Source: Nitrososphaerota archaeon (GTDB lineage: Archaea; Thermoproteota; Nitrososphaeria; Nitrososphaerales; CADDZS01). Taken from it: 64,000 bases of DNA. The stretch spans positions 58,409-122,408 of the forward strand of contig JAJPHP010000064.1 of assembly GCA_021325255.1 (NCBI GenBank). Direction: 5' to 3'. Positions 1 to 64,000 of the stretch are shown piece by piece. Numbering within the stretch: the first letter of the stretch is position 1; every line of letters begins with the position of its first letter. A program made the position numbers and the translations under genes. The notes beneath the pieces are model-generated. The model saw only the letters and a list, made by a program, of their open reading frames with translations, was not told the origin of the DNA and did not search any database.

Positions 1-1048
1 AAAGGAAAAGATCAAGGTTGCGCTCATCGGAGTCGGCAACACTGCAAGCGTCGTTGTGCAGGCCCTAGAAGGCAGTCAACGAGGAAGGCTTGCCGGAGTC
101 TGGCACGCAAAGGTTGGAGGTTACTCGATCGATGATATCCAACTCGTCGCTGCGTTTGACATCGACAAAAACAAGGTGGGAAAGGATCTGGCGGAAGCGA
201 TTCATACCCCGCCTAATGTCACGCCAATCTTCGCGAAAGTCAAGAAGACCGGGATTGTGGTAAAACCAGGGATCGCAGAAGCGGACACGCCGGAGCGCCT
301 GAGGCAAGGCGACTCGGTCACTTCAACCAATTCTATTGTAGAGGATCTAAAGGACTCAAAAGCGGAGATTATTCTAAATCTTATACCCTCTGGAATGCAG
401 TCCACGTCCGTTAGGTACGCTATTGAGGCACTTAAGGCCGGTTGCAGCTTCGTCAACGCCACTCCATCAACGATCGCAACAGACCAGAAAATCGCTTTGA
501 AGTTTGGCAAATCGAAGTTGATTGTGGTCGGAGATGACCTGATGAGTCAATTCGGGGGCACCGCCTTTCACAAGGGGATACTCGATTTCGTGAACAGCCG
601 CGGGGTCAAGGTGGAGAAGAGCTACCAGCTTGATGTAGGCGGGGGAACCGAGACATTGAACACGATTTCCGAGGAAGTCAAACTGGCAAAGAGGGACATC
701 AAGTCAGAGGCAATAGCTGCCGAAGTCCCCTACAAATTCCAGACCGTTGCGGGAACAACGGACTACGTAGATTACATGGGCAACAACAGGACGAGCTACT
801 TCTGGATCTCGGCAAAATCATTCTTCGACTCTGATATCAAGATCGACATATACCTTCGGACAAACGACGGAGCGAACGCGGCAAACGTCCTGTTCGACGT
901 TGTGAGAGCCGTTGCGGACAGCAAGAGAAGGAGGCACGAATATGGCTCTCCCAGCCACATATGCGCGTACGGTTTCAAGAAACTGGCGCGTCCGGCTCTT
1001 CTGCGCAACGCTCACGAAGACTTCGACGCGCGCTACGGCACGCGTTAA
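1..1048 (+). CDS. ino1: Inositol-1-phosphate synthase, cut by left window edge
   Basis: Converts glucose-6-phosphate to L-myo-inositol-1-phosphate, the head-group precursor of archaeal inositol lipids. The frame is open from base 2 with no start codon, so the N-terminus lies outside the window; about 348 residues remain. The NAD-binding loop GVGNTASVV is at the very left, followed by NLIPSGMQ, GDDLMSQFGGT (family pattern GDDxKSQxGxT) and LDVGGGTETLN. The last 20 or so residues after AYGFKK are basic and do not resemble the usual end of the family, so a late frame change is possible. The enzyme that would use its product lies at 1765-2349. Confidence 0.9.
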   Translation, partial: KEKIKVALIGVGNTASVVVQALEGSQRGRLAGVWHAKVGGYSIDDIQLVAAFDIDKNKVGKDLAEAIHTPPNVTPIFAKVKKTGIVVKPGIAEADTPERLRQGDSVTSTNSIVEDLKDSKAEIILNLIPSGMQSTSVRYAIEALKAGCSFVNATPSTIATDQKIALKFGKSKLIVVGDDLMSQFGGTAFHKGILDFVNSRGVKVEKSYQLDVGGGTETLNTISEEVKLAKRDIKSEAIAAEVPYKFQTVAGTTDYVDYMGNNRTSYFWISAKSFFDSDIKIDIYLRTNDGANAANVLFDVVRAVADSKRRRHEYGSPSHICAYGFKKLARPALLRNAHEDFDARYGTR

Positions 1049-1224
1049 GTCGCGCTGAGATTGGATATCACGAAGTTCAGGAAGTACATGAGACATATCG
1101 TAGCCTTCTTTTGTCATCAGCAACCGGACTTGTTCCTCGATTTGCCGCTTGCTTGAAAGTTCTGCTTTGAGATGAGCTAACCCCCAAGTTTAAAGCCTAC
1201 TCAATACCGTCTTTTGACTTGGAC

Positions 1225-1503
1225 ATGACAAAGAAACGAAAGAGCCGCGGACGCGCAAAAGGCGGCAAGGGAAGTTCAGACACCATCCAATGTAGCAACT
1301 GTGGCAGGGAAGTTCCTAGAGACAAGGCAAAGAAAATGACCTCGAGAGTCAGCCTAGTCGAACCAACGCTCGCCCGAGAGCTTCGCGCGGCAGGTGCTTA
1401 TATAGCAGCACCCAAGACCATCCGATACTACTGCGTTTCGTGCGCTGTGCATTATGGACTCGTAAAGGTTAGGGCAAAGGACGAAAGGCGCATGTCCTAC
1501 TAG
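1225..1503 (+). CDS. rps26e: Small ribosomal subunit protein eS26
   Basis: A component of the 30S subunit near the mRNA exit channel. The 92-residue protein has a very basic N-terminus (KKRKSRGRAKGGKG) and two CxxC zinc pairs (CSNC and CVSC), the order typical of eS26. ATG at 1225 is preferred; a TTG two codons upstream would add two residues. Among archaea eS26 is a TACK-side protein, so this gene helps place the organism. It stands alone between two inositol-lipid genes. Confidence 0.92.
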   Translation: MTKKRKSRGRAKGGKGSSDTIQCSNCGREVPRDKAKKMTSRVSLVEPTLARELRAAGAYIAAPKTIRYYCVSCAVHYGLVKVRAKDERRMSY

Positions 1504-1764
1504 GATATGTCCTATCGTACTTTTTATCCTGCCCTTCCGTGAACTGTAAACACAGCAAGGATTTTTTCTCTCTTACTTTTTTTCCTTTCTCTCTTTCCTT
1601 GATTGAAGGATTGATGGGGAGAAAAAGGACGGAGAGCCGTGTTACCTTCTTTCTCTTTTTTCCGTATATCGCCTGCGCTTTCACTAGAATTAACGGTCAG
1701 CTTGAGAAGAGCATAAATCTATCTTGGAGTGCTTAAACTAAGAAGAAATGCAGATACAATCGCC

Positions 1765-2349
1765 CTAAATGGCCGGCGAGGAAATCAACTTTCTCAGAAT
1801 ATAGACGTACCTCTGGAAGAAAGTGACAACGGCGAGGACCAGCACAATGTAGACACCGTACGCTACATAGCCCGCGAGAGAGAAGATGATCAGTACGATC
1901 AACCTTTCTGCCCTTTCACCAATTCCTATGCCGGAAAGAGTTACGTTGAGGGCGTCTCCCTTTGCCCTTGCGTAGCTGACAAGCAGCGAAAAACCCAAGG
2001 TGAGGAGAATAATGACGCCTTCAGTATAGTGCGCGTAGATTATGCCAGAATAGATTGCAACTTCTGCTAGCCGATCAAGTGTGGAATCGTTAAAAGATCC
2101 AGCCTTCGATACCTTGTTCATCGCGCGAGCGACGCTGCCGTCCAATACATCCATCACTCCTGAGCAGATTATCGCAATGCCTGCCAAGTATGGCGCGGAT
2201 GGGCGTAGTCCGTAGAGAAAACCTGCGAGCAGTGCGAAGAAGAATCCAAAGAGAGTCCAAACGTCGGGAGGCAATCCTAGGGCGCCAAGACTTCTTCCGA
2301 TTGAGCTCATTACTGGCTCAATCGCCTTCCTTACTTTGTTCAGCACCAC
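1765..2349 (-). CDS. CDP-alcohol phosphatidyltransferase, probable archaetidylinositol-phosphate synthase
   Basis: Integral membrane enzyme that joins an alcohol phosphate to a CDP-activated lipid. The full family signature is visible: DVLDG, then AR, G eight residues later, then D and D at four-residue spacing (DGSVARAMNKVSKAG, D, D). About five or six hydrophobic segments follow. The gene opens with GTG GTG and spans 194 residues, the normal size. The nearby inositol-1-phosphate synthase suggests that inositol-phosphate is the substrate, giving archaetidylinositol phosphate; that specificity is inferred from context. Phosphatidylglycerophosphate-type synthases share the same motif. Confidence 0.82.
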   Translation of the reverse strand: MVLNKVRKAIEPVMSSIGRSLGALGLPPDVWTLFGFFFALLAGFLYGLRPSAPYLAGIAIICSGVMDVLDGSVARAMNKVSKAGSFNDSTLDRLAEVAIYSGIIYAHYTEGVIILLTLGFSLLVSYARAKGDALNVTLSGIGIGERAERLIVLIIFSLAGYVAYGVYIVLVLAVVTFFQRYVYILRKLISSPAI

Positions 2350-2540
2350 TTCACAAGTCTCTACCAGTCTGCCAAGGACGCAGTGGAGGAAGATGGTTGG
2401 TTGGTATGCTTTTATAGACTTGCGTCAATGCGATTCTACATACGCCATCCGGATAGCCCTAGTTGGAGTTAACAAGGATGAAGAACTAGGAAATTAAAGC
2501 ACATGTCATAAACAGCATGAGCGAATGAGAGGTTTTTACA

Positions 2541-2744
2541 TTGGGTAAGGTTGCGAAAGGAGTAAATTGCTCAGTGACGGACTGCAAGTCCGCTGCGGAA
2601 AGGTCCATAAGCCGTGACGCCGTGGCTGCGAGTGGCCTCAAAGTTTCTGGAGAGAGAAGAGTCTTCCTTTGCCACGAACATTACAAGGTATGGAAAAAAG
2701 CGACAAAGAAAGACAGAGAACTAGATCGCGTACGATTCAAATGA
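2541..2744 (+). CDS. Small Cys/His protein, unknown function
   Basis: A 67-residue basic protein that I cannot assign. It contains CSVTDCKSAAERSIS near the N-terminus and CHEHYKVWKKATKK near the C-terminus, so one C-x4-C pair and one C-x-x-H site could bind a metal such as zinc. The start is TTG. It is followed by 293 bases before ThrRS with no further gene seen. The compact Cys/His layout and basic tail suggest an RNA- or ribosome-associated role, but that is only inference. Confidence 0.65.
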   Translation: MGKVAKGVNCSVTDCKSAAERSISRDAVAASGLKVSGERRVFLCHEHYKVWKKATKKDRELDRVRFK

Positions 2745-3037
2745 GATGAAGAGAAGTAAATGGCCGCCTGACACTCTCTCCTTGCTTGAAACTGACTCCG
2801 CTAATTTGTCAGACAATCCTTTTCACTTCGTTCTCAGACGCAAATTTGTCTCCAGCCACATGGGATGCGGAACTGCTAGAGAGAAGGGGAGCTTAAGCGG
2901 AGATTTCGCATGAAAGTCTCAGTTCAGAGCAGACTCGAAAAGATGAAGCCAAATGTTTGGGGAGACCCCTTCCTCCCTTAGATTGAGAAGAATAGGTTAA
3001 ACAACAAGAACTACAAATGGTGGTTTGCAAACAGTTT

Positions 3038-4966
3038 ATGAGAATCCTTCAGCTTCACTGCGACGAAATAGAATACCAGCCCGTGAAGAAGGAAATACCA
3101 TCTGCCGAGGATGCCAGTAATGACAAGGTCGCGATTTCGGAAAGCATATTGCTTCTAATAAGCGTGGAAAAAGGAGACGAGGATCCCTCTGTCATAAAGC
3201 AGGTAGCTGCAGATGTTGAGAAGACGAGCCATCAATTGGGCTGCAACTCGTTTGTAGTCTACCCGTACGCTCACTTGAGTTCGAACCTTGCGTCACCGAC
3301 TGTTGCAAGAAGCGTTTTGACTTCGGTCGAGGAAAGCCTGGCGCGGCTAGGAAAGAAAGCTTACCACGTTCCCTTTGGATGGAACAAGGCCCTCACCATG
3401 AAGGTCAAGGGCCACCCTCTTGCCGAGCAGTCGAAGGAATATCATCCTGTTGCTATCGCTGCAGAAGTAGCATCGTCGCAAGTAACTGTTGAGACAAAGA
3501 GAAAGGGAGAGGAGAAGGAAGGAATAGTCTCAGCTGCCCTAAGGGCGGAAGATACGCTAAAGTCGCAGTGGCTCATTATCGACACCGAGGGGAACCTGAC
3601 GCCCGTATCGGAGTTCAATTTCTCTAGGCATCGTAACCTAGAGCGTCTGAAGAATTACGAGACTGCCAAGGTTCGCGCCGTCCAGCAAATTCCTCCCCAC
3701 GTCATGTTGATGAAGAAGCTCGGCATCTCGGATTACGAGCCAGCGTCCGACCCGGGTAACATAAGGTACTATCCAAAAGGGCGAATGATCAAGTCATTGC
3801 TTGAAAGATACGTCACCCAGCGGATCCAGGAGTACGGAGGAGTAGAAGTGGAAACCCCGATTATGTACGACCTCGAGCACCCGAGCCTCGCGAGTTACCT
3901 CAACAGGTTCCCTGCAAGGCAGTATCTGGTGAAATCAGACGAAAAGGAGTACTTTCTTAGGTTTGCCGCGTGCTTTGGGCAGTTTCTCATCGCAAAGGAC
4001 ATGCAGCTCACCTACAAGCAGCTCCCGCTGAAACTGTACGAACTAACCAGATACTCCTTCCGAAGAGAAAAGAGTGGAGAGCTCGTTGGTCTGCGCAGAT
4101 TGAGGGCGTTCACTATGCCCGACTGCCACGCGATTGTCAAAGACATGCAGCAGGCGAAGGAGGAGTTTCCAAAGCGCTTCAAGCTCTCTCAAAGCGTCCT
4201 TGAGGAAATCGGATTCTCGAGTGATGACTATGAACTTGCAATCAGGTTCACCGAAGATTTCTACAGGGAAAACAAAGAATTCATCGCATCCATAATCAAA
4301 CTGCATGGAAGGCCTGCGCTCGTAGAGATGTGGAAGGAACGTTTCTTCTACTTTGTTCTAAAATGGGAATTCAACTTTATCGACAACCTTGACAAAGCGT
4401 CCGCACTTTCAACAGATCAAATTGACATAGAGAATGCCCAGCGCTATGGCATAGCATACGTGGACGAATTGGGGAAGAAGCAGACCCCGCTTATCCTTCA
4501 TAACTCGCCCTCGGGTGCAATAGAAAGATGCATTTTCGGGCTGCTTGAAAAGGCGGCGCGCGAGCAAAAGGAGAACAAGACTCCAATGCTCCCGATCTGG
4601 CTTTGCCCCACCCAGGTACGTTTCATCCCGGTTTCTCAGAAATATCTAGAGCTGTCGGAATCAATCGCGTTAAAGACACAGAGGGAGGGCATCAGGGCTG
4701 ATGTCGATGACCGAGAGGAGAGCGTCGGCAAGAGGATCAGGGAGGCAGAAAGGGAGTGGGTGCCCTACGTCATCGTCGTCGGGGACAAAGAAGCCGCGGA
4801 CCAGGCCAAATTAACGGTCAGGGTTCGAGCAAAGGGCGCCAATGTCGAAATGAGTCAGGAGGACGTGATTGGCGAAGTAACAAGCCATGCGAAGGGAAAG
4901 CCGATATTGCCGTTACCTCTTCCCATGCTACTCTCCAGGAGGCCGTACTTTGAATCGATTACCTGA
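3038..4966 (+). CDS. thrS: Threonyl-tRNA synthetase, archaeal type
   Basis: Charges tRNA-Thr. The start MRILQLHCDEIEY matches archaeal enzymes, so ATG 3038 is chosen over the longer frame. Residues 1-140 form the archaeal D-aminoacyl-deacylase-like editing domain. The class II core follows, with RREKSGELVGLRRLRAFTMPDCHAI (motif 2 region, about residues 345-370) and HNSPSGAIERCIFG (motif 3). The anticodon-binding domain starts at PIWLCPTQVRFIPVS. At 642 residues the enzyme is full length, not split into separate editing and catalytic proteins as in some archaea. Confidence 0.95.
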   Translation: MRILQLHCDEIEYQPVKKEIPSAEDASNDKVAISESILLLISVEKGDEDPSVIKQVAADVEKTSHQLGCNSFVVYPYAHLSSNLASPTVARSVLTSVEESLARLGKKAYHVPFGWNKALTMKVKGHPLAEQSKEYHPVAIAAEVASSQVTVETKRKGEEKEGIVSAALRAEDTLKSQWLIIDTEGNLTPVSEFNFSRHRNLERLKNYETAKVRAVQQIPPHVMLMKKLGISDYEPASDPGNIRYYPKGRMIKSLLERYVTQRIQEYGGVEVETPIMYDLEHPSLASYLNRFPARQYLVKSDEKEYFLRFAACFGQFLIAKDMQLTYKQLPLKLYELTRYSFRREKSGELVGLRRLRAFTMPDCHAIVKDMQQAKEEFPKRFKLSQSVLEEIGFSSDDYELAIRFTEDFYRENKEFIASIIKLHGRPALVEMWKERFFYFVLKWEFNFIDNLDKASALSTDQIDIENAQRYGIAYVDELGKKQTPLILHNSPSGAIERCIFGLLEKAAREQKENKTPMLPIWLCPTQVRFIPVSQKYLELSESIALKTQREGIRADVDDREESVGKRIREAEREWVPYVIVVGDKEAADQAKLTVRVRAKGANVEMSQEDVIGEVTSHAKGKPILPLPLPMLLSRRPYFESIT

Positions 4967-5096
4967 GCCTCATGCTTAGAGTTGATCGAGTGAAAATGCA
5001 ATCGACCAGCCAGAAGCCACCGTCTGGTTCTTTTCCAGAACCAAACGGGTTCATCTTCCGATAACTTTAGGACAGGCAGGAATCTTTTCAAAATCC

Positions 5097-6086
5097 TTGA
5101 ACGAACCGAAAGAGGCTCTCGGTTGGGAGGGCAGAGAGGGAAGTCCTAATCTTGGGCAATCCCTATCATTACTCGTAGCGGGGCACGTGGTACTGGACCA
5201 GATAATCGATACTCCTGAGCAGCAGCTTCCGAGACAGGAGCTAGGGGGGCCAATTTCCTATTCGGCGCTCACACTTGGCAGTCTTGGCCATCGTTGCGAG
5301 GTCGTCACCAAGGTTGGATACGATTTCCCGAGCGTTTACGAAAAGTTCCTCCGGTTCGAGGCTGGCGTTGACGTTTCGGGTTCTGTTGTACCGGCATTCA
5401 AGACAACCTCGTTCAAAATAGACCGAACGTCCACACCGAGAAGGATGTGGCTCCTTGCTAGATGCAAGCCTCTGACAATGCAGGACTTTCTACCTTACAT
5501 TGCCCAAGCTGCTACAAGGCAGACGACTCTGATAATCAATCCGGTGGCCAATGAGATTTCGTTGTCACTGATGGAGCGTCTTTCGAAGGAGTTTGAACCC
5601 GTCCTGGTGGACTCTCAGGGATTCATTCGACAGATCCCTCGTGACAGACCAGGCGAGGTGCGGATCAAGAATGGGATTGATATCTCCTCGCTCTCAGGCG
5701 TGGACGTCCTAAAAGCAGATTCCAAAGAGCTGGCCGGATGGACCGGATCATCCGACAAGGAGAGATCGATCAGGCTCATCTCAAAATTTGTTGATGTTGT
5801 TCTTATGTCGTCAGGTTCCGGCGAAGTGGAGCTCTATGCCTCCGGCAAACTTGCACTTAGGGCAGAACCATTGCGGGTGGAGACAAATGACACGACTGGC
5901 GCAGGCGACATCCTCCTTGCATCATTTGCCTCAAAATTTGCAAGTAAGGCATCTTTAGAAGAGTCGCTCGCCTACTCTGTTGCGGCTGCCTCGCTTAGTG
6001 TTCGAACTAGGGGCGTGCGAAAGGGACTCTTGGACAGAGATGAAGTAGAAATGTCAGCTGGCCAGGTTCGAATTCAAAAGATGTAA
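5097..6086 (+). CDS. PfkB/ribokinase-family sugar kinase
   Basis: Phosphorylates a sugar, nucleoside or related alcohol; the substrate cannot be read from sequence. The N-terminal glycine motif is LGGPISYSALTLGSLG and the C-terminal catalytic motif is NDTTGAGD, whose Asp is the expected base. The protein has 329 residues and a TTG start, with about 25 extra residues before the first beta strand (LLVAGHVVLDQI). It follows ThrRS in the same direction after 130 bases. Given Ino1 at the left edge, an inositol or sugar kinase is possible, but nothing here proves it. Confidence 0.8.
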   Translation: MNEPKEALGWEGREGSPNLGQSLSLLVAGHVVLDQIIDTPEQQLPRQELGGPISYSALTLGSLGHRCEVVTKVGYDFPSVYEKFLRFEAGVDVSGSVVPAFKTTSFKIDRTSTPRRMWLLARCKPLTMQDFLPYIAQAATRQTTLIINPVANEISLSLMERLSKEFEPVLVDSQGFIRQIPRDRPGEVRIKNGIDISSLSGVDVLKADSKELAGWTGSSDKERSIRLISKFVDVVLMSSGSGEVELYASGKLALRAEPLRVETNDTTGAGDILLASFASKFASKASLEESLAYSVAAASLSVRTRGVRKGLLDRDEVEMSAGQVRIQKM

Positions 6087-6157
6087 GGACATTGCGCGAG
6101 CCGCAAGCATCTTAAAATTCGAGATCCAAAGATCACTCGTCCAATACCAACTTGCAG

Positions 6158-6634
6158 CTATGTCTCGCGCTTGAACTTCTCAGCCAAGTCTACAAACTTC
6201 CCGTGTTCTTCTACCGAAATTGAGGTCTTCACACTGACGCGCATTCCGAGAGACCTAAAAAATTGCAGGAGCTCGCCACCAGTGATTGTTGTAATCTTGC
6301 CATCTCTGATCAAGCTTGCGAGCTTTGCCACAATTATCGCCGTTTCCCTTGGGTATCCAGCTTCAGCCGAGGCAAGCACCTCGTCCCCCCTGTCAACAAG
6401 TGAACGCACGACTATCTCTCGGTCTGAAGGTGGCTTTGGCTTAGTGGACACAGAAGCTTTCTCCGCCTCCGCCTTTCTTTGGGCTAGAAGGGTACTGGTC
6501 ATCCTTTTCCGAAGTTCGACCATTCGTTTCGCTTGGAGCATTCTAAGGTCGGCATCCTCCGGCTCCGATTCTCGAGAGTCTTCTACGACTTCCTCCTCTG
6601 ATTGCTTAGCCTGGTCGTTGGTTGGAGATGACAT
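6158..6634 (-). CDS. PDCD5-like double-stranded-DNA-binding-domain protein
   Basis: Residues 28-60 (LRMLQAKRMVELRKRMTSTL and the following K/A/E-rich helix) and the region ending FFRSLGMRVSV resemble the long N-terminal helix and compact helical bundle of archaeal PDCD5/TFAR19 proteins. The protein is 158 residues, longer than the usual 110-120, because of an acidic 27-residue head and an added C-terminal segment (SVKTSISVEEHGKFVDLAEKF). It sits divergently upstream of the methyltransferase and ribosomal block. The exact role of archaeal PDCD5 is not settled. Confidence 0.6.
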   Translation of the reverse strand: MSSPTNDQAKQSEEEVVEDSRESEPEDADLRMLQAKRMVELRKRMTSTLLAQRKAEAEKASVSTKPKPPSDREIVVRSLVDRGDEVLASAEAGYPRETAIIVAKLASLIRDGKITTITGGELLQFFRSLGMRVSVKTSISVEEHGKFVDLAEKFKRET

Positions 6635-6856
6635 TGCTATTGTAGAACGCTCGCGCTGCTGGATGTACTACACGGTACGGTGCAAACTTTCTTTAAATGT
6701 TTAGAGTGGTATAGAGTAATGACTGCTACAAGGAACTAGGAAGAAAGATAACACATGGGGTCGATATTGGCGGTTTTCTCTTCTCCTCGATTAGAACTTT
6801 GAAAACAGCAGCGTAGAGGCGATACTTAGAAGGTGCAGAACCAGAAAAGACAACAA

Positions 6857-7672
6857 ATGTCAATTGCCATCCCCGACTCGCTGTTCCAAGATGAAAGCAC
6901 TCTTCGCGAAAAGACGCTGAAAGCATCGTTTATTGCGAGGGGTGCCGCGATTTTTGGCGTCGAGCGGATCTACATCTACAGGGACGCCTCGCGAAATTAT
7001 GATAGAGATTATGAGATCGCAAGGCGGATCCTTCAGTACGCGGAGACACCGCAGTACCTTCGCAAGATACTAATTCCGAAGAATCCAGACCTCGAATATG
7101 TGGGGATCATATCGCCACTGCGCACACCGCACCACGCCAAGTTCCAAGGACTTCATGAGGGTGATCTGAGGGAGGCTGCTCTAATATTTCAAAATGGCAA
7201 AATCGTCGCCGATGTCGGAGCAAAGGAGCTAGCAACCTACGAGGGTCGAGGTCAGCCAGGCGACCGCGTCACAGTGAGGATAGATTCAACAAAGCCGCTG
7301 CAAGTAAGCGCTTCACAAAGACCCGAAGGGTTTTACTGGGGTTATGAGGTCAGAAGGGCTCCGACGTTAGCGCGATTTCTTCGAAGTGCAAATTTCGAGC
7401 TGGTCATTCTCACCACTCGAAAAGGCGATTTGATAACTGAGAAATGGCCCGAAACACTTGCGAAAGTCAAGGAAGTTCTTAGGTTATGTATCTGCTTTGG
7501 ATCACCCGAAGCCGGAATCGATGCGATGCTCGCTCAGGACGGAGCAAAATTCTCCGATTTCTCAAAAGCATTGGTGCTCAATATGTTTCCAAATCAAAAC
7601 GTTGAGACCATAAGGCTCGATGAAGCGATTTTGGGAACTCTCTCTATTCTCAACACATTGAAGACGCTGTAA
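6857..7672 (+). CDS. SPOUT-type RNA methyltransferase (C9orf114/DUF171 family)
   Basis: Predicted SAM-dependent RNA methyltransferase. The start MSIAIPDSLF is favoured over a GTG eight codons upstream. FIARGAAIFGVERIYIYRD and the ends of lines such as KILIPKNPDLEYVGIISPLRTPHH are typical of this family. An OB-like insert lies between (residues 95-165), and FGSPEAGID near residue 217 is the knot region. Archaeal genomes often place this gene directly ahead of uL3, as here (52-base gap), which supports a link with rRNA modification. Confidence 0.85.
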   Translation: MSIAIPDSLFQDESTLREKTLKASFIARGAAIFGVERIYIYRDASRNYDRDYEIARRILQYAETPQYLRKILIPKNPDLEYVGIISPLRTPHHAKFQGLHEGDLREAALIFQNGKIVADVGAKELATYEGRGQPGDRVTVRIDSTKPLQVSASQRPEGFYWGYEVRRAPTLARFLRSANFELVILTTRKGDLITEKWPETLAKVKEVLRLCICFGSPEAGIDAMLAQDGAKFSDFSKALVLNMFPNQNVETIRLDEAILGTLSILNTLKTL

Positions 7673-7724
7673 ACACTTAAAAAGCAAAACTTGGACATTT
7701 GGGCAGTACGGCTGTTTTTCCTAA

Positions 7725-8798
7725 ATGGGTCACAGAAAGCATAGCTCGCCGAGGAGAGGTTCTCTTGCATTCGCCCCGCGAGCGAGACATCAGACACTGA
7801 TTCCTAGGGTTAGGAATTGGACGAGTAGAGGCATAGAAAAGCCGAGCCTAGCAGGCTTTCCTGCTTTCAAGGCGGCGATGGCCCAAGTCATCACTTTGGA
7901 TGATAGGGAAAAGACACCGAACTTTGGCAAGCCGTTGTTCAACCCGGTGACAATCCTTTCAGCGCCAGCAATTTCAGTCTATGGATTCCGGGGCTACTCG
8001 AAAGATCTGGGACGGCGCCACGTTGCGCAGGATGTTTACGCAGATAACCTAGACGATGTTGCAAGGCAGGCTATCTCACTGGGAAAGAAAGGCTCGAGGG
8101 GGAAGGGGGCCCGTGCTGTAGAATCGAGGCTTGCTGAACTAGAAAAAAACTTGGACAAAGTAAATTCGTTTACGGCTCTTGTGGGCGTAGTCCCGGATGT
8201 TACTGGTCTTCCGATCAAGCAAGCGCAGGTGCAGGAGATTGGTGTCAGCGGGGGCGACATCAAGGGCCAGTTTGAATATTTGAAATCAATTCTTGGGAAG
8301 ACTATCAGGGCGGCTGACCTACTCAAACCTGGAGCTTACGTCGACACTATCGGCGTGACTAAGGGCAAGGGGTTCGAAGGAGTCATTACGAGGTTTGGAG
8401 TGAAGCGCAAGCAGCACAAATCTCGTAAGACTGTGAGAGAAGTCGGTGTAATCAGCCCGTGGCACCCCGCGACTGTGATGTACACTGTCCCAAGAGCGGG
8501 CCAGATGGGATTTCACCAGAGGGTTACGCTGAACAACAAGGTTCTCGCTGTCGCGGATTCGCAGCAGATGCCGATTACGCCTAGCGGTGGCTTTCCTCAC
8601 TTTGGTGAAGTGAGGGGAGAGTACGTTTTACTGCGAGGTTCCGTTCCCGGCCCAATCAAGAGGCTCGTCGACATTAGGCTTCCACTTTATCCTCGGAGAC
8701 AAAAAGTTCAGCCTCCAAAGATCGTGGAACTTAACATTGGCGGCAAGGCGATTCCTCTGGCTTCGTCTGCTGGACCAGTAGCACAGCCCTCAAAGTAG
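7725..8798 (+). CDS. rpl3: Large ribosomal subunit protein uL3
   Basis: First gene of the ribosomal superoperon; uL3 contacts the peptidyl transferase centre. MGHRKHSSPRRGSLAFAPR is the standard archaeal start, and GVTKGKGFEGVITRFGVKR and PRAGQMGFHQRV are conserved uL3 blocks. The length is 357 residues, normal for archaea and eukaryotes. A short A/P/S tail follows the last conserved block. Confidence 0.97.
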   Translation: MGHRKHSSPRRGSLAFAPRARHQTLIPRVRNWTSRGIEKPSLAGFPAFKAAMAQVITLDDREKTPNFGKPLFNPVTILSAPAISVYGFRGYSKDLGRRHVAQDVYADNLDDVARQAISLGKKGSRGKGARAVESRLAELEKNLDKVNSFTALVGVVPDVTGLPIKQAQVQEIGVSGGDIKGQFEYLKSILGKTIRAADLLKPGAYVDTIGVTKGKGFEGVITRFGVKRKQHKSRKTVREVGVISPWHPATVMYTVPRAGQMGFHQRVTLNNKVLAVADSQQMPITPSGGFPHFGEVRGEYVLLRGSVPGPIKRLVDIRLPLYPRRQKVQPPKIVELNIGGKAIPLASSAGPVAQPSK

Positions 8799-8905
8799 TA
8801 TAGGAACCCCTGAACAAAGCTGAATCTAATCGAAGGAAAGAAATAGCGGCACATTATGATCCATCACTGTTTTTCTTTTGGAAATTTGGCTGGTGTCATT
8901 GAGAA

Positions 8906-9712
8906 TTGGCAGAACAACAAGTGAAAGTCTTGGATTTGGAGGGCAAGCTGGTCGAAGCTGTCAGCCTTCCGAGCGTGTTTAGAATGCCCGTTCGAGAGGA
9001 TGTGATAAACAAGGCATACGTTGCTCTAGACTCTCACAGAAAGAGCGTTCAAGGGAGAGATCCACTCGCTGGTGAGAGGACAACTGCCGAAACTAGCAAC
9101 CCTCCGACAGGAAGAGGCATTTCGAGAATCCCAAGGGTCAAGGGAGAACGATATTCAAAGTCTGGCATGGCTGGTGGGGTTGCAAGTACTGTACATGGTA
9201 GATTACCTCATCCTCCGAGATCTGAGAAGGTCATAAGAAAGGAAGTTAATCTCAAGGAAAAGCGACTCGCACTTGCTTGTGCGATTGCTGCGACTGCTCG
9301 CCCTGAACTCGTTTCAAAGAGGGGGCATCGCTATTCCGGCGAACTTCCGATTGTGGTCTCAAGCGAGATTGAAAAGGTTGCGAGCGTTAGGCAGTTGAGA
9401 GGAGCCCTTTCAGCACTTGGCATGTCTGAGGAGCTGAAGAGGATCAAGCGCGGATCGAGGAAGCTGAACTCTTCGGTTTCTCGCGTCAAAAAGGCAGGCG
9501 GAACGGGTCCGCTGCTTGTCGTTGCTGATAGTTCCAATTTGCGTAGCATTGCGAAATCATTTGCGGGGATTTCAATTGCAAAGAGTCCAGATCTCTCTGT
9601 ACTTGACCTAGCTCCAGGATCTGCTCCGGGCAGATTGACAATCTGGTCAAAGGACGCTCTGCAAGCACTTACAAAACAAGTAACGGAGATTGGTGAAAGA
9701 TATGCGGCCTGA
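8906..9712 (+). CDS. rpl4: Large ribosomal subunit protein uL4
   Basis: Lines the nascent-chain exit tunnel. It starts with TTG (LAEQQVKVLDLEG), and the tunnel loop SRIPRVKGERYSKSGMAGGVASTVHGR, given here as its ends SRIPRVKGER and GGVASTVHGR, is clear. The 268 residues match archaeal uL4. The 107-base gap after uL3 has no gene. The end overlaps the start of uL23 by 11 bases, suggesting translational coupling. Confidence 0.96.
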   Translation: MAEQQVKVLDLEGKLVEAVSLPSVFRMPVREDVINKAYVALDSHRKSVQGRDPLAGERTTAETSNPPTGRGISRIPRVKGERYSKSGMAGGVASTVHGRLPHPPRSEKVIRKEVNLKEKRLALACAIAATARPELVSKRGHRYSGELPIVVSSEIEKVASVRQLRGALSALGMSEELKRIKRGSRKLNSSVSRVKKAGGTGPLLVVADSSNLRSIAKSFAGISIAKSPDLSVLDLAPGSAPGRLTIWSKDALQALTKQVTEIGERYAA

Positions 9713-9968
9713 AGATGCTCTAATCGTGGTACGTAGGCCTTACGTAACAGAAAAGACGTTCGACCTAATTGAAAGACAGAACAAGATCTGCTTCCTTGTT
9801 GACCCAAAGGCAAACAAAAAGAAAATCAAGTCGGCTATCGAAACGCTGTATGACGTGAAGGTGCAATCCGTGAATACCGCAATTACGGTTTACGGCAAGA
9901 AGGCTTTCGTGAGATTGTCTGCCGAGAGTTCCGCGAGCGATCTTGCTTCGAAACTAGGACTGGTGTAA
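9702..9968 (+). CDS. rpl23: Large ribosomal subunit protein uL23
   Basis: Sits at the exit-tunnel rim and docks SRP. RRPYVTEKTFDLIE and the basic KANKKKIKSAIETLY segment are diagnostic. ATG 9702 is chosen because GGTGA lies six bases upstream as a plausible Shine-Dalgarno sequence; GTG or TTG codons just upstream are also in frame. It overlaps uL4 by 11 bases. Confidence 0.95.
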   Translation: MRPEDALIVVRRPYVTEKTFDLIERQNKICFLVDPKANKKKIKSAIETLYDVKVQSVNTAITVYGKKAFVRLSAESSASDLASKLGLV

Positions 9969-9977
9969 CAATCTGAA

Positions 9978-10727
9978 ATGGGTAAGAGAATTCTTCAAAG
10001 ACACCGTGGAAAGGGCGGCCTTCAGTATAGGGCGCCGAATAAAGGAAAATTTGCGCGAGTAAGGTATCCATTCGTTCCTCCTGGAAAAACAGTGGAGGGT
10101 GCGGTAGAGGATATCGTACATGAGAGGGGAAGAGGGTATCCGCTTGCCCAGCTCAGCGTGGAACAAAAGCGATACTACATTCCAGCTGTCTCAGGAGTTA
10201 CAGCTGGGTCAACGATTAGAATCGGGGCTGATGCGACAGTGTCGACTGGTAACGTTCTTCCTCTTTCAAGTATTCCCGAAGGCACAAGCATTTGCAACAT
10301 TGAGCGCTATCTGGGTGATGGTGGGACGCTGGTACGAGACTCGGGTGGGTCTGCTATTCTGTTTGCGAACACTCCTCAGGGATCAACTATCAGACTACCG
10401 TCTGGAAGGACTACAATCCTCTCCCCGAAGTGCAGAGCTTCGATTGGAGTCATAGGTGGTGCAGGTAGAGTCGAGAAGCCTTTTCTTAGAGCGGGCCCTA
10501 GGTTTCACCTAATGCGTGCGAAGGGGAAGATCTACCCTAGAATGAGAGGTATTGCCATGGCCGTTGTCTACCATCCGTTTGGCGGAGGCAGACACCAGCA
10601 TCCCGGTAAATCAACTTCCACTTCGAGAAACGCTCCTCCGGGAAGAAAAGTTGGGAACATTGCGCCTCGCAAGACCGGAAGGAAGAGGATTGCGAGAGCC
10701 GCTGAATCTGGCGGCATGGTGAAGTGA
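9978..10727 (+). CDS. rpl2: Large ribosomal subunit protein uL2
   Basis: Needed for subunit joining and peptidyl transfer. MGKRILQRHRGKGGLQYRAP is the archaeal start, and the C-terminal loop GGGRHQHPGKSTSTSR carries the conserved histidine. The length is 249 residues, typical. It begins nine bases after uL23 and ends nine bases before uS19. Confidence 0.97.
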   Translation: MGKRILQRHRGKGGLQYRAPNKGKFARVRYPFVPPGKTVEGAVEDIVHERGRGYPLAQLSVEQKRYYIPAVSGVTAGSTIRIGADATVSTGNVLPLSSIPEGTSICNIERYLGDGGTLVRDSGGSAILFANTPQGSTIRLPSGRTTILSPKCRASIGVIGGAGRVEKPFLRAGPRFHLMRAKGKIYPRMRGIAMAVVYHPFGGGRHQHPGKSTSTSRNAPPGRKVGNIAPRKTGRKRIARAAESGGMVK

Positions 10728-10735
10728 GTTAAAGG

Positions 10736-11131
10736 ATGCCAAGAGAATACAAGTATCGCGGACACTCCCTTGACCAGTTGCAGGGCATGTCTTTCGAGGC
10801 TTTTCTGCAACTGCTCCCCTCAAGGCAGAGAAGGACGCTAAATCGGGGCATATCGGACGAGAAGAAGAAACTTATCGAGGAGACGAGGCTTGCAAAGGAG
10901 GGTAAGATTAAGGGGCAGATCAAGACCCACGCGAGAGACATGGTCATACTGCCCTACATGGTGGGGCTGACGCTTCACGTGCACTCGGGCCGCGAGTTTG
11001 CTGCTCTTGAGATAAAGCCAGAGATGGTCGGGCACTACATCGGTGAATATGTCATTACAAACAAAAAAGTCGTACACGGAACGCCGGGAATCGGCGCATC
11101 TAGATCTAGCTTGTACGTCCCTCTAAAGTGA
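10736..11131 (+). CDS. rps19: Small ribosomal subunit protein uS19
   Basis: A head protein of the 30S subunit close to the decoding site. The C-terminal half (KTHARDMVILPYMVG, then GEYVITNKKVVHGTPGIGASRSS) is classic uS19. The N-terminal 60 residues (YKYRGHSLDQLQGMSFEAF) are the archaeal and eukaryotic extension. 131 residues, ATG start. Confidence 0.96.
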   Translation: MPREYKYRGHSLDQLQGMSFEAFLQLLPSRQRRTLNRGISDEKKKLIEETRLAKEGKIKGQIKTHARDMVILPYMVGLTLHVHSGREFAALEIKPEMVGHYIGEYVITNKKVVHGTPGIGASRSSLYVPLK

Positions 11132-11438
11132 CCACTTTCCAAAGAGTAACATCGCCTGCTCTGAAAACAGTGGAGATTCTCATGGCCGAGACGGATAAAA
11201 TCAAATTATGCTTCCGCGTCTCGGGATTACTTTGATTTCACTCGATACTGGCGCGTTCTCAAGTCCCTGTTACGGCTTTTCACGTTGTTTTTGTTTTCTT
11301 GATCGGGTCCTCTTTTCACTTAAGACAGCGCATTTACTGAAGCTGGAAGAAATGTCGGCGATTTTCTAGTCGATTATGTATCGATAAGCATTTATCCTCA
11401 ATTTCCGAAAAGCTTGCTCTACCAGTGTTTAGCGGTAA
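11132..11438 (+). other. 307-base gap inside the ribosomal block
   Basis: No gene is seen between uS19 and uL22, an unusually wide gap for this operon. The right part contains a TATA-like GCATTTATCC near 11389-11398, about 40 bases before the uL22 TTG start. This suggests a second, internal promoter. No stable hairpin stands out. Confidence 0.5.
11389..11398 (+). promoter_or_regulatory. Possible internal TATA box before uL22
   Basis: GCATTTATCC lies about 41-50 bases upstream of the uL22 start in a gap with no coding frame. An archaeal TATA box here would put transcription start near 11418. Assignment is by spacing and composition only. Confidence 0.35.
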
Positions 11439-11900
11439 TTGCCTCTCTTCGGTTATAGTTTCAAAGGGTACGACCCACTGCTTCACATCAGAGCTAGTGG
11501 CAGGGAGATTGATACCTCCCCGAAAGCCACTCGTGAAGTGTGCAAAGCTATAGACGGAATGCTATTGGCCGATGCGAAGGCGTACCTCGAGGGCGTGAAG
11601 GAGAAGCGCCTCGCAGTTCCTTTCAGGCGATACAAACGAGGGGGCGCCCATCGTTCAAACATCAACGGCTTTCACGCAGGCGCTTTTCCAGTGAAAGCTG
11701 CAAGCAAGGTCCTTGACGTCCTGAATAACCTCGAAGCCAACTCTGACTTCAAGGGCAGGGACATTGATAGGATGAGGATAATTCACGCTGCGGCGATTCG
11801 GGGCAGGCAAGTAAGATCCTACACCCCAAGAGCGCAGGGACGTTCTTCTCCTTCTTTCAACACACTAGTGCACATCGAATTAGTTGCCACGGAGTCTTGA
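11439..11900 (+). CDS. rpl22: Large ribosomal subunit protein uL22
   Basis: Lines the exit tunnel. TTG start giving LPLFGYSFKGYDP; the conserved KRGGAHRSNINGFHAGAFPV and the tunnel hairpin near RGRQVRSYTPRAQGR are present. 153 residues, normal archaeal size. A likely internal promoter precedes it, so uL22 to uL15 may form their own transcription unit. Confidence 0.95.
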   Translation: MPLFGYSFKGYDPLLHIRASGREIDTSPKATREVCKAIDGMLLADAKAYLEGVKEKRLAVPFRRYKRGGAHRSNINGFHAGAFPVKAASKVLDVLNNLEANSDFKGRDIDRMRIIHAAAIRGRQVRSYTPRAQGRSSPSFNTLVHIELVATES

Positions 11901-11913
11901 TTTGTTTTCTGGT

Positions 11914-12765
11914 ATGTCGACAACAATTACAACAATGAAGAAGGTAATGAACAAATTTTCCCGCAACGCCGAAATTGATGAATTTCTCGGGAAGACTTTG
12001 AATGATGCTGGCTATGGTGGCGTCGATATTACCACCTCCCCCGTTGGTACGCGGATAACTTTGTACGTTCAAAGGCCGGGTCTAGTAATCGGCAGGCGCG
12101 GTATGGGAATACGCGACCTGACTGAAAAGCTCGAAACAAAGTTTTCTCTGCCTAATCCGCAAATCTCCGTCGTCGAAGAAGAAGTTCCAGAACTCAACCC
12201 ACGAATCATGTGCTCTAGGATTGCTCAAACCGTCGTGCGAGGAACAGCATTTAGGCGGGCGGCAATATGGGCAATGAACTCTATGATGAATGCGGGCGCC
12301 TTGGGCGTTGAGATTGTGATTTCTGGAAAACTGCGCAGCGAGCGCGCACACTTTGAAAAATATGTTGCCGGAGTCGTCCCCAAGAGCGGCGAAACGGCTG
12401 ACAGGGTCGTCAGGAGGGCCACTACCGATGTGCTCCTGAAGATGGGTTTGTATGGCGTCAAAGTTAGCATTGCAATAAAAAATGCAGTTCCTCCTGAAGT
12501 CGAGGTAAGAGAAGAAGTTCCCACTGCCCCTGCTACGCCGACCTCTACTGGGACGACAGAGTCTCCTGCACAGCAGACTCCCACCGGGCAAGTAGAAGAG
12601 AAGGCGAAAGTGCAGAAAACCGGCCCGATGACGGAGACTGGACAGCCCGGCGAAGAGAAACCTAGCCAAGCGGCGACGACTTCGCCAAAGAGCCCTGCCC
12701 CAAGGTCCTCTCGACGTAGTTCGACGAGCAAAAAGGAGCGCAAGAAATCAGATGAAGAATCTTAA
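11914..12765 (+). CDS. rps3: Small ribosomal subunit protein uS3 with long disordered tail
   Basis: mRNA-entry-channel protein. The KH domain motif GLVIGRRGMGIRDL and the C-terminal block IWAMNSMMNAGALGVEIVISGKL are clear. ATG 11914 is preferred to an upstream TTG that overlaps uL22. Roughly the last 85 residues are a low-complexity tail rich in P, T, S, E and K, well beyond the compact fold. The end overlaps uL29 by 14 bases. Confidence 0.95.
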   Translation: MSTTITTMKKVMNKFSRNAEIDEFLGKTLNDAGYGGVDITTSPVGTRITLYVQRPGLVIGRRGMGIRDLTEKLETKFSLPNPQISVVEEEVPELNPRIMCSRIAQTVVRGTAFRRAAIWAMNSMMNAGALGVEIVISGKLRSERAHFEKYVAGVVPKSGETADRVVRRATTDVLLKMGLYGVKVSIAIKNAVPPEVEVREEVPTAPATPTSTGTTESPAQQTPTGQVEEKAKVQKTGPMTETGQPGEEKPSQAATTSPKSPAPRSSRRSSTSKKERKKSDEES

Positions 12766-13072
12766 GAGCGAAGACCTCAACAAACTTTCGGGAGACGACC
12801 TCACAAAGCGTCTTAGTGAACTGCGCACTGAGCTTTCTCAACTTAGATCTTCTGCTGCAAGGGGCACCTTGAAGAAAGAGCTTGGGGAGATCAAGACAGT
12901 TAGGCGGAACATTGCAAGAGTACTAACGGTTATCAATTCAAAAGTGCTCGAGCAAAAGCGGACTGAATCATCTGCCGCTCGAAAGGGAAATTCTTCTATG
13001 AAGAAATCTTCTGAAAGTGACACAGCCGAGGCATCTGAGGAGGAAGGTACTAAGGGAGGTACGACCAGTTAG
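12752..13072 (+). CDS. rpl29: Large ribosomal subunit protein uL29 with S/E-rich tail
   Basis: Exit-tunnel rim protein. LSGDDLTKRLSELRTELSQLRSS and EIKTVRRNIARVLTVIN form the two-helix hairpin of the family. The fold ends near residue 68, and a further 38 residues are Ser/Glu/Lys-rich and probably disordered. It overlaps uS3 by 14 bases. Confidence 0.92.
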   Translation: MKNLKSEDLNKLSGDDLTKRLSELRTELSQLRSSAARGTLKKELGEIKTVRRNIARVLTVINSKVLEQKRTESSAARKGNSSMKKSSESDTAEASEEEGTKGGTTS

Positions 13073-13115
13073 GCGATAAGAGTCAGAGTCCGAATCTTTT
13101 TGAGAGAGCAATAGG

Positions 13116-13286
13116 GTGGATTTCGAAGAAATTCAGAATTTGCTGAAAACTCCTTGGGTGCGGCAGTTCTTGGTTGATTTGGAGTTGTTTGCTAATGCAT
13201 CCAACTTTTCTAAATTTGAATCTGGAAGCGGGTGCGGGTTCAAGTACCGCAGGCAAAAGCACTCCAACTTGTGGTCGTTCGCTTGA
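13116..13286 (+). CDS. Possible small protein between uL29 and Pop4
   Basis: A 56-codon frame with a GTG start begins VDFEEIQNLLKTPWVRQFLV and ends KYRRQKHSNLWSFA. It lies wholly inside the 272-base gap between uL29 and the RNase P protein and faces the same way. The first half looks like an amphipathic helix. I know of no homologue; some archaea have an SUI1-type gene here, but this is not one. Codon use is plausible, but the evidence is positional only. Confidence 0.35.
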   Translation: MDFEEIQNLLKTPWVRQFLVDLELFANASNFSKFESGSGCGFKYRRQKHSNLWSFA

Positions 13287-13344
13287 AAGAGAGATTTGTT
13301 GGAAAACAGCGACTAATCTGTGTCTCACTCTGACTGAAAACCAA

Positions 13345-13623
13345 TTGACAGAGAAAAATGGTGATGTGGGAATCAACTTGTATACAGGAATGCTGATTGG
13401 GAAAAAGATGAAGATTGTGGACTCGAAAGATCCCTCTCTCTCCGGAAGAAGCGGAACCATTGTTCTTGAGTCCAAGAATATGATTTCATTTCGAGATGGG
13501 GAGAGGATGGTCACTGTTCCAAAGTCAATTGTGCGGCTTAGCCTCAAGCGGATGGGGGAGCCGGATCTCCTTTTGGACGGATCTGAACTGCTCGCGACGC
13601 CCGAGGATAGAATCAAGAGCTAG
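13345..13623 (+). CDS. rnp1: RNase P protein component 1 (Pop4/Rpp29)
   Basis: Protein subunit of archaeal RNase P, which trims tRNA 5' ends. The segment from NLYTGMLIGKKMKIVDSKDP through LDGSELLATPEDRIKS follows the family (a Sm-like barrel ending in RPEDRIK-type sequence). The start is uncertain: TTG 13345 gives the usual size of about 92 residues, and GTG 13366 is also possible. The frame stays open upstream to 13174, but that part has no family resemblance. Position between uL29 and uS17 is standard for archaea. Confidence 0.88.
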   Translation: MTEKNGDVGINLYTGMLIGKKMKIVDSKDPSLSGRSGTIVLESKNMISFRDGERMVTVPKSIVRLSLKRMGEPDLLLDGSELLATPEDRIKS

Positions 13624-13706
13624 GAAACATTAGGGTTCTGCTATTTGCATTGGGGATTGGAGTTGCATAGTAAAGATACAGGAAGAGAGTGTAGTTAACA
13701 AGGAAA

Positions 13707-14054
13707 ATGTCTGAAACAAGGAATATTGGATTGGAAGTAAAGTCGCCCGAAAGAATGTGCGAGGATCCAAACTGTCCGTTCCACGGTTCGCTTAAGATAA
13801 GAGGAAAGCTTCTGACCGGAAAGGTTGTGAGCGTCGCCGCAAAGAATCTGGCGGTTGTTCAGAGAGAGTCGTTCAAGTACAACAAGAAGTACATGCGCTA
13901 TTTGAAGAAGAGAAGCAAGGTTCACGCTCACCTGCCCCCGTGCATTGAGTTGAAGAGTGGTGACACTGCCACCGTCGCCGAGTGCAGGCCGGTCTCAAAG
14001 ACTGTGTCATTCGTGGTAGTAAACAGGGCCGCTCCTCTGACAAGGAAATCGTAG
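13707..14054 (+). CDS. rps17: Small ribosomal subunit protein uS17
   Basis: Early-assembling 16S rRNA binder. The archaeal zinc-like start CEDPNCPFHGSL and the OB-fold core GKVVSVAAKNLAVVQRE and PPCIELKSGDTATVAECRP are present. 115 residues, ATG start, 83 bases after Pop4. Confidence 0.96.
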   Translation: MSETRNIGLEVKSPERMCEDPNCPFHGSLKIRGKLLTGKVVSVAAKNLAVVQRESFKYNKKYMRYLKKRSKVHAHLPPCIELKSGDTATVAECRPVSKTVSFVVVNRAAPLTRKS

Positions 14055-14138
14055 ATCGAGACTGAGTAGATATCAAGCGAGCAACAAGGGCAAACAGGTA
14101 CAAGAAACATAACAAAAGACAGGTAGGGTTTCCAGCAA

Positions 14139-14573
14139 GTGTCAACAAAATCCAGAGCAGTCTCAGCAAAGGGCGTCTCAGAATTCAAACTGTACATTAC
14201 AAGGGCGGTTCCGGTCAACGCGATAATCAATTGCGCCGACAATACCGGGGCAAAGACTCTGAGAGTTGTCAATGTGACCAGATATCATGGGAGGCTGAAA
14301 CGGGTACCCGCTGCGTCAGTCGGGGATCACATCACTGTTGTAGTAAAGAGGGGTCCGCCCGAACTCAGAAAGCAGACTTTTGGAGCTGTGATTATCAGGC
14401 AGAAATATCCAGTCAGGAGAATCGGGGGGCAAAGGATCACATTCGAGGATAACGCCGCAGTCATCATCACTCCCGAAGGAGACCTCAAAGGCACTGACAT
14501 CAAGGGGCCCGTTGCTGCCGAGGCCGCGGAAAGGTGGCCGCGCATTGCGAATCTTGCGACGATGATCGTTTGA
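14139..14573 (+). CDS. rpl14: Large ribosomal subunit protein uL14
   Basis: Interface protein of the 50S subunit. NCADNTGAKTLRVVNVTRY and the end GPVAAEAAERWPRIANLA are diagnostic. GTG start with a 14-residue lead (VSTKSRAVSAKGVSEF); a later start at the core is possible. 144 residues. Confidence 0.95.
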   Translation: MSTKSRAVSAKGVSEFKLYITRAVPVNAIINCADNTGAKTLRVVNVTRYHGRLKRVPAASVGDHITVVVKRGPPELRKQTFGAVIIRQKYPVRRIGGQRITFEDNAAVIITPEGDLKGTDIKGPVAAEAAERWPRIANLATMIV

Positions 14574-14606
14574 ATGGACAAAGAGGAGTTGTTGAGTTAG
14601 AACAAA

Positions 14607-14984
14607 ATGAAGCGCTCTGGGTTCTCATCAAAACCTGTCAAAGTAAGGAAGAACCTTTACTCGCGACAGGGGCCCGCCAGTTCTTCTGCAAACAGGCGGC
14701 TATATGCATCCCTATCTGATGATCTAAAGACAAAGTATACTCGAAACACGGTACGAGTGAGGGAAGGAGACAGCGTCAAACTTGTACGTGGAGAATACTC
14801 TGGGATAGAGGGAAAGGTCCAGAAGGTATACCCAAGGGAAGGGCGCGTGACTATTGAAGGTGTGACGAGAGAAAAAATCGCAGGCGGGACAACGCCAATT
14901 CACATCCACGCCTCCAAGGTTGTAGTCACGAGCCTGAACATGGATGACAAGTTCCGTAGACAAAAACTCGAAGGGTCAAAGTGA
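14607..14984 (+). CDS. rpl24: Large ribosomal subunit protein uL24
   Basis: Assembly initiator of the 50S subunit. VREGDSVKLVRGEYSGIEG is the KOW motif, preceded by the archaeal basic N-terminus RKNLYSRQGPASSSANR. 125 residues, ATG start. Confidence 0.95.
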   Translation: MKRSGFSSKPVKVRKNLYSRQGPASSSANRRLYASLSDDLKTKYTRNTVRVREGDSVKLVRGEYSGIEGKVQKVYPREGRVTIEGVTREKIAGGTTPIHIHASKVVVTSLNMDDKFRRQKLEGSK

Positions 14985-15024
14985 CAAGGAAGAGAATAAC
15001 AAGGAGCAGTTGATTGTTTGAATT

Positions 15025-15762
15025 ATGGCTAAGAAGAGTGGGTCATTGAAACCGAAGAGGGCGGGCGTGCCATCTTTCTGGAAGATCAGCAAGAAGGAGA
15101 AAAGATTTGTCACCAGAACCTCTCCCGGTCCCCATCCTAAGAACTACAGCTATCCTCTCATCGTGCTTTTGAGAGACATATTGGGTGTCGTAAAGACCAG
15201 AAGAGAAGCGCTCAGTGTTCTAAATTCTGAAAAGATCTTGGTAGATGGAAGAGTTGTCAAATCCGAGAGTTTCCCCATCGGCCTCATGGACGTGATAGAG
15301 TTCGCAGGGCTGGACAAGGCCTACAGGCTTGTGCCATATCAGGGGCGATTGTTGCCGGTTCCGATTGCGGCAAAGGAAAGGGACTTGAAACTCTGTCTCG
15401 TAAAGAGCAAGAGTACGGGAAAAGGTTCGAAAATTGGATACGGATTACATGACGGCCGGACGATATTCCCTGAAGCCGAAGTCGATATCAAGCCCGGCGA
15501 CGTTTGCATGATCAAAGTCCCCAAGCAAGAGTTCATGGGTAGCTTCCGACTGTCGAAAGGTAGTCTCGCACTGCTCATTCGCGGGGAGAGATCCGGCGAA
15601 GTAGCAACAGTGGAGGATGTTAAGGCTGGAACATTTTCAAGAGGGGCCATCGCCACAATAAGGCTGGCGGATGGGACTGCCTCAGAGCTTCCGACTTCGG
15701 TGCTCATGCCACTTGGCAAGCAGCAACCAGAAGTTACGGTCTCTGGCATCGAGGCATCGTAG
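15025..15762 (+). CDS. rps4e: Small ribosomal subunit protein eS4
   Basis: Archaeal and eukaryotic 30S protein with S4 and KOW domains. The start KPKRAGVPSFWKISKKEKRF is typical. The S4 RNA-binding motif lies near SEKILVDGRVVKSESFPIGL and the KOW region near GDVCMIKVPKQEF. 245 residues, ATG start. Confidence 0.95.
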   Translation: MAKKSGSLKPKRAGVPSFWKISKKEKRFVTRTSPGPHPKNYSYPLIVLLRDILGVVKTRREALSVLNSEKILVDGRVVKSESFPIGLMDVIEFAGLDKAYRLVPYQGRLLPVPIAAKERDLKLCLVKSKSTGKGSKIGYGLHDGRTIFPEAEVDIKPGDVCMIKVPKQEFMGSFRLSKGSLALLIRGERSGEVATVEDVKAGTFSRGAIATIRLADGTASELPTSVLMPLGKQQPEVTVSGIEAS

Positions 15763-15809
15763 TCTGGAATCATTTTGAATCACAAACAGAGGCAGTAGAA
15801 ATTCAAGAC

Positions 15810-16412
15810 TTGAGCTCAACAACAATTACTGCAACGCAAAGTGATCAGGATTTGCAGCAGCAAACGCAGGCGGAGACCTATTCCCACGCTCTAGGTGGAG
15901 AGAACGGCGTTGGCATGAAAAATGTCAGGATCGGAAAAGTTGTCCTCAATATCGGGGTGGGAAGGTCCGGTGAAGCGATCGAAAGGGCACGAAGAGTAAT
16001 CGAGGACCTAGTCCATCAAAAAGCTAGTTCGAGGAAAGCCAAGAGCTCGATCAGAGATTTTGGAGTTCACAAGGGAGAACCTATTGGAATGATGGTCACC
16101 CTGAGGGGAAGCAAAGCAATCGAAACTCTGCAACTCTTGCTCAAAGCTAGAGAAAACAGGCTAGCGCAATCATCATTTGACGATTTTGGAAATTGCTCGT
16201 TCGGCATAAAGGAACACATCGAGATTCCGGGTGTCAGGTACAGTCCTGACATCGGTATCTTTGGAATGAATGTCTCGGCTGTCTTAGAGAGACCCGGATA
16301 CCGGGTGGCTCGCCGAACAAGGGCAAAAAGCAGCGTGGGCAAGACCCAAAGGGTTGGACGCGACGAGTCGATTGAGTTCTTCAAGCGTAATTTCGGAGTA
16401 GAGGTAGTCTAG
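15810..16412 (+). CDS. rpl5: Large ribosomal subunit protein uL5 with N-terminal extension
   Basis: Central protuberance protein that binds 5S rRNA. The conserved core starts at GMKNVRIGKVVLNIGVGRSG and ends with the HIEIPGVRYSPDIGIFGMNV region. About 35 residues rich in S, T and Q (from TTG 15810) precede the core; the ATG at the core is an alternative start giving 166 residues. The next gene, uS14, starts eight bases after the stop. Confidence 0.93.
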   Translation: MSSTTITATQSDQDLQQQTQAETYSHALGGENGVGMKNVRIGKVVLNIGVGRSGEAIERARRVIEDLVHQKASSRKAKSSIRDFGVHKGEPIGMMVTLRGSKAIETLQLLLKARENRLAQSSFDDFGNCSFGIKEHIEIPGVRYSPDIGIFGMNVSAVLERPGYRVARRTRAKSSVGKTQRVGRDESIEFFKRNFGVEVV

Positions 16413-16419
16413 GTAACAG

Positions 16420-16584
16420 TTGCCAAAGGAAAGACACGGAAAGCCCAGAAAGTTTGGAAAGGGAGCTAGGTACTGTAAGCGTTGCGGACAGTACGGTGCG
16501 CTAATACAGAAGTATGATCTTATGCTTTGCAGGCAGTGCTTCCGTGAGGTAGCGCCGAAGTTGGGATTCAAGAAGTACGAGTGA
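16420..16584 (+). CDS. rps14: Small ribosomal subunit protein uS14, zinc form
   Basis: A 54-residue protein starting at TTG ([20 protein letters not shown]) and ending [10 protein letters not shown]. It has two CxxC pairs (CKRC and CRQC), the four-Cys zinc form. It fills the uL5-uS8 gap exactly where archaeal operons place it, eight bases after uL5. The gene is too short to stand out by length alone, but motif and position make it secure. Confidence 0.95.
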
Positions 16585-16642
16585 TACGGCGGGAAGAGAT
16601 ATCTAGGACATTTAGGACAATTGTGGTGAAACATAGCTAAAA

Positions 16643-17035
16643 ATGCCATCGAATAATGTTCTTGGCAACCTATTTGCGACAATTTTCAACAACGAAGTTC
16701 GCAACAAGAAAGAATGCCTTGCGATCCCTGCGTCGAAATTGGCTTCGTCCGTCCTGCGCTCAATGCAGAAGAACAGGTACATTGGAGAGTTCGAGTTCAT
16801 CGATGATGGAATTGCTGGTAAATTCAAGATTCAGCTGCTCGGGAGAATCAACAGGTGTGGAGTAATCTCACCTCGGTACAGCGTCAAGAAGGACGGATAT
16901 ACAAGGTGGGAGAGGCAGTTTCTTCCAGCGGTCGGGGTCGGAATACTGATTGTCTCGACGCCTCAGGGCGTAATGTCACACAGCGAAGCTCAGGACAAAG
17001 GTCTGGGAGGAAGGCTGGTCGGTTATGTCTACTAA
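16643..17035 (+). CDS. rps8: Small ribosomal subunit protein uS8
   Basis: Binds central 16S rRNA. PASKLASSVLRSMQKNRYIG and LPAVGVGILIVSTPQGVMSH are the two conserved halves. 130 residues, ATG start. It overlaps uL6 by 11 bases. Confidence 0.96.
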   Translation: MPSNNVLGNLFATIFNNEVRNKKECLAIPASKLASSVLRSMQKNRYIGEFEFIDDGIAGKFKIQLLGRINRCGVISPRYSVKKDGYTRWERQFLPAVGVGILIVSTPQGVMSHSEAQDKGLGGRLVGYVY

Positions 17036-17603
17036 CAATACTTCGTCAGCAAAGAAGCAGAAAAACCAGCAGCAGATCGAGACATTAGTCTCGCTCCCCG
17101 AGGGTGTGTCCTCGAAATTTGAAGGTGAGAAGCTGACGATTAAGGGTCCGCTTGGAAAGGTCGAGCAGGATTTTTCAAAGATTCCGGTCGAATTGAAGCT
17201 CGAAGGTAACACTGTAAAGATTCTATCAGCTGGCGCCCGACGCAAGAACAGGTCCATCCTGAACACCTCCGCATCATTGATCAGGAACGCCGCACATGGT
17301 GTCACTAAGGGATATCAATACAAGCTCAAGGTCATATTTGCTCACTTTCCAGTTTCAGTCAAGGTACAGGGGAAGAACGTCCTAGTGGAGAACTTTTACG
17401 GCGAAAGATCACCAAGAGTTGCAGAAATTGTGGGCGACACGAAGGTGGATGTCCAGGGGGAAGACCTGATAGTGACCGGCGTGTCGATGCAGGACGTAGG
17501 TCAGACAGCGGCGAATCTCGAGCAGGCAACTACGGTGCGGCGAAAGGACCAAAGAGTATTCTTGGATGGGGTTTACGTTTATGAGCGCACAAGAAAGCAA
17601 TAG
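17025..17603 (+). CDS. rpl6: Large ribosomal subunit protein uL6
   Basis: Located near the factor-binding site of the 50S subunit. LPEGVSSKFEGEKLTIKGPLG and the C-terminal VYVYERTRKQ region match archaeal uL6. 192 residues; the first 18 are Q/K/S-rich. ATG at 17025 lies inside the end of uS8, and the end overlaps eL32 by 23 bases. Confidence 0.95.
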   Translation: MSTNNTSSAKKQKNQQQIETLVSLPEGVSSKFEGEKLTIKGPLGKVEQDFSKIPVELKLEGNTVKILSAGARRKNRSILNTSASLIRNAAHGVTKGYQYKLKVIFAHFPVSVKVQGKNVLVENFYGERSPRVAEIVGDTKVDVQGEDLIVTGVSMQDVGQTAANLEQATTVRRKDQRVFLDGVYVYERTRKQ

Positions 17604-18150
17604 TAGTAAGAAAGGAGGGCTGGAGTCCTCCTCGAGAGCTCCGACCAGGGCATCCGTGGCCAATCTCTTAGAGCTTCGTAGACAGATCAAGAGCAAGACG
17701 CCAAATTTCCGTAGGTTCGAGTCTTGGCGCTATGTACGAATCCACGAAGAGTGGAGAAAGCCAAAGGGGGTTGATAATCACATGAGACTTTCGGTAAAAG
17801 GGTGGCCTCATCTGGTAAAGGTTGGCTACAGGGTCCCGAAGGAAGTCAGGTATTTGCATCCTTCTGGCTATCGGGATGTCTTGGTTCACAACGTAGCTGA
17901 ACTCGAAAAGCTGTCTCCCGACAGGGACGCAGCTAGACTGGCGGCGGGAGTCGGCAAGCGAAAGAGAATTGAGATTGCGCTCAGGGCAAGAGAGCTCGGT
18001 ATAAGAATCCTCAATGGCCGAAATCTACTGACTGCTGCCGGCGCCAAAGAAGAGAAGGAAAAGGGGAAAGAAGAGGAACCAAAGCCCTCTAATGCAAAGA
18101 CATCACAAGGCAAGAAAGCAAAGCGAAAAGATGAAGGGAGGAAGAAGTAA
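17581..18150 (+). CDS. rpl32e: Large ribosomal subunit protein eL32 with K/E-rich tail
   Basis: Archaeal and eukaryotic 50S protein. FRRFESWRYVRIHEEWRKPKG and GYRVPKEVRYLHPSGY are the core signatures. ATG 17581 sits inside the uL6 end. A 26-residue extension at each end falls outside the fold; the C-terminal one is charged (KEEKEKGKEEEPKPS). 189 residues. Confidence 0.94.
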   Translation: MSAQESNSSKKGGLESSSRAPTRASVANLLELRRQIKSKTPNFRRFESWRYVRIHEEWRKPKGVDNHMRLSVKGWPHLVKVGYRVPKEVRYLHPSGYRDVLVHNVAELEKLSPDRDAARLAAGVGKRKRIEIALRARELGIRILNGRNLLTAAGAKEEKEKGKEEEPKPSNAKTSQGKKAKRKDEGRKK

Positions 18151-18269
18151 AAAGAGAGCGAACGTGACTCCCCGGCTCTGTGAAAACGTGAGAAAGAGCA
18201 GGGATAAGTCAACTCATAGTGTGAGAACCAAAGGCAAGAGAGATAGTAGGAGCTGAATACATTTCATTT

Positions 18270-18713
18270 ATGGCAGATTTGAGCAATAAGAGAAGAATGG
18301 CCGCAGAGTTGCTCGGCGTTGGCAAATCCAGGATCAGACTTGATCCGGAGGCGACGGAGCAGCTTCAGGATGCTATCACCAGAGAAAGCGTCAGGGGCTG
18401 GCTCTCGGCTGGTCTGATTTGGATGGTCCCGAAAAAGGGAATCTCCCGAGGTAGGATAAGAGTGCGAACGATCAAGCGAAAGCAAAGAGGGGAGGGGCAA
18501 GGATCGAAGAAAGGCGCAAAGGGTTCCAGGGTCGGGAAGAAGACCGTGTGGGTGAGACGAGTGAGAATGCTGAGACACATCCTAAAGGTAAAGCGCGATC
18601 GTGGAGAATTAACAAACCAAGATTTCAAGTCTCTCTATCTGCAGGTGAAAGGCGCACAAATTCGAACAAGGAAGCGTCTGGAGGAAGAAATCTCCTCCCG
18701 CGCCAGAAGGTAG
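18270..18713 (+). CDS. rpl19e: Large ribosomal subunit protein eL19
   Basis: Bridges the two subunits through a long basic helix. NKRRMAAELLGVGKSRIRLD and ISRGRIRVRTIKRKQRGEG are typical. 147 residues, ATG start, 119 bases after eL32 with no gene between. Confidence 0.96.
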   Translation: MADLSNKRRMAAELLGVGKSRIRLDPEATEQLQDAITRESVRGWLSAGLIWMVPKKGISRGRIRVRTIKRKQRGEGQGSKKGAKGSRVGKKTVWVRRVRMLRHILKVKRDRGELTNQDFKSLYLQVKGAQIRTRKRLEEEISSRARR

Positions 18714-18760
18714 CGAGGGACTTTTTCATATTCAGTGCAGGGATTGGGACAATTTAGTAA

Positions 18761-19366
18761 ATGAAGCAAGCGAGATACGTGCACATTTTCCGAAGGAGAA
18801 GAGAGGGTAAGACCGATTATCGAAAGAGGCGCGGAGTCGTCGTTAGCAAGCGACCATTCCTCTCAGTCAGGATTTCGGGAAAGTACATTTACGGTCAGGT
18901 TCTAAAGCCCACGGCGCAGGGCGACATTACTTTGTGCGCTGTGTCTTCGCGTGATCTTACGGAGAAATTTGGATGGAAGGGCTCACCGAAGAGCATACCC
19001 GGAGCCTATCTGACGGGCTATCAGCTGGGCAATCTGGCAAAGCAGAAAGGAGTAGAGGGCGCGGTCGTCTACACAGGAGTAGGCAGGTTCGTGCATGGGT
19101 CCAGAATTGCTTCGCTGATTGCCGGGGTGAAAGATGCAGGACTCGAGATGGAGATTGACGAGGAAAGTTTGCCTGATGAAAAGAGGATGAAGGGAGAACA
19201 CATCTCCTCTTACGCAAGAGAATTGGAAGCCAACGACAAAGATGCGTTTAACAAGAGGTTTTCAGGACTGATTTCTTCCGGATTGAATCCGTCGGAGTAT
19301 CCTTCTCACTTTGAAAAAGTGAAAGCAATTATCGAGAGTGCAAGCAAAAAGACATCAGCGGGCTAA
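18761..19366 (+). CDS. rpl18: Large ribosomal subunit protein uL18
   Basis: Binds 5S rRNA in the central protuberance. The start RYVHIFRRRREGKTDYRKRR and the 5S-binding block PGAYLTGYQLGNLAKQKGV are clear. 201 residues, normal for archaea. Confidence 0.96.
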   Translation: MKQARYVHIFRRRREGKTDYRKRRGVVVSKRPFLSVRISGKYIYGQVLKPTAQGDITLCAVSSRDLTEKFGWKGSPKSIPGAYLTGYQLGNLAKQKGVEGAVVYTGVGRFVHGSRIASLIAGVKDAGLEMEIDEESLPDEKRMKGEHISSYARELEANDKDAFNKRFSGLISSGLNPSEYPSHFEKVKAIIESASKKTSAG

Positions 19367-19457
19367 TCGCGCGACTTTGAGAACAAATCGAGAGTTAATT
19401 AGGGCATTCAAGAAGAATAACAGAAGCAAAAAGAAGACATAGATACATACAAAGAGA

Positions 19458-20201
19458 GTGTGTTTGGTTACAACTTTGTCGCAAGACTCAACAAGTAGTA
19501 CCGTTACTCAGCAGGGTGCGCCTACGTCTCCGCCGCCGTCTCCGCCTTCTACGATGGGCGGACCCCCGCCGAGGGAGGAGAGACGGAGGGAAAGGGAACA
19601 AGCACCGTGGTCGCCAAAGACTAGGCTAGGCGTACTCGTCGCAACCGGCAAGATAACCAGCCTCGAAGAAATCTTCGAAAGCGGTCAGAGGGTCAAAGAA
19701 CCAGAGATTGTGAAGACTCTTCTGCCAGACTTGAAGACTAACGTCGTCAGTGTCGGAATTGTGCAAAAACAAACTGATGCAGGAGAGATTACGAAATTCG
19801 CCGCGGTTGTAGCAGTTGGAAACGAATCTGGGTGGTTTGGCGTAGGGCGCGGTAAGGCTGCGCAGATGCGCAGCGCTATAGACAAGGCGACAAACGACGC
19901 GTACCTCAACATCATTCCGGTGAAACTGGGGTGTGGAAGCTGGGAATGCAGGTGCGGTAGATTTCACTCAGTACCGTTCAGAATTAGCGGCAAGGGTGGA
20001 AGCGTCAGGGTCGAAATCATTCCTGGACCCAGAGGTCTCGGACTAGTCGCAGGAGAAACTGTAAGAAATCTGCTGACGCTCGCAGGCGTCAAAGATGCTT
20101 GGACGCGCACGTATGGCTCGACGAACACAATGTCCTCAATTGCAAATGCAGTTTACGACGCGCTCAAGAGGATACACGGGATCAGCGTGATGAAGCAGTA
20201 G
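19458..20201 (+). CDS. rps5: Small ribosomal subunit protein uS5 with P/S/T-rich head
   Basis: Takes part in translational accuracy. The double-stranded-RNA fold runs from the end of TGKITSLEEIFESGQRVKEP to the PGPRGLGLVAGETVRN block. The archaeal cysteine cluster GCGSWECRCGRFHS is present. The first ~50 residues form an unusual P/S/T then R/E-rich head (for example PPPSPPSTMGGPPP). GTG start, 247 residues. Confidence 0.95.
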   Translation: MCLVTTLSQDSTSSTVTQQGAPTSPPPSPPSTMGGPPPREERRREREQAPWSPKTRLGVLVATGKITSLEEIFESGQRVKEPEIVKTLLPDLKTNVVSVGIVQKQTDAGEITKFAAVVAVGNESGWFGVGRGKAAQMRSAIDKATNDAYLNIIPVKLGCGSWECRCGRFHSVPFRISGKGGSVRVEIIPGPRGLGLVAGETVRNLLTLAGVKDAWTRTYGSTNTMSSIANAVYDALKRIHGISVMKQ

Positions 20202-20226
20202 GAGATCTGGTGGTCGTTTAGTAGCA

Positions 20227-20721
20227 ATGTCACAACAAGCAGCCCAGGAGACCAGTAGCGTCCTGGTTATTAACTTGCGCGGTATGGTCAACACCAGAAG
20301 CCCGGTCAGAACAGCGCTCGAGCAACTCCATGTGGCAAGACGATTCAACGCAACCATCGTGCCCGAGAACAACGTATACTTGGGAATGCTGAATCTTTGC
20401 AAGGAGCACGTCGCGTGGTGTCGCGTCGACAGACAGACAGCCGAGAAGCTTCTGAAGGCGAAGGCGGAGGTATCTGACGGCCGCAAGTTTGATTGGTCAG
20501 CGACTGGAAAGGGAAAAGAAGCAGGGTATACAGTAGAGGGACTCGCAGAGACAATCACATCTGGGAAATCCAGACTGGACGGCAGCCAAGGATTTAGGCA
20601 GTTTTTCAGACTTAGCCCTCCAAGGGGTGGCTTCAAGCGGTCTATAAGAAGACAATTTCGGGAAGGAGGAATCTTGGGCGAAAACCCTGAGCTCCTTAAA
20701 CTCACCGAGAGAATGATGTAA
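20227..20721 (+). CDS. rpl30: Large ribosomal subunit protein uL30
   Basis: 50S surface protein. LVINLRGMVNTRSPVRTALEQL and SPPRGGFKRSIRRQFREGG are archaeal uL30 signatures. 164 residues, ATG start, 25 bases after uS5. Confidence 0.95.
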   Translation: MSQQAAQETSSVLVINLRGMVNTRSPVRTALEQLHVARRFNATIVPENNVYLGMLNLCKEHVAWCRVDRQTAEKLLKAKAEVSDGRKFDWSATGKGKEAGYTVEGLAETITSGKSRLDGSQGFRQFFRLSPPRGGFKRSIRRQFREGGILGENPELLKLTERMM

Positions 20722-20782
20722 AGTAAGTGTTCTGATTACACCAAACGAGAGAATCATTTAGCGGGCGGGTTAATCACTAGAA

Positions 20783-21325
20783 TTGGCAACAAGACTAAGA
20801 AAAGTGCGCAGATTACGAGGTTCGAGGACTCACGGCTGGGGGCAGATAGGTCAGCACAGGAGAACTGGCGCAAAGGGTGGTTCTGGAATGGCGGGGCTTC
20901 ACAAGCACAAGTGGAGCTACTTGGTCAAGTACATGCCTGACCACTTTGGGTCCAATAAATGGCATCCTCCTAACCCATCGGTCACGAGGAGATGGGTCAA
21001 CGTCGGCGAGCTGGACCGCGTCACGGCAGTGGGAGCCCCGGATCCGTCGACAGGGGTGCTCGACTTGGGCAAGCTCGGATACGAGAAGCTACTCGGTCAG
21101 GGCTCCTTGAGCAAGCCTCTGAAACTCAAAGTAGCTCGCGCATCTTCGAGCGCAGTGGAGAAGGTCAAGGCGGCTGGAGGAAACGTAGAGGTCGAGTTCG
21201 CGGCAGCCGAAGTAGAACGAGAAAAGCAAAAGGAAGGGTCGGAGAAGGCAAAGGCTGACAAGTCTGCGTCACGGGGGTCCTCGGCATCTTCCTCGGGTTC
21301 GAAGGGCGGTAAGGAACAAGACTAA
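20783..21325 (+). CDS. rpl15: Large ribosomal subunit protein uL15 with S/K-rich tail
   Basis: Late assembly protein. TTG start, LATRLRKVRRLRGSRTHGWG, then the basic glycine-rich stretch GQHRRTGAKGGSGMAGLHKH. The last ~45 residues (from EREKQKEG on) are charged, then Ser/Gly-rich. 180 residues. A short inverted repeat follows directly after the stop. Confidence 0.95.
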   Translation: MATRLRKVRRLRGSRTHGWGQIGQHRRTGAKGGSGMAGLHKHKWSYLVKYMPDHFGSNKWHPPNPSVTRRWVNVGELDRVTAVGAPDPSTGVLDLGKLGYEKLLGQGSLSKPLKLKVARASSSAVEKVKAAGGNVEVEFAAAEVEREKQKEGSEKAKADKSASRGSSASSSGSKGGKEQD

Positions 21326-21327
21326 AT

Positions 21328-21351
21328 CTCATCACATTTGTGATTGATGAG
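21328..21351 (+). terminator. Inverted repeat after uL15, possible terminator or processing hairpin
   Basis: CTCATCA (21328-21334) and TGATGAG (21345-21351) form a 7-bp stem around a 10-base loop; an inner pairing ATCACA/TGTGAT is an alternative. It lies three bases after the uL15 stop and 175 bases before SecY. No strong T-run follows, so an RNA-processing or attenuation role is as likely as termination. Confidence 0.35.
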
Positions 21352-21525
21352 GATGTTCCGAGAAACTTCACATGGAGTCTCCTCAAATTCCAAGAAACGA
21401 TGGCTGAGTCGCGCAAGAAACTCTGGTTCCAATAAATTGAGCCAGATCTGATCCAACCCGCCATAATGTTCATATGCGAAGCAAATAGCGTTACTAGAGA
21501 AAAAAAGTAACTTCGGTCAAGTGCG

Positions 21526-23004
21526 ATGGGAGCCATTAAGAACTTCGTCAAGGGCGCTGCGACGGTACTTCCTGAAATTAGGAAGCCTGTCAGGAAGCCT
21601 TCATTGAACGAGAAACTCATGTGGACGGGTATTGCCGTAGTAGTCTACATGGTGATGGCTGTTACACCGCTCACCGGTGTGCCTGTCGGCGCCCAGAGTC
21701 AATTCTCTTACTCGAGCATCATCTTTGCATCCCAGCAAGGAACACTGATGACTCTCGGAATCGGCCCCATAGTCACTGCCGGGCTGATTCTCCAACTTCT
21801 TGCCGGCTCTGAAATCATTAGGGTGGACTTTCAAAATCCAGATGATAGGGCAATTTTCACTTCAGCAACAAAGTTGCTGACTATGATAGTCATCGTCGTA
21901 GAAGCATCAGCGTATCTTATTGGTGGATTGTTCGGAACCATAGTCCCAGCCGCCGCGATTACGATCTTCTTTGAGCTCTTTGCAGCCTCTGTGATCGTAA
22001 TGCTACTTGACGAGTTGGTTCAGAAGGGCTGGGGGATTGGCAGCGGTGTCAGCCTCTTCATCCTCGCCGGAGTGGCTCAGCGGGTCATGTGGGACATGTT
22101 CAGTCCCCTCACTGTTCCAATAAGCGGAGGAACTAGCACTACTCCTGCAACTACAATCTATGGAGGAATCCCGTATTTTATCAGTGCCACTCTCGCCGGG
22201 CATCCTCTCAGCTCGCTGTTCCGGCCAGACGCTCCCCAATTCCCGACGATGTTTGGTCTGATACTGACAATTGCTGCGATCCTGATCATTGTCTACGTCG
22301 AAGGGATGAGGATAGAGATACCCATCACCTCCACAAAGTACAGGGGATTCGCGGGAGTGTATCCAATCAAACTCCTCTACGTGTCGAACATTCCTGTGAT
22401 TCTCTTTTCTGCGCTCGTTTCGAACATCTCCTTCTTTGCTGCATACATCTGGAAGGCGTACGATTTCAACAACTCAAATCCCCTGATCAATTGGTTCGCG
22501 AGGTACAACACAACACAGATACTGAGCAATACCGGTCAGTCCCCGCTTTCGTATCAGCCGCTTAACAACAGCCTGATTTACTATATGACGGCTCCGCCGA
22601 ACCCAATCTTCAGTCCAAACGTGGACTACCTTAGGGCCCTCACTTACGTTCTATTCGCAGTGCTCTTCTCAGTAATGTTTGCAAGAATTTGGGTCGAAAT
22701 AGGGGGTCTTTCTCCAAAAGCGGCAGCGAAGAACCTAATTGGGGCGGATGTCATGGTGCCGGGTTTCCGAAGAACTGGCACGTCGGTTGAGGCAATCCTC
22801 TCAAAGTACATCCCTGTCATAACCATTCTCGGCGGTATCTTCATTGGTCTGTTGGCGGCCCTCGCGCAGATTCTCGGTGTCTACGGAACTGGCGTGGGGC
22901 TATTACTGATGATTGACATCATCATACAGTACTACCAGATGCTGGTCAAAGAGCAGCTCGAGTCGATGATGCCACGGCTGGGTGCACTGCTTGGTCGCAC
23001 CTGA
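21526..23004 (+). CDS. secY: Preprotein translocase subunit SecY
   Basis: Channel of the Sec translocon in the cytoplasmic membrane. KLMWTGIAVVVYMVMAVTPL opens the first of ten predicted helices. LDELVQKGWGIGSGVSLFIL, the YVEGMRIEIPI segment and VMVPGFRRTGTSVEAILSKY are conserved blocks. 492 residues, ATG start. Its place after uL15 is the universal order. Confidence 0.97.
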   Translation: MGAIKNFVKGAATVLPEIRKPVRKPSLNEKLMWTGIAVVVYMVMAVTPLTGVPVGAQSQFSYSSIIFASQQGTLMTLGIGPIVTAGLILQLLAGSEIIRVDFQNPDDRAIFTSATKLLTMIVIVVEASAYLIGGLFGTIVPAAAITIFFELFAASVIVMLLDELVQKGWGIGSGVSLFILAGVAQRVMWDMFSPLTVPISGGTSTTPATTIYGGIPYFISATLAGHPLSSLFRPDAPQFPTMFGLILTIAAILIIVYVEGMRIEIPITSTKYRGFAGVYPIKLLYVSNIPVILFSALVSNISFFAAYIWKAYDFNNSNPLINWFARYNTTQILSNTGQSPLSYQPLNNSLIYYMTAPPNPIFSPNVDYLRALTYVLFAVLFSVMFARIWVEIGGLSPKAAAKNLIGADVMVPGFRRTGTSVEAILSKYIPVITILGGIFIGLLAALAQILGVYGTGVGLLLMIDIIIQYYQMLVKEQLESMMPRLGALLGRT

Positions 23005-23130
23005 CCACGGTCGCGATCGTAAAAGAAAAAGAGACCCTCCTCTATATTCGGCGTGGAAAAGCGGATAAGAGGACCCGCTCTTTTAGGCTTGGCAATTGAG
23101 AAGTCTCGTTAGGACGTGAAAGATTCTAGG

Positions 23131-23718
23131 ATGAGCAAGAAAAGGAGAAACGTGGTCATTGTGGGCATACCCGGCGTCGGGAAAAGTACTGTCGTCGCCA
23201 AGATTGTGGAAATTCTTGAAAAGCGAGGCGGAAAGCCGCAAGTTGTCAACTACGGCACGGTGATGATGGAGCAGGCCACTAAACTTTACGATGTGCACTC
23301 TCGCGATGACATGAGAAAACTACCTGTGGAAGATCAAAGGCAACTCCAAATTCATGCGGCATCACACATTTCAAAAATCGAGTCTGAGCATCTCATAGTG
23401 GATACGCATCTCTTCATCTCGACTCCGGAGGGGTTCTGGCCGGGGATGCCTATTGACGTATTGCAAGCGTTGAAACCAACCCACCTTGTGCTGGTAAGCG
23501 CCTCAATCGACGAAATAGAGCGACGAAGGTTGAATGACCCCACTCGAGTGAGAGACAAGCCGTCAAGAGAAGGCCTGGCGCTCGAGCTCGAAGCGGCAAA
23601 GTCTTTGCTATTCGCCTCTAGCCTGGTTTGTGGATGCCCAGCAGTTATCTTTCATAATGCCGAGGGACAGGTCGAGGCTACAGCGGAAAAGATAATCAAT
23701 GCGGTCTTTCCTATCTGA
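23131..23718 (+). CDS. adkA: Adenylate kinase, archaeal type
   Basis: Interconverts ATP, AMP and ADP. The P-loop is GIPGVGKST, followed by VVNYGTVM and VDTHLFISTPEGFWPGMP, all typical of archaeal AdkA rather than bacterial Adk. ATG 23131 gives 195 residues, the usual size; a GTG at 23116 adds five. It follows secY, as in most archaea. Confidence 0.94.
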   Translation: MSKKRRNVVIVGIPGVGKSTVVAKIVEILEKRGGKPQVVNYGTVMMEQATKLYDVHSRDDMRKLPVEDQRQLQIHAASHISKIESEHLIVDTHLFISTPEGFWPGMPIDVLQALKPTHLVLVSASIDEIERRRLNDPTRVRDKPSREGLALELEAAKSLLFASSLVCGCPAVIFHNAEGQVEATAEKIINAVFPI

Positions 23719-23778
23719 CAATCTCGGAGAGAGAATTCCACTCTACTTCCTTGAAATCCCAGGGCTTCTTGAAAACAC

Positions 23779-24321
23779 ATGATAACTGATCCATTTTCTT
23801 TGCTTTTGCATAGTCTGCCCGCATTATCGCCATCCTTGCTCGTGGTGGGTGTGGGTGGTGTGAGTATCAACCTCTTGAACACCTTTCTTGTGGTTCTTGA
23901 AGCCATTGGCGTCAACCTCCTATACGCGGTAGGTCGGCGAAAGTTCACCGACATCGAGAAGATGCGCCGCTACAACGCAGAGATGAAAGCCTTCAGAGAA
24001 GAGATGACGGCGGCGACCAAGTCTGGTGACAAGGCAAAGCAGGAAAAGCTCAAGAAGAAACAGCAGCAGATGCAAAAGATGCAGGCGGAGATGAGCATGC
24101 AGAACCTAAAGCCTTCACTGTTGTTCATGCTCCCTCTAATGGGCGTTTACTACCTCATGAGCAATTTCTTCGGCTTAGCGACGCTTGCAATGTCACCCAT
24201 TGTAATTCCGCTCATAATTACTTCAATCCCAATCTCGCTGAACTTCTTCTGGTGGTACATGATCTGCTCATTCACCTTCAGCGGCATAATTTCAAGACTC
24301 TTCGGCCTCACGCTTGACTGA
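23779..24321 (+). CDS. DUF106 membrane protein (EMC3/Oxa1-superfamily insertase)
   Basis: Predicted membrane-protein insertase related to Oxa1, YidC, EMC3 and TMCO1. A first hydrophobic segment (residues 14-55) is followed by a long charged coiled-coil hairpin (ADIEKMRRYNAEMKAF to QKMQAEMSMQNLK region, about 60-110). Two more membrane segments follow near LLFMLPLMGVYYLM and the C-terminus. 180 residues. Its position between Adk and Cmk next to SecY is common in archaea. Confidence 0.88.
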   Translation: MITDPFSLLLHSLPALSPSLLVVGVGGVSINLLNTFLVVLEAIGVNLLYAVGRRKFTDIEKMRRYNAEMKAFREEMTAATKSGDKAKQEKLKKKQQQMQKMQAEMSMQNLKPSLLFMLPLMGVYYLMSNFFGLATLAMSPIVIPLIITSIPISLNFFWWYMICSFTFSGIISRLFGLTLD

Positions 24322-24682
24322 ATGCTGAGGAAATTCTATCTTGTTCCTTTGCGCGGACGCGGTCTCCACGGTTAATGCTAAAACCTTTGCATTTTAGATT
24401 GAGTGCACGAGAGATATAATCCTGATCATAGTCACATCGATTTGTCGATACAGACTCGAGAATCAAATCGCTTTCCAAATTGTTGCGGACAGGCCAGGAA
24501 AGAAATGGCTCCCTCGATTCATAGACAAGCGGCAAGGTTTGGAACCAAAATCATTGGCTAGCAAATGGATTTGAGTTGCACGGGCCAGATACGCAAGCAA
24601 GAAAAGTCTGATTGACAAGAAGTAAAATTTCATAGAATGCGGATCATCACGTTTCAAGCCACTGGCGGGGTGCGGAGAAAGG
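24322..24682 (+). other. 361-base gap between DUF106 and Cmk
   Basis: No supported gene. Some archaea encode eL34 here, but none of the three forward frames shows an eL34-like sequence. No tRNA arm or strong hairpin was found. The region is moderately AT-rich. Confidence 0.5.
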
Positions 24683-25459
24683 TTGGGAGGAGCTGAAAAG
24701 AAGAAAGAACTATCGCAGAAAACAAGGAGAGCAAAGGAAATCAGGAAAACGAGCTCTCGTTCGCCATATTTCTCTCACCGCTCTTCACTACGAAGAGCAA
24801 ACAACGCTCAGAACAGTAGGAAAACGTCAGCGGGCGGAAGGATTTCAGTAATAATCTCCGGTATGCCTTCGGTCGGAAAGACTACTGCGGCGAACGCGAT
24901 ATCTACAAGATTCAGACTGAGGCTTCTCGCCGGAGGAGATATGCTGAAGGAGATGGCGATAGAGAGAGGCTACGCGCCATCAGGTTCAGAGTGGTGGGAT
25001 GGAAAGGAGGGGATGCGCTTTCTCTCCGAGCGCAAGTTAAATCCAAACTTTGATCGAGAGGTCGACAGGAGGCTAATCGAAAACGTCAGGCGTGGAGGAG
25101 TGGTTGTTACGAGTTACACTCTCCCCTGGTTGTGCAAAGACGGATTGAAGATCTGGTTCGGGGCAAGCCGGGAGACTAGGGCACGGAGGCTTGCGAACAG
25201 GGACGGAATTAGTTTTGCAGAAGCTCTTTCAACAATCAAAAAGAGAGACTCCCAAAACCGAAGGCTATATTCGGAGCTTTACGGGATAGAGTTCGGTAAG
25301 GATCTCTCTGTTTTCAACTACATCCTAGAAACTGATACTCTCTCTGCAAAACAGGTGGCTGATGTTTCTTGCAAGATTGTGCACCAGTTCCAGTTGCAGA
25401 AGAATTCGCGGCGGCATAGCGACCACGCTCACACAAAGGGTAGGAACAGGATATCTTGA
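24683..25459 (+). CDS. cmk: Cytidylate kinase, archaeal type, with basic N-terminal extension
   Basis: Phosphorylates CMP. The P-loop is SGMPSVGKTT, followed by LLAGGDMLKEMA and ERKLNPNFDREVDRRLIENV. The kinase fold starts only at about residue 53. The first 52 residues are strongly basic and polar, and TTG 24683 is the only reasonable start I find, so the extension may be real. The end overlaps cbf5 by four bases, indicating coupling. Confidence 0.88.
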   Translation: MGGAEKKKELSQKTRRAKEIRKTSSRSPYFSHRSSLRRANNAQNSRKTSAGGRISVIISGMPSVGKTTAANAISTRFRLRLLAGGDMLKEMAIERGYAPSGSEWWDGKEGMRFLSERKLNPNFDREVDRRLIENVRRGGVVVTSYTLPWLCKDGLKIWFGASRETRARRLANRDGISFAEALSTIKKRDSQNRRLYSELYGIEFGKDLSVFNYILETDTLSAKQVADVSCKIVHQFQLQKNSRRHSDHAHTKGRNRIS

Positions 25460-26649
25460 CTGCTCTATTCAGATCGGCCGAGAACTATGATGAGTACTTG
25501 GCAATGTATACTGTCGAGGAGGCCGCAAAGAATGAGAGCGACCTTGTCGTATTAGGTAGTGAGGAATCTAATCCTAAATTTGGCTCTATGCCATCTGAGC
25601 GACCAATAAAGGAGTACCTGCGCTACGGTTTCATTGCTCTCGACAAGCCGCAGGGTCCGACTAGCCACGAAGTGGTTGCTTGGGTTAGGAAGATGCTCGA
25701 CCAGGAAAGAGCAGGCCACTCAGGCACGCTAGATCCAATGGTCTCGGGAGTACTTCCGGTCGGCTTGGGGGAGGCCACAAAAGCTCTTTCTGTTTTACTG
25801 CTCGGTCCGAAGGAGTACATCGCAGTCGCGCGACTGCACGACTCAGTTCCAAAACCGATTCTCGATAGCGTGCTGCAGTCATTTGTGGGACCCATCTATC
25901 AACGCCCTCCTCAGAGATCGTCTGTAAGGAGGGTAACGAGGACCCGGACGATCTACGAAGACGAGGTGATCCAGGAAATTGGAAACCTGCTCCTGCTCCG
26001 GATACTTTGCGAGGCAGGCACGTACATTCGCAAGTTCATCTACGATATCGGCGAAGCAATAGTTGTTGGCGCTACTATGGCGGAGCTTCGCAGGACGCGG
26101 GTGTGCCACATCAAGGAGAGCGACCTAGTTAGGCTACACGATTTGTTTGAAGCGGTATCAGTTTACAAGTCTAGCGGAGACGATTCTAAGCTGCGAAAGC
26201 TGGTCCACCCAATCGAGTACGCAGTCTCGTTTCTAAAGCAGATCAAGATTAGGGACTCTGCCGTGGAGTCAATATGTCAGGGCGCGCAGCTTGCCGTGCC
26301 GGGCGTCCTTTCCTTCTCGAAGGGGCTAAAGAAAGGCGAGGTTGTTAGAATCATGACCCAAAAGGGGGAGCTCGTCGCGATCGGCGAGAGCCAAATGGAC
26401 GAGTCCGAGCTCACCTCTGCAAAGCACGGCCTAGTCACACTGACCAAGAGAGTTATTTTGGCGCAGGGGACTTACCCGAAGATGTGGAAAGCCAGAAAGG
26501 AAGAAGTGGGCACTGAAGAAGTTTCAGAACAGCTCTTGAAAAAGTCAATACTTGACACTTTGGAGAAGGAGCAGGGAGAAAGCACATCGGAGCAAGAGAA
26601 AGAAGGAGGAGCGGAGCACGAAAGAGCTAAGGGTTTGGAAACCAAATGA
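25456..26649 (+). CDS. cbf5: tRNA/rRNA pseudouridine synthase Cbf5 (archaeal TruB)
   Basis: Catalytic subunit of the H/ACA guide RNP, also able to make Psi55 in tRNA. The catalytic motif HSGTLDPMVSGVLPVGLGEA holds the essential Asp. RPPQRSSVRRV and AGTYIRKFIYDIGEA follow, then a C-terminal PUA domain near SKGLKKGEVVRIMTQKGE. 397 residues; the last ~55 are E/K-rich. TTG start, overlapping cmk by four bases. Confidence 0.95.
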   Translation: MTALFRSAENYDEYLAMYTVEEAAKNESDLVVLGSEESNPKFGSMPSERPIKEYLRYGFIALDKPQGPTSHEVVAWVRKMLDQERAGHSGTLDPMVSGVLPVGLGEATKALSVLLLGPKEYIAVARLHDSVPKPILDSVLQSFVGPIYQRPPQRSSVRRVTRTRTIYEDEVIQEIGNLLLLRILCEAGTYIRKFIYDIGEAIVVGATMAELRRTRVCHIKESDLVRLHDLFEAVSVYKSSGDDSKLRKLVHPIEYAVSFLKQIKIRDSAVESICQGAQLAVPGVLSFSKGLKKGEVVRIMTQKGELVAIGESQMDESELTSAKHGLVTLTKRVILAQGTYPKMWKARKEEVGTEEVSEQLLKKSILDTLEKEQGESTSEQEKEGGAEHERAKGLETK

Positions 26650-26959
26650 CTGAATGCAGATGCTCTGGGCCTATGTTGCTTCTTCTGCTGTGGCATTCTT
26701 GCAGAACAAGAATATTCGAGCCTGCCTGCTTCGTACTCGAGGTTTGATATATCAAATACAATCAAGGGGACAGAGTGAGAACGAAAGACTCCCGCGTTCA
26801 CACGATTATTATGGTCTACACCTAATGTAGTATGAAGAGGAGAGCAATTAGCAGATATAGGGATCAAGTTTGTAAGTAGACCAGCGATGCCGACAAAGAG
26901 GGGGCTGATCTCAACAAAGTAGATTGCAGGATAAATCGATCAATAACGGAATCCAATGT
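26650..26959 (+). other. 310-base gap before tRNA-Ser
   Basis: No gene seen. It contains an AT-rich patch with TTTGATATATCAAAT near 26743-26757, an imperfect palindrome, and a good TATA-like box immediately before the tRNA. Confidence 0.5.
26929..26936 (+). promoter_or_regulatory. TATA box of the tRNA-Ser gene
   Basis: GGATAAAT is centred about 27 bases upstream of the first tRNA base (26960), the standard archaeal TATA distance. It is the only such box in the local AT-poor sequence. Confidence 0.55.
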
Positions 26960-26974
26960 GCCGGGGTCGCCTAG

Positions 26975-27017
26975 TGCCTAGTCCCTTGGTCACGTAACGA
27001 GAGGACTATACGGGAAA
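26975..27017 (+). other. D-loop insertion (intron 1) of tRNA-Ser
   Basis: A normal D arm would read GCCTAG joined to CCTGGTAGGGC, leaving these 43 bases as insert. A clean bulge-helix-bulge fold predicts excision of only 26988-27017. In it TCCC (26982-26985) pairs GGGA (27012-27015), CTAG (26978-26981) pairs CTGG (27019-27022), and the 3-base bulges are TTG and AAC. That would leave 13 extra bases, including a second copy of GCCTAGT. Borders are therefore uncertain. Confidence 0.6.
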
Positions 27018-27032
27018 CCTGGTAGGGCGCAG

Positions 27033-27091
27033 AACTGTCGTCGGCGCCGTGAATCGAATTCCTGTGCGCCGCAAAGTGATTGAATGCGCAA
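27033..27091 (+). other. Intron 2 of tRNA-Ser at position 29/30
   Basis: A 59-base noncanonical intron inside the anticodon stem. The splice motif is exact: GCGC (27027-27030) pairs GCGC (27086-27089), with 3-base bulges AG|A and AA|G, and the outer helix AGG (27024-27026) pairs CCT (27093-27095). Position 29/30 is a known noncanonical archaeal intron site. Confidence 0.8.
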
Positions 27092-27099
27092 GCCTGGAA

Positions 27100-27160
27100 T
27101 TGAAGTTAGGGCAAGGCAGGTGCGTTGATGTCGTTGATGTCGCTGCATTTCTGTCTAGAA
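27100..27160 (+). other. Intron 3 of tRNA-Ser at canonical position 37/38
   Basis: A 61-base intron after A37. CTGG (27094-27097) pairs CTAG (27155-27158), with 3-base bulges AA|T and AA|A next to the anticodon stem, a proper bulge-helix-bulge core. The inner helix is weak, so this is a relaxed motif. Confidence 0.85.
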
Positions 27161-27282
27161 AGCCTGTGACCGATTTGGTCTCGTGGGTTCAAATCCCACC
27201 CCCGGCGCTTTACTGTTACGATCTGAGCGCAGACGCTATGTGATAGATGCGTACAAAATACAATTGCTCTAAGGGTCTCAAA

Positions 27283-27717
27283 TCAGGTCACAACCAACAC
27301 TGGGCAGTGTGAGCTTTCGATTACTTTTCTTGCTACGCTACCAAGGCTCCGGATTCTGTCGACTCCGTGGAGCCCCCTTAAACCAATGACAATCATGTCA
27401 ACTTTCTTCTCGATGGCATTTGAGACAATCTTTTCGGCCGGATCACCAGTTTCAAAAATTACTTCGTGAGATATTCCATCTGCCTGTATTTTCTCTCTAA
27501 GTTTCAATGTCACTCTTTCGGCGCCGGCAACTGAGCGTGTTCCCTTGGGACTCGGGTTAACCCCACCTATGTCGATGTACTCGCTTATAATGCTAGGAAA
27601 ATCGGACACAAACATTAGAATAATTGTCGAAGACATTTTTCTTGCGAATTCACAGGAATAATCGACAATTTTGTCTGAATGCTTCGATCCATCGACGGCA
27701 ACGAGCATCTGAGTCAA
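27283..27717 (-). CDS. Universal stress protein, UspA family
   Basis: Small cytoplasmic nucleotide-binding protein of unknown detailed role. MLVAVDGSKHSDKIVDYSCEFA opens the fold, and the ATP-binding signature GLRGLHGVDRIRSLGSVARKVI ends it (family G-x2-G-x9-G-S/T). TTG 27717 is chosen because a TATA-like stretch near 27760-27768 would start transcription downstream of the longer TTG at 27753. About 145 residues. Confidence 0.88.
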   Translation of the reverse strand: MTQMLVAVDGSKHSDKIVDYSCEFARKMSSTIILMFVSDFPSIISEYIDIGGVNPSPKGTRSVAGAERVTLKLREKIQADGISHEVIFETGDPAEKIVSNAIEKKVDMIVIGLRGLHGVDRIRSLGSVARKVIESSHCPVLVVT

Positions 27718-27882
27718 GCTGAAAGTAGTCCACTTTAGAAAGTCATTATTCAAAATAAATAGCAGCTATGCGATTTTCATAGGTGAGAATGAAGGGCTCG
27801 CCTTTGGGATAAGTGATTCGCATGCGTCAATCCACAACATTTTCTTAACATGCAAAAGATTTTCCGCTTTTGAAAAGTTACA

Positions 27883-28227
27883 ATGATGATGGTGAAATGC
27901 GAAACGAAGGGCAAGAACAACTCCAAGAGGACGTTCATGCTCTCAAATCGTGTCAACAGCTCAAATCCTCAAGCCATTCGGCCTGTGTTAGAAAATCTCA
28001 CTGAAGGTAGGGGGTCGGTGAGAAACGCAAAGGACGAAAGCGGTGGCTTCATAGTCAATGCGGAGATGGATAGAAGGATCGCGAAGGATCTTAACCGTAT
28101 GCTACTTTCTGCATTGAGAAAGGTGGAAAAGAAGACAACGCTCAGAGCTGAGTGGACCTCGCCTGATGGCAGTACAGAAAGGTACTTTGACTACGTTTTG
28201 AAAAAGAAAGAGCAGAAGAAGCATTAG
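27883..28227 (+). CDS. Hypothetical basic protein
   Basis: A 114-residue protein that I do not recognise. It opens with three ATG codons in a row (27883, 27886, 27889). The C-terminal half, FIVNAEMDRRIAKDLNRMLL to STERYFDYVLKKKEQKK, is helical and basic. It is divergent from UspA with 165 bases between, so the two may share a control region. There are no cysteines beyond one near the start and no membrane segment. Confidence 0.6.
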   Translation: MMMVKCETKGKNNSKRTFMLSNRVNSSNPQAIRPVLENLTEGRGSVRNAKDESGGFIVNAEMDRRIAKDLNRMLLSALRKVEKKTTLRAEWTSPDGSTERYFDYVLKKKEQKKH

Positions 28228-28747
28228 CATAGGAAGACAGAGTTTTTAGAAAAGAATTATTTCGGATGGTAAACAATTTATCGAATCAATAGGGACATTG
28301 GAGACAACTGTCTGAAGGACCGAGAAAACACGGTCAAAAAGTCCGAACGAATAAATCTCTTTTTTAGCTTTTGAAATCTGGACTTTAACTGCCTAATCTG
28401 TCGCTTTCTGATCTGCAATACAATTTGGATTTGCGGCGCATTTCTCTCTCGACGCAAACGGATCACACTGAATTTACTACAAGGTCATTGGCAGTCATTC
28501 GTGTGCTAAACAAACAAAAGGAATTTGCTATTTTCACACTCTATGGATTACGTCGCCATCATATTAGAGCTCGATTTCGGCAGTAAGTTCGAATTTCGTA
28601 ATGGCAGCGCAATATTCGAAGACGGTTGAGCGAGCAGGTAGATGTTCAAACGGGTTAGTCAACGCGCAAGCTGATTCTCAAGAATGAAGATCGTAGTGAC
28701 TCCTTTTAGGAAGCCTGGTTTATTCTCATAAGTAGGAGGTTTAGGAT
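28228..28747 (+). other. 520-base gap with two inverted repeats
   Basis: No supported gene. Two inverted repeats stand out: GACCG (28318-28322)/CGGTC (28331-28335), and AAAGTCC (28338-28344)/GGACTTT (28380-28386) enclosing a T-run. They could belong to a short structured RNA or a termination zone. No tRNA arms seen. Confidence 0.45.
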
Positions 28748-29023
28748 TTGGCGGTGGCGTTTGTATTGATAAGCTCGGAGACAGGAGTTGAGGGTGAAGT
28801 ACTCAAGAGACTTTTGATGCTGGATTGCGTGTCAGAAGTGCATGTCGTCTACGGCGTCTACGACATTCTAGCCAAGGTTGAATCCAACTCTTTGCCAGAA
28901 CTCAAGGAGACGATTGAGAGGCAGATAAGATATCTAGATCATGTCGTAGCAACAGTTCCTCTTCTCGTTGCTGAGCCTTCTCTGGTCACCGACAAGCGAG
29001 TTCCTGTGGCTCAGCTCCCCTAA
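28748..29023 (+). CDS. Stand-alone Lrp/AsnC ligand-binding (RAM) domain protein
   Basis: A small-molecule-binding domain without the DNA-binding half found in Lrp regulators. AVAFVLISSETGVEGEVLKR, VHVVYGVYDILAKVESNSLP and VATVPLLVAE follow the beta-alpha-beta RAM fold. 91 residues, TTG start. Such proteins form oligomers and can modulate full-length Lrp regulators; the ligand, often an amino acid, is unknown here. Confidence 0.85.
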   Translation: MAVAFVLISSETGVEGEVLKRLLMLDCVSEVHVVYGVYDILAKVESNSLPELKETIERQIRYLDHVVATVPLLVAEPSLVTDKRVPVAQLP

Positions 29024-29352
29024 GTCATTTGAAAATACCTGAATACAGTAATCTTCAAGCCAACGGGGCTTCTCATTTTGGTCTAAAATTGCCTAAAACA
29101 GTATAGTTTGTTTAGTTTGAATTTTCTTCCGAGTCAGCAAAAAGATTCTGATTCATTCTTCTTCCAGCATTGACGTCAACACATGATTAGCTGAAAGGAG
29201 CAACATCGAGAACTGTGTTGAGCGCAGCCTCCCTCGATGACTTGACGTTACGGGTTCAAATCTATGGTTGTAACTAAGCCATTCTCATTATTGAAGATCG
29301 TCGTCTGCTTTTTTTAACATGCTTGTACACCATTAGAACTCAGCGGAGATTA
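29024..29352 (+). other. 329-base gap before ABC exporter
   Basis: No gene. It contains GTTAC (29251-29255) and GTAAC (29273-29277) flanking a T-arm-like GGGTTCAAATC, but no other tRNA parts could be fitted around it. The last 40 bases contain the run CTTTTTTTAAC, a possible promoter element for the ABC genes. Confidence 0.4.
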
Positions 29353-30327
29353 TTGAAAGCCATTGAAATTCAATCGCTAACAAAGGATTATGGCGGAGGA
29401 GCAAAGGCGGTTGACGACATATCATTTTCTGTCGAGGAGGGCGAGGTCTTCGGCTTGCTCGGTCCAAATGGCGCAGGCAAGACCACCACCATAAAAATGA
29501 TAACGACACTCGCAAAGCCTACGTCCGGGTCTATCAAGGTACTGGGAATGGACGCGGTCAGATCACCGAGGGAAGTAAGGAAGAGGCTTGCCTACGTCCC
29601 GCAAGCGATCTCAGTCGATGGAGATCTCTCCGGATACGAAAATTTGCTAATCTTTTCTAAACTGTTTCATGTGGATAAGCGAGATCGCAGTGCTAGAATA
29701 GACGAGGCTCTCGAGTACATGAACCTCGCGGCTAGGGCGAACGACCTTGCCAAGCACTATTCTGGCGGAATGATGAGGCGACTAGAAATAGCTCAGACGC
29801 TTGTCAACAGGCCCAGAGTGCTATTTCTAGACGAACCCACAATAGGCCTTGACCCCACCTCCAAGGCCCAGGTCTGGGAATACGTACGGCGACTCAGCGA
29901 GGAATTTCGCACAGCTATCCTCATCACAACTCATGACATGGAGGAGGCCAACCAACTGTGCCAGAGAGTGGCAATCATGAATGCAGGGAAAATAGCTGTG
30001 ATCGGCTCTCCGGAAGAATTGAAGAGGACTGTAGGTGTTGACTTGGTGGTGGTTAAAATCAGACAAGGCAGAATTCCGCTGTCGCTTCCAAGCGAGCTCG
30101 GTCGGGCAGTGAGCTTGGAGAATGGACTACTCGAGATACAAACCCGCAACGGCGAATCTGAGATCGCACCCATAGTCGATTACTTGGAGAGTAATGGTGT
30201 TGTTATTGAATCAATATCGCTAACGAGACCAACTCTTGGCGATGTCTTCCTAAAGTATGGAGGAAGGAACTTGGAGTCAGGGACAATGCAAGAGGTCCGC
30301 TCGTTAAGGAGGAGCTTTGGGAAGTAG
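29353..30327 (+). CDS. ABC exporter ATP-binding subunit (DrrA-like)
   Basis: Couples ATP hydrolysis to export through the permease encoded next. Walker A GPNGAGKTT, signature YSGGMMRRLEIA, Walker B VLFLDEPTIGLDP and switch TTHDMEEAN are all intact. A C-terminal DrrA-type extension follows (about residues 215-324). TTG 29353 fits the domain start LKAIEIQSLTKDY; a TTG at 29323 would add ten residues. The substrate is unknown. Confidence 0.92.
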   Translation: MKAIEIQSLTKDYGGGAKAVDDISFSVEEGEVFGLLGPNGAGKTTTIKMITTLAKPTSGSIKVLGMDAVRSPREVRKRLAYVPQAISVDGDLSGYENLLIFSKLFHVDKRDRSARIDEALEYMNLAARANDLAKHYSGGMMRRLEIAQTLVNRPRVLFLDEPTIGLDPTSKAQVWEYVRRLSEEFRTAILITTHDMEEANQLCQRVAIMNAGKIAVIGSPEELKRTVGVDLVVVKIRQGRIPLSLPSELGRAVSLENGLLEIQTRNGESEIAPIVDYLESNGVVIESISLTRPTLGDVFLKYGGRNLESGTMQEVRSLRRSFGK

Positions 30328-30341
30328 GAGTTCTCTTTAAC

Positions 30342-31115
30342 ATGAGCGAGATAAAAGAGTCAATCGAAGATTCCTTCACAATCGCGGAGATGGAGGCAAG
30401 AAAAATCAAGCATGATTCATACGAACTTTGGATACGAAGTATTCAACCGCTCTTGTGGCTCCTCATATTCGGAGAAGTCTTCAACGCGGTTCACCAGCTA
30501 GCTCCTCCTGGATACACCTATCTTCAGTATCTGACTCCCGGAGTACTGGCACAATCCGTGCTGTTCGTAGCAATATTTTACGGAATAACCATAGTCTGGG
30601 AGAGGGACATGGGGCTCCTCACGAAGCTTCTTTCAAGCCCCTCCCGAATATCATCGGTTGTAGTCGGGAAAGCGCTGGCAGCGAGCATAAGGGGCGTATT
30701 CCAAGCGGTCGTGATACTTGCCCTCGCGACCATTATTCGGGTCAATTTGAACTTTGGAGTGTTTGACGTTCTTGGGGTTTTCGCGGTAATCGTCCTTTTT
30801 GCGATGGCTTTCTCAAGCCTTTCTATGCTCCTTGCGTCCTTCTTCAAGACCCGAGACAGGATGATGGGCATCGGTCAGGCGATAACCATGCCTCTCTTCT
30901 TCGCGAGCAACGCAATCTACCCGCTGAGCCTGATGCCCCCGTGGCTTCAGGCTATAGCGTTCTTTAATCCTCTGAGTTATGTTGTTGACGCATTGCGCTC
31001 GATGCTGTTGACTGGGAACTACTCGAATCTGCCTCTCGACATCGTTGTGCTTGTTGTTTCAACGATCATATTCGTAGGTCTCGCCTCGCTTGCGTTAAGA
31101 AGAATAATCGAGTGA
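30342..31115 (+). CDS. ABC-2 type exporter permease
   Basis: Membrane partner of the preceding ATPase, 14 bases downstream. Six hydrophobic segments are visible, from LLWLLIFGEVFNAV to VLVVSTIIFVGLASLALR. The ABC-2 signature around FASNAIYPLSLMPPWLQAIA then NPLSYVVDALR is typical of DrrB-like proteins. 257 residues, ATG start. Confidence 0.92.
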   Translation: MSEIKESIEDSFTIAEMEARKIKHDSYELWIRSIQPLLWLLIFGEVFNAVHQLAPPGYTYLQYLTPGVLAQSVLFVAIFYGITIVWERDMGLLTKLLSSPSRISSVVVGKALAASIRGVFQAVVILALATIIRVNLNFGVFDVLGVFAVIVLFAMAFSSLSMLLASFFKTRDRMMGIGQAITMPLFFASNAIYPLSLMPPWLQAIAFFNPLSYVVDALRSMLLTGNYSNLPLDIVVLVVSTIIFVGLASLALRRIIE

Positions 31116-31125
31116 GAGAAGTCTG

Positions 31126-31443
31126 TTGACACGCAGCCACCATTCAGACGAATCCTTACACTCGATCCCAGAGTCGGCAAATGGTCTTCTGAAACCGACC
31201 AGACACAGAAGATCCAGTAGGGTGATTTTTGATTTCCGTTGCCGAGTGAGGGACGAGTATCTCAGACAAATTCTAGAGGCTGCACGGTGGGCTCCAACTC
31301 CTCACAACATGGAAAACTTCGAGATTGTTGCCGTAGACGGCTGCGGGAAGGGCCGCGAGTCAACATTTGACGCCTCTAACATAATCGAGAACAGTGTTAA
31401 GGGGCAGAAATGGACTTCCACCTCAAATGACTACAGCTACTAG
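31126..31443 (+). pseudogene. Nitroreductase N-terminal remnant
   Basis: Residues 29-72 (RRSSRVIFDFRCRVRDEYLR, then QILEAARWAPTPHNMENFEI) match the FMN-binding N-terminus of nitroreductases. After VAVDGCGKG the similarity stops, and the frame ends at 105 residues against about 180-220 for the family. The catalytic C-terminal half is not found in other frames. The 3' end overlaps the opposing methyltransferase by 21 bases, so the gene was probably truncated by rearrangement. Confidence 0.6.
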
Positions 31444-32010
31444 TCCGTAGTGGTGAGGTCCGGCATCAATCGCATGTACAATTTGCAGTCCAGCGTCCTT
31501 CAAAATGCGACGAGCTTCCCCCTCACTAAGCCTGGTTTCAAGAGGGGGTCCCATTTCCATAGATCTCTTGTGCCAATCAACATCGACAAATTTTGCCTCA
31601 CTCTTGGCGATACGCTTCATCTCTTGAAAGAATCCGCGTTTGTCTTCAATGTCATGCAGGACGTTTGCAAAGAAGATTACGTCAACCGAATGTTCAGGGA
31701 TATTGGTTCTTGAAGCCTGTTCCTCCATAATGTGGATATTCGAAAGTTCAATCTGATCGCCGCTTGGAGCAAATATCGTAATGTTCTTTCGCAAATTCTC
31801 GATTATGACAGAGTTGTGGTCAACTGCGTAGACGTGACCAGTTGGCCCAACAGCTTCGCAAAAGGGCAGCGTGAAGAATCCGGGGCCACACGCAATATCG
31901 GCCACAGTCATCCCCGAAGACACTCCAATCTGCTCGAGTATCGCCTTCGGATTCTGCCATTCCTTTCGACCTTCATCCATCAAGACCTTGGCAAATTCAT
32001 CAGAATTCAT
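31423..32010 (-). CDS. Class I SAM-dependent methyltransferase
   Basis: Soluble methyltransferase of unknown substrate. Motif I is VADIACGPGFFTLPFC (residues 37-52); VYAVDHNSVIIENL and VDVIFFANVLHDIEDKRGFF are motifs II and IV. 195 residues, ATG start. The small size and the HDI..K..F motif fit the UbiE/type-11 group. It converges on the truncated nitroreductase. Confidence 0.85.
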   Translation of the reverse strand: MNSDEFAKVLMDEGRKEWQNPKAILEQIGVSSGMTVADIACGPGFFTLPFCEAVGPTGHVYAVDHNSVIIENLRKNITIFAPSGDQIELSNIHIMEEQASRTNIPEHSVDVIFFANVLHDIEDKRGFFQEMKRIAKSEAKFVDVDWHKRSMEMGPPLETRLSEGEARRILKDAGLQIVHAIDAGPHHYGLVAVVI

Positions 32011-32178
32011 TGTTGTTTACTATCCCGACCTCGCAAGTCTTTATCTTTACTTTGATATCCACATTACAGCTTCTGCTCAGATGCTTCGCGCTTCTTTTTG
32101 CTGAAGCACGTCACCGTTTGGAAACTCACTTGGATAACAATATTGTGAAATACCAATCTCCTGAGAAGGACGACTGGG

Positions 32179-32703
32179 ATGACAATACTAGGCAAAAGCG
32201 AGCTGGTCAGACTCGTCGAACAGCAAAAGTGCATCTACCCCTTCGATTACGAGCTTTTTGATGGCGACGGATACGTGCTTACTGTAAGGGAAGAGGTCGT
32301 TTTGCATTACCTTGAACACCGAAATGTAATTTCTAAGGAAGTGATATTCACTCCCCCGAACCTGGTCGGGCATCTTACCGCGAAGTCAAAGTTTGGTAGG
32401 CTCGGACTTTCTTTCTTGAACTCTGTGAAGGTTCACAGCGGCTTTGTCGGGCGATTAGCGCTGGAACTTGTCAATCTGAACAATGAGAGGGCACCAATCA
32501 CAATCAAGAAAGGGGATCCGCTGATTCACATCGAGTTTTCATCCAGGGAAGGTCTGCCCAGTCCATACTCGGGCCAGTACATGTTCCAATACCTCAACGA
32601 CGACGAGTCTGCAATGTATACGGACTTACTTTCAAAGACCTACCCAGACCTGTTTTTACGGGATGACCTTGAAACCAAAGCCAAATCCCGCGTGAGGATT
32701 TAG
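32179..32703 (+). CDS. dCTP deaminase / dUTPase superfamily protein
   Basis: Nucleotide-pool enzyme. HLTAKSKFGRLGLSFLNSVK, the segment VHSGFVGRLALELVNLN and KKGDPLIHIEF follow the Dcd/Dut jelly-roll. The Glu of ALELVN aligns with the catalytic Glu of dCTP deaminases, but the serine/arginine motif is altered (AKSKFGR rather than GRSSLAR). I therefore leave dCTP deaminase, bifunctional and dUTPase roles open. 174 residues, ATG start. Confidence 0.75.
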   Translation: MTILGKSELVRLVEQQKCIYPFDYELFDGDGYVLTVREEVVLHYLEHRNVISKEVIFTPPNLVGHLTAKSKFGRLGLSFLNSVKVHSGFVGRLALELVNLNNERAPITIKKGDPLIHIEFSSREGLPSPYSGQYMFQYLNDDESAMYTDLLSKTYPDLFLRDDLETKAKSRVRI

Positions 32704-32785
32704 AACGCCGGAGAAACCCCTGCAAGCGGCAGTGCCAGAGAACTGGACAAACGTTTTTAAAACTTCGAGGTGACCAAGGTCGCGT

Positions 32786-33379
32786 TTGACTTTCAGAGCG
32801 GACAAACACCACAAGGTGCAGGAATCAAACAAGTCCAGCAAGAACGTCCTCAAACTTGCTTCAAAGCTCCAGCGCTTCATTGATACGGGCAAGGCTGCCA
32901 AGTCGGATCTGAAAGCTATCGACGAAGTCTTTAGGTCTCTTCTAATTGATCAGGGTAGGCGGGGCCAGCAAATGCTGGAGCAGTTGCAGGAGCACGTGCC
33001 CAAAGCAAAGGGCAAGGACGCTTTAAGCGATGCATGCATCACGTTGTCGAACTGGATTCGTTCGCTCGAATCTAGCGAGAACAACCTGCAAACAGGATAT
33101 GCTAACATAGATCCATCAAAGATAGGTTACCAGAATGTTCTGCTCGAAGAGGTCGTCGATTACGACTCGGACATTTCTAGAATGCTCGTAGCATTCAATA
33201 CTTCCCTCGCAGAATCTTTGAGGAAGAGCTCATACGAAGTCCCCGATAGCAAGGAGATCTTTCAGGGCGTTCAAGAGATAATCCAACTCTTCAACGTTAG
33301 AGAAAAGATACTTCTAAAGGCGTCGAGCGTGCAACCGCCGACTCATCCACAGCAGCAACAGCAGCAAGCTCAAAAATAG
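32786..33379 (+). CDS. Hypothetical helical protein with poly-Q tail
   Basis: A 197-residue mostly helical protein that I cannot assign. It starts at TTG with a basic head (TFRADKHHKVQESNKSSKN) and ends PPTHPQQQQQQAQK. No cysteines in a metal pattern and no membrane segment. It lies between the Dcd-like gene and the opposing TFB gene, 11 bases from the TFB stop. Confidence 0.6.
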   Translation: MTFRADKHHKVQESNKSSKNVLKLASKLQRFIDTGKAAKSDLKAIDEVFRSLLIDQGRRGQQMLEQLQEHVPKAKGKDALSDACITLSNWIRSLESSENNLQTGYANIDPSKIGYQNVLLEEVVDYDSDISRMLVAFNTSLAESLRKSSYEVPDSKEIFQGVQEIIQLFNVREKILLKASSVQPPTHPQQQQQQAQK

Positions 33380-33390
33380 CGCATTGTTCC

Positions 33391-34332
33391 CTAAATCTTT
33401 AGGGCAGCCTTCAGCCCCTTGTACCTGTTTCTGATCGTAACTTCGGTGACTCCGGCCGCCTCCGCCACGTCCTTCTGCGTCTTGTTTTCATTTTCCATAA
33501 CGCACGCGACGTAGAGTGCGGCCGCTGCGAGCCCCATCGGATCCTTGCCAGCGGAAGTACGGGTCTCTTCCGCTCTCTTCAAAATCTCAAGCGCTCTCCT
33601 CTTTGTGCGCTCGGTTAGCCCAGCCTTGCTTGCAATTCTAGAAACGCACTTTGTCGGGTCTACGACCGGCATCCGGAGATCCATCTCTCGCAGGAGCAGC
33701 CTATAGCATCTCGCAATATCCTTCTTCTTTACGTTGCTGACCGCTGAAACGTCCTTGAGTGTTCTGGGCGTTTCTGTGTCTCTACACGCAGCATAAAGGG
33801 AGGCCGCAATGAGCGCAGATATGGATCTTCCTCGAACAAGGCCCCGCTCGAGCGCCTTTCTGTAAACGTATGCAGCTTTTTCTATCACGGCATCACTTAC
33901 GTTGAGCTTGTCCGCCAATCTGTCGAGCTCGCTGAAAGCTTGGCGAAGGTTCCTGTCTACGGGCTCGTGTACCTGGCTGCGACCATCCCATGTTCTGAGC
34001 CTTTCAATCGTCGCTTTCATCGAAGCGGGGAGCGATTTACCCGAAGCATCCCGATCCTCAACACCGATAACCGTGGCGAGGCCCATATCATGCATTGCAA
34101 GACTCGAGGGCACGCCCGTTCTGCTCCTGTCATCCTTCTCCTCCTTTGAAAAAGCCCTCCACTCTGGACCTACCTCTTCGATCTTTTCTTTTACAACGTA
34201 CCCGCAGTTGCTGCAGAAAAGCTCGCCTCCGGCATTGTCAACGACCATCGGACCCTTGCCGCATCTGGGGCATCTATCTATAGAACGCTGGACACGGAAG
34301 AGATTGCTGGATCCCTTGTTCTCAATGCTCAA
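33391..34332 (-). CDS. tfb: Transcription initiation factor TFB
   Basis: Recruits RNA polymerase to TBP-bound promoters. The N-terminal zinc ribbon uses CPRC and CSNC (residues 21-44), followed by the B-reader region GPEWRAFSKEE. Two cyclin repeats follow, around DRLADKLNVSDAVIEKAAYV and VSRIASKAGLTERTKRRALE. The helix-turn-helix that reads BRE is near DVAEAAGVTEVTIRNRYKGL. 313 residues, TTG start. A TATA-like GATATATACC lies about 35 bases upstream. Confidence 0.95.
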   Translation of the reverse strand: MSIENKGSSNLFRVQRSIDRCPRCGKGPMVVDNAGGELFCSNCGYVVKEKIEEVGPEWRAFSKEEKDDRSRTGVPSSLAMHDMGLATVIGVEDRDASGKSLPASMKATIERLRTWDGRSQVHEPVDRNLRQAFSELDRLADKLNVSDAVIEKAAYVYRKALERGLVRGRSISALIAASLYAACRDTETPRTLKDVSAVSNVKKKDIARCYRLLLREMDLRMPVVDPTKCVSRIASKAGLTERTKRRALEILKRAEETRTSAGKDPMGLAAAALYVACVMENENKTQKDVAEAAGVTEVTIRNRYKGLKAALKI

Positions 34333-34363
34333 GAGGCAATTTCACCAGACGTAACGCGACAAA

Positions 34364-34374
34364 AGGTATATATC
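34364..34374 (-). promoter_or_regulatory. Probable TATA box of tfb
   Basis: Reading on the minus strand, GATATATACC lies about 32-42 bases before the TTG start of tfb. The short leader fits archaeal promoters. Assigned by composition and spacing only. Confidence 0.4.
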
Positions 34375-34543
34375 GTGGTCTTCGCTATGACTAATAAGTT
34401 TTACGAATTACGGTTCTGTCAACTCTCCGTCGATTTGGCCCCACTTCAAGTGAATTCTAGGCCCGCCCGTCAATCTTTCCCAAATCTCTGAAGGCCGAAG
34501 TTCTAACCCCTGCACCTGCCCGAAGGTGTCGACAGAATTTTGA

Positions 34544-34816
34544 ATGCATGAGCAAAGAGGAAGGAAGATGCTTTTTACTCACACCTCCCACGGGAGAGTT
34601 GCACATGTCATGATCTACAGATTCTCTGACAATTTGACAGAAAAGCAGATTGAGGAGCTCTCCTCGAGGCTCCAGAACAGGAAGATCGTAAAGTTCGAGT
34701 ACGACCTCCAGGGTAACGACAATTACTTCGTGCTCGGCTTCGACGACGAGACAAAGCTCACGATCTTCTACGAGTCCGGAAAGGGGAGCCTAGTACTCGG
34801 CGAAGGCTTTCCTTAG
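34544..34816 (+). CDS. Hypothetical small protein
   Basis: A 90-residue soluble protein with no family that I recognise. It has SDNLTEKQIEELSSRLQNRK and GFDDETKLTIFYESGKGSLV, an alpha then beta layout. ATG 34544 is used; ATG codons at 34568 and 34610 would shorten it. It overlaps the opposing CBS gene by four bases at its stop. Confidence 0.6.
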   Translation: MHEQRGRKMLFTHTSHGRVAHVMIYRFSDNLTEKQIEELSSRLQNRKIVKFEYDLQGNDNYFVLGFDDETKLTIFYESGKGSLVLGEGFP

Positions 34817-35331
34817 CTTGCAACGGTTGATTGGAGAGCTGCATCGAGCAGGTCTTGCTGTGAGATCATTCCCACAGCCTTTCCTCTTTCGCCCAGAACC
34901 AACAATCGCCGGAACCCGCCCTCCTTCATGAGCGACATTGCTTTCCGTATTGGGGCAACTTCCTCGACACTTACGAGAGGCGTAGACATTATTTTTCGAA
35001 GCAGCACGTGGGCGGCCGGGAGACCGTCGGCGACTATCTTGTACAAAATGTCTCTCTCAGTGACTATCCCCACGGGTTGTCCTCCATTTGTGACGAACAC
35101 GCAACCCGCATTTTTCTCGCGCATTAATTTAGCGGCTTCCCAGGCACTATTGTTGATGTCGATCATGACAATCTGACGGTTCATGTACTTCCCAACTGGG
35201 TCCTCGAGCGGGGTTTTGGCTTCGGTCCAGTCGATCCAGAACGAGACAGCAGCATTGCAATTTGCGCAAATATCAGGCGGAGCTTCTTGGTCGTATACGG
35301 TGCCACACCGATAGCATTTCCATTTTGGCAA
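34813..35331 (-). CDS. Zinc ribbon plus two CBS domains
   Basis: A likely energy or ligand sensor. A rubredoxin-like zinc ribbon (CYRCG and CANC, residues 5-26) is joined to a CBS pair. CBS 1 is near MIDINNSAWEAAKLMREKNA and ends GIVTERDIL; CBS 2 runs from VSVEEVAPIRKAMSLMKEGG to GMISQQDLLDAA. CBS pairs usually bind adenosyl ligands. 172 residues. The target is unknown. Confidence 0.85.
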   Translation of the reverse strand: MPKWKCYRCGTVYDQEAPPDICANCNAAVSFWIDWTEAKTPLEDPVGKYMNRQIVMIDINNSAWEAAKLMREKNAGCVFVTNGGQPVGIVTERDILYKIVADGLPAAHVLLRKIMSTPLVSVEEVAPIRKAMSLMKEGGFRRLLVLGERGKAVGMISQQDLLDAALQSTVAS

Positions 35332-35460
35332 GGTGGTGAACAGTGATGTTTCTGAGTGCTTTGGTTTGTGATAATCTTTACTCTTGGCTTTCTAGAATGA
35401 AAGGGAGACGCGAATGCTCCTCGAAAGATTCTGTGGCGAGATCGCTGAAAAAATGAATTC

Positions 35461-35820
35461 TCAGACGCCCAGGTTCCCGAGTGGATTTTCGTCCTTCTCT
35501 CTTCCTCTATCAAGCTTGTTGTATTCCACTATCATTTCTCCATTGAGAAGCCGTCTCTGTACTTCGCTAAGCAGTTCTTCTACATCATCATTCGAGTAAC
35601 CGAGTTCTTCAGTCAACCTCTTCTTTGCTCTGGGAGAGAGTTCGATGTTCACATTGTGGCCTCCATAGTGTCCCCCAAAAGCAACACCTTTGAAATTGAT
35701 CTTGATGGCGGTGCCTGGTTTTTTCGCGGAACGCACTTTGAATGTACCTGCAAGCCTGTATGATGCTCCCAGTCCAGCAAGTGAACTTATCCTGACCTCC
35801 TCGACATCACCGGCATTCAA
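35461..35820 (-). CDS. Hypothetical conserved-looking protein
   Basis: A 119-residue protein without a recognised domain. It has ISSLAGLGASYRLAGTFKVR, a glycine/histidine loop GVAFGGHYGGHNVNIELSP, then a helical region ending LLNGEMIVEYNKLD. The HYGGH loop could bind metal or ligand. TTG start; the upstream 730 bases are gene-free. Confidence 0.6.
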   Translation of the reverse strand: MNAGDVEEVRISSLAGLGASYRLAGTFKVRSAKKPGTAIKINFKGVAFGGHYGGHNVNIELSPRAKKRLTEELGYSNDDVEELLSEVQRRLLNGEMIVEYNKLDRGREKDENPLGNLGV

Positions 35821-35922
35821 ATTCGCTCACATACATCCCAAATTAGACTCTGTGGTTTGAAATAGGTTTGGGAAGGTCACGATCGACATGGCACATTCGC
35901 CGCCATGCTGCAGCGATGAGCG

Positions 35923-35969
35923 CCAATAGTCAAATGGATAAGACGGCGCGGTCTTTACCATCTTATTGG
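35923..35969 (+). repeat. Long imperfect hairpin
   Basis: CCAATA (35923-35928) pairs TATTGG (35964-35969). Inside, ATGG pairs CCAT and AAGAC pairs GTCTT around a GGCGCG loop. The left part resembles a tRNA D arm, but no T arm or matching 3' half exists nearby, so it is recorded as a structural repeat only. Confidence 0.5.
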
Positions 35970-36288
35970 GCTGTCAAGTATTGCTCTGCATTGTTTCCTA
36001 AGAACCGCATAGAATTGAGAAGCCATTTGACATGAAAGGGACGATTTGAGACAGAAAAAGAGATCCCTGAACGTCATTTGAAATCTGCATGTCCTAATCC
36101 GAGTCTTACAACGGATCACCGATCAGAATTATTGAATCTTGTAGAGTTATAGGAGACCAATAGCGCATAACTCCAATATGAAAAATAACAGCAAGTTTCA
36201 AGCTGTGTTGCGGCGGAACTGTATTGAAGTACAATCTTTAGGTCGAGAACATTGCGTTTCAAGCTCAGCAAGCTAAATCGATCGCCTG

Positions 36289-36308
36289 TTCTCGACAATT
36301 GTCGAGAA
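36289..36308. repeat. Perfect 20-bp palindrome, possible operator
   Basis: TTCTCGACAATTGTCGAGAA is perfectly self-complementary. An extra half-site GTCGAGAA occurs 40 bases upstream (36242-36249), and another at 63734-63741 near the related module at the window end. The layout suggests a dimeric regulator site. Confidence 0.6.
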
Positions 36309-36317
36309 AGCGAGGGG

Positions 36318-36372
36318 GTACCCCCCTAGAGGGGGTACGTAACGGTGCTATCATGGTATTTAAAGCGGGAAA
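36318..36372 (+). repeat. Inverted-repeat plus TATA module, copy A
   Basis: GTACCCCC-N5-GGGGGTAC (36318-36338) is followed 18 bases later by TATTTAAAG (36357-36365) and CGGGAAA. An overlapping palindrome GGGGGTACCCCC starts at 36314. It aligns without gaps to 63525-63579 on the minus strand (38 of 55 matches by hand). It shares an exact 30-mer (36343-36372) with the last 30 bases of the window. It reads towards the acylphosphatase gene. Confidence 0.7.
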
Positions 36373-36553
36373 TGGTGTAGCAAGGGCTCAAGAAAGTGTA
36401 AGTAGAAAACAACGAAATCTAGATACCCAAGAAAATAGGTTCCAGAGTCGTCGTTAACACTTGTAACTGCCCTAAATTTCGACTTGCACGTGGGGTGCGT
36501 CGGTAAAAACTGACTTGTCTGATACTCGGAGAAGAGAGAAGTGGCTCAAAGTT

Positions 36554-36826
36554 ATGATTTGCAGGCAAGTACTAATTTCAGGAAAGGTTCAGGGAGTTTT
36601 CTTCCGCTCGTCTATGAAGGCCATTGCGGATGAACTGAAAGTAGTCGGCTGGGTAAGAAACAGGGAGGACGGGAGTGTAGAGGCTCTCCTGCAGGGCGAC
36701 AAAAGTTCAGTGGACAAGGTCATCGATTGGTCCAAGAGAGGCCCAGATGGAGCCAGGGTGGATTCAGTAGATCACTTTGAGCTCCCGTGCAAAGACCACT
36801 ACCGAAATTTTTCAATCCTTTACTGA
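36554..36826 (+). CDS. acyP: Acylphosphatase
   Basis: Hydrolyses acyl-phosphates. SGKVQGVFFRSSMKAIADEL and GWVRNREDGSVEALLQG contain the catalytic Arg (FFR) and Asn (VRN). ATG 36554 gives 90 residues, the family size; a TTG at 36515 would add 13. It lies downstream of the palindrome-rich region and may be controlled by it. Confidence 0.92.
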   Translation: MICRQVLISGKVQGVFFRSSMKAIADELKVVGWVRNREDGSVEALLQGDKSSVDKVIDWSKRGPDGARVDSVDHFELPCKDHYRNFSILY

Positions 36827-36980
36827 TCAAAGGTTCGGGAAAAGGTTAATCTAAGTTGTAGGTGGGAAGATGACAATAATGGCAGAAGTGGAAAGGCGTG
36901 GCGAAAAAGCTCGCCCCCAAGTCTGACTCTTAATCTGTTTCAAGCGCTTAGGAAATAAGCTCGCAGGGTGTGAATAGATT

Positions 36981-38021
36981 TTGGATTTGCAGGACAACAA
37001 AAAGATTGCACTAATTCGCGGAGACGGCACCGGGCCCGAACTCGTCGAAGCGATGCTGACTGTTCTGAAGGCCACTAGGACAAAGGCAGAGTTCGTCCAG
37101 TGCGATGCGGGCCTCGAGTGGTGGGAAAGCCACGGAGGGCCCACCCTGGTCCCCGAAGAAACTTGGAAGATTCTCGAGAGCTCGAGGGCCTGCTTCAAGG
37201 GGCCCACAACGACTCCCTGGACGCCAGGATCGCCAAGAAGCGTCGCGGTCAGCATAAGGCAGAGGTTCAAGCTCTATGCAAACGTAAGACCTGTAAAGAC
37301 CTTCAAGGGCCACGTCTCTCCCCTCGGTGAGGTCGACTTTGTCTGCGTGCGCGAAGCGACAGAGGGAATGTACAGCGGCATAGAGTACAGGCTGAGTGAC
37401 GACGTCGCGATTGGCATACGCAAGATCACCCGCGGCGCGAGCGAGAAGGTCTCAGAGTTTGCGTTCAGGGAAGCGGAGAGGAGAGGCTGGTCCACTGTGT
37501 ACGCGATCAACAAGGGAAATATTCTGAAGGAGACCGACGGCCTCTTCATGGAAGCTGTTAGGTCCGTGGCAAAAAAGCACCCCTCAATCAAGCTCGAGGA
37601 GAACTTTATCGACAACTTTTCGCAGCAACTTGTGAAGAACCCGCAGCTTTTCAACAAGTGCATCATACTCAGCACAAACCTGTTCATGGACATACTTTCC
37701 GAAGAAGCCTCGGGACTCGTCGGAAGTATCGGTGCAGTCTACTCTGCAAACTTTGGTGACAACTATGCAATGTTCGAACCGGCACACGGTAGTTCGCCAA
37801 AGTACAAGGGACAGGATAAGGTGGATCCTCTCGCTACGGTACTTTCGGGCGCTTGGATGCTCGGGTACATCGGCGAGGAAAAGGAATCTAGGGCGATCTT
37901 CCAGGCCGCGAATGAAGTCGTAGTAGAGGGGCGGGTAACAACCTATGACCTGGGCGGTAACGCAAAGACCTCAGAGATGGCGGCCGAGATTGCGCGCAAG
38001 GTCAGGAATATTCTGAAATGA
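36981..38021 (+). CDS. Isocitrate/isopropylmalate dehydrogenase family, probable isocitrate dehydrogenase
   Basis: Oxidative decarboxylase of the citric acid cycle or a related pathway. IRGDGTGPELVEAM opens the fold; YANVRPVKTF and the NIGAV-like GSIGAVYSANFGDNYAMF region follow. The coenzyme loop reads GSSPKYKGQDKVDP. The Lys-Tyr pair there is the NADP-binding pair of bacterial isocitrate dehydrogenase, whereas NAD enzymes usually have Asp-Ile. The length (346) is that of the short, NAD-type subgroup. Isocitrate is the likely substrate, homoisocitrate or isopropylmalate less so. TTG start. It overlaps mptE tail-to-tail by 20 bases. Confidence 0.85.
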   Translation: MDLQDNKKIALIRGDGTGPELVEAMLTVLKATRTKAEFVQCDAGLEWWESHGGPTLVPEETWKILESSRACFKGPTTTPWTPGSPRSVAVSIRQRFKLYANVRPVKTFKGHVSPLGEVDFVCVREATEGMYSGIEYRLSDDVAIGIRKITRGASEKVSEFAFREAERRGWSTVYAINKGNILKETDGLFMEAVRSVAKKHPSIKLEENFIDNFSQQLVKNPQLFNKCIILSTNLFMDILSEEASGLVGSIGAVYSANFGDNYAMFEPAHGSSPKYKGQDKVDPLATVLSGAWMLGYIGEEKESRAIFQAANEVVVEGRVTTYDLGGNAKTSEMAAEIARKVRNILK

Positions 38022-38853
38022 TCTCCGAGTAGGAGCTGTGTCTTGCACCGTTTATCTCGGTCCCCTTGCTGGTTACGTTCACAAAATCGATTTCCCCATG
38101 GCAGCGAGTTATGAGATACTCGAGCGACTCTCTCCCGAACTCGAGCTTTCTGAACTTCCAATCTTCGGAAATCCCGGAGGCTCCGCTTCTTGCTCTTGAG
38201 AATCTTCCCTCAACTCTTCCAAAGTCCATTCCGGCGATGATTATTTGCTCAGGATGAAGAAAGGCCGCGGCGAGATAGCAAGCCCTGTCTCCGTCGGTAA
38301 ACCCTCCGACGTTCTGCACGTTCTCGAGTGGAAGCACTTGAGTCGTCCCGAGCACGTTCCCTCTTCCGAGGAGCGGAGCTATCCTTGAAATCAGGCTCAT
38401 GTTGTCTCCATGTGCATGCACAAGTAAGCAGTAGTCTTCCTTCTTCGTGCTCTGGTCTATCAACACACGCTCCGAGCAGCTGTCTAGATCGCTTACCAAG
38501 ATTTGGGGCTCAATGCCTTCTGAAATCAGGCCGTCCGCTGCCCCGTCGGCGGCAACGACAAAGAGATTGTTTGATTCATGCTTCACAAATTCACAAAGAC
38601 CCGCAAGATCTTCTTCAAGCGACGGCCCCGCTCCAAACACGACCGTACGTTTCCGCTTCTTCCTACTCTGCTCTTTCAGGAGGGCAATTTTCCCGTACTC
38701 CGTATTCGAACCCTTCTCCGTCAACAACCTTGACAGCAGATCCCTGCTGCGAGTATCAGCGCGCTCGGAGAGATTTAGCGAATCACGAATTCTTACGTAG
38801 AACTTTTCATACCATTCCTTTCCTAGCGGAAACAGGAATTCTGCGTCGCGCAT
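38002..38853 (-). CDS. mptE: 6-hydroxymethylpterin pyrophosphokinase, MptE type
   Basis: Archaeal DUF115 enzyme that activates 6-hydroxymethyl-dihydropterin for folate or methanopterin synthesis, unrelated to bacterial FolK. VVFGAGPSLEEDL, VAADGAADGLISEGIEPQIL, VSDLDS and LVHAHGDN are the conserved nucleotide-binding blocks. 283 residues, ATG start. Its head-to-head neighbour is folP, the next step in the pathway, which strongly supports the assignment. Confidence 0.9.
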   Translation of the reverse strand: MRDAEFLFPLGKEWYEKFYVRIRDSLNLSERADTRSRDLLSRLLTEKGSNTEYGKIALLKEQSRKKRKRTVVFGAGPSLEEDLAGLCEFVKHESNNLFVVAADGAADGLISEGIEPQILVSDLDSCSERVLIDQSTKKEDYCLLVHAHGDNMSLISRIAPLLGRGNVLGTTQVLPLENVQNVGGFTDGDRACYLAAAFLHPEQIIIAGMDFGRVEGRFSRARSGASGISEDWKFRKLEFGRESLEYLITRCHGEIDFVNVTSKGTEINGARHSSYSEIISEYS

Positions 38854-38922
38854 GAGATTGCTAATCAGACAATGTTCAGCGTTGATTTAAGAAATTTATC
38901 GAGCGGTGTTTGAGAGACACTC

Positions 38923-39867
38923 TTGAAAAGTCCACATTTCCCGTTGAAGATCAAGAAAAGAGGCGTTCTGAAAGAACAAACGACTCCTACATCTTCGGTC
39001 ATTTCGGGTATAATTGGTGACGGGCTTGAAATTGGAGACAGGTTTCCAGTCGCAGTGATGGGTGTCATCAATACGACCGAAAACTCGTTTTACTCCGGAT
39101 CGGTGAGGAGATCACCCGACGACATACTAAAGACTGCAATTGAAATGGAAAAGGCCGGAGCTGCAATCATCGACATCGGTGCAAGGTCAACAGCACCTTA
39201 CAGAGAGTACGACATTTCAGAACAGGTGGAGACAAGAGTCCTCCGCGACGCCATAAGAGCAATCAAAGGAAAAGTCCAAGTCCCTATCTCTGCCGACACG
39301 ACCAGGATTGGACCCGCGAGGATTGCTATCAAAGAGGGAGTTGAGATGATTAACGACGCATACGGATTCACGCAAAGAAACGCTAACGAGTTCGCGCATC
39401 TGATCGCCTCCAAAGAATGCTCACTCCTCATCACCGCTCACGAGGGCAGGTCGGGCGTAATTCACGAACCAATCCAGAGAGTCTCGACTGCGCTTGCCCG
39501 CGCGCTGTCAATTGCTGAAAAAGCTGGAATAACATCCAATAAGATTGTAGTGGACCCGGGGATAGGTTTCTTCTCCGACAGCGAAATTTCGAACGCGGAG
39601 TGGAACTGCAGGGTAATTGAAATGCTGCCTGAGCTCAGAGTATTCAAAAGGCCGGTATGCGTCGGTGTATCGAGGAAAAAGTTCATCGGTACCCTAACCG
39701 ACGGGAAACCCGCCGAAGCAAGACTCGCGGGCTCACTCGCAGCCACCTCGATTGCAGTGGTCCGAGGTGCCCATATCGTCCGGACACACGATGTTCCTGA
39801 GACCGTGGATGCCGTTCGTGTGGCGACCGCACTCCGAGATGCTCAACCGAATCGATTCGCAACTTGA
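38923..39867 (+). CDS. folP: Dihydropteroate synthase
   Basis: Joins activated pterin to p-aminobenzoate or a derivative. VMGVINTTENSFYSGS (family MGVINxTPxSF), IIDIGARSTAP, VDPGIGFF, GVSRKKFIGTL and IVRTHDV are the expected loops of the TIM barrel. 314 residues with a ~35-residue N-terminal lead from TTG 38923. It faces away from mptE with 69 bases between, so one short region must hold both promoters. Confidence 0.9.
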   Translation: MKSPHFPLKIKKRGVLKEQTTPTSSVISGIIGDGLEIGDRFPVAVMGVINTTENSFYSGSVRRSPDDILKTAIEMEKAGAAIIDIGARSTAPYREYDISEQVETRVLRDAIRAIKGKVQVPISADTTRIGPARIAIKEGVEMINDAYGFTQRNANEFAHLIASKECSLLITAHEGRSGVIHEPIQRVSTALARALSIAEKAGITSNKIVVDPGIGFFSDSEISNAEWNCRVIEMLPELRVFKRPVCVGVSRKKFIGTLTDGKPAEARLAGSLAATSIAVVRGAHIVRTHDVPETVDAVRVATALRDAQPNRFAT

Positions 39868-39915
39868 AAAAAGGATTTAAGCAATCGACGGGAGGTTTTC
39901 CGATTCGCAAACAAG

Positions 39916-40665
39916 ATGAGCTCAGCAAAGCAAAACAGCGGAGGCTCGCCTCCACAGGAGGAGGAAGTCAAGCGGGCCGCAGATTTGAGAGAGTGGCTCG
40001 AAGGAAGGATATTGGAAATGGAAACTGAGCTCTCAAAGCTAAGGGAGATGCTCCTTGTAGTGGATTCCGTCTTAAGAAAATCGAGCTTCATCCCAGCAAC
40101 GGAGCTGAGGAACATGTCGAAACGCGAAGGCGCGCAGGAGCAAAAGGGAGCACTACCTCCAACAAGTACGCAAAAGAGTCCCGCGCCCATGCAGCCTGGT
40201 CATGCGGTAGCAAGTGCAGTTCCAAATGAATTACAAAGAGTCCCAGAAAGAGCTGCAAAAAGTGAGTCTTCCACTGCGCCGCAGGTAACTCCTCGCGCTG
40301 CAGCGGGTGAAGCAGAAAGTACAAGGCAGCTCCGCAGGTCCAAGGACGGGATGCTCATTGCAAACGCATTTGTTTCACCCGACAAAGTTGTAATTGTCCC
40401 AACGAGCGAGGTAAAGCTCTCACAGACGACGCCGCCCTTCCAGTCGTTCTTTGTGAACAGGATCCTCAGGGGTTTCGAAACAAAGGATGCCGAACTTGCC
40501 CAGGCAGGCTCACTGCAGCAATCCTCCATACTGAGACACGAAGTCTCGGATGTAGACGGCCACATCGAGAGGATTACAGTGGAAAACTATCGCGACAAGA
40601 GCAGGCTCAATGAAATACTGAACACGCTGACGTGGGCCATGACAAGAATGATCGAGAAGAAGTAG
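39916..40665 (+). CDS. Hypothetical coiled-coil protein
   Basis: A 249-residue protein not assigned to a family. Residues 15-58 form a coiled coil (DLREWLEGRILEMETELSKL). Residues 70-145 are a P/S/T/A/Q-rich linker. A conserved-looking domain runs from GMLIANAFVSPDKVVIVPTS to LNTLTWAMTRMIEKK. ATG start, 48 bases after folP, so it may be cotranscribed. Confidence 0.65.
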   Translation: MSSAKQNSGGSPPQEEEVKRAADLREWLEGRILEMETELSKLREMLLVVDSVLRKSSFIPATELRNMSKREGAQEQKGALPPTSTQKSPAPMQPGHAVASAVPNELQRVPERAAKSESSTAPQVTPRAAAGEAESTRQLRRSKDGMLIANAFVSPDKVVIVPTSEVKLSQTTPPFQSFFVNRILRGFETKDAELAQAGSLQQSSILRHEVSDVDGHIERITVENYRDKSRLNEILNTLTWAMTRMIEKK

Positions 40666-40815
40666 TACTGGAAAGATCGATGTAGAGTACAAAAATAAAG
40701 AACAGTGAAAAAGAAGTGCCAAATCCAGTTTTTCATTTTGACGCAATCGAGTCAACTTGACTATCCTGGAAAGTCAAGCTCTAGCTTTCTCAACCGTTGA
40801 TGTTTCGCGTTATGC

Positions 40816-41902
40816 TGCTTTGTTGCACTATTCCATTTCTGGCCGAAAGACCTAAGGCCACGTTCTGTCCTGTCTATCAATTTGCTATAATTCGTGGATT
40901 ACACTGTGCGCAGTGCTAGGAGGAACTGGCACGATTACAATCAAAAGCTCGTCAACGAGACGGTAGATCTCTTCGTTCACAGGGATGTCCTTGAATCTTT
41001 CAAGAAGCTCGACTCTCTCAACGAGGGAGGAAAGGTGGGTCATCCATTCGAATACGCTAGCAGCGTCATACTGATGATCTGTGCGGTGAGAAATTACTTC
41101 CACCTCCCATACAGGCAGGCTGAAGGATTTGCAAAGCTCCTGGGAGGAATTTGGGGAGCAAAGATTCCCTGTTACTCCCAGATCTGCAGAAGGCAGAAGA
41201 CGTTGAACATTCCACTAAACATCAACGAGGCGTACTACGAAGATGGTGGTCAGCCTGCTGACATCATAATCGACTCTTCCGGGCTGAAGGTCTCAAACAG
41301 GGGGGAGTGGATGAGGCAGAAGTGGAAGGTGAGGAGAGGGTTCATCAAGATACACCTAACATGCGATTGCAAAACTCATTCGATAACTAGCGTTCAGGTT
41401 ACTGACGAACATGTACATGATTCAATGCAGTTCAAAACACTCGTGTCAAACGCAAAGGAGAGGGTCAGAAAGATTGGAAGGGTGTTCGGAGACACATCTT
41501 ACGATTCCAGGGAGAATTTCAATCATGTAGGTTCACTCGGTGGTGCAGAGCCAGTGATAAAGCCAAGGAAGAACTCCTCTGGCAAATCAAAAGGGTCCTA
41601 TCTCAGAGGAAAGACAGCGAGGGAGTTCATCAAAGATCCGAAAGAGTGGAAACAGAAACATGAATACGGTCAGAGGTGGCAGATCGAGACATCGATTTCG
41701 ACGTTCAAGCGCAGCCTGGGAGAATGCGTTACCTCTATCCTTCCGTTTGGAATTGTGAATGAGGTACTGTCAAAATGTCTGACTTACAACATCATGGCTG
41801 CTCACAGAGGAGGGACAGTCACCCGATGAAAGGAGTCGAGATGGTATGAGAGGGGAAGAGAATCAAACATAAGAGACGAAAGTTCGATAGTGCAACAAAG
41901 CA
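40816..41902 (+). mobile_element. Complete IS5-family element (ISH1-like)
   Basis: A 1087-bp insertion sequence with perfect 16-bp terminal inverted repeats TGCTTTGTTGCACTAT (40816-40831, and 41887-41902 inverted). It is flanked by 8-bp target duplications CGTTATGC (40808-40815 and 41903-41910). An 8-bp duplication matches the ISH1 group of the IS5 family. The single transposase frame is intact. Exact repeats suggest a recent insertion. It landed just upstream of guaB. Confidence 0.92.
40894..41829 (+). CDS. IS5-family DDE transposase
   Basis: Cuts and joins the element ends. The DDE residues are visible: first Asp in IIIDSSGLKVSNRGEW, second in FGDTSYDSRENF, and Glu in the Y-x2-R-x3-E-x6-K signature YGQRWQIETSISTFK. 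311 residues, GTG start, full length for the family. No frameshift or internal stop. Confidence 0.93.
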   Translation: MDYTVRSARRNWHDYNQKLVNETVDLFVHRDVLESFKKLDSLNEGGKVGHPFEYASSVILMICAVRNYFHLPYRQAEGFAKLLGGIWGAKIPCYSQICRRQKTLNIPLNINEAYYEDGGQPADIIIDSSGLKVSNRGEWMRQKWKVRRGFIKIHLTCDCKTHSITSVQVTDEHVHDSMQFKTLVSNAKERVRKIGRVFGDTSYDSRENFNHVGSLGGAEPVIKPRKNSSGKSKGSYLRGKTAREFIKDPKEWKQKHEYGQRWQIETSISTFKRSLGECVTSILPFGIVNEVLSKCLTYNIMAAHRGGTVTR

Positions 41903-41913
41903 CGTTATGCCAA

Positions 41914-41924
41914 AGACTTATAGC
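41914..41924 (+). promoter_or_regulatory. Possible TATA box of guaBA, next to the IS end
   Basis: ACTTATAGCCC begins only a few bases after the right target duplication (41903-41910) and about 70 bases before the guaB start. If this is the native box, the IS replaced everything upstream of it, including any upstream regulator site. Confidence 0.35.
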
Positions 41925-41990
41925 CCGCTTTTCAGGATATGATTTTGGCAAGGGACATCAAATCCTCTACAGGAGAATTAGCTTTTTCCT

Positions 41991-43448
41991 TTGCTAATAG
42001 ATTTCTACTCTAAGCTAGTTAACGCCAGCGGCGTTTACACTTTCAGGGATTTTGTTTTACTTCCAGGCCGAAGCGACGTCGAGCCTTCGTCGGTAGATCT
42101 CTCAATCAACCTGACATCTTCAATCAAGCTCAACCTCCCTCTCGTTTCCTCCCCCATGGACACTGTGACCGAGGCAGACATGGCAATCGCACTTGCGCGC
42201 CAGGGCGGAATTGGAATCATACACAGGAACATGCCGATCGAGGAGCAAGTCGAAAACGCAAAGAGAGTGAAACGAGCAGAGTCTTTCATAATAAGAGACG
42301 TAGTCACAATCTCGCCAACGGACAGAGTCGCGCAGGCAATCGAACTGATGCAGAAAAAGAGCATCTCCGGCCTTCCCGTCGTTGAAAACGGCGACAAGCT
42401 GATCGGCATACTCACTCGGAGAGACGTCAATTTTGCGGAGCAGTCAGACCTAGTAAGGGACGTCATGACGAGCGACGTCAAGGTGGCCGGCCCAGAAGTC
42501 ACGATAGACGAAGCAAAGCGGATCATGCACCGAAACAGGGTCGAGAAACTTCCGGTGGTCGACGCAAACCGAAAGCTCCTCGGACTGATCACGATCAAGG
42601 ACATTTACTCGAGGGAGAAATTCTCTGTGGCCTCAAGAGACGATGAAGGAAGACTGCTCGTCGGCGCCGCCGTCTCGCCCTTTGACCTCGAGAGGGCGAA
42701 GTCTCTTGAAAAGTACGTCGACGTACTAGTATCCGATGTAGCTCACTTTCACAACACCAATATCCTCCAGGCTGCGAAGAAGATGACCAGCGAGGTCTCG
42801 ACCCCCTTCATAGCTGGGAACATCGGTACCTCCGAGGGAACCAGAGATACGATTGCCGCTCTTGATGGAAAGCTCGCTGCAATTCGTGCCGGAGTTGGTT
42901 CGGGTTCAATCTGCGTTACCTCCGAGGTCACAAAGGCCGGCGCCCCAACTCTCTTCGCCGTAGCCCAGATTGCCGCCGCTTTTCAGGAAGCAGGGCTCAA
43001 TGTACCAATCATCGCAGATGGCGGAATAAGGGCCGCGGGCGATGCAGCTCTCGCTCTTGCCGCAGGTGCTTCTGTCGTGATGATGGGAAACGTGTTTGCC
43101 GGATGTACAGAGTCTCCCGGGGGCCTGATCAAGATCGGTGGCAAGTACTACAAGCCGTATAGAGGAATGGGCTCTTCAGCTTCTAGGCAAAAGCGCTTTG
43201 CAATGGACAGATACAACCAGCCTTCGAAGGGGATCGCAGAGGGCGTTGAGGGCGTGGTCCCATACAGGGGTGACGTCCAGACGGTCGTCGAAGAGTTTAC
43301 CTCGGGCCTTCGAGCTTCGTTCGGCTATGCTGGAGCCTTGTCGATCAAGGACCTCTGGCAGAAAGCAAGATTTGGTTCGGTCAGCGCCGCCGGCGTCGAA
43401 GAACTCAGACCGCACAACATCATACTCCCTGGTGAAGAAAAGATCTAG
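41991..43448 (+). CDS. guaB: Inosine-5'-monophosphate dehydrogenase
   Basis: First committed step to GMP: IMP to XMP. FRDFVLLPGRSDV opens the barrel, and two CBS domains are inserted (about residues 95-210). The catalytic Cys is in GVGSGSICVTSEVTKAGAP, and the flap region is DRYNQPSKGIAEGVEGVVPY. The Thr normally after the Cys is Val, and the usual AHGHS motif reads AHFHNTN; both are mild departures. 485 residues, TTG start. guaA follows after 56 bases. Confidence 0.92.
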   Translation: MLIDFYSKLVNASGVYTFRDFVLLPGRSDVEPSSVDLSINLTSSIKLNLPLVSSPMDTVTEADMAIALARQGGIGIIHRNMPIEEQVENAKRVKRAESFIIRDVVTISPTDRVAQAIELMQKKSISGLPVVENGDKLIGILTRRDVNFAEQSDLVRDVMTSDVKVAGPEVTIDEAKRIMHRNRVEKLPVVDANRKLLGLITIKDIYSREKFSVASRDDEGRLLVGAAVSPFDLERAKSLEKYVDVLVSDVAHFHNTNILQAAKKMTSEVSTPFIAGNIGTSEGTRDTIAALDGKLAAIRAGVGSGSICVTSEVTKAGAPTLFAVAQIAAAFQEAGLNVPIIADGGIRAAGDAALALAAGASVVMMGNVFAGCTESPGGLIKIGGKYYKPYRGMGSSASRQKRFAMDRYNQPSKGIAEGVEGVVPYRGDVQTVVEEFTSGLRASFGYAGALSIKDLWQKARFGSVSAAGVEELRPHNIILPGEEKI

Positions 43449-43504
43449 CCACTCTTAAGGAAAAAGACAGCAAATTATTGTTGCGCGCTAAGTTGCAGAA
43501 AAGC

Positions 43505-45085
43505 ATGAAAAAACAACGACAGCAGCAACTTCAAGGGATTCTGGTACTAGATTTTGGGGCACAGTATGCTCACCTCATCTGCAGGCGAATCAGAGAGTTA
43601 GGCGTTTACTCCGAACTCGTACCTTTCGGCGTCACTCCTGAGGAAATATTGCAAAAAGGGGCAAATGGGCTAATCCTCTCAGGAGGACCAAAAAGCGTTT
43701 ACGAGAAAGGCGCCCCGCTCCCGAATCCAAAGATATACGATCTAGGTATTCCTGTCCTCGGGATCTGCTACGGCCTTCAGGCAATCGTGCACCAAAAAGG
43801 CGGCGAAGTGCTCAGATCTACGAAGAGAGAGTTTGGCAAAGCCTCTGTCCAATTCAGCCCCGGAAGTCTGGGTTCTTCCAATCGTCTCTTCAAAGGCATT
43901 CCAAGCCCGACGACTTGCTGGATGAGCCACGGCGACGCGGCAAGCGCTCTGCCGGAAGGGTTTGGGAGCATCGCGTACAGCGAAAACTCGCCCTTTGCGG
44001 CTATTGCATCGGGAAACCTCTATGCGGTCCAGTTCCACCCCGAAGTCTCCCACACTGAGAAGGGGATGGACATACTCTCAAACTTTCTCTTCGAAATCTG
44101 CCGCTGTAAGAAGAACTGGACAGCGGACACAATGATCGAGGATATGATCAAAGAGATCAACTCAAAGCTCGGACCAAACGACAGGGTTCTCTGTGCACTG
44201 AGCGGAGGCATAGACTCCGCGACGACGACCGCAGTGCTAGAGCGAGCGATTGGAGAACGACTCTCTTGTGTCTTTGTGGATCACGGGCTCCTGAGAAAGG
44301 GAGAGAAGCAGCGCATCGAAGCAGTGTTCCGCCCGCGCTTGGGAAAGAACCTGATAGTCCTGGACGCATCCTCGATTTTCTTGAGGAAGCTCAAAGGTGT
44401 GAGCGATCCGGAAAGGAAGCGCAAGATCATCGGGCGCGAATTCATTAGAGTTTTTGAAAGGATCGCGAAAAAACTCGAGTCGGAGAGGAAGGTGGAGTGG
44501 CTCGCGCAGGGCACGCTCTACACCGACATTGTCGAGAGTGCAAGAGGGGCGTCGATTCACCAGTCGAAAATAAAATCACACCACAACGTAGGCGGACTTC
44601 CCAGGAGGATGGGTTTGAAGCTAATCGAACCGCTCAAGGACCTCTACAAGGACGAGGTAAGAAGGGTAGCCGCCACACTCGGACTGCCACAGGAACTAGT
44701 AAATACGCATCCATTCCCGGGGCCGGGACTCGCGGTTAGAGTCGTGGGTTCGTTGACTAGGAAAAAGATCGAGATTTGCAGGGAGAGCAGCGCGATCGTG
44801 GAAGAGGAGATTGATTCCGCAGGCCTCCACGACAGAATCTGGCAGGCGTTCGCGATTGTTGGCGATGATCTCGCAACAGGAGTGCTGGGCGATGAAAGGA
44901 GCATGGGCCACATCGTGACGGTGAGGATAGTGGAATCTAGGGACGCGATGACAGCTGACTGGGCTCGGGTTCCCTATTCAATTTTGGAATCGATAAGCAA
45001 CAGGATAACAAATGAAGTTGCGGGTGTAACCTGGGTGACCTACGCTATCTCGAGCAAGCCTCCGTCCACGATTGAGCCGCAGTGA
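43505..45085 (+). CDS. guaA: GMP synthase, fused amidotransferase and ATP-pyrophosphatase
   Basis: Converts XMP to GMP. The glutaminase half (residues 10-200) carries VLGICYGLQ with the nucleophile Cys and HPEVSHTEKG with His/Glu. The synthetase half carries the PP-loop ALSGGIDSATT and the C-terminal NTHPFPGPGLAVR. Many Euryarchaeota split these halves into two genes; here they are one 526-residue chain. ATG 43505 is preferred to a TTG nine codons upstream. Confidence 0.95.
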   Translation: MKKQRQQQLQGILVLDFGAQYAHLICRRIRELGVYSELVPFGVTPEEILQKGANGLILSGGPKSVYEKGAPLPNPKIYDLGIPVLGICYGLQAIVHQKGGEVLRSTKREFGKASVQFSPGSLGSSNRLFKGIPSPTTCWMSHGDAASALPEGFGSIAYSENSPFAAIASGNLYAVQFHPEVSHTEKGMDILSNFLFEICRCKKNWTADTMIEDMIKEINSKLGPNDRVLCALSGGIDSATTTAVLERAIGERLSCVFVDHGLLRKGEKQRIEAVFRPRLGKNLIVLDASSIFLRKLKGVSDPERKRKIIGREFIRVFERIAKKLESERKVEWLAQGTLYTDIVESARGASIHQSKIKSHHNVGGLPRRMGLKLIEPLKDLYKDEVRRVAATLGLPQELVNTHPFPGPGLAVRVVGSLTRKKIEICRESSAIVEEEIDSAGLHDRIWQAFAIVGDDLATGVLGDERSMGHIVTVRIVESRDAMTADWARVPYSILESISNRITNEVAGVTWVTYAISSKPPSTIEPQ

Positions 45086-45090
45086 GTGCT

Positions 45091-46230
45091 CTAGAGATTT
45101 TTCATCTTTAGGAAATCGCACACCTCCTTCAATGAAGGCGGCGACGCGACTTCCTGAGAGACGTATAGCCCGGCCGCAGCGTTTGCGAAAGCGAGCCTGT
45201 CCGAAGGTTGCCATTCAGCTAAGTGTCCAGCAATGTCCGCCGCATCCCAGCAATCGCCTGCTCCCGTGACGATTTTTTGCTCCACCTTATGGCAGGGGAC
45301 GCTGCATACTTCACGGCTCTTTGCTGAGAGGCTGAAATTCCGAGTGTGTAGGTCAACGACGGCGCCGCTTATCTGAGAGAGATCCGAAGTTGCCTGCTTT
45401 AGATCCATCAGGTCGTAGCTCTGCGGAATTCGACGAGCGCCCAGCTCCCTGCACATTATCCGTGCCTCATTGTCGTTCATACTAATGATGTCCACGAGAC
45501 CGCGTTCCAAAATTCTCTTCTTGAACTCTGGTAGCAGGTAGGCAAGCTCAGAGAGGTCTGCGGGGTCAAAGAAAGTCATGATTCCGTGCTCCCTGGCGAA
45601 GCTGTATACTCGCTCGCAGAGGTCTGTGCCGCACTTGTTTGCCGCCCAATTTAGGACTGCGACAATCCTTGAGGATCTTATTGCATCCCACCGATTGATT
45701 TTGGTACCGTCGAAACGGTCGAGGTCTCCTGTATCGCTCACCATCGCGTTGACCAGCCTTCCATTCTGATTGAACTCAATTGCGATAGTGAAACCACACC
45801 TGCCCTTAATCAGATGAAGGTTTACGTTTGCAACCTTGGAGAGTGTTCCCCTCAGCATCTCCGCGGGCAGTCCGTCGGCTATCGCAAACAGGTTGACTCG
45901 GCCGCCGAGTCTCCCCAGCGCGTATCCCAAATTAACGGCGTTACCTCCCTTTGCCTCGTTCTGCACAGTCCCCCTGATGCTCCCGCCTCCGCCCTCAAGC
46001 CCCTTGTTCCTGAGTGCTTCGAAGAATCCGTCAATTGAACCCACCTTGACAAACCGATCCACAAAGTAGTCGGGAAGGACAGAGACAGCCCCAAGATCCT
46101 TGATTCTGGCTTCGAGTGATTTGACCTTTGAAATCAGAGTAATGTTGTTGTTGCCCGGCCTGCTTTCGGAGGCAAGATGATGATTTTGAAGGCTCATGAC
46201 TACCTTTTTCTGACCAGCTACGTTCTGCAT
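45091..46230 (-). CDS. PfkB-family carbohydrate kinase
   Basis: Sugar or nucleoside kinase of unknown substrate. The glycine motif is KGGNAVNLGYALGRLG and the catalytic motif is VTGAGDCWDAAD. The protein is long (379) because of ~45 extra N-terminal residues; ATG 46197 would trim 11 of them. It ends five bases from the guaA stop, tail to tail. It differs clearly from the PfkB kinase at 5097-6086. Confidence 0.82.
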   Translation of the reverse strand: MQNVAGQKKVVMSLQNHHLASESRPGNNNITLISKVKSLEARIKDLGAVSVLPDYFVDRFVKVGSIDGFFEALRNKGLEGGGGSIRGTVQNEAKGGNAVNLGYALGRLGGRVNLFAIADGLPAEMLRGTLSKVANVNLHLIKGRCGFTIAIEFNQNGRLVNAMVSDTGDLDRFDGTKINRWDAIRSSRIVAVLNWAANKCGTDLCERVYSFAREHGIMTFFDPADLSELAYLLPEFKKRILERGLVDIISMNDNEARIMCRELGARRIPQSYDLMDLKQATSDLSQISGAVVDLHTRNFSLSAKSREVCSVPCHKVEQKIVTGAGDCWDAADIAGHLAEWQPSDRLAFANAAAGLYVSQEVASPPSLKEVCDFLKMKNL

Positions 46231-46470
46231 TTACTTGATGATTGACATTAACAGCTTTACGCAAGTCACGATCTAGTGGTTCACGAGTGAGAAAGTGAGC
46301 GACTCTGAAAATCTTGCTTCCGACCTATCATCTTTCTTGGCTCAGGTCACCCTGATGCTCCGAGAATCACTTTTATCTTTCCTGCACGCGAAGTGACTTA
46401 CATATTATTCGTATTAATGCAGATAGAGGTAGAGTGCTTTCAACAATTGAGTTCACCGCAATCCGGATCG

Positions 46471-46968
46471 ATGTCATCACCAAGTGATGATGGCAAGTCT
46501 CCGGGATATTTGAAGAGAGAGGAGATAATCGGCAAGCCTGTGGTTACAACAGACGCGATAATAATTGGCAACGTAAGAGACATCGCTGTTTCAATCGACG
46601 GCAAAGTCGCACTCCAGGTAGACAGGAAGATCAGCGAAAGAACGCGAGGTGGGGCTGAACAACAGCAGGTTCCCAACGAGATTTTTGTAAGTTCGGAAGA
46701 AATCCAGGCCGTGGGCGATGTCGTACTTTTGAGGTATGCTTCTAGGCCTGGGGTCGTGCCTCGTTCAGCTGAGGCTGCGAAACCTCCAGCACCAGTTCCC
46801 CCGCAGGCGGCGGCTCCTGGCGCAGTTGTTGCTTCACCGCCGCCACCCTTTCTAGGCACTACGACTGTCCAGTCCAAGATCTGTCCGAATTGCAAGTACT
46901 CGAACAACGCGACGTCACGCTTTTGTATAAAATGTGGGACTTCGCTTACCTCGGTCAGCCCTTCTTAG
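46471..46968 (+). CDS. PRC-barrel protein with C-terminal zinc ribbon
   Basis: Residues 12-85 (YLKREEIIGKPVVTTDAIII to DVVLLRYA) form a PRC-barrel, often an adaptor in RNA or photosynthetic complexes. An A/P-rich linker follows. The tail CPNCKYSNNATSRFCIKCG is a zinc ribbon. ATG 46471 is a natural domain start; the frame is open to 46393, which would add 26 residues. Function unknown. Confidence 0.78.
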   Translation: MSSPSDDGKSPGYLKREEIIGKPVVTTDAIIIGNVRDIAVSIDGKVALQVDRKISERTRGGAEQQQVPNEIFVSSEEIQAVGDVVLLRYASRPGVVPRSAEAAKPPAPVPPQAAAPGAVVASPPPPFLGTTTVQSKICPNCKYSNNATSRFCIKCGTSLTSVSPS

Positions 46969-47014
46969 AAAGACCATTTGAGAGCTCACCTTTGGAACGC
47001 AGGTTGCCCTAACG

Positions 47015-48238
47015 TCATTCTGCGAAGGTAAATTCAACTCCGCTGAATTCGCCTGTAAGCTTGTGGACACGCCTTCTGATGGCATCGTAAGAGCTGCTCT
47101 GGCCCCTTCCTGAAAGTGAATCGCTTACCAATTGGGCAATCTCCTCCATCTGGGGCTCGCGCATGCCGCGCCGAGTCACTTCGGACGTGCCGAGCCTGAT
47201 ACCTGTGTCAGTTATGATGTCGAGCTGCTCAAGCCGCTTTGCGACCTGTTTTGATTTGGCTTCGTCATATCCGAGTAGCACCTGATGCGATTCCGTGAAT
47301 CCATACTCTTTGCATTTTACGGGAATTTTCAGATCGTCGAGTGATCGAGCAAGGGACTTTGAGTTCTTCACTACCTGTGAGGCATACTTGCTTCCAAACT
47401 TGATGAGTTCGAGAAGCGAATAGCAAAGCGACGCAACCCGATTCCAGTGAATGTTGTCAACGATTCCGGGATAGACCTTTGAGTCTATAGTCGAGAAGAC
47501 CTCTTCGTCGTTTGACAGGATCAAGCCTCCCTGAGGGCCGAAGAACGACTTGTGGGTCGACCCCATCAGCACGCTGCACCCCTCATTCAGAGGCTCCTGG
47601 AACTTGCCGCCGGCTATCAGCCCCATTACATGCGAGCCATCGTACACAGTAATTCCACCATAGCGCTGTGGCAGCGAATCCTCGATGTCGTAAGGGAATG
47701 GTATGAAACTAGAACCGAATATGGTCATCCGCGGCCTCTCCCTTTCAATCATCTTGCGTGTTGCATAGGGAATAATGTTCATGGTCTTGCCGTCATACGG
47801 AAAGTACAGGTTACGAAGCCCCAGCAGCCCTCCGAGTCCGAGGTTCGAAGATCCAGGGTACCCGCCGAACTTTGGTGGGCAGGTGACGACCTTGTCGTGA
47901 CTCTTGAGGAACGAGAGGAAGAGAATAAGGGAGCAGGTGTGCCCCGAAAGTGGCCGCACGTCGGCGTACTTTGCTCGGTACAACTTTTTTGCGAGATCGA
48001 CCGCTAAAAGCTCTACCTGGTCTGTGAACTTTGTCCCCATGTAAAAATGGTCCCGTGCAGTATACCTGTTGGAGAGGTCTCCGCTCAGGAAACTTCGTGC
48101 GTCGAGGCTGGCGAAGTTCTCAGAAGCAATCAGATTAAGCGTTCTCCTTTCGCGCCAATCTTCGTGCTGTTTCACGAGGTTCTTTAGTTTCCTAACATAC
48201 TCCAACACGTTCTCCTCGCCAGAGCTTGACTTGTTCAT
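47015..48238 (-). CDS. glyA: Serine hydroxymethyltransferase family protein
   Basis: PLP enzyme that moves a one-carbon unit between serine and glycine with a pterin cofactor. LNLIASENFAS, VYDGSHVMGLIAGGKF, the Schiff-base Lys in GSTHKSFFGPQGG and RLGTSEVTRRGM are SHMT blocks. The usual HLTHG loop reads FGGYPGSSN, so it is a divergent member, and substrate use could differ. 407 residues, ATG start. MptE and FolP in the same window would supply the pterin side. Confidence 0.8.
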   Translation of the reverse strand: MNKSSSGEENVLEYVRKLKNLVKQHEDWRERRTLNLIASENFASLDARSFLSGDLSNRYTARDHFYMGTKFTDQVELLAVDLAKKLYRAKYADVRPLSGHTCSLILFLSFLKSHDKVVTCPPKFGGYPGSSNLGLGGLLGLRNLYFPYDGKTMNIIPYATRKMIERERPRMTIFGSSFIPFPYDIEDSLPQRYGGITVYDGSHVMGLIAGGKFQEPLNEGCSVLMGSTHKSFFGPQGGLILSNDEEVFSTIDSKVYPGIVDNIHWNRVASLCYSLLELIKFGSKYASQVVKNSKSLARSLDDLKIPVKCKEYGFTESHQVLLGYDEAKSKQVAKRLEQLDIITDTGIRLGTSEVTRRGMREPQMEEIAQLVSDSLSGRGQSSSYDAIRRRVHKLTGEFSGVEFTFAE

Positions 48239-48333
48239 ATCGAATTTCGGACTCTCTTTTTTCTTGGTGTGGTATCTCCGCTCGGATTCTAGTTATGCAC
48301 TTTTCGTAGGCTATCTGATCTTGCGGCAAAGAA

Positions 48334-49215
48334 CTATGCTGATGTCTTCGTAGCTTCCTCACTCTTTATGAAAAGATCCAGCATCCTACCAGAGACGTAA
48401 CCCTCTTCCGCAATGTTGACGTTCTTGAACCCGATTTCGAGTAGTTGATCGCTGATATCTTTGGAGTACTCAAGTGCCTTCGGAACAGAATTGAAGTCGA
48501 CCTCTACTAGAGCACCATTTCCAATGACTCTGACCCTCACAGTTGAAGCGCCAGTGATTTCCCTCACTGCCTTCTCGGCCCTCTCTATCATTTGTAGCGT
48601 TTGAAAATCAATCATCTGGCCGAAAGCAATTCTGCTCGAAAGGCAGGCTTCGCTGGGTCTATCCGCATTGGACAGTCCAACGTACCTTGCGACTTTTCGA
48701 ATCTCGCTCTTCCCGATGCCGAGCTCGACGAAGGGTGCCCTGAAACCTGCTTCCCTTAGCGCCTTCACCCCGGGCCTTGGAGATTTCATATCATCAGCAT
48801 GCGTTCCATCGACGCATACCTGGGCGTGATGACCCTCGGCAAGGGTTTCCATTGCCTGCGCAAGGTTAGATCTGCAAAAGTAGCAGCGATTGACCAAGTT
48901 TGCCACATAGCCACTCGTACCAAGATCGTCTTGTTTTACGATGAAGAGTCTGATCCCTATCTCCGAAGCAATGCGTTCGGCATTTTCGACTTCTTCTCTC
49001 GGAGTAGCGGGAGAGGTTGATAACACTGCGATAGAGCTCTCCCCGATTGCGACCTTTGCGGCATACGCCAAGAGGCTCGAATCAACTCCGCCCGAAAATG
49101 CCACAGCGCAGCTTTCGAACCTCTTAAACCAGTCAAGCAGCGATTTGAGAATCTCTCCGGGAGGCCTTTCTGACAAAGACTGATCGATCGAAATAGTACC
49201 TACCATATCATCCAT
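48334..49215 (-). CDS. larE: LarE, sulfur transferase of nickel-pincer cofactor synthesis
   Basis: PP-loop enzyme that adds sulfur to the nicotinate-derived precursor. The PP-loop is AFSGGVDSSLLAYAA. Two cysteines lie in NRCYFCRSNL and a third in RPSEACLSSRI, the position of the sacrificial Cys of the Lactiplantibacillus enzyme. Three cysteines mark the iron-sulfur-cluster version, which need not destroy itself. 293 residues, ATG start. larC follows upstream on the same strand, and larB is 6 kb away. Confidence 0.88.
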   Translation of the reverse strand: MDDMVGTISIDQSLSERPPGEILKSLLDWFKRFESCAVAFSGGVDSSLLAYAAKVAIGESSIAVLSTSPATPREEVENAERIASEIGIRLFIVKQDDLGTSGYVANLVNRCYFCRSNLAQAMETLAEGHHAQVCVDGTHADDMKSPRPGVKALREAGFRAPFVELGIGKSEIRKVARYVGLSNADRPSEACLSSRIAFGQMIDFQTLQMIERAEKAVREITGASTVRVRVIGNGALVEVDFNSVPKALEYSKDISDQLLEIGFKNVNIAEEGYVSGRMLDLFIKSEEATKTSA

Positions 49216-49329
49216 GCCAATTCGTTTATCGCTCCAGACTATTAACGAGTTTCATTGTCAAGCCAAAGCGGTCCATGAAAGCGCCAAAACTTCAAGGAGG
49301 GCGCTCGGCAGACACAATTTCCAACAGTA

Positions 49330-49932
49330 CTACTTTGTTTCGCTCACTCTTTCACTGCTCTCTTTCGCGATGTGCTTCCTTGCAGTTTCAGTTATAACTT
49401 CCAAAACATCGCGGAGCGGGATCTTTTGGTCATCTGAGATCTGTTTTGCTTCAGAAACCTCAGGCTTGATGCGAAGTCTTCCGTTTACATCTGCTATCTT
49501 CACTGAAACGTTTCCTCGGAAACCTTCGATTTCAATTGGCACAGAGATCTGGCGCCTCGGGACTATCAGACGAGTCCATTCTGTTACCTTCACGCCGAGC
49601 GTTCCAGTTTCTTCGATGAGAATCTCAGCGAACTTTTCAAAGGAATCCCTTTGGCACACGACGCGAATCGTGTCTCCCATTCTTCCCTTCTTTGCAAGGT
49701 ATGATGATACCGTCGCGTCGTATGCGCCCTCTGAAATCAACCTGTCAATCGTTCTTCCTAGGACCTCTCCGGTCACGTCGTCGACATTGGTCTCTACTAC
49801 GGCGACTGTGTCTTGTTCGAACTTTGTCGCGCTTGCTTTCAGATTGGTAGATCCAGCCCGGAAGGAACTGTCAGAAAAGGGGTCATTCGCGCCTGATCCT
49901 TTACTTGATGACGATGTTGGTGTCGAAGACAT
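49330..49932 (-). CDS. larC: LarC, C-terminal domain only
   Basis: LarC inserts nickel into the pincer cofactor using CTP. VVETNVDDVTGEVLGRTIDR and SSYLAKKGRMGDTIRVVC match the C-terminal half (LarC2, DUF111). The 200-residue protein starts with ~35 S/T/G-rich residues and lacks the N-terminal half, which begins like LDCFSGISGDM and is His-rich. That half is not encoded next door in any frame that I can find. It ends 114 bases from the larE start on the same strand. Confidence 0.82.
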   Translation of the reverse strand: MSSTPTSSSSKGSGANDPFSDSSFRAGSTNLKASATKFEQDTVAVVETNVDDVTGEVLGRTIDRLISEGAYDATVSSYLAKKGRMGDTIRVVCQRDSFEKFAEILIEETGTLGVKVTEWTRLIVPRRQISVPIEIEGFRGNVSVKIADVNGRLRIKPEVSEAKQISDDQKIPLRDVLEVITETARKHIAKESSERVSETK

Positions 49933-50134
49933 TGAAAGAGCCCTCTACATGCTCCCGCGTTTCTCAACGAGGAAAACTGCGAATGCGCATTGAAACCATG
50001 CTTAGCTATGGTCTCTTTTGTTTAAGATTTGCGCAGTGAAAATGCTCATCTTGCCATGGCTGGAATATTTTTTAATGCGAAAAGGGGTACTTCATTCTTG
50101 TTCAACTTCAAAGAAGTAGAGAGCGCAATTTGCC

Positions 50135-51049
50135 ATGATTTCGATTGTGGGTTCGGGCAGAGTAGGAAGTACGCTTGCGATGATTTTGGTCCTGAGGAAC
50201 GTGGACCACGTCACTCTCGTGGATATAATTCCAGGCCTGCCTGAGGGGGAAGCTCTCGACCTAAGCCACATGGCTTCGGAGGTCGGCGTGGACAGGAGGA
50301 TTATCGGATCAAACGATTACTCCTCTCTCAAGGGATCCGACATCGTTGTGGTGACCGCGGGTCTTGCTCGCAAGCCCGGGATGACAAGGATGGACCTACT
50401 AACAAAGAACGCGGGGATAATCGCCTCGGTCTCACGCGAGGTCGCAAAGTACGCTCCCAATTCGAAGCTCATAATGGTGACGAACCCGCTCGATGCGATG
50501 ACCTACGTCGCCCTAAAGACGACGGGGTTCCCGAAGAACAGAGTATTTGGCATGGGAGGGATGCTAGACCTATCGAGATTCAAGCAACTCCTCTCTGACT
50601 ACCTTCACGTTTCCAGGGGCTCCATCGACGCGCTCGTCATCGGTGAGCACGGAGAGTCAATGACACCGCTTCCAAGTTACACTTCGGTTAACGGAATTCC
50701 GCTCAGAAACCTGCTTTCAGATCAGCAGATTGACGAGGCGATAGACAAGACAAGAAAAGTCGCCGCTGAGGTTATCGCGAAAAAGGGGGCCACCTTCTAC
50801 GCGCCAGCAAACGGCATATCCCGTATGGTCGAGGCGGTTCACTACGACAGAAAGGCCCTGCTTCCAGTGTGCGCCTATCTGGAGGGCGAGTACGGCCTCT
50901 CGGGGATATGCATCGGCGTGCCTGCGATAATCGGAGCAAGTGGGGTGGAAAAGATAATACAGCTGGACCTCAAAGGAAAGGAAAAGGAATCCTTCGACAA
51001 GGGCGCCTCAACGCTCAAAGAAGCGCTCGCATCGCTTCCTCCGACTTGA
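50135..51049 (+). CDS. mdh: Malate dehydrogenase
   Basis: Interconverts malate and oxaloacetate. ISIVGSGRVGSTLAMILV is the NAD-binding start. AGLARKPGMTRMDLL carries the substrate Arg pair that favours malate over lactate, and GEHGESMTPLPS holds the catalytic His. 304 residues, ATG start. It is one of three citric-acid-cycle enzymes here, with the isocitrate and succinate dehydrogenases. Confidence 0.93.
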   Translation: MISIVGSGRVGSTLAMILVLRNVDHVTLVDIIPGLPEGEALDLSHMASEVGVDRRIIGSNDYSSLKGSDIVVVTAGLARKPGMTRMDLLTKNAGIIASVSREVAKYAPNSKLIMVTNPLDAMTYVALKTTGFPKNRVFGMGGMLDLSRFKQLLSDYLHVSRGSIDALVIGEHGESMTPLPSYTSVNGIPLRNLLSDQQIDEAIDKTRKVAAEVIAKKGATFYAPANGISRMVEAVHYDRKALLPVCAYLEGEYGLSGICIGVPAIIGASGVEKIIQLDLKGKEKESFDKGASTLKEALASLPPT

Positions 51050-51100
51050 TGCGCGAAGGTAGATATCTCTCTCTCAAGCTGAATACCGAGAAATAGTCTC

Positions 51101-51511
51101 TCATCCATACCTGTGAGAGAGTCCTCTTCCCCACCGAGGGAACTTCCACTCTATGTTCGTGTACGGGCAAATTATCCTACATGCGCCGCACTCCACGCAG
51201 TTATCGTAGGATACGACATTCTCCATCAACCCGTTTCTCTCCTCCCACTTGTACACGTCGGCGGGGCAGAGTATCATGCAAGGTTGGGGTGAGCCGTTTA
51301 TTCCAGCACATTTTCTGCAAACGTCCTGCTCGAAAATAACAAGGTGTGGCCTCTCGTCCAGCTTGTACTTTGCGAGGTAAAGCTTCTCCTCGACCGAAAT
51401 GCTCTGCTCCCTGGCTGCAGGCTGAACTGAAGCCGGAGCGGTGGTCGATGTCGGAGCTCCAGTCGATGGCGGTGAAGTCGAAGGCGTACTCTGCTGTTGT
51501 TGCTGGCTCAT
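51101..51511 (-). CDS. fixX: FixX-like ferredoxin with disordered head
   Basis: Electron carrier paired with FixC. CRKCAGINGSPQPCMILCP and CVECGACRIICP are the two cysteine clusters, the first degenerate as in FixX. The first ~45 residues are Q/S/T/P/A-rich and likely disordered. 136 residues, ATG start. It is the last gene of an etfBA-fixC-fixX cluster on the minus strand. Confidence 0.9.
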   Translation of the reverse strand: MSQQQQQSTPSTSPPSTGAPTSTTAPASVQPAAREQSISVEEKLYLAKYKLDERPHLVIFEQDVCRKCAGINGSPQPCMILCPADVYKWEERNGLMENVVSYDNCVECGACRIICPYTNIEWKFPRWGRGLSHRYG

Positions 51512-51582
51512 TTTCTCGAACTTTTCTATCTCCTGTTTGGTTCTTCTTACTTCCCTATCTTCCCATGTACAATTTCTTCAGC

Positions 51583-52872
51583 TCAGGATACTCTGCGATA
51601 CAATCCGTACGCATCTCTCAGGACCCCGAGGCGGCCCCTCTTTTCAAAGAGCTCCTTCTTCATCTCCTTGATGTGCTCCTCCTTCGGCCTCCCATCGACG
51701 TCAAAGAAGCGGTAGAGCATAGAATTCATCAACTCAGGGTACAGCGTCAGGAACTGCTTGTTCTTTGCAATGTATCCAGGAACATCCCTGAATTTCTTGA
51801 GATCCTTCAAAACGAAGCTGCTTTCGAGTAGCGCCCGATATCTTGAAAGCTGGTCGGCGGTGAACTGGCCGTTTCCACTCTTCTTCGTTTCGACGATTGT
51901 CTGACCAGCAAACTTGCCCGAAATCATGGCGAAATTCGTCCCCTCCCAAGTTAGGGCATTCACCAACATCGCGGCGTCACCCGCTACGAGCATGCCGTCC
52001 GTGTAGAGTGGAGGAATCTTGTCGTAGCCTCCCTCCGGAATCAGGTGCGCCGTATACTCGCGCAGAGCCGCACCCTCCATCAGGGGCTTGATCGATGGGT
52101 GGGACTTTAACCACTCGAGGATCTGTTGCGGCTTTGTCTTGTAAGCGGCCAGATCGCTCATGATTGCGCCCATGCCAAATGATATCGTGTCTTTGTTCGT
52201 GTAGATAAAGCCAGCAAACTCTTCATTGCGTCCGCCGTAGATCATGATCGCGACGCCCTCGTCTCCGCGGACGTTGAACCTGTCCTCGATCTTTTCTTTT
52301 GGAAGCGAGTAGGTCTCTTTGACCGCGACCGACATATCCTCGGGCTTCCACTCCTCGTGGAGCCCTGCTCCTTTTGAGATTAGAGAGTTTGCACCATCGC
52401 ACGCGATTACTACGTCAGCCAAAAGGTCCCCCCGGTCGGTCGAAACGCCGTTGATTTTGTTGTTCGAGTCATGGAGAACACCTGTCGCGGTCGTTCGCGT
52501 CAGGAGGACTGCGCCAGAGGCCTCGGCCTGTTGCGCGAACCATCTATCAAATCTTGCTCGGAGGGCCGTGAAGCTGTTAAAATCCTTGACAAACTTCTGG
52601 TTTCGGTGAGCAATCTGAACGTGCGACTCGCTTGAAAGCAGCCAGTACTGGTACTCTATCACCCTTCGCTCGATTGGGGCGGTCTTCCAAAACTCTGGCA
52701 CGATCTCCGCGGTGGGCTTTGTGAAGATTATGCCTCCGAACATGTTCTTCGCACCAGCAAAGTCCCCGCGCTCCAAGATCACGGTGTTTAGTCCTGCTCT
52801 AGAAGTGGTTATTGCGGCTGCGACCCCCGCGGGACCTGCGCCGATGACCGCCACGTCGTACTTTTCTACCAT
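51583..52872 (-). CDS. fixC: FixC, FAD-dependent quinone oxidoreductase
   Basis: Passes electrons from ETF to the quinone pool, like ETF:quinone oxidoreductase. DVAVIGAGPAGVAAAITTSR is the FAD Rossmann motif, LVAGDAAMLVNALTWEGTNF the second FAD site, and KNMFGGIIF a FixC block. 429 residues, ATG start. It lies 53 bases after etfBA and 71 before fixX, so the three form one transcription unit. Confidence 0.92.
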   Translation of the reverse strand: MVEKYDVAVIGAGPAGVAAAITTSRAGLNTVILERGDFAGAKNMFGGIIFTKPTAEIVPEFWKTAPIERRVIEYQYWLLSSESHVQIAHRNQKFVKDFNSFTALRARFDRWFAQQAEASGAVLLTRTTATGVLHDSNNKINGVSTDRGDLLADVVIACDGANSLISKGAGLHEEWKPEDMSVAVKETYSLPKEKIEDRFNVRGDEGVAIMIYGGRNEEFAGFIYTNKDTISFGMGAIMSDLAAYKTKPQQILEWLKSHPSIKPLMEGAALREYTAHLIPEGGYDKIPPLYTDGMLVAGDAAMLVNALTWEGTNFAMISGKFAGQTIVETKKSGNGQFTADQLSRYRALLESSFVLKDLKKFRDVPGYIAKNKQFLTLYPELMNSMLYRFFDVDGRPKEEHIKEMKKELFEKRGRLGVLRDAYGLYRRVS

Positions 52873-52925
52873 ACTACCTTGGCCCTCACCCTCGCTGTCT
52901 ATACATTTCTACTCTGAACAAGATT

Positions 52926-54905
52926 TCAGGACGCTGACGCCCTCGCAAGACCCCTCCGCTTTATCTCATCGATAAGCAGAGGCACTACGCGGAAAAGGTC
53001 TCCGACAATTCCAAAGTGCGCCACGCCAAAGATCGGCGCATCAGGGTCCTTGTTTATTGCAACTATTGTATCGGAGTTCTCCATGCCCACCAAGTGCTGC
53101 ACTGCTCCTGAAAGTCCTACAGCGAAATAGAGCCTTGCCCTAACCGTGACGCCCGTCTGTCCCACTTGGTGATCCTTTGATATCCACCCAAGATATACGA
53201 CCGCACGCGTCGCCCCCACCTGGCCCCCGAGGGTGCTTGCTAGTTCATCTACCAGGGCAAAATTCTTTGGATTCCCCAACCCTCTTCCACCCGAAACAAT
53301 CACGTCAGCTCCTTCAAGCTTTGCCCCTGCTTTTTCTACAGGTGTGAATGAGATTATCTTTTCTTTGATGTCATCCTCGTTGAGCTCAACGGATTCCTGG
53401 ATGATCTCACCATCTCTTCCCTGAATCCTTGGAGGCATCTTCATCACTCTTGTCCTGACGCTCGCCATAGTGGGCTTGTGCCTGGGGCAGACAATCGTGG
53501 ACATTTCTTTGCCTCCAAAGTCAGGCCTTGTTCCGTTGAAACCTCCCTTTTCGTCTACATCGAGGGAGGTGCAATCAGCTATGAGGCCTGTTTCTATGAT
53601 GGTAGCCAACACTCCCGCTAGGTCTCGTCCGTTGTACGTTCCACCCATCAAGATCACTTCAGGATGGAACTTGTTTGAAAGTTGGGCAAACGCTTTCCCA
53701 TATGTCTCGCTTCTGTAATCCTTCATCACCGGATGTTCGATGATGTAGACCTTGTCTGCGCCGTATTCGAACGCCTCCTTTGCCAGGTTTTTTACATCGT
53801 GTCCAAGTACTATTGCGCAAACCTTCGTTCCGTATATTCGAGATAGTCTCTTCCCTTCGCCCATGAGTTCCCATGAGACGCGGGCCGCCTGGCCATTTCT
53901 GTGCTCAACGTAAACCCAGACATCGCCGTGCTCTCCGGGTATTGGGGTCCTTTCTTGAACGGGTGGAGCACTCGCGACGGCAGCACTTGGCGGTGGTATT
54001 GCCGATGAATTTGCAGCGACCGGATTGGAAGGTTCGACTTGATCTGGAATCACTCCTCCGGAGACCTTCTTGCCAAACGCTCCAATCTGCACCAACCTGT
54101 CAACGAGCCAGACAGCGGCTTCCTTTGGATTTTGATTCGCGTCCTTGACTTCTCCCTTCTTCTTTGGAGGAGGCGTTACAACTTTCTTAACATAAGTTGG
54201 CGAGCCGCCCAATCCGATACGCTTGGGATCAGCCTGCACTGTGTCCTTGTTGAGAATTGTAATCTTTGCCTTCTTTGCCCTGAGGAGGCCTTCAACCGAA
54301 GCCTGCCTTGGTTCATTGGCGGCCTCAGTGATAGTCAACGCACATGGGATTGGAACCTTGACGATCTCGACGCCGTCGTCCACTCTTCTTTCGGCTTCGA
54401 CGGTTCGGTTCTGCAGATCGACCTTCAAAATCTTTGACGTATACGTGACGACCGGGAATCCTAGTCTGACGGCTACGCCAGGACCAACCTGACCGGTCTC
54501 ACCGTCGATTGCTACCTTGCCGAAGAAGACGATATCTGTCGGCCCGTTGGTGTCCTCTATCTTTTTGATAGCTTTCCACAAAGCATAGGAAGTGGCAAGA
54601 GTATCCGCGCCACCAAACGCTCTATCTGTAAGTAGGTATGCCTGGTCGACGCCCATGGCAATCGCTTCCCTCAGACTCTGTTCTGCCTGAGGAGGTCCCA
54701 TCGTAACGACGCTGACGTTTGCACCAAACGTATCCTTAAACTCCAGAGCTGCTTCAATTGCGTTGAGGTCGGTCGGATTTACAACCGCTGGTACACCCTC
54801 ACGTATGAGGTTGTTTGTTTTTGGGTCGATGCGCATATCATTGGTATCTGGTACTTGCTTGATGCAAAGGATGACATTGAGAGGCAATGTTGACGAAGAA
54901 TGCAC
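52926..54905 (-). CDS. etfBA: Fused electron transfer flavoprotein, beta then alpha (EtfBA)
   Basis: One 659-residue chain joins both ETF subunits. Residues 10-265 are EtfB/FixA (VILCIKQVPDTNDMRIDP, AMGVDQAYLLTD). A P/K-rich linker covers about 265-335. Residues 340-655 are EtfA/FixB (GGRGLGNPKNFALVDELAST, QVGQTGVTVRARLYFAVGLS, AINKDPDAPIFGVAHFGIVG). With FixC and FixX this is a Fix-type module that may bifurcate electrons between quinone and ferredoxin; that activity is inferred. ATG start. Confidence 0.93.
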   Translation of the reverse strand: MHSSSTLPLNVILCIKQVPDTNDMRIDPKTNNLIREGVPAVVNPTDLNAIEAALEFKDTFGANVSVVTMGPPQAEQSLREAIAMGVDQAYLLTDRAFGGADTLATSYALWKAIKKIEDTNGPTDIVFFGKVAIDGETGQVGPGVAVRLGFPVVTYTSKILKVDLQNRTVEAERRVDDGVEIVKVPIPCALTITEAANEPRQASVEGLLRAKKAKITILNKDTVQADPKRIGLGGSPTYVKKVVTPPPKKKGEVKDANQNPKEAAVWLVDRLVQIGAFGKKVSGGVIPDQVEPSNPVAANSSAIPPPSAAVASAPPVQERTPIPGEHGDVWVYVEHRNGQAARVSWELMGEGKRLSRIYGTKVCAIVLGHDVKNLAKEAFEYGADKVYIIEHPVMKDYRSETYGKAFAQLSNKFHPEVILMGGTYNGRDLAGVLATIIETGLIADCTSLDVDEKGGFNGTRPDFGGKEMSTIVCPRHKPTMASVRTRVMKMPPRIQGRDGEIIQESVELNEDDIKEKIISFTPVEKAGAKLEGADVIVSGGRGLGNPKNFALVDELASTLGGQVGATRAVVYLGWISKDHQVGQTGVTVRARLYFAVGLSGAVQHLVGMENSDTIVAINKDPDAPIFGVAHFGIVGDLFRVVPLLIDEIKRRGLARASAS

Positions 54906-55057
54906 ACCCTGGCCAATGAGAAACTAGAGACGGCTGAGATAATTTGCCCGTTTTTTCGATATTAAAGTAGTTCTGAGACCTTCAGTCTTTTTCTTTTTTA
55001 ACGGCTGGTTCAGAAGTAAGTACGATCGCCTTACACAGACCACAAACCCGCGGAGAA

Positions 55058-56020
55058 GTGGATACGGAAAAATTGCATTCAGTAGCTGACATTTTGAAAG
55101 CAGTGCGCAACGGGACTTTGAACGTCGGCGATGCACAAACACTCCTAAGGCTAGACGCCATTGCAATTTTGGGCGACATTGCAAGGATCGACGCTACGCG
55201 ATACCTGCGCCGTGGCGTCCCTGAAATAATCTATGCTGCCAGTAAGAAAGACTCACATCTCGAGGCAATCGTGTCCGGGCTGCTTGAAACTCGATCGCGG
55301 CGCCTCAAAGAATCTCCAGGAACATCCGGAGAGTTTTCCATGCCTATCGTATTCAGCAAGATACGCGATCACGGTCAGGCTGAGGTAATAATCAATGCCG
55401 TGAAGCGATTCAACGCTCTGGGGATGGGCAGTGAACTCGACAAAAGGAGAGCAAGCGATTCAAGGACACGAAGGCATAAGTTTGTTGCGACTTTCGATGA
55501 GAGCGCAAACATTCTCACAATAGCTGAAGAATCGAATACAACCTTGCGTACGCGGAAAAGGGAGGGGAAGCTCAAACGACGCATGAAAAAGACCGCTACC
55601 GCTTCCAAGGGGCGCGTAGCGCTTATCTCAGCTGGAACTTCTGATATCCCTGCCCTAAATGAGGCGGAAGCAATGCTTCGCATCCTCGGGTGTGAAACTC
55701 TGAGGTTCAACGACGTAGGGGTCGCGGGACTGCACCGCTTATTGCGGCCAATGAAAGAAATAGCGAGGTTTGACCCGGATGCAGTAATAGTTGCCGCTGG
55801 AATGGAGGGTGCACTACCTTCGATTGTTGCGGGGCTCTCCGCCGTTCCAGTTGTTGGGTTACCAACATCTGTCGGATACGGGTACGGCGGTCGTGGCGAA
55901 GCGTCACTAATGAGCATGCTTCAAGCCTGCCCGCTAGGCATTGCTGTCGTCAATATAGATGCGGGCGTGGCTGCAGCGGTCATTGCATATCTCATAGCAA
56001 AGAGGAGCCACCAGCGATGA
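55058..56020 (+). CDS. larB: LarB, nickel-pincer cofactor carboxylase
   Basis: PurE-like enzyme that carboxylates the nicotinate adenine dinucleotide precursor. ARIDATRYLRRGVPEIIYAA near the N-terminus, VALISAGTSDIPALNEAEAM, DVGVAGLHRLL, GMEGALPSIVAGLSAVPVVG and GIAVVNIDAGVAAA are LarB blocks in order. 320 residues, longer than the usual ~250, because of a basic insert about residues 125-185. GTG start. It is divergent from etfBA with 152 bases between. Confidence 0.88.
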   Translation: MDTEKLHSVADILKAVRNGTLNVGDAQTLLRLDAIAILGDIARIDATRYLRRGVPEIIYAASKKDSHLEAIVSGLLETRSRRLKESPGTSGEFSMPIVFSKIRDHGQAEVIINAVKRFNALGMGSELDKRRASDSRTRRHKFVATFDESANILTIAEESNTTLRTRKREGKLKRRMKKTATASKGRVALISAGTSDIPALNEAEAMLRILGCETLRFNDVGVAGLHRLLRPMKEIARFDPDAVIVAAGMEGALPSIVAGLSAVPVVGLPTSVGYGYGGRGEASLMSMLQACPLGIAVVNIDAGVAAAVIAYLIAKRSHQR

Positions 56021-56234
56021 GAGCCCGAAGAGGCACTGTACCTTTCCAGAGATCATTTTATCAGGTCTAGTTAAAGTCATTATCTCAAACCAAGATTGCA
56101 CTCACTCGGAATTCTCTCATGTCACGCAGTCTAGTGCCTCATAACGACAACATGACAAATAATTGACCATGCTCCCTGAAAGAATTGACATTTCACGATA
56201 ATTTTGGAGTAAGAACCTCCAGATAATCATAGCA

Positions 56235-56570
56235 TTGACGTCACCAAAGCTAGAAGCTGCCAGGAAAGATAATCGATTTCTCACAAATCTCGCTGACAGA
56301 ATCTCTACGATTCCGAGGACGCTTGAAACCAAGCACACATCGGAGAACCTCAACGGCCTCGTTAAGGAGCGCAAGAATTATGGAGACCAACTCTTGAGTG
56401 CAGGAACTGTGCTGCTGTTGATACCGGATCCGGTAACAAGCACGGCGGCCATACCGGTCTTGGCCGCGGGAAGGGCTATGAAATCGAGGCAGTCCAGCAA
56501 CCTGAAGGACGTATACAAGAACCTCTCAGAGACTATAAGCTCCCTCGCTTCAGTATCTTCCTCGCTTTGA
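56235..56570 (+). CDS. Hypothetical small protein with hydrophobic core
   Basis: A 111-residue protein without known family. LSAGTVLLLIPDPVTSTAAI followed by PVLAAGRAM is a hydrophobic stretch that might sit in a membrane; the flanks are basic and helical. TTG start. It ends inside the opposing MobA-like gene by 38 bases. Confidence 0.55.
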   Translation: MTSPKLEAARKDNRFLTNLADRISTIPRTLETKHTSENLNGLVKERKNYGDQLLSAGTVLLLIPDPVTSTAAIPVLAAGRAMKSRQSSNLKDVYKNLSETISSLASVSSSL

Positions 56571-57198
56571 TAGACGCCTTGGACCTAGCCGCCTGAAGCG
56601 TCTTCTCATCCTTGACCTCTAGGAAAGAATCCAGCTCCGGATCGAGTTCCTGCAACTCCTTCTCAACTGAGACGTACTTGATCGCAAAGAGCCCTTCGAC
56701 GAGCGCCGCGAGCTCCGATCGAACATCGTCTGAAGACTTGGTTCGCGACTTTGACGCCCTGACGAAAGCCTTCCTCCTGTATACAGAGAGAAACGGCTCG
56801 AGTCTACCATCCTTCCACTTTGGAATCGCGAGGTCGTAGCCCTGCGCAGCTTCGTAGAGTGCGAGAGCTACATTTGGTTTGAGCAACGGTACTCTTTCCG
56901 TGGTGAGCAGGCATAGTTCAGACTTTGAGGTTTCAAAGGAGTCGAAGAGTGCGGTCATAGGACTCTCGCCCTTGCGACAGCTCAGTACCTTCGCGCCGAA
57001 GGGAGCTATCGCCTCGACCAAAGAGAGGTCTGGTTCCCTCCCAAAGACAACAATCAGCTCATCTGCGACTGTCCAGACCGAATCCAAGACATATTCGAGA
57101 AGAGTTCCGCTTTCTTTGGATTCAAATTGTCTCGATATTGTATTACCTTCCATTCCTGTGGCGAAAATTATTGCGCCTCTTGTGTTTCCTGCGGGCAT
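56533..57198 (-). CDS. MobA-like nucleotidyltransferase, degenerate P-loop
   Basis: Resembles molybdenum-cofactor guanylyltransferase and related NTP transferases: ELIVVFGREPDLSLVEAIAP, CLLTTERVPLLKPNVALALY and YDLAIPKWKDGRLEPFLSVY. The N-terminal nucleotide loop, normally AGGxSxRMG-like, reads FATGMEGNTISRQF and is unusual. Substrate and activity are therefore uncertain. 221 residues, ATG start. Confidence 0.7.
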   Translation of the reverse strand: MPAGNTRGAIIFATGMEGNTISRQFESKESGTLLEYVLDSVWTVADELIVVFGREPDLSLVEAIAPFGAKVLSCRKGESPMTALFDSFETSKSELCLLTTERVPLLKPNVALALYEAAQGYDLAIPKWKDGRLEPFLSVYRRKAFVRASKSRTKSSDDVRSELAALVEGLFAIKYVSVEKELQELDPELDSFLEVKDEKTLQAARSKASIKARKILKRGSL

Positions 57199-57457
57199 GT
57201 CGATGACCGAAACCTACCTTTCTCTACCACTCGGAACAATACTCTTGAACCATTTTTCTAGCTTTGGTTTCATTTGTCTTCGCCACGAACCTTTGAAGGA
57301 GAAAATACACAGGGTGTGCATGGGTCAAGGATTCTTTTTCTTCCGCACTCTGTGGGGGCTATGACGTGGTGAAAGAAAAGCAAATGATTGCTTCCCATTA
57401 CAGTTATAAGTGAACTTTCAAGCTTATTTCTTTCGGGCTGGTGCATAGTAATTCCGA

Positions 57458-59272
57458 TTGTGGACGAGCTCACCGAAACAAGCACCCGCACATCCTATTG
57501 ACGACAACCTAGATGAATCCTACGACACCATTGACTGCGACGTTTTGATAGTCGGAGCTGGCGGCGCCGGAATGCGTGCCGCCATAGAGTGCTTCGACCG
57601 CGGAGTTCGCGTCTTCCTTGTCTGCAAATCACTCCTAGGCAAAGCACATACCGTCATGGCTGAGGGTGGCATAGCAGCTTCTCTAGCGAACGTCGATCCT
57701 CAGGACAACTGGAAAGTACACTTTTCGGACACCATAGTCGAGGGGCAGTCCATCAATAACTGGAAGATGGCCGAGATTTTTGCAAAGGAAGCCCCCGACA
57801 GAGTAATCGAACTTGAGCACTATGGTGCTTTGTTCGATCGTACTCCTTCTGGGAAGATCATGCAGAGGCCGTTTGGCGCTCACTCTTACAGAAGGCTCTG
57901 CTACGTCGGTGACAGAACTGGACTAGAGCTCATCCGAACACTTGAGGACCAAGTGGTAAAGAGAAACATTCCCTATGAAGACGAGGTCGTCATATCCGGG
58001 ATCTTCAAGGACAAATCAACGGGGGCCGTATCAGGGGCGCTCGGGATTAGGATCAGGACAGGAGAAATAATTCGGTTTCGGTGCAATGCGGTTGTTCTAG
58101 CAACGGGCGGCTGCGGAAAGGTCTACGAAGTCACATCGAACTCGTGGGAGAGCACCGGCGACGGGATAGCGCTTGCCTATAGGGCGGGGGCCGAACTCAT
58201 GGACATGGAGATGATTCAGTTCCACCCGACGGGGATGATCTATCCTGCTGGCGTGAGAGGAATGCTCGTCACCGAGGCCGTTCGCGGCGAAGGTGGGATT
58301 CTCACCAACGCGAGGGGCGAGCGCTTCATGGAAAACTACGATCCGAAGAGGAAAGAACTCTCCGCGAGAGATGTCGTCGCAAGATCAATTTACACTGAAA
58401 TCATGGCAGGAAGAGGGACGAAAAATGGCGCCGTGTATTTGGATGTCACACAGAGGGGCGCCGATTACATAAAGAAGAAACTGCCAAGCATGTACTTCCA
58501 GTTTCTGGAGTTCGCTGGCATAGATATCACAAAAGAGAAGATGGAGGTGGCACCGACAGTTCACTACCAGATGGGTGGAGTCAAGGTAGACCCGGAGACT
58601 TGTGAAACTAGCGTAACTGGGCTGTATGCCGCGGGTGAGGTCGCATCAGGGCTTCACGGCGCAAACAGGCTTGGGGGCAACTCGCTTTCTGATATTCTTG
58701 TTTTTGGTCGGAGGGCAGGTATAGCAGCCTCCGAGTACATCAAGCAAAAGAACCCAAAGAACGAACTTTCCGACGAGGATCTTCAAAAGGAGATTTCCCG
58801 CATCCTCTCGCCTTTTAGGACAACAAGCGGCGCGAACCCCTTTGAGCTCAAGGAAAGGATCGCGGCCGTAATGTGGCATTATGTTGGAATTGTGCGCAAG
58901 GAGGAGGACCTCCAAAGGGGTCTGGATGAGATCGGTAAAATCAGACTGGAATCGAAGAACGTCCAGGCGAAAGGACCTCGGGCGTACAACCAGTCTTGGG
59001 CCGACTCGCTTGCAGTGTGGAATATGGTGCTTGACTGCGAGTCAATTATCCGCTCGGCAATCGCCAGGAAGGAGAGCAGGGGCGCTCATACTAGATCAGA
59101 TTACCCGAACAAGGATGACAGCAAGTGGATGGTTAACATTATCATCAAGCGCAGTGAAGACGGACAGATGACGCAGGAAACGGTCCCGGTGCCGAAGATG
59201 CCACCTGATTACGAGGCTCTGCTCAACCGCGAGGAGATACTAGCGTGGAAAGCAAACGTGAAGGAAGAGTAA
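57458..59272 (+). CDS. sdhA: Succinate dehydrogenase/fumarate reductase flavoprotein
   Basis: Oxidises succinate with covalent FAD. DVLIVGAGGAGMRAAIECFD is the FAD motif, and the flavin-linking His is in KAHTVMAEGGIAAS. EAVRGEGGILTNARGERFME and HYQMGGVKVD are active-site blocks. GLYAAGEVASGLHGANRLGG closes the fold. 604 residues, TTG start. sdhB follows after 61 bases; no membrane-anchor genes are found beside it. Confidence 0.94.
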   Translation: MWTSSPKQAPAHPIDDNLDESYDTIDCDVLIVGAGGAGMRAAIECFDRGVRVFLVCKSLLGKAHTVMAEGGIAASLANVDPQDNWKVHFSDTIVEGQSINNWKMAEIFAKEAPDRVIELEHYGALFDRTPSGKIMQRPFGAHSYRRLCYVGDRTGLELIRTLEDQVVKRNIPYEDEVVISGIFKDKSTGAVSGALGIRIRTGEIIRFRCNAVVLATGGCGKVYEVTSNSWESTGDGIALAYRAGAELMDMEMIQFHPTGMIYPAGVRGMLVTEAVRGEGGILTNARGERFMENYDPKRKELSARDVVARSIYTEIMAGRGTKNGAVYLDVTQRGADYIKKKLPSMYFQFLEFAGIDITKEKMEVAPTVHYQMGGVKVDPETCETSVTGLYAAGEVASGLHGANRLGGNSLSDILVFGRRAGIAASEYIKQKNPKNELSDEDLQKEISRILSPFRTTSGANPFELKERIAAVMWHYVGIVRKEEDLQRGLDEIGKIRLESKNVQAKGPRAYNQSWADSLAVWNMVLDCESIIRSAIARKESRGAHTRSDYPNKDDSKWMVNIIIKRSEDGQMTQETVPVPKMPPDYEALLNREEILAWKANVKEE

Positions 59273-59333
59273 CCCAAGGACAAGACCAAAAAGTAGTCTG
59301 CGATAGACAGCTGAGAGGTAAGGAGAAAAAATC

Positions 59334-60128
59334 ATGGAAAAGCACGCCGGTGTCGGCGAGAAAAAGCAGGTTACACTGAGAGTCTTCAGAGGGCTCGGGA
59401 CTGACCGCTCTAAAGACAGGTATGAAGTTTTCACAGTCCCCCGTCAGGACGGAATGGTCGTCCTTAACGCGATACACTATATCCAGAGCCACTTTGATTC
59501 CTCCCTCTCGGCAAGGTGGAATTGCAAGGCCGGGAGGTGCGGTTCTTGCTCGGCTGAGATAAATGGATGGCCGCGACTCATGTGCAAGACTCCCGTCGAC
59601 GAGTACGAGGGCGAGGAGATAACAGTCGAGCCGATGAAAGCCTTCCCGCTCCTTCGTGACCTGGTCACAGACGTTTCTGCGAACTACGAAATCGCCAAGG
59701 CGATGCCTCCCTTCACGCCAAAGGAAGCCCCGGATCATGTGTGGAGCATGCAGCAAATCGACGTCGACAAGGGGCGAGAGTTTCGCAAGTGCATCGAATG
59801 CTTTCTCTGCCAGGATATCTGCCACGTCGTGAGGGAGCACAAGGCCAACTACATCGGTCCCAGGTGGGTGGTCAAGGCGGCCTCGTTCGACATGCACCCG
59901 ATGGACGCTCTAAATCGTTCGGATTTCATGAAAGAGTCCGCGGGTCTGGGATATTGCAACATAACAAAATGTTGCCAGGAGGTCTGCCCCGAGCACATCA
60001 TTATCACCGACGATGCAATCATCCCCGAAAAGGAGCGCATCGTAGACACTCATTACGACCCTCTTGTTTGGATTTACGAGCAGATCAAGGGCACGTCAAA
60101 GGGTAAGAAGAAATCCAAGAAAGAATAG
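59334..60128 (+). CDS. sdhB: Succinate dehydrogenase iron-sulfur subunit
   Basis: Carries electrons from SdhA to quinone. The 2Fe-2S cluster ligands are in CKAGRCGSCSAEINGW and the following Cys (LMC). CIECFLCQDIC and CNITKCCQEVCP hold the other clusters. The extra Cys in CNITKCC resembles the archaeal type. 264 residues, ATG start, K-rich tail. SdhC/SdhD or SdhE/F anchors are absent from the window. Confidence 0.93.
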   Translation: MEKHAGVGEKKQVTLRVFRGLGTDRSKDRYEVFTVPRQDGMVVLNAIHYIQSHFDSSLSARWNCKAGRCGSCSAEINGWPRLMCKTPVDEYEGEEITVEPMKAFPLLRDLVTDVSANYEIAKAMPPFTPKEAPDHVWSMQQIDVDKGREFRKCIECFLCQDICHVVREHKANYIGPRWVVKAASFDMHPMDALNRSDFMKESAGLGYCNITKCCQEVCPEHIIITDDAIIPEKERIVDTHYDPLVWIYEQIKGTSKGKKKSKKE

Positions 60129-60265
60129 TGGCCAGGACGCACTCGTTTTCTCTCCAGGAGTACTTGCAATTGTTTGACCCGGTGTGGAATGCGGAGTTCC
60201 AAATTCAGAGATTTTGGTGCCAGAAGCACAAGTAGAATGATAGCCTGCAATCGAGAAAATCTCCT

Positions 60266-61153
60266 ATGCCTGGCCTATTGCTCCGACTGGCAAGACAGTG
60301 GGTGGCTGGCGAGAGCGCATCGTCGGGCATAGATCGGGCAAAAAAGGCTAACGCTCGTGGAATTCTGGCCCTGCTCAACCTTCTTGGCGAGCACCTTGCG
60401 AGTCGGGAAGAAATAAAAGAAGTAGTTTCGGAGTACGAGCATCTCCTTGAACTCATAAGCGAGAGCAAGGTGAACTCTCAGGTCTCCGTCAAACCGACCC
60501 AGCTCGGGTTGAATCTTGACTTTGATTTCTGCGTTTCAAATTACCTCCAAATCGCAAGGTCATGTGAGCAACACGAAAAGAACTGGCTCTGGATTGACAT
60601 GGAGAACTCGCCATATACCCAGAAGACTCTCGACCTTTACAAGATAGTACTCGAAAGCTATCCGAATACTGGTGTGGCAATCCAAGCCTATCTCAGGAGA
60701 AGTGAAGGCGACCTGAGGAAGATAGTCGAGATCGGAGGGAAGGTGAGGCTCGTCAAGGGCGCGTACAATGAGCCGCCTGAGATTTCGATCAAGGGAAAGG
60801 ACAAGGTACGCAAGAACTACGCTCGTCTGATGGAGATTCTATTCTCGCTGGGAGACAAGAAGAAGGGGAATTTTTTCGCCGTGGCGACGCACGACAGGAA
60901 GCTAGTAGACCTCTCAAAAGAACTGGCAAAGAGTTACGGCGCCAGTAGTGGCAACAATGACGGAGGCTCGATCTTTGAGTACGAGATGCTCATGGGAGTG
61001 AGAGACAATCTCAAGTCAGAGCTTGCGACTGAGGGGTTTCAGGTGAGGGAGTACATCCCTTATGGGCCTCAGTGGTTGCCCTATTCGATTCGAAGAATTC
61101 GAGAGAAAAAGAGCAACATCTTCCTTCTTGCACGGTCACTCTTCAGCGGCTGA
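60266..61153 (+). CDS. putA: Proline dehydrogenase
   Basis: FAD enzyme that starts proline breakdown, giving pyrroline-5-carboxylate and passing electrons to quinone. VSVKPTQLGLNLDFD, RLVKGAYNEP, AVATHDRKL and YIPYGPQWLPYSIRRIREKK are the conserved barrel motifs. 295 residues, ATG start, single-domain type. The P5C dehydrogenase is not in the window. It follows sdhAB by 137 bases. Confidence 0.9.
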   Translation: MPGLLLRLARQWVAGESASSGIDRAKKANARGILALLNLLGEHLASREEIKEVVSEYEHLLELISESKVNSQVSVKPTQLGLNLDFDFCVSNYLQIARSCEQHEKNWLWIDMENSPYTQKTLDLYKIVLESYPNTGVAIQAYLRRSEGDLRKIVEIGGKVRLVKGAYNEPPEISIKGKDKVRKNYARLMEILFSLGDKKKGNFFAVATHDRKLVDLSKELAKSYGASSGNNDGGSIFEYEMLMGVRDNLKSELATEGFQVREYIPYGPQWLPYSIRRIREKKSNIFLLARSLFSG

Positions 61154-61660
61154 TTGGATCGAAGTGAATAGGAAGAGTAATGACCGAATGCTTTAGGCTC
61201 AAATAACTCATTAGACTAAGGGATCTTTACTGCGCGAAAAGTTGTCGAATGCCCCACTGCACAGTCAGAGACTACGCAGAACCTTCTCCCCTGGTTATCT
61301 CCGTACACTGTCTCGCCTCGATAGAACTCACGCTCACAGCTTTAGCACGCGTTGGCGTATTCTGCAATCCTTAGCGTCAAATTCGAAACCTCTGTTTTGA
61401 CTCAATCATCCTACAGTGAACGTGCTACTGGTTATTCTCCCTGACTTCTCGCTTCCTTTTTCCCTCTCCTCAATCTGCCTCCGTTCTCAATCCGAACGAG
61501 ATTTAGACGCGAGCGGTAAAACCAGTTGGCAGAGGAAAAGGAGATTCGGAAGCCGTGAAAAAGCCACAGGGAGTTCGAGATATATCTACGCTGAAGCATT
61601 AGACGTAAGGAATTTTACAGAAATCTTGCGGCACCGTGAGGTCTTCTCGGGCTTGCCAAC
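61154..61660 (+). other. 507-base gene-free region
   Basis: No supported gene, tRNA or clear repeat. An 87-codon frame at 61416-61679 has poor composition (hydrophobic F/L/S head, then basic) and overlaps the next gene, so it is not called. Confidence 0.4.
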
Positions 61661-62317
61661 CTACTGCTGGCTTGCTTGATCTTTCTTCAGACGGTAGCCG
61701 TACTGCTCCAATTCTCTGAGAAAATCCCACTGTTGCTTTACGCTCACACCCTTCCCAATCTGTCGTATTCTTCGCGTAAGTTCATTCTTCGAACGCGCAA
61801 AGTCTGCAGGGACATGTAGGGCAATGAGGAACCCCTTAGTCGCGAACAAGTCCTTCCAGTCCTTGGGGTAGGCGAAACCGGCCGGGGTGAAGTCAAGTGG
61901 CAGCAGTTCATCAGGAGGTTTTTCATCGCGATCCTTGTTTTTGAAGAGGTATCCGATGTAGCCCGCACTTGCCTCCTCCTGTTTCTTTTTTGGCTTTATT
62001 ACACGATCTATAATCGAAGGATCGTGTGTCCTTCCGACAACCGTGAATGTCCTTCCCTGATACCTTGCTGCTGCTTTTTCCCTGCTGATGAGTTCCTTTG
62101 GAGGGGGTCTGCCTCTTCCGAAGTAGCCTGCGATGTGTATCTGAAGTATGCTCCGTTCGGGTTTGTAGCCGAAAAGCTCGAGATACTTTCTTATCTCCTC
62201 TCGCCGGCTTTGGGGAATCTGACTTTGCACGACCCCTTCTAGCGTTTCAAGAGTCTGGGCAGGGAGAGTTCTTCTTCTTGCTCTCGTAATTTGTTGCTCT
62301 GTTTCAGATGCAGCCAT
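61661..62317 (-). CDS. Hypothetical protein
   Basis: A 218-residue soluble basic protein that I do not recognise. It has an N-terminal helical part (RREEIRKYLELFGYKPERSI), a central GRTFTVVGRTHDPSIIDRVI region, and a helical end KQQWDFLRELEQYGYRLKKD. GRTF and GYFGRGRPPP suggest a nucleic-acid-associated protein, by composition only. ATG start. Confidence 0.65.
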   Translation of the reverse strand: MAASETEQQITRARRRTLPAQTLETLEGVVQSQIPQSRREEIRKYLELFGYKPERSILQIHIAGYFGRGRPPPKELISREKAAARYQGRTFTVVGRTHDPSIIDRVIKPKKKQEEASAGYIGYLFKNKDRDEKPPDELLPLDFTPAGFAYPKDWKDLFATKGFLIALHVPADFARSKNELTRRIRQIGKGVSVKQQWDFLRELEQYGYRLKKDQASQQ

Positions 62318-62496
62318 TTTTACTCAACAGAAGATTAGACTGATTTTCCTGCCTAACGAGAATGAATGGTACATGCATGCTATGAGTGTTTGTCCTAAGG
62401 GCTAAAGGACTGATAGAACAGGTTACCTTTTGTGATTTCTCCGAAATCTCTCGGAGTCATTTCTCTCAGAATAAGAGCTTCGCCTCGGCAAACAAG

Positions 62497-62685
62497 TTAC
62501 TTTGCCTTTGATCTGCCGCGCCTAGACCTCTTCAGCTCTGCCTTTGACTTTCGACCGTGGCGCCACTGGGTCCCTCTTCGCTTCCTTGTCCTAGCCGCAT
62601 TTTCGGCGGATTGGCGCCTGTTCCTTCTTGCTTGTGCCTCATCGGGATAGTATTCTTTCCTAATTTCGCTACAGCTTGCGACCAT
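62497..62685 (-). CDS. Small Arg/Lys-rich protein
   Basis: A 62-residue very basic protein (ARRNRRQSAENAARTRKRRG, then KSKAELKRSRRGRSKAK). It starts 12 bases after the stop of the next gene upstream (62698-62889), so the two are probably one operon. Likely a nucleic-acid binder; no family is recognised. Confidence 0.55.
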   Translation of the reverse strand: MVASCSEIRKEYYPDEAQARRNRRQSAENAARTRKRRGTQWRHGRKSKAELKRSRRGRSKAK

Positions 62686-62697
62686 CGATTTATTCCC

Positions 62698-62889
62698 TCA
62701 ACTCTCTTTCTCTTCACGTTTCTCATGTGGCATGTCTTTGTGAACAGTTGCCCAGGCAATCTGTTTTGAACGTCTTGGACTCATGCCTCGGTTTCTCTCG
62801 GACCTCTCGATATGCTGTGCTTCCCTCTTCGCTTTGGACGAGTGTCGGTGTCCTTTCCCGCCAGCGCTGCCTTTTCTCTTTCTTGGCAT
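62698..62889 (-). CDS. Small ChaB/plasmid-stabilisation-like basic protein
   Basis: A 63-residue protein, MPRKRKGSAGGKGHRHSSKA at the start. The segment AKREAQHIERSERNRGMSPR followed by AWATVHKDM matches the short pattern KRKAEHI..(Y/S)E.RG.S...AWATVNK of bacterial small proteins often annotated as plasmid stabilisation. The true function of that family is unclear. Pairs with the small gene downstream. Confidence 0.6.
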   Translation of the reverse strand: MPRKRKGSAGGKGHRHSSKAKREAQHIERSERNRGMSPRRSKQIAWATVHKDMPHEKREEKES

Positions 62890-63204
62890 AGTATGACTCT
62901 CAACACCCCTTGTGTTTTGTCCTCGGAAAATGATGTGGAATCGTGATTATCTAGTATTGTGCAACGTCAATATCGATTTATCTTCGATCTGGAACTCGAG
63001 AGTGTTTTCTTGGCTCTCGTCTAGATTGATTATTCATGATTCATTGAAAAAGGATGATTCGTTGCCCAATCTGGTTCATTGGAATACACGGAGAATTCGG
63101 CCATCATGACACTCTGCTATTCTTTCTTGCTCTGGTCTTCCGTGAAAAACTTATCAAAATGAGGCACCCTTCACTAACAGAAAGAGTGGCGATCAACTGA
63201 TAGA
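62890..63204 (+). other. 315-base gene-free region
   Basis: AT-rich spacer between the small basic gene pair and the four-Cys protein, transcribed divergently from it. No gene, tRNA or clear hairpin seen; it presumably holds both promoters. Confidence 0.4.
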
Positions 63205-63462
63205 TTGAGTCAGGAGAAGGAACAACAATCGGAACAGAGTCTGAAAAGGATCACTTGGCAATCTGAGAACTGTTTATCTTGCAAGTGGTTCCTTCCTGCG
63301 GATCCACTAAACGCGGATATTCTCTCGAATGGCAAGTGCCTAGAACCCAACTTGAAGAAATTCGAGCTAATCGTTACTGGGCGAGACTGGTGCAACAAGT
63401 TCGCCGAAATCACGCAGACGCAGATAGATAAGCTGCAAGAAAAAGCGATGAAGGGGAGTTGA
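63205..63462 (+). CDS. Small four-cysteine protein, possible metal or Fe-S binder
   Basis: An 85-residue protein with CLSCKWFLP, GKC and GRDWCNKF. The spacing C-x2-C ... C ... C with aromatic residues beside the cysteines recalls small high-potential iron-sulfur proteins and rubredoxin-like zinc proteins. No signal peptide. TTG start. Function unassigned. Confidence 0.6.
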   Translation: MSQEKEQQSEQSLKRITWQSENCLSCKWFLPADPLNADILSNGKCLEPNLKKFELIVTGRDWCNKFAEITQTQIDKLQEKAMKGS

Positions 63463-63776
63463 AATACTGAAAAAGCACTCGCTCGCACTACCGCACTAAC
63501 ATTTCATCCTCTTTGGCTTTATCGTTTCCTGCTTTATATGGCGAGTTATCTCCGTTCTGTACCCTCCTCTCGGGGGTACGATAGCTCTTTCTGGACAACA
63601 GTCGAAGTCTAAAGATGAGTGGAGTGGAATGTCCTCCTCTGAACAGTTTAGGAAGCATGGACGATGTATCGCAGCACGCGCGGCATTCTTCTTCACGCCC
63701 GTTTGAAGACTCCTGATGGGGCGTATAAATTGGGTCGAGAATTTATATGATGACAAAGGGATGTGCTGATTATCGC
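63463..63776 (-). other. Gene-poor region with repeat copy B
   Basis: Holds copy B of the palindrome/TATA module (63525-63579) and a GTCGAGAA half-site (63734-63741). A 101-codon minus-strand frame (63496-63801) runs straight through the inverted repeat and is probably not a gene. Confidence 0.45.
63525..63579 (-). repeat. Inverted-repeat plus TATA module, copy B
   Basis: On the minus strand GTACCCCC-N5-GAGGGTAC (63579-63559) is followed 18 bases on by CATATAAAGCAGGAAA. It aligns without gaps to copy A, 38 of 55 positions by hand count, with the arms, the AACGG and the TATA-GGAAA parts conserved. It points into the 3' end of the four-Cys gene, so a protein-coding target is not obvious. Confidence 0.6.
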
Positions 63777-63968
63777 CTAATAATACTGCGGGACGATACA
63801 ATATTTGTGAACTCCACCGTCATTCCACTGAATTCCTAGCTGCAGATTCTCTTCCCACAACCTGTTACAAGTCCGCGGCGGAATTTCCAAAACATCCTCG
63901 AAAATCCGAAAATCCAACTGGCGCCCTAATACCTTCCTCATAGCTAAACTGAAGGCTTCATTGCTCAC
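63777..63968 (-). CDS. Possible small protein under module C
   Basis: A minus-strand frame, VSNEAFSLAMRKVLGRQLDF to QWNDGGVHKYCIVPQYY, about 63 residues from GTG 63968 (ATG 63939-63941 is an alternative start). The frame stays open to 63998. It has normal-looking composition and lies directly downstream of the TATA box of copy C. No family recognised. Confidence 0.45.
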   Translation of the reverse strand: MSNEAFSLAMRKVLGRQLDFRIFEDVLEIPPRTCNRLWEENLQLGIQWNDGGVHKYCIVPQYY

Positions 63969-63970
63969 GG

Positions 63971-64000
63971 TTTCCCGCTTTAAATACCATGATAGCACCG
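63971..64000 (-). repeat. TATA module copy C, cut by right window edge
   Basis: The reverse complement of these 30 bases is identical to 36343-36372, including TATTTAAAGCGGGAAA. The match runs to the window edge, so the inverted repeat that precedes it in copies A and B probably lies just outside. It sits upstream of the small frame at 63777-63968. Confidence 0.75.

Follow-up and report, generated by a model that had tools for sequence, protein, structure and literature searches.

The window, i.e., the whole 64-kb stretch of DNA that was analysed, holds at 26960-27207 of its forward strand what its sequence indicates is very probably a functional tRNA-Ser(GGA) gene interrupted by three introns, and this is the only recognisable tRNA gene in it. 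A scan of both strands for T arms and acceptor stems returned a single T arm (27183-27199) and a single acceptor pair (26960-26966 with 27200-27206), with Watson-Crick pairs at all 7 of 7 positions. In Markov-resampled 64-kb sequences (n = 20, one strand each), bare T arms occurred at a mean of 0.85 per sequence and T-arm/acceptor pairs at a mean of 0.0. Since about 0.85 T arms are expected by resampling, a T arm alone is no evidence for a tRNA gene; the acceptor pairing is. ARAGORN found no tRNAs in the raw, unspliced window and Rfam gave no matches at gathering score, while a search of 26900-27300 at E-values up to 10 produced sub-threshold matches only; those close to the tRNA gene fell below their own cut-offs and were regarded as chance. 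Such failure is to be expected of an unspliced, multi-intron gene. It was in the spliced form only that a cloverleaf with the GGA anticodon and a long variable arm was present: the four joined exons make an 83-nt type II tRNA that has G as its discriminator, and ARAGORN called this product tRNA-Ser(gga). This call and the sole 7/7 acceptor pair bear out the coordinates, isotype and anticodon that an initial annotation had assigned.

All four exons lie on the forward strand. Exon 1 (26960-26974, with a 3' end placed to within a few bases) supplies the 5' acceptor strand, bases 8-9, the 5' strand of the D stem, and A14 and G15; exon 2 (27020-27032) supplies the remaining D arm and bases 27-29. 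Exon 3 (27092-27099) comprises bases 30-37, anticodon GGA included, and exon 4 (27161-27207) runs from base 38 through the long variable arm, the T arm and the 3' acceptor strand (27200-27206) to the discriminator, G, at 27207; no CCA is encoded. A 15-base exon 1 pattern, searched with up to 3 mismatches, matched the window 6 times versus 1.19 expected, and zero mismatches were seen at the gene only.

We enumerated the possible splicings under a fixed set of rules (U8, A14, R15, GG, A21, U33, R37, a complete anticodon stem, a contiguous variable region, and at most three introns). This gave 1431 cloverleaf-compatible splicings, all with three introns; with the variable arm assumed contiguous and a maximum of three introns, none of the 1431 solutions had fewer. 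The initial annotation had argued that the stems close only after three removals, and the number three agrees with this result. Its use of closure as proof of the borders does not stand, since 1431 different triple removals close the stems and stem closure therefore cannot fix intron borders.

The borders in the anticodon arm were instead settled by the splicing motif. Enumeration from base 27 (27030), allowing one or two introns, gave 2696 anticodon-arm splicings that pass the stem and loop rules, and the motif was scored on the 526 of these with an allowed variable-region length. Complete central helices (4/4 pairs) at all introns occurred in 2 of the 526, and when outer helices of at least 2 bp were also required at all introns a single splicing was left, namely 27033-27091 plus 27100-27160, the pair chosen in the initial annotation. 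Since it is the motif, and not stem closure, that singles out 1/526, introns at positions 29/30 and 37/38 with the archaeal splicing motif are well supported. Both strict cores claimed for them, a 4-bp helix with 3-base bulges on both sides, are present in the sequence. Intron 2 (27033-27091, forward strand, 59 nt, position 29/30) has the central helix GCGC:GCGC, formed by 27027-27030 with 27086-27089, and an outer helix of 4 bp. Intron 3 (27100-27160, forward strand, 61 nt, the canonical position 37/38) has the central helix CUGG:CUAG, formed by 27094-27097 with 27155-27158, and an outer helix of 2 bp with intron 2 present and 7 bp once intron 2 is removed. The cut in both cores falls behind the second base of the bulge. 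Given these borders, central helices such as the two observed would arise by chance with probabilities of about 0.015 and 0.031. The inner helices are short (1 bp in intron 2, 0 bp in intron 3), and the fold stability of the introns is unremarkable (z of -1.56, -0.48 and -1.5 versus mononucleotide shuffles). Intron 3 also contains a perfect tandem repeat at 27124-27141, GTTGATGTC twice.

Exon bases 31-34 are paired in the outer helix of intron 2, and bases 32-35 take part in the central helix of intron 3. The motifs of introns 2 and 3 thus draw on shared exon bases and are mutually exclusive. In the full precursor, the minimum-energy fold includes the central helix of intron 2 at zero cost, though with a mean probability of only 0.41. 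For the central helix of intron 3, forced formation costs 7.1 kcal/mol while intron 2 is present, 2.7 kcal/mol once intron 2 is removed, and 1.4 kcal/mol with introns 1 and 2 both gone; its mean probability is 0.01 after loss of intron 2 and 0.12 with intron 1 also gone. These modelled folds suggest that intron 2 is removed before intron 3. The order is nonetheless inferential, because no intermediate tested has the central helix of intron 3 in its minimum-energy fold (the probability of this helix never exceeds 0.12). Archaeal introns are described as sometimes lying so close together that one must leave before the next motif forms (PMC8450103).

Intron 1 interrupts the D loop (forward strand), and removal of this insert is likely, with borders that are uncertain by a few bases. 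The initial annotation gave it as 26975-27019 (45 nt), whereas 13 valid alternatives have lengths of 43-45 nt and outermost limits of 26972-27021. A strict bulge-helix-bulge with 4/4 central pairs was found in 0 of these 13 D-loop-valid splicings, the best having 3/4. The insert itself thus stands, whereas its annotated borders, with central pairs at 1/4 and outer pairs at 3/3, are not marked by the motif. The best-scoring borders, 26973-27015, show 3/4 central, 2/3 outer and 3/3 inner pairs, a motif score that a fraction of 0.128 of shuffled inserts matched or beat; another alternative, 26975-27017, has 3/4 central pairs and no outer pairs. The D-loop sequences competing after removal of intron 1 are AGUGGUA, AGCCUGGUA and AACCUGGUA. 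The annotated 7-nt D loop is given by 3 of the 13 valid splicings, and in it G15 stays opposite C48, which is the usual pairing. The D arm rebuilt in this version is also present, as one continuous sequence, in a viral gene that ARAGORN calls as tRNA-Phe.

Other ways of defining intron 1 were tried and rejected. A strict 30-nt motif at 26988-27017 (outer 4, central 4 and inner 2 bp), taken as intron 1, would make the D loop 15 bases too long, and a motif like it was present in 6.2% of 2000 resampled sequences. Two-step removal starting from this motif also failed: none of the ten best strict motifs found in the intermediate gives back a normal D loop. A strong core at the 26984-style hairpin was judged unrelated; it appears as a fold, not as a motif. 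At the border between exon 1 and intron 1 (26969-26982) there is a perfect tandem repeat, GCCTAGT twice, and, given the tandem repeats in both, slippage may have lengthened introns 1 and 3.

We propose that the gene is transcribed and that its precursor would be cut by the archaeal tRNA splicing endonuclease, after which the exons would be ligated. Intron 2 would be recognised first, via its own bulge-helix-bulge. Its loss would complete the anticodon stem, so that the motif of intron 3 at 37/38 could form and intron 3 could be cut next, and the D-loop intron 1 would be removed through a relaxed, mismatch-bearing motif. It is quite unlikely that the D-loop insert is instead either cut without a bulge-helix-bulge, guided by a hairpin on the D stem, or retained as a giant D arm; if true, either would be a new way for an archaeal tRNA to handle an insert.

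The missing strict motif at the D loop would also fit a pseudogene. In that case the D loop of a tRNA-Ser gene that formerly bore introns would have been disrupted by an unspliceable insert, with an intact copy present elsewhere in the genome, and the slippage-like 7-base tandem repeat at 26969-26982 is in keeping with such an event. However, the acceptor, the T arm and the anticodon arm are intact, as are two splicing motifs, all of them elements that decay would tend to erode, and the cutting of relaxed motifs is on record (PMC4307357); we therefore regard a pseudogene as unlikely. A two-intron gene whose mature tRNA retains the D-loop insert, so that its D arm is extended, draws on the minimum-energy fold of the RNA that has lost introns 2 and 3 but not the insert: the D stem and all other arms are present in this fold, and the insert forms a hairpin stacked on the D stem. 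This would, however, remove the normal contact geometry of the D loop and T loop, and we know of no archaeal tRNA with such an extended D arm. D-arm introns, moreover, are proven in other archaea (PMC4307357), and a retained insert appears very unlikely. Taken by itself, the weak D-loop motif does not separate a relaxed motif from a retained insert or decay.

The remaining explanation, that the anticodon-arm borders differ or that the resemblance to a tRNA is due to chance, gains something from the ease with which three free cuts close the stems (the 1431 solutions) and from the expectation of a comparable T arm about once per strand of such a window. Against it, acceptor/T-arm pairs averaged 0.0 in the 20 resampled sequences, the central helices are improbable at the fixed borders, and only 1 of the 526 splicings carried the full motif; the nearest competitor has the same intron 2 but no outer helix at the second intron. 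This explanation is thus highly improbable, and a working gene with three introns is the reading that we carry forward.

Upstream of the tRNA gene lie secY, adk, a cmk-like kinase gene (98.9 bits versus a cut-off of 102.1) and cbf5, which ends 310 bases before the tRNA gene; downstream, on the opposite strand, is a universal stress protein gene. The cbf5 reading frame (25456-26649) is uninterrupted; a spliced intron is described in the cbf5 of several crenarchaea (PMC2738675). Of the Cbf5 relatives listed (at least 120), 10 carry an organism name: 9 belong to Nitrososphaeria or Thaumarchaeota, and the tenth bears a chlamydial label that presumably reflects misbinning. The nearest named relative among the matches listed had 77% identity, and a protein identical to the Cbf5 of the window lies on a contig of 122,222 bases. 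The source lineage is Nitrososphaeria; the named Cbf5 relatives and the neighbouring cbf5 frame agree with the initial description of a Thaumarchaeota-like genome with cbf5 adjoining the tRNA gene. Family scans of 54 distinct ORFs, a subset of those in the window, found neither a splicing endonuclease nor an RNA ligase. Elsewhere in the window is a DDE transposase gene (40894-41829). The stretch 51583-54905 encodes an FAD oxidoreductase and, next to it, a protein of 659 aa in which two stretches match ETF domains and a further one the ETF alpha FAD-binding domain; together with a nearby proline dehydrogenase, the ETF-domain protein hints at a heterotroph.

Searches beyond the window gave few matches. 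A single-protein contig scan with six exact peptides found one locus, L001, labelled as a Terriglobia MAG (29% identity); the Cbf5-type DKCLD domain is matched in 4 of 14 control genomes but not in the genome of L001. There were no Cbf5 relatives in viral contigs, by an alignment built from 23 of the at least 120 listed proteins. Pattern searches returned one virus record each, L002 for the T arm and acceptor and L003 for the D arm. The L002 virus contig carries on its minus strand (5428-5555) a tRNA-like gene with the same acceptor and T-arm letters, which apparently has two T-arm-like hairpins and is absent from the 3 tRNAs that ARAGORN calls in L002. Searched against plasmids, 27155-27207 had a single match, from Rhizobium, that covered 55% of the query.

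Archaeal tRNA genes are described as carrying up to three introns, and both multiple noncanonical tRNA introns in Thaumarchaeota and the stepwise removal of neighbouring archaeal introns are in print (PMC8450103), as are multi-intron tRNA genes in Caldiarchaeum alongside noncanonical introns in Thaumarchaeota (PMC8450103, PMC3218864, PMC3293823, PMC4390854). The initial view that a multi-intron gene is notable in a Thaumarchaeota-like genome was therefore overstated. Among the papers listed in the literature searches, titles and abstract openings yielded no three-intron tRNA-Ser(GGA) in Nitrososphaeria. As described, the Thermoproteales genes for Pyrobaculum calidifontis tRNA-Glu(UUC) and P. 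islandicum tRNA-Pro(UGG) likewise have three introns with bulge-helix-bulge motifs (PMC4390854), but they belong to another phylum and other isotypes, and in the present gene the D-loop intron is without a strict motif. The Thaumarchaeota introns modelled in tRNAscan-SE 2.0 come from the same broad lineage and share noncanonical positions, several introns per gene and stepwise removal, although the passages on these introns name no triple-intron tRNA-Ser(GGA) (PMC8450103). A more distant parallel is tRNA-Ile(UAU) of the red alga Cyanidioschyzon merolae, which likewise has three introns, located in the D, anticodon and T arms. A D-arm intron is thus common to both genes, but the third intron of the algal gene is in the T arm and not in the anticodon stem (PMC9602550).

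For Aeropyrum and Sulfolobus there is proof of introns in the D arm (PMC4307357). In Aeropyrum a typical motif surrounds each proven splice site, unlike intron 1 here, whereas the mismatched central helix of Sulfolobus tRNA-Met is nevertheless cut, and mismatched motifs are reported to be cut by crenarchaeal EndA (PMC4307357). The splicing endonuclease of Thaumarchaeota is given as the alpha2-beta2, lenient type (PMC4090602). In the known D-arm system with relaxed motifs, the borders were proven by cDNA or in vitro cleavage; here we infer them. The present gene adds a likely triple-intron tRNA gene of Nitrososphaeria that goes unnoticed by ARAGORN and Rfam, and offers a test case for ordered splicing and for the leniency of this lineage's endonuclease at a site in the D loop. 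Compared with these systems, its kind is already known, and the one unusual point is its weak D-loop motif.
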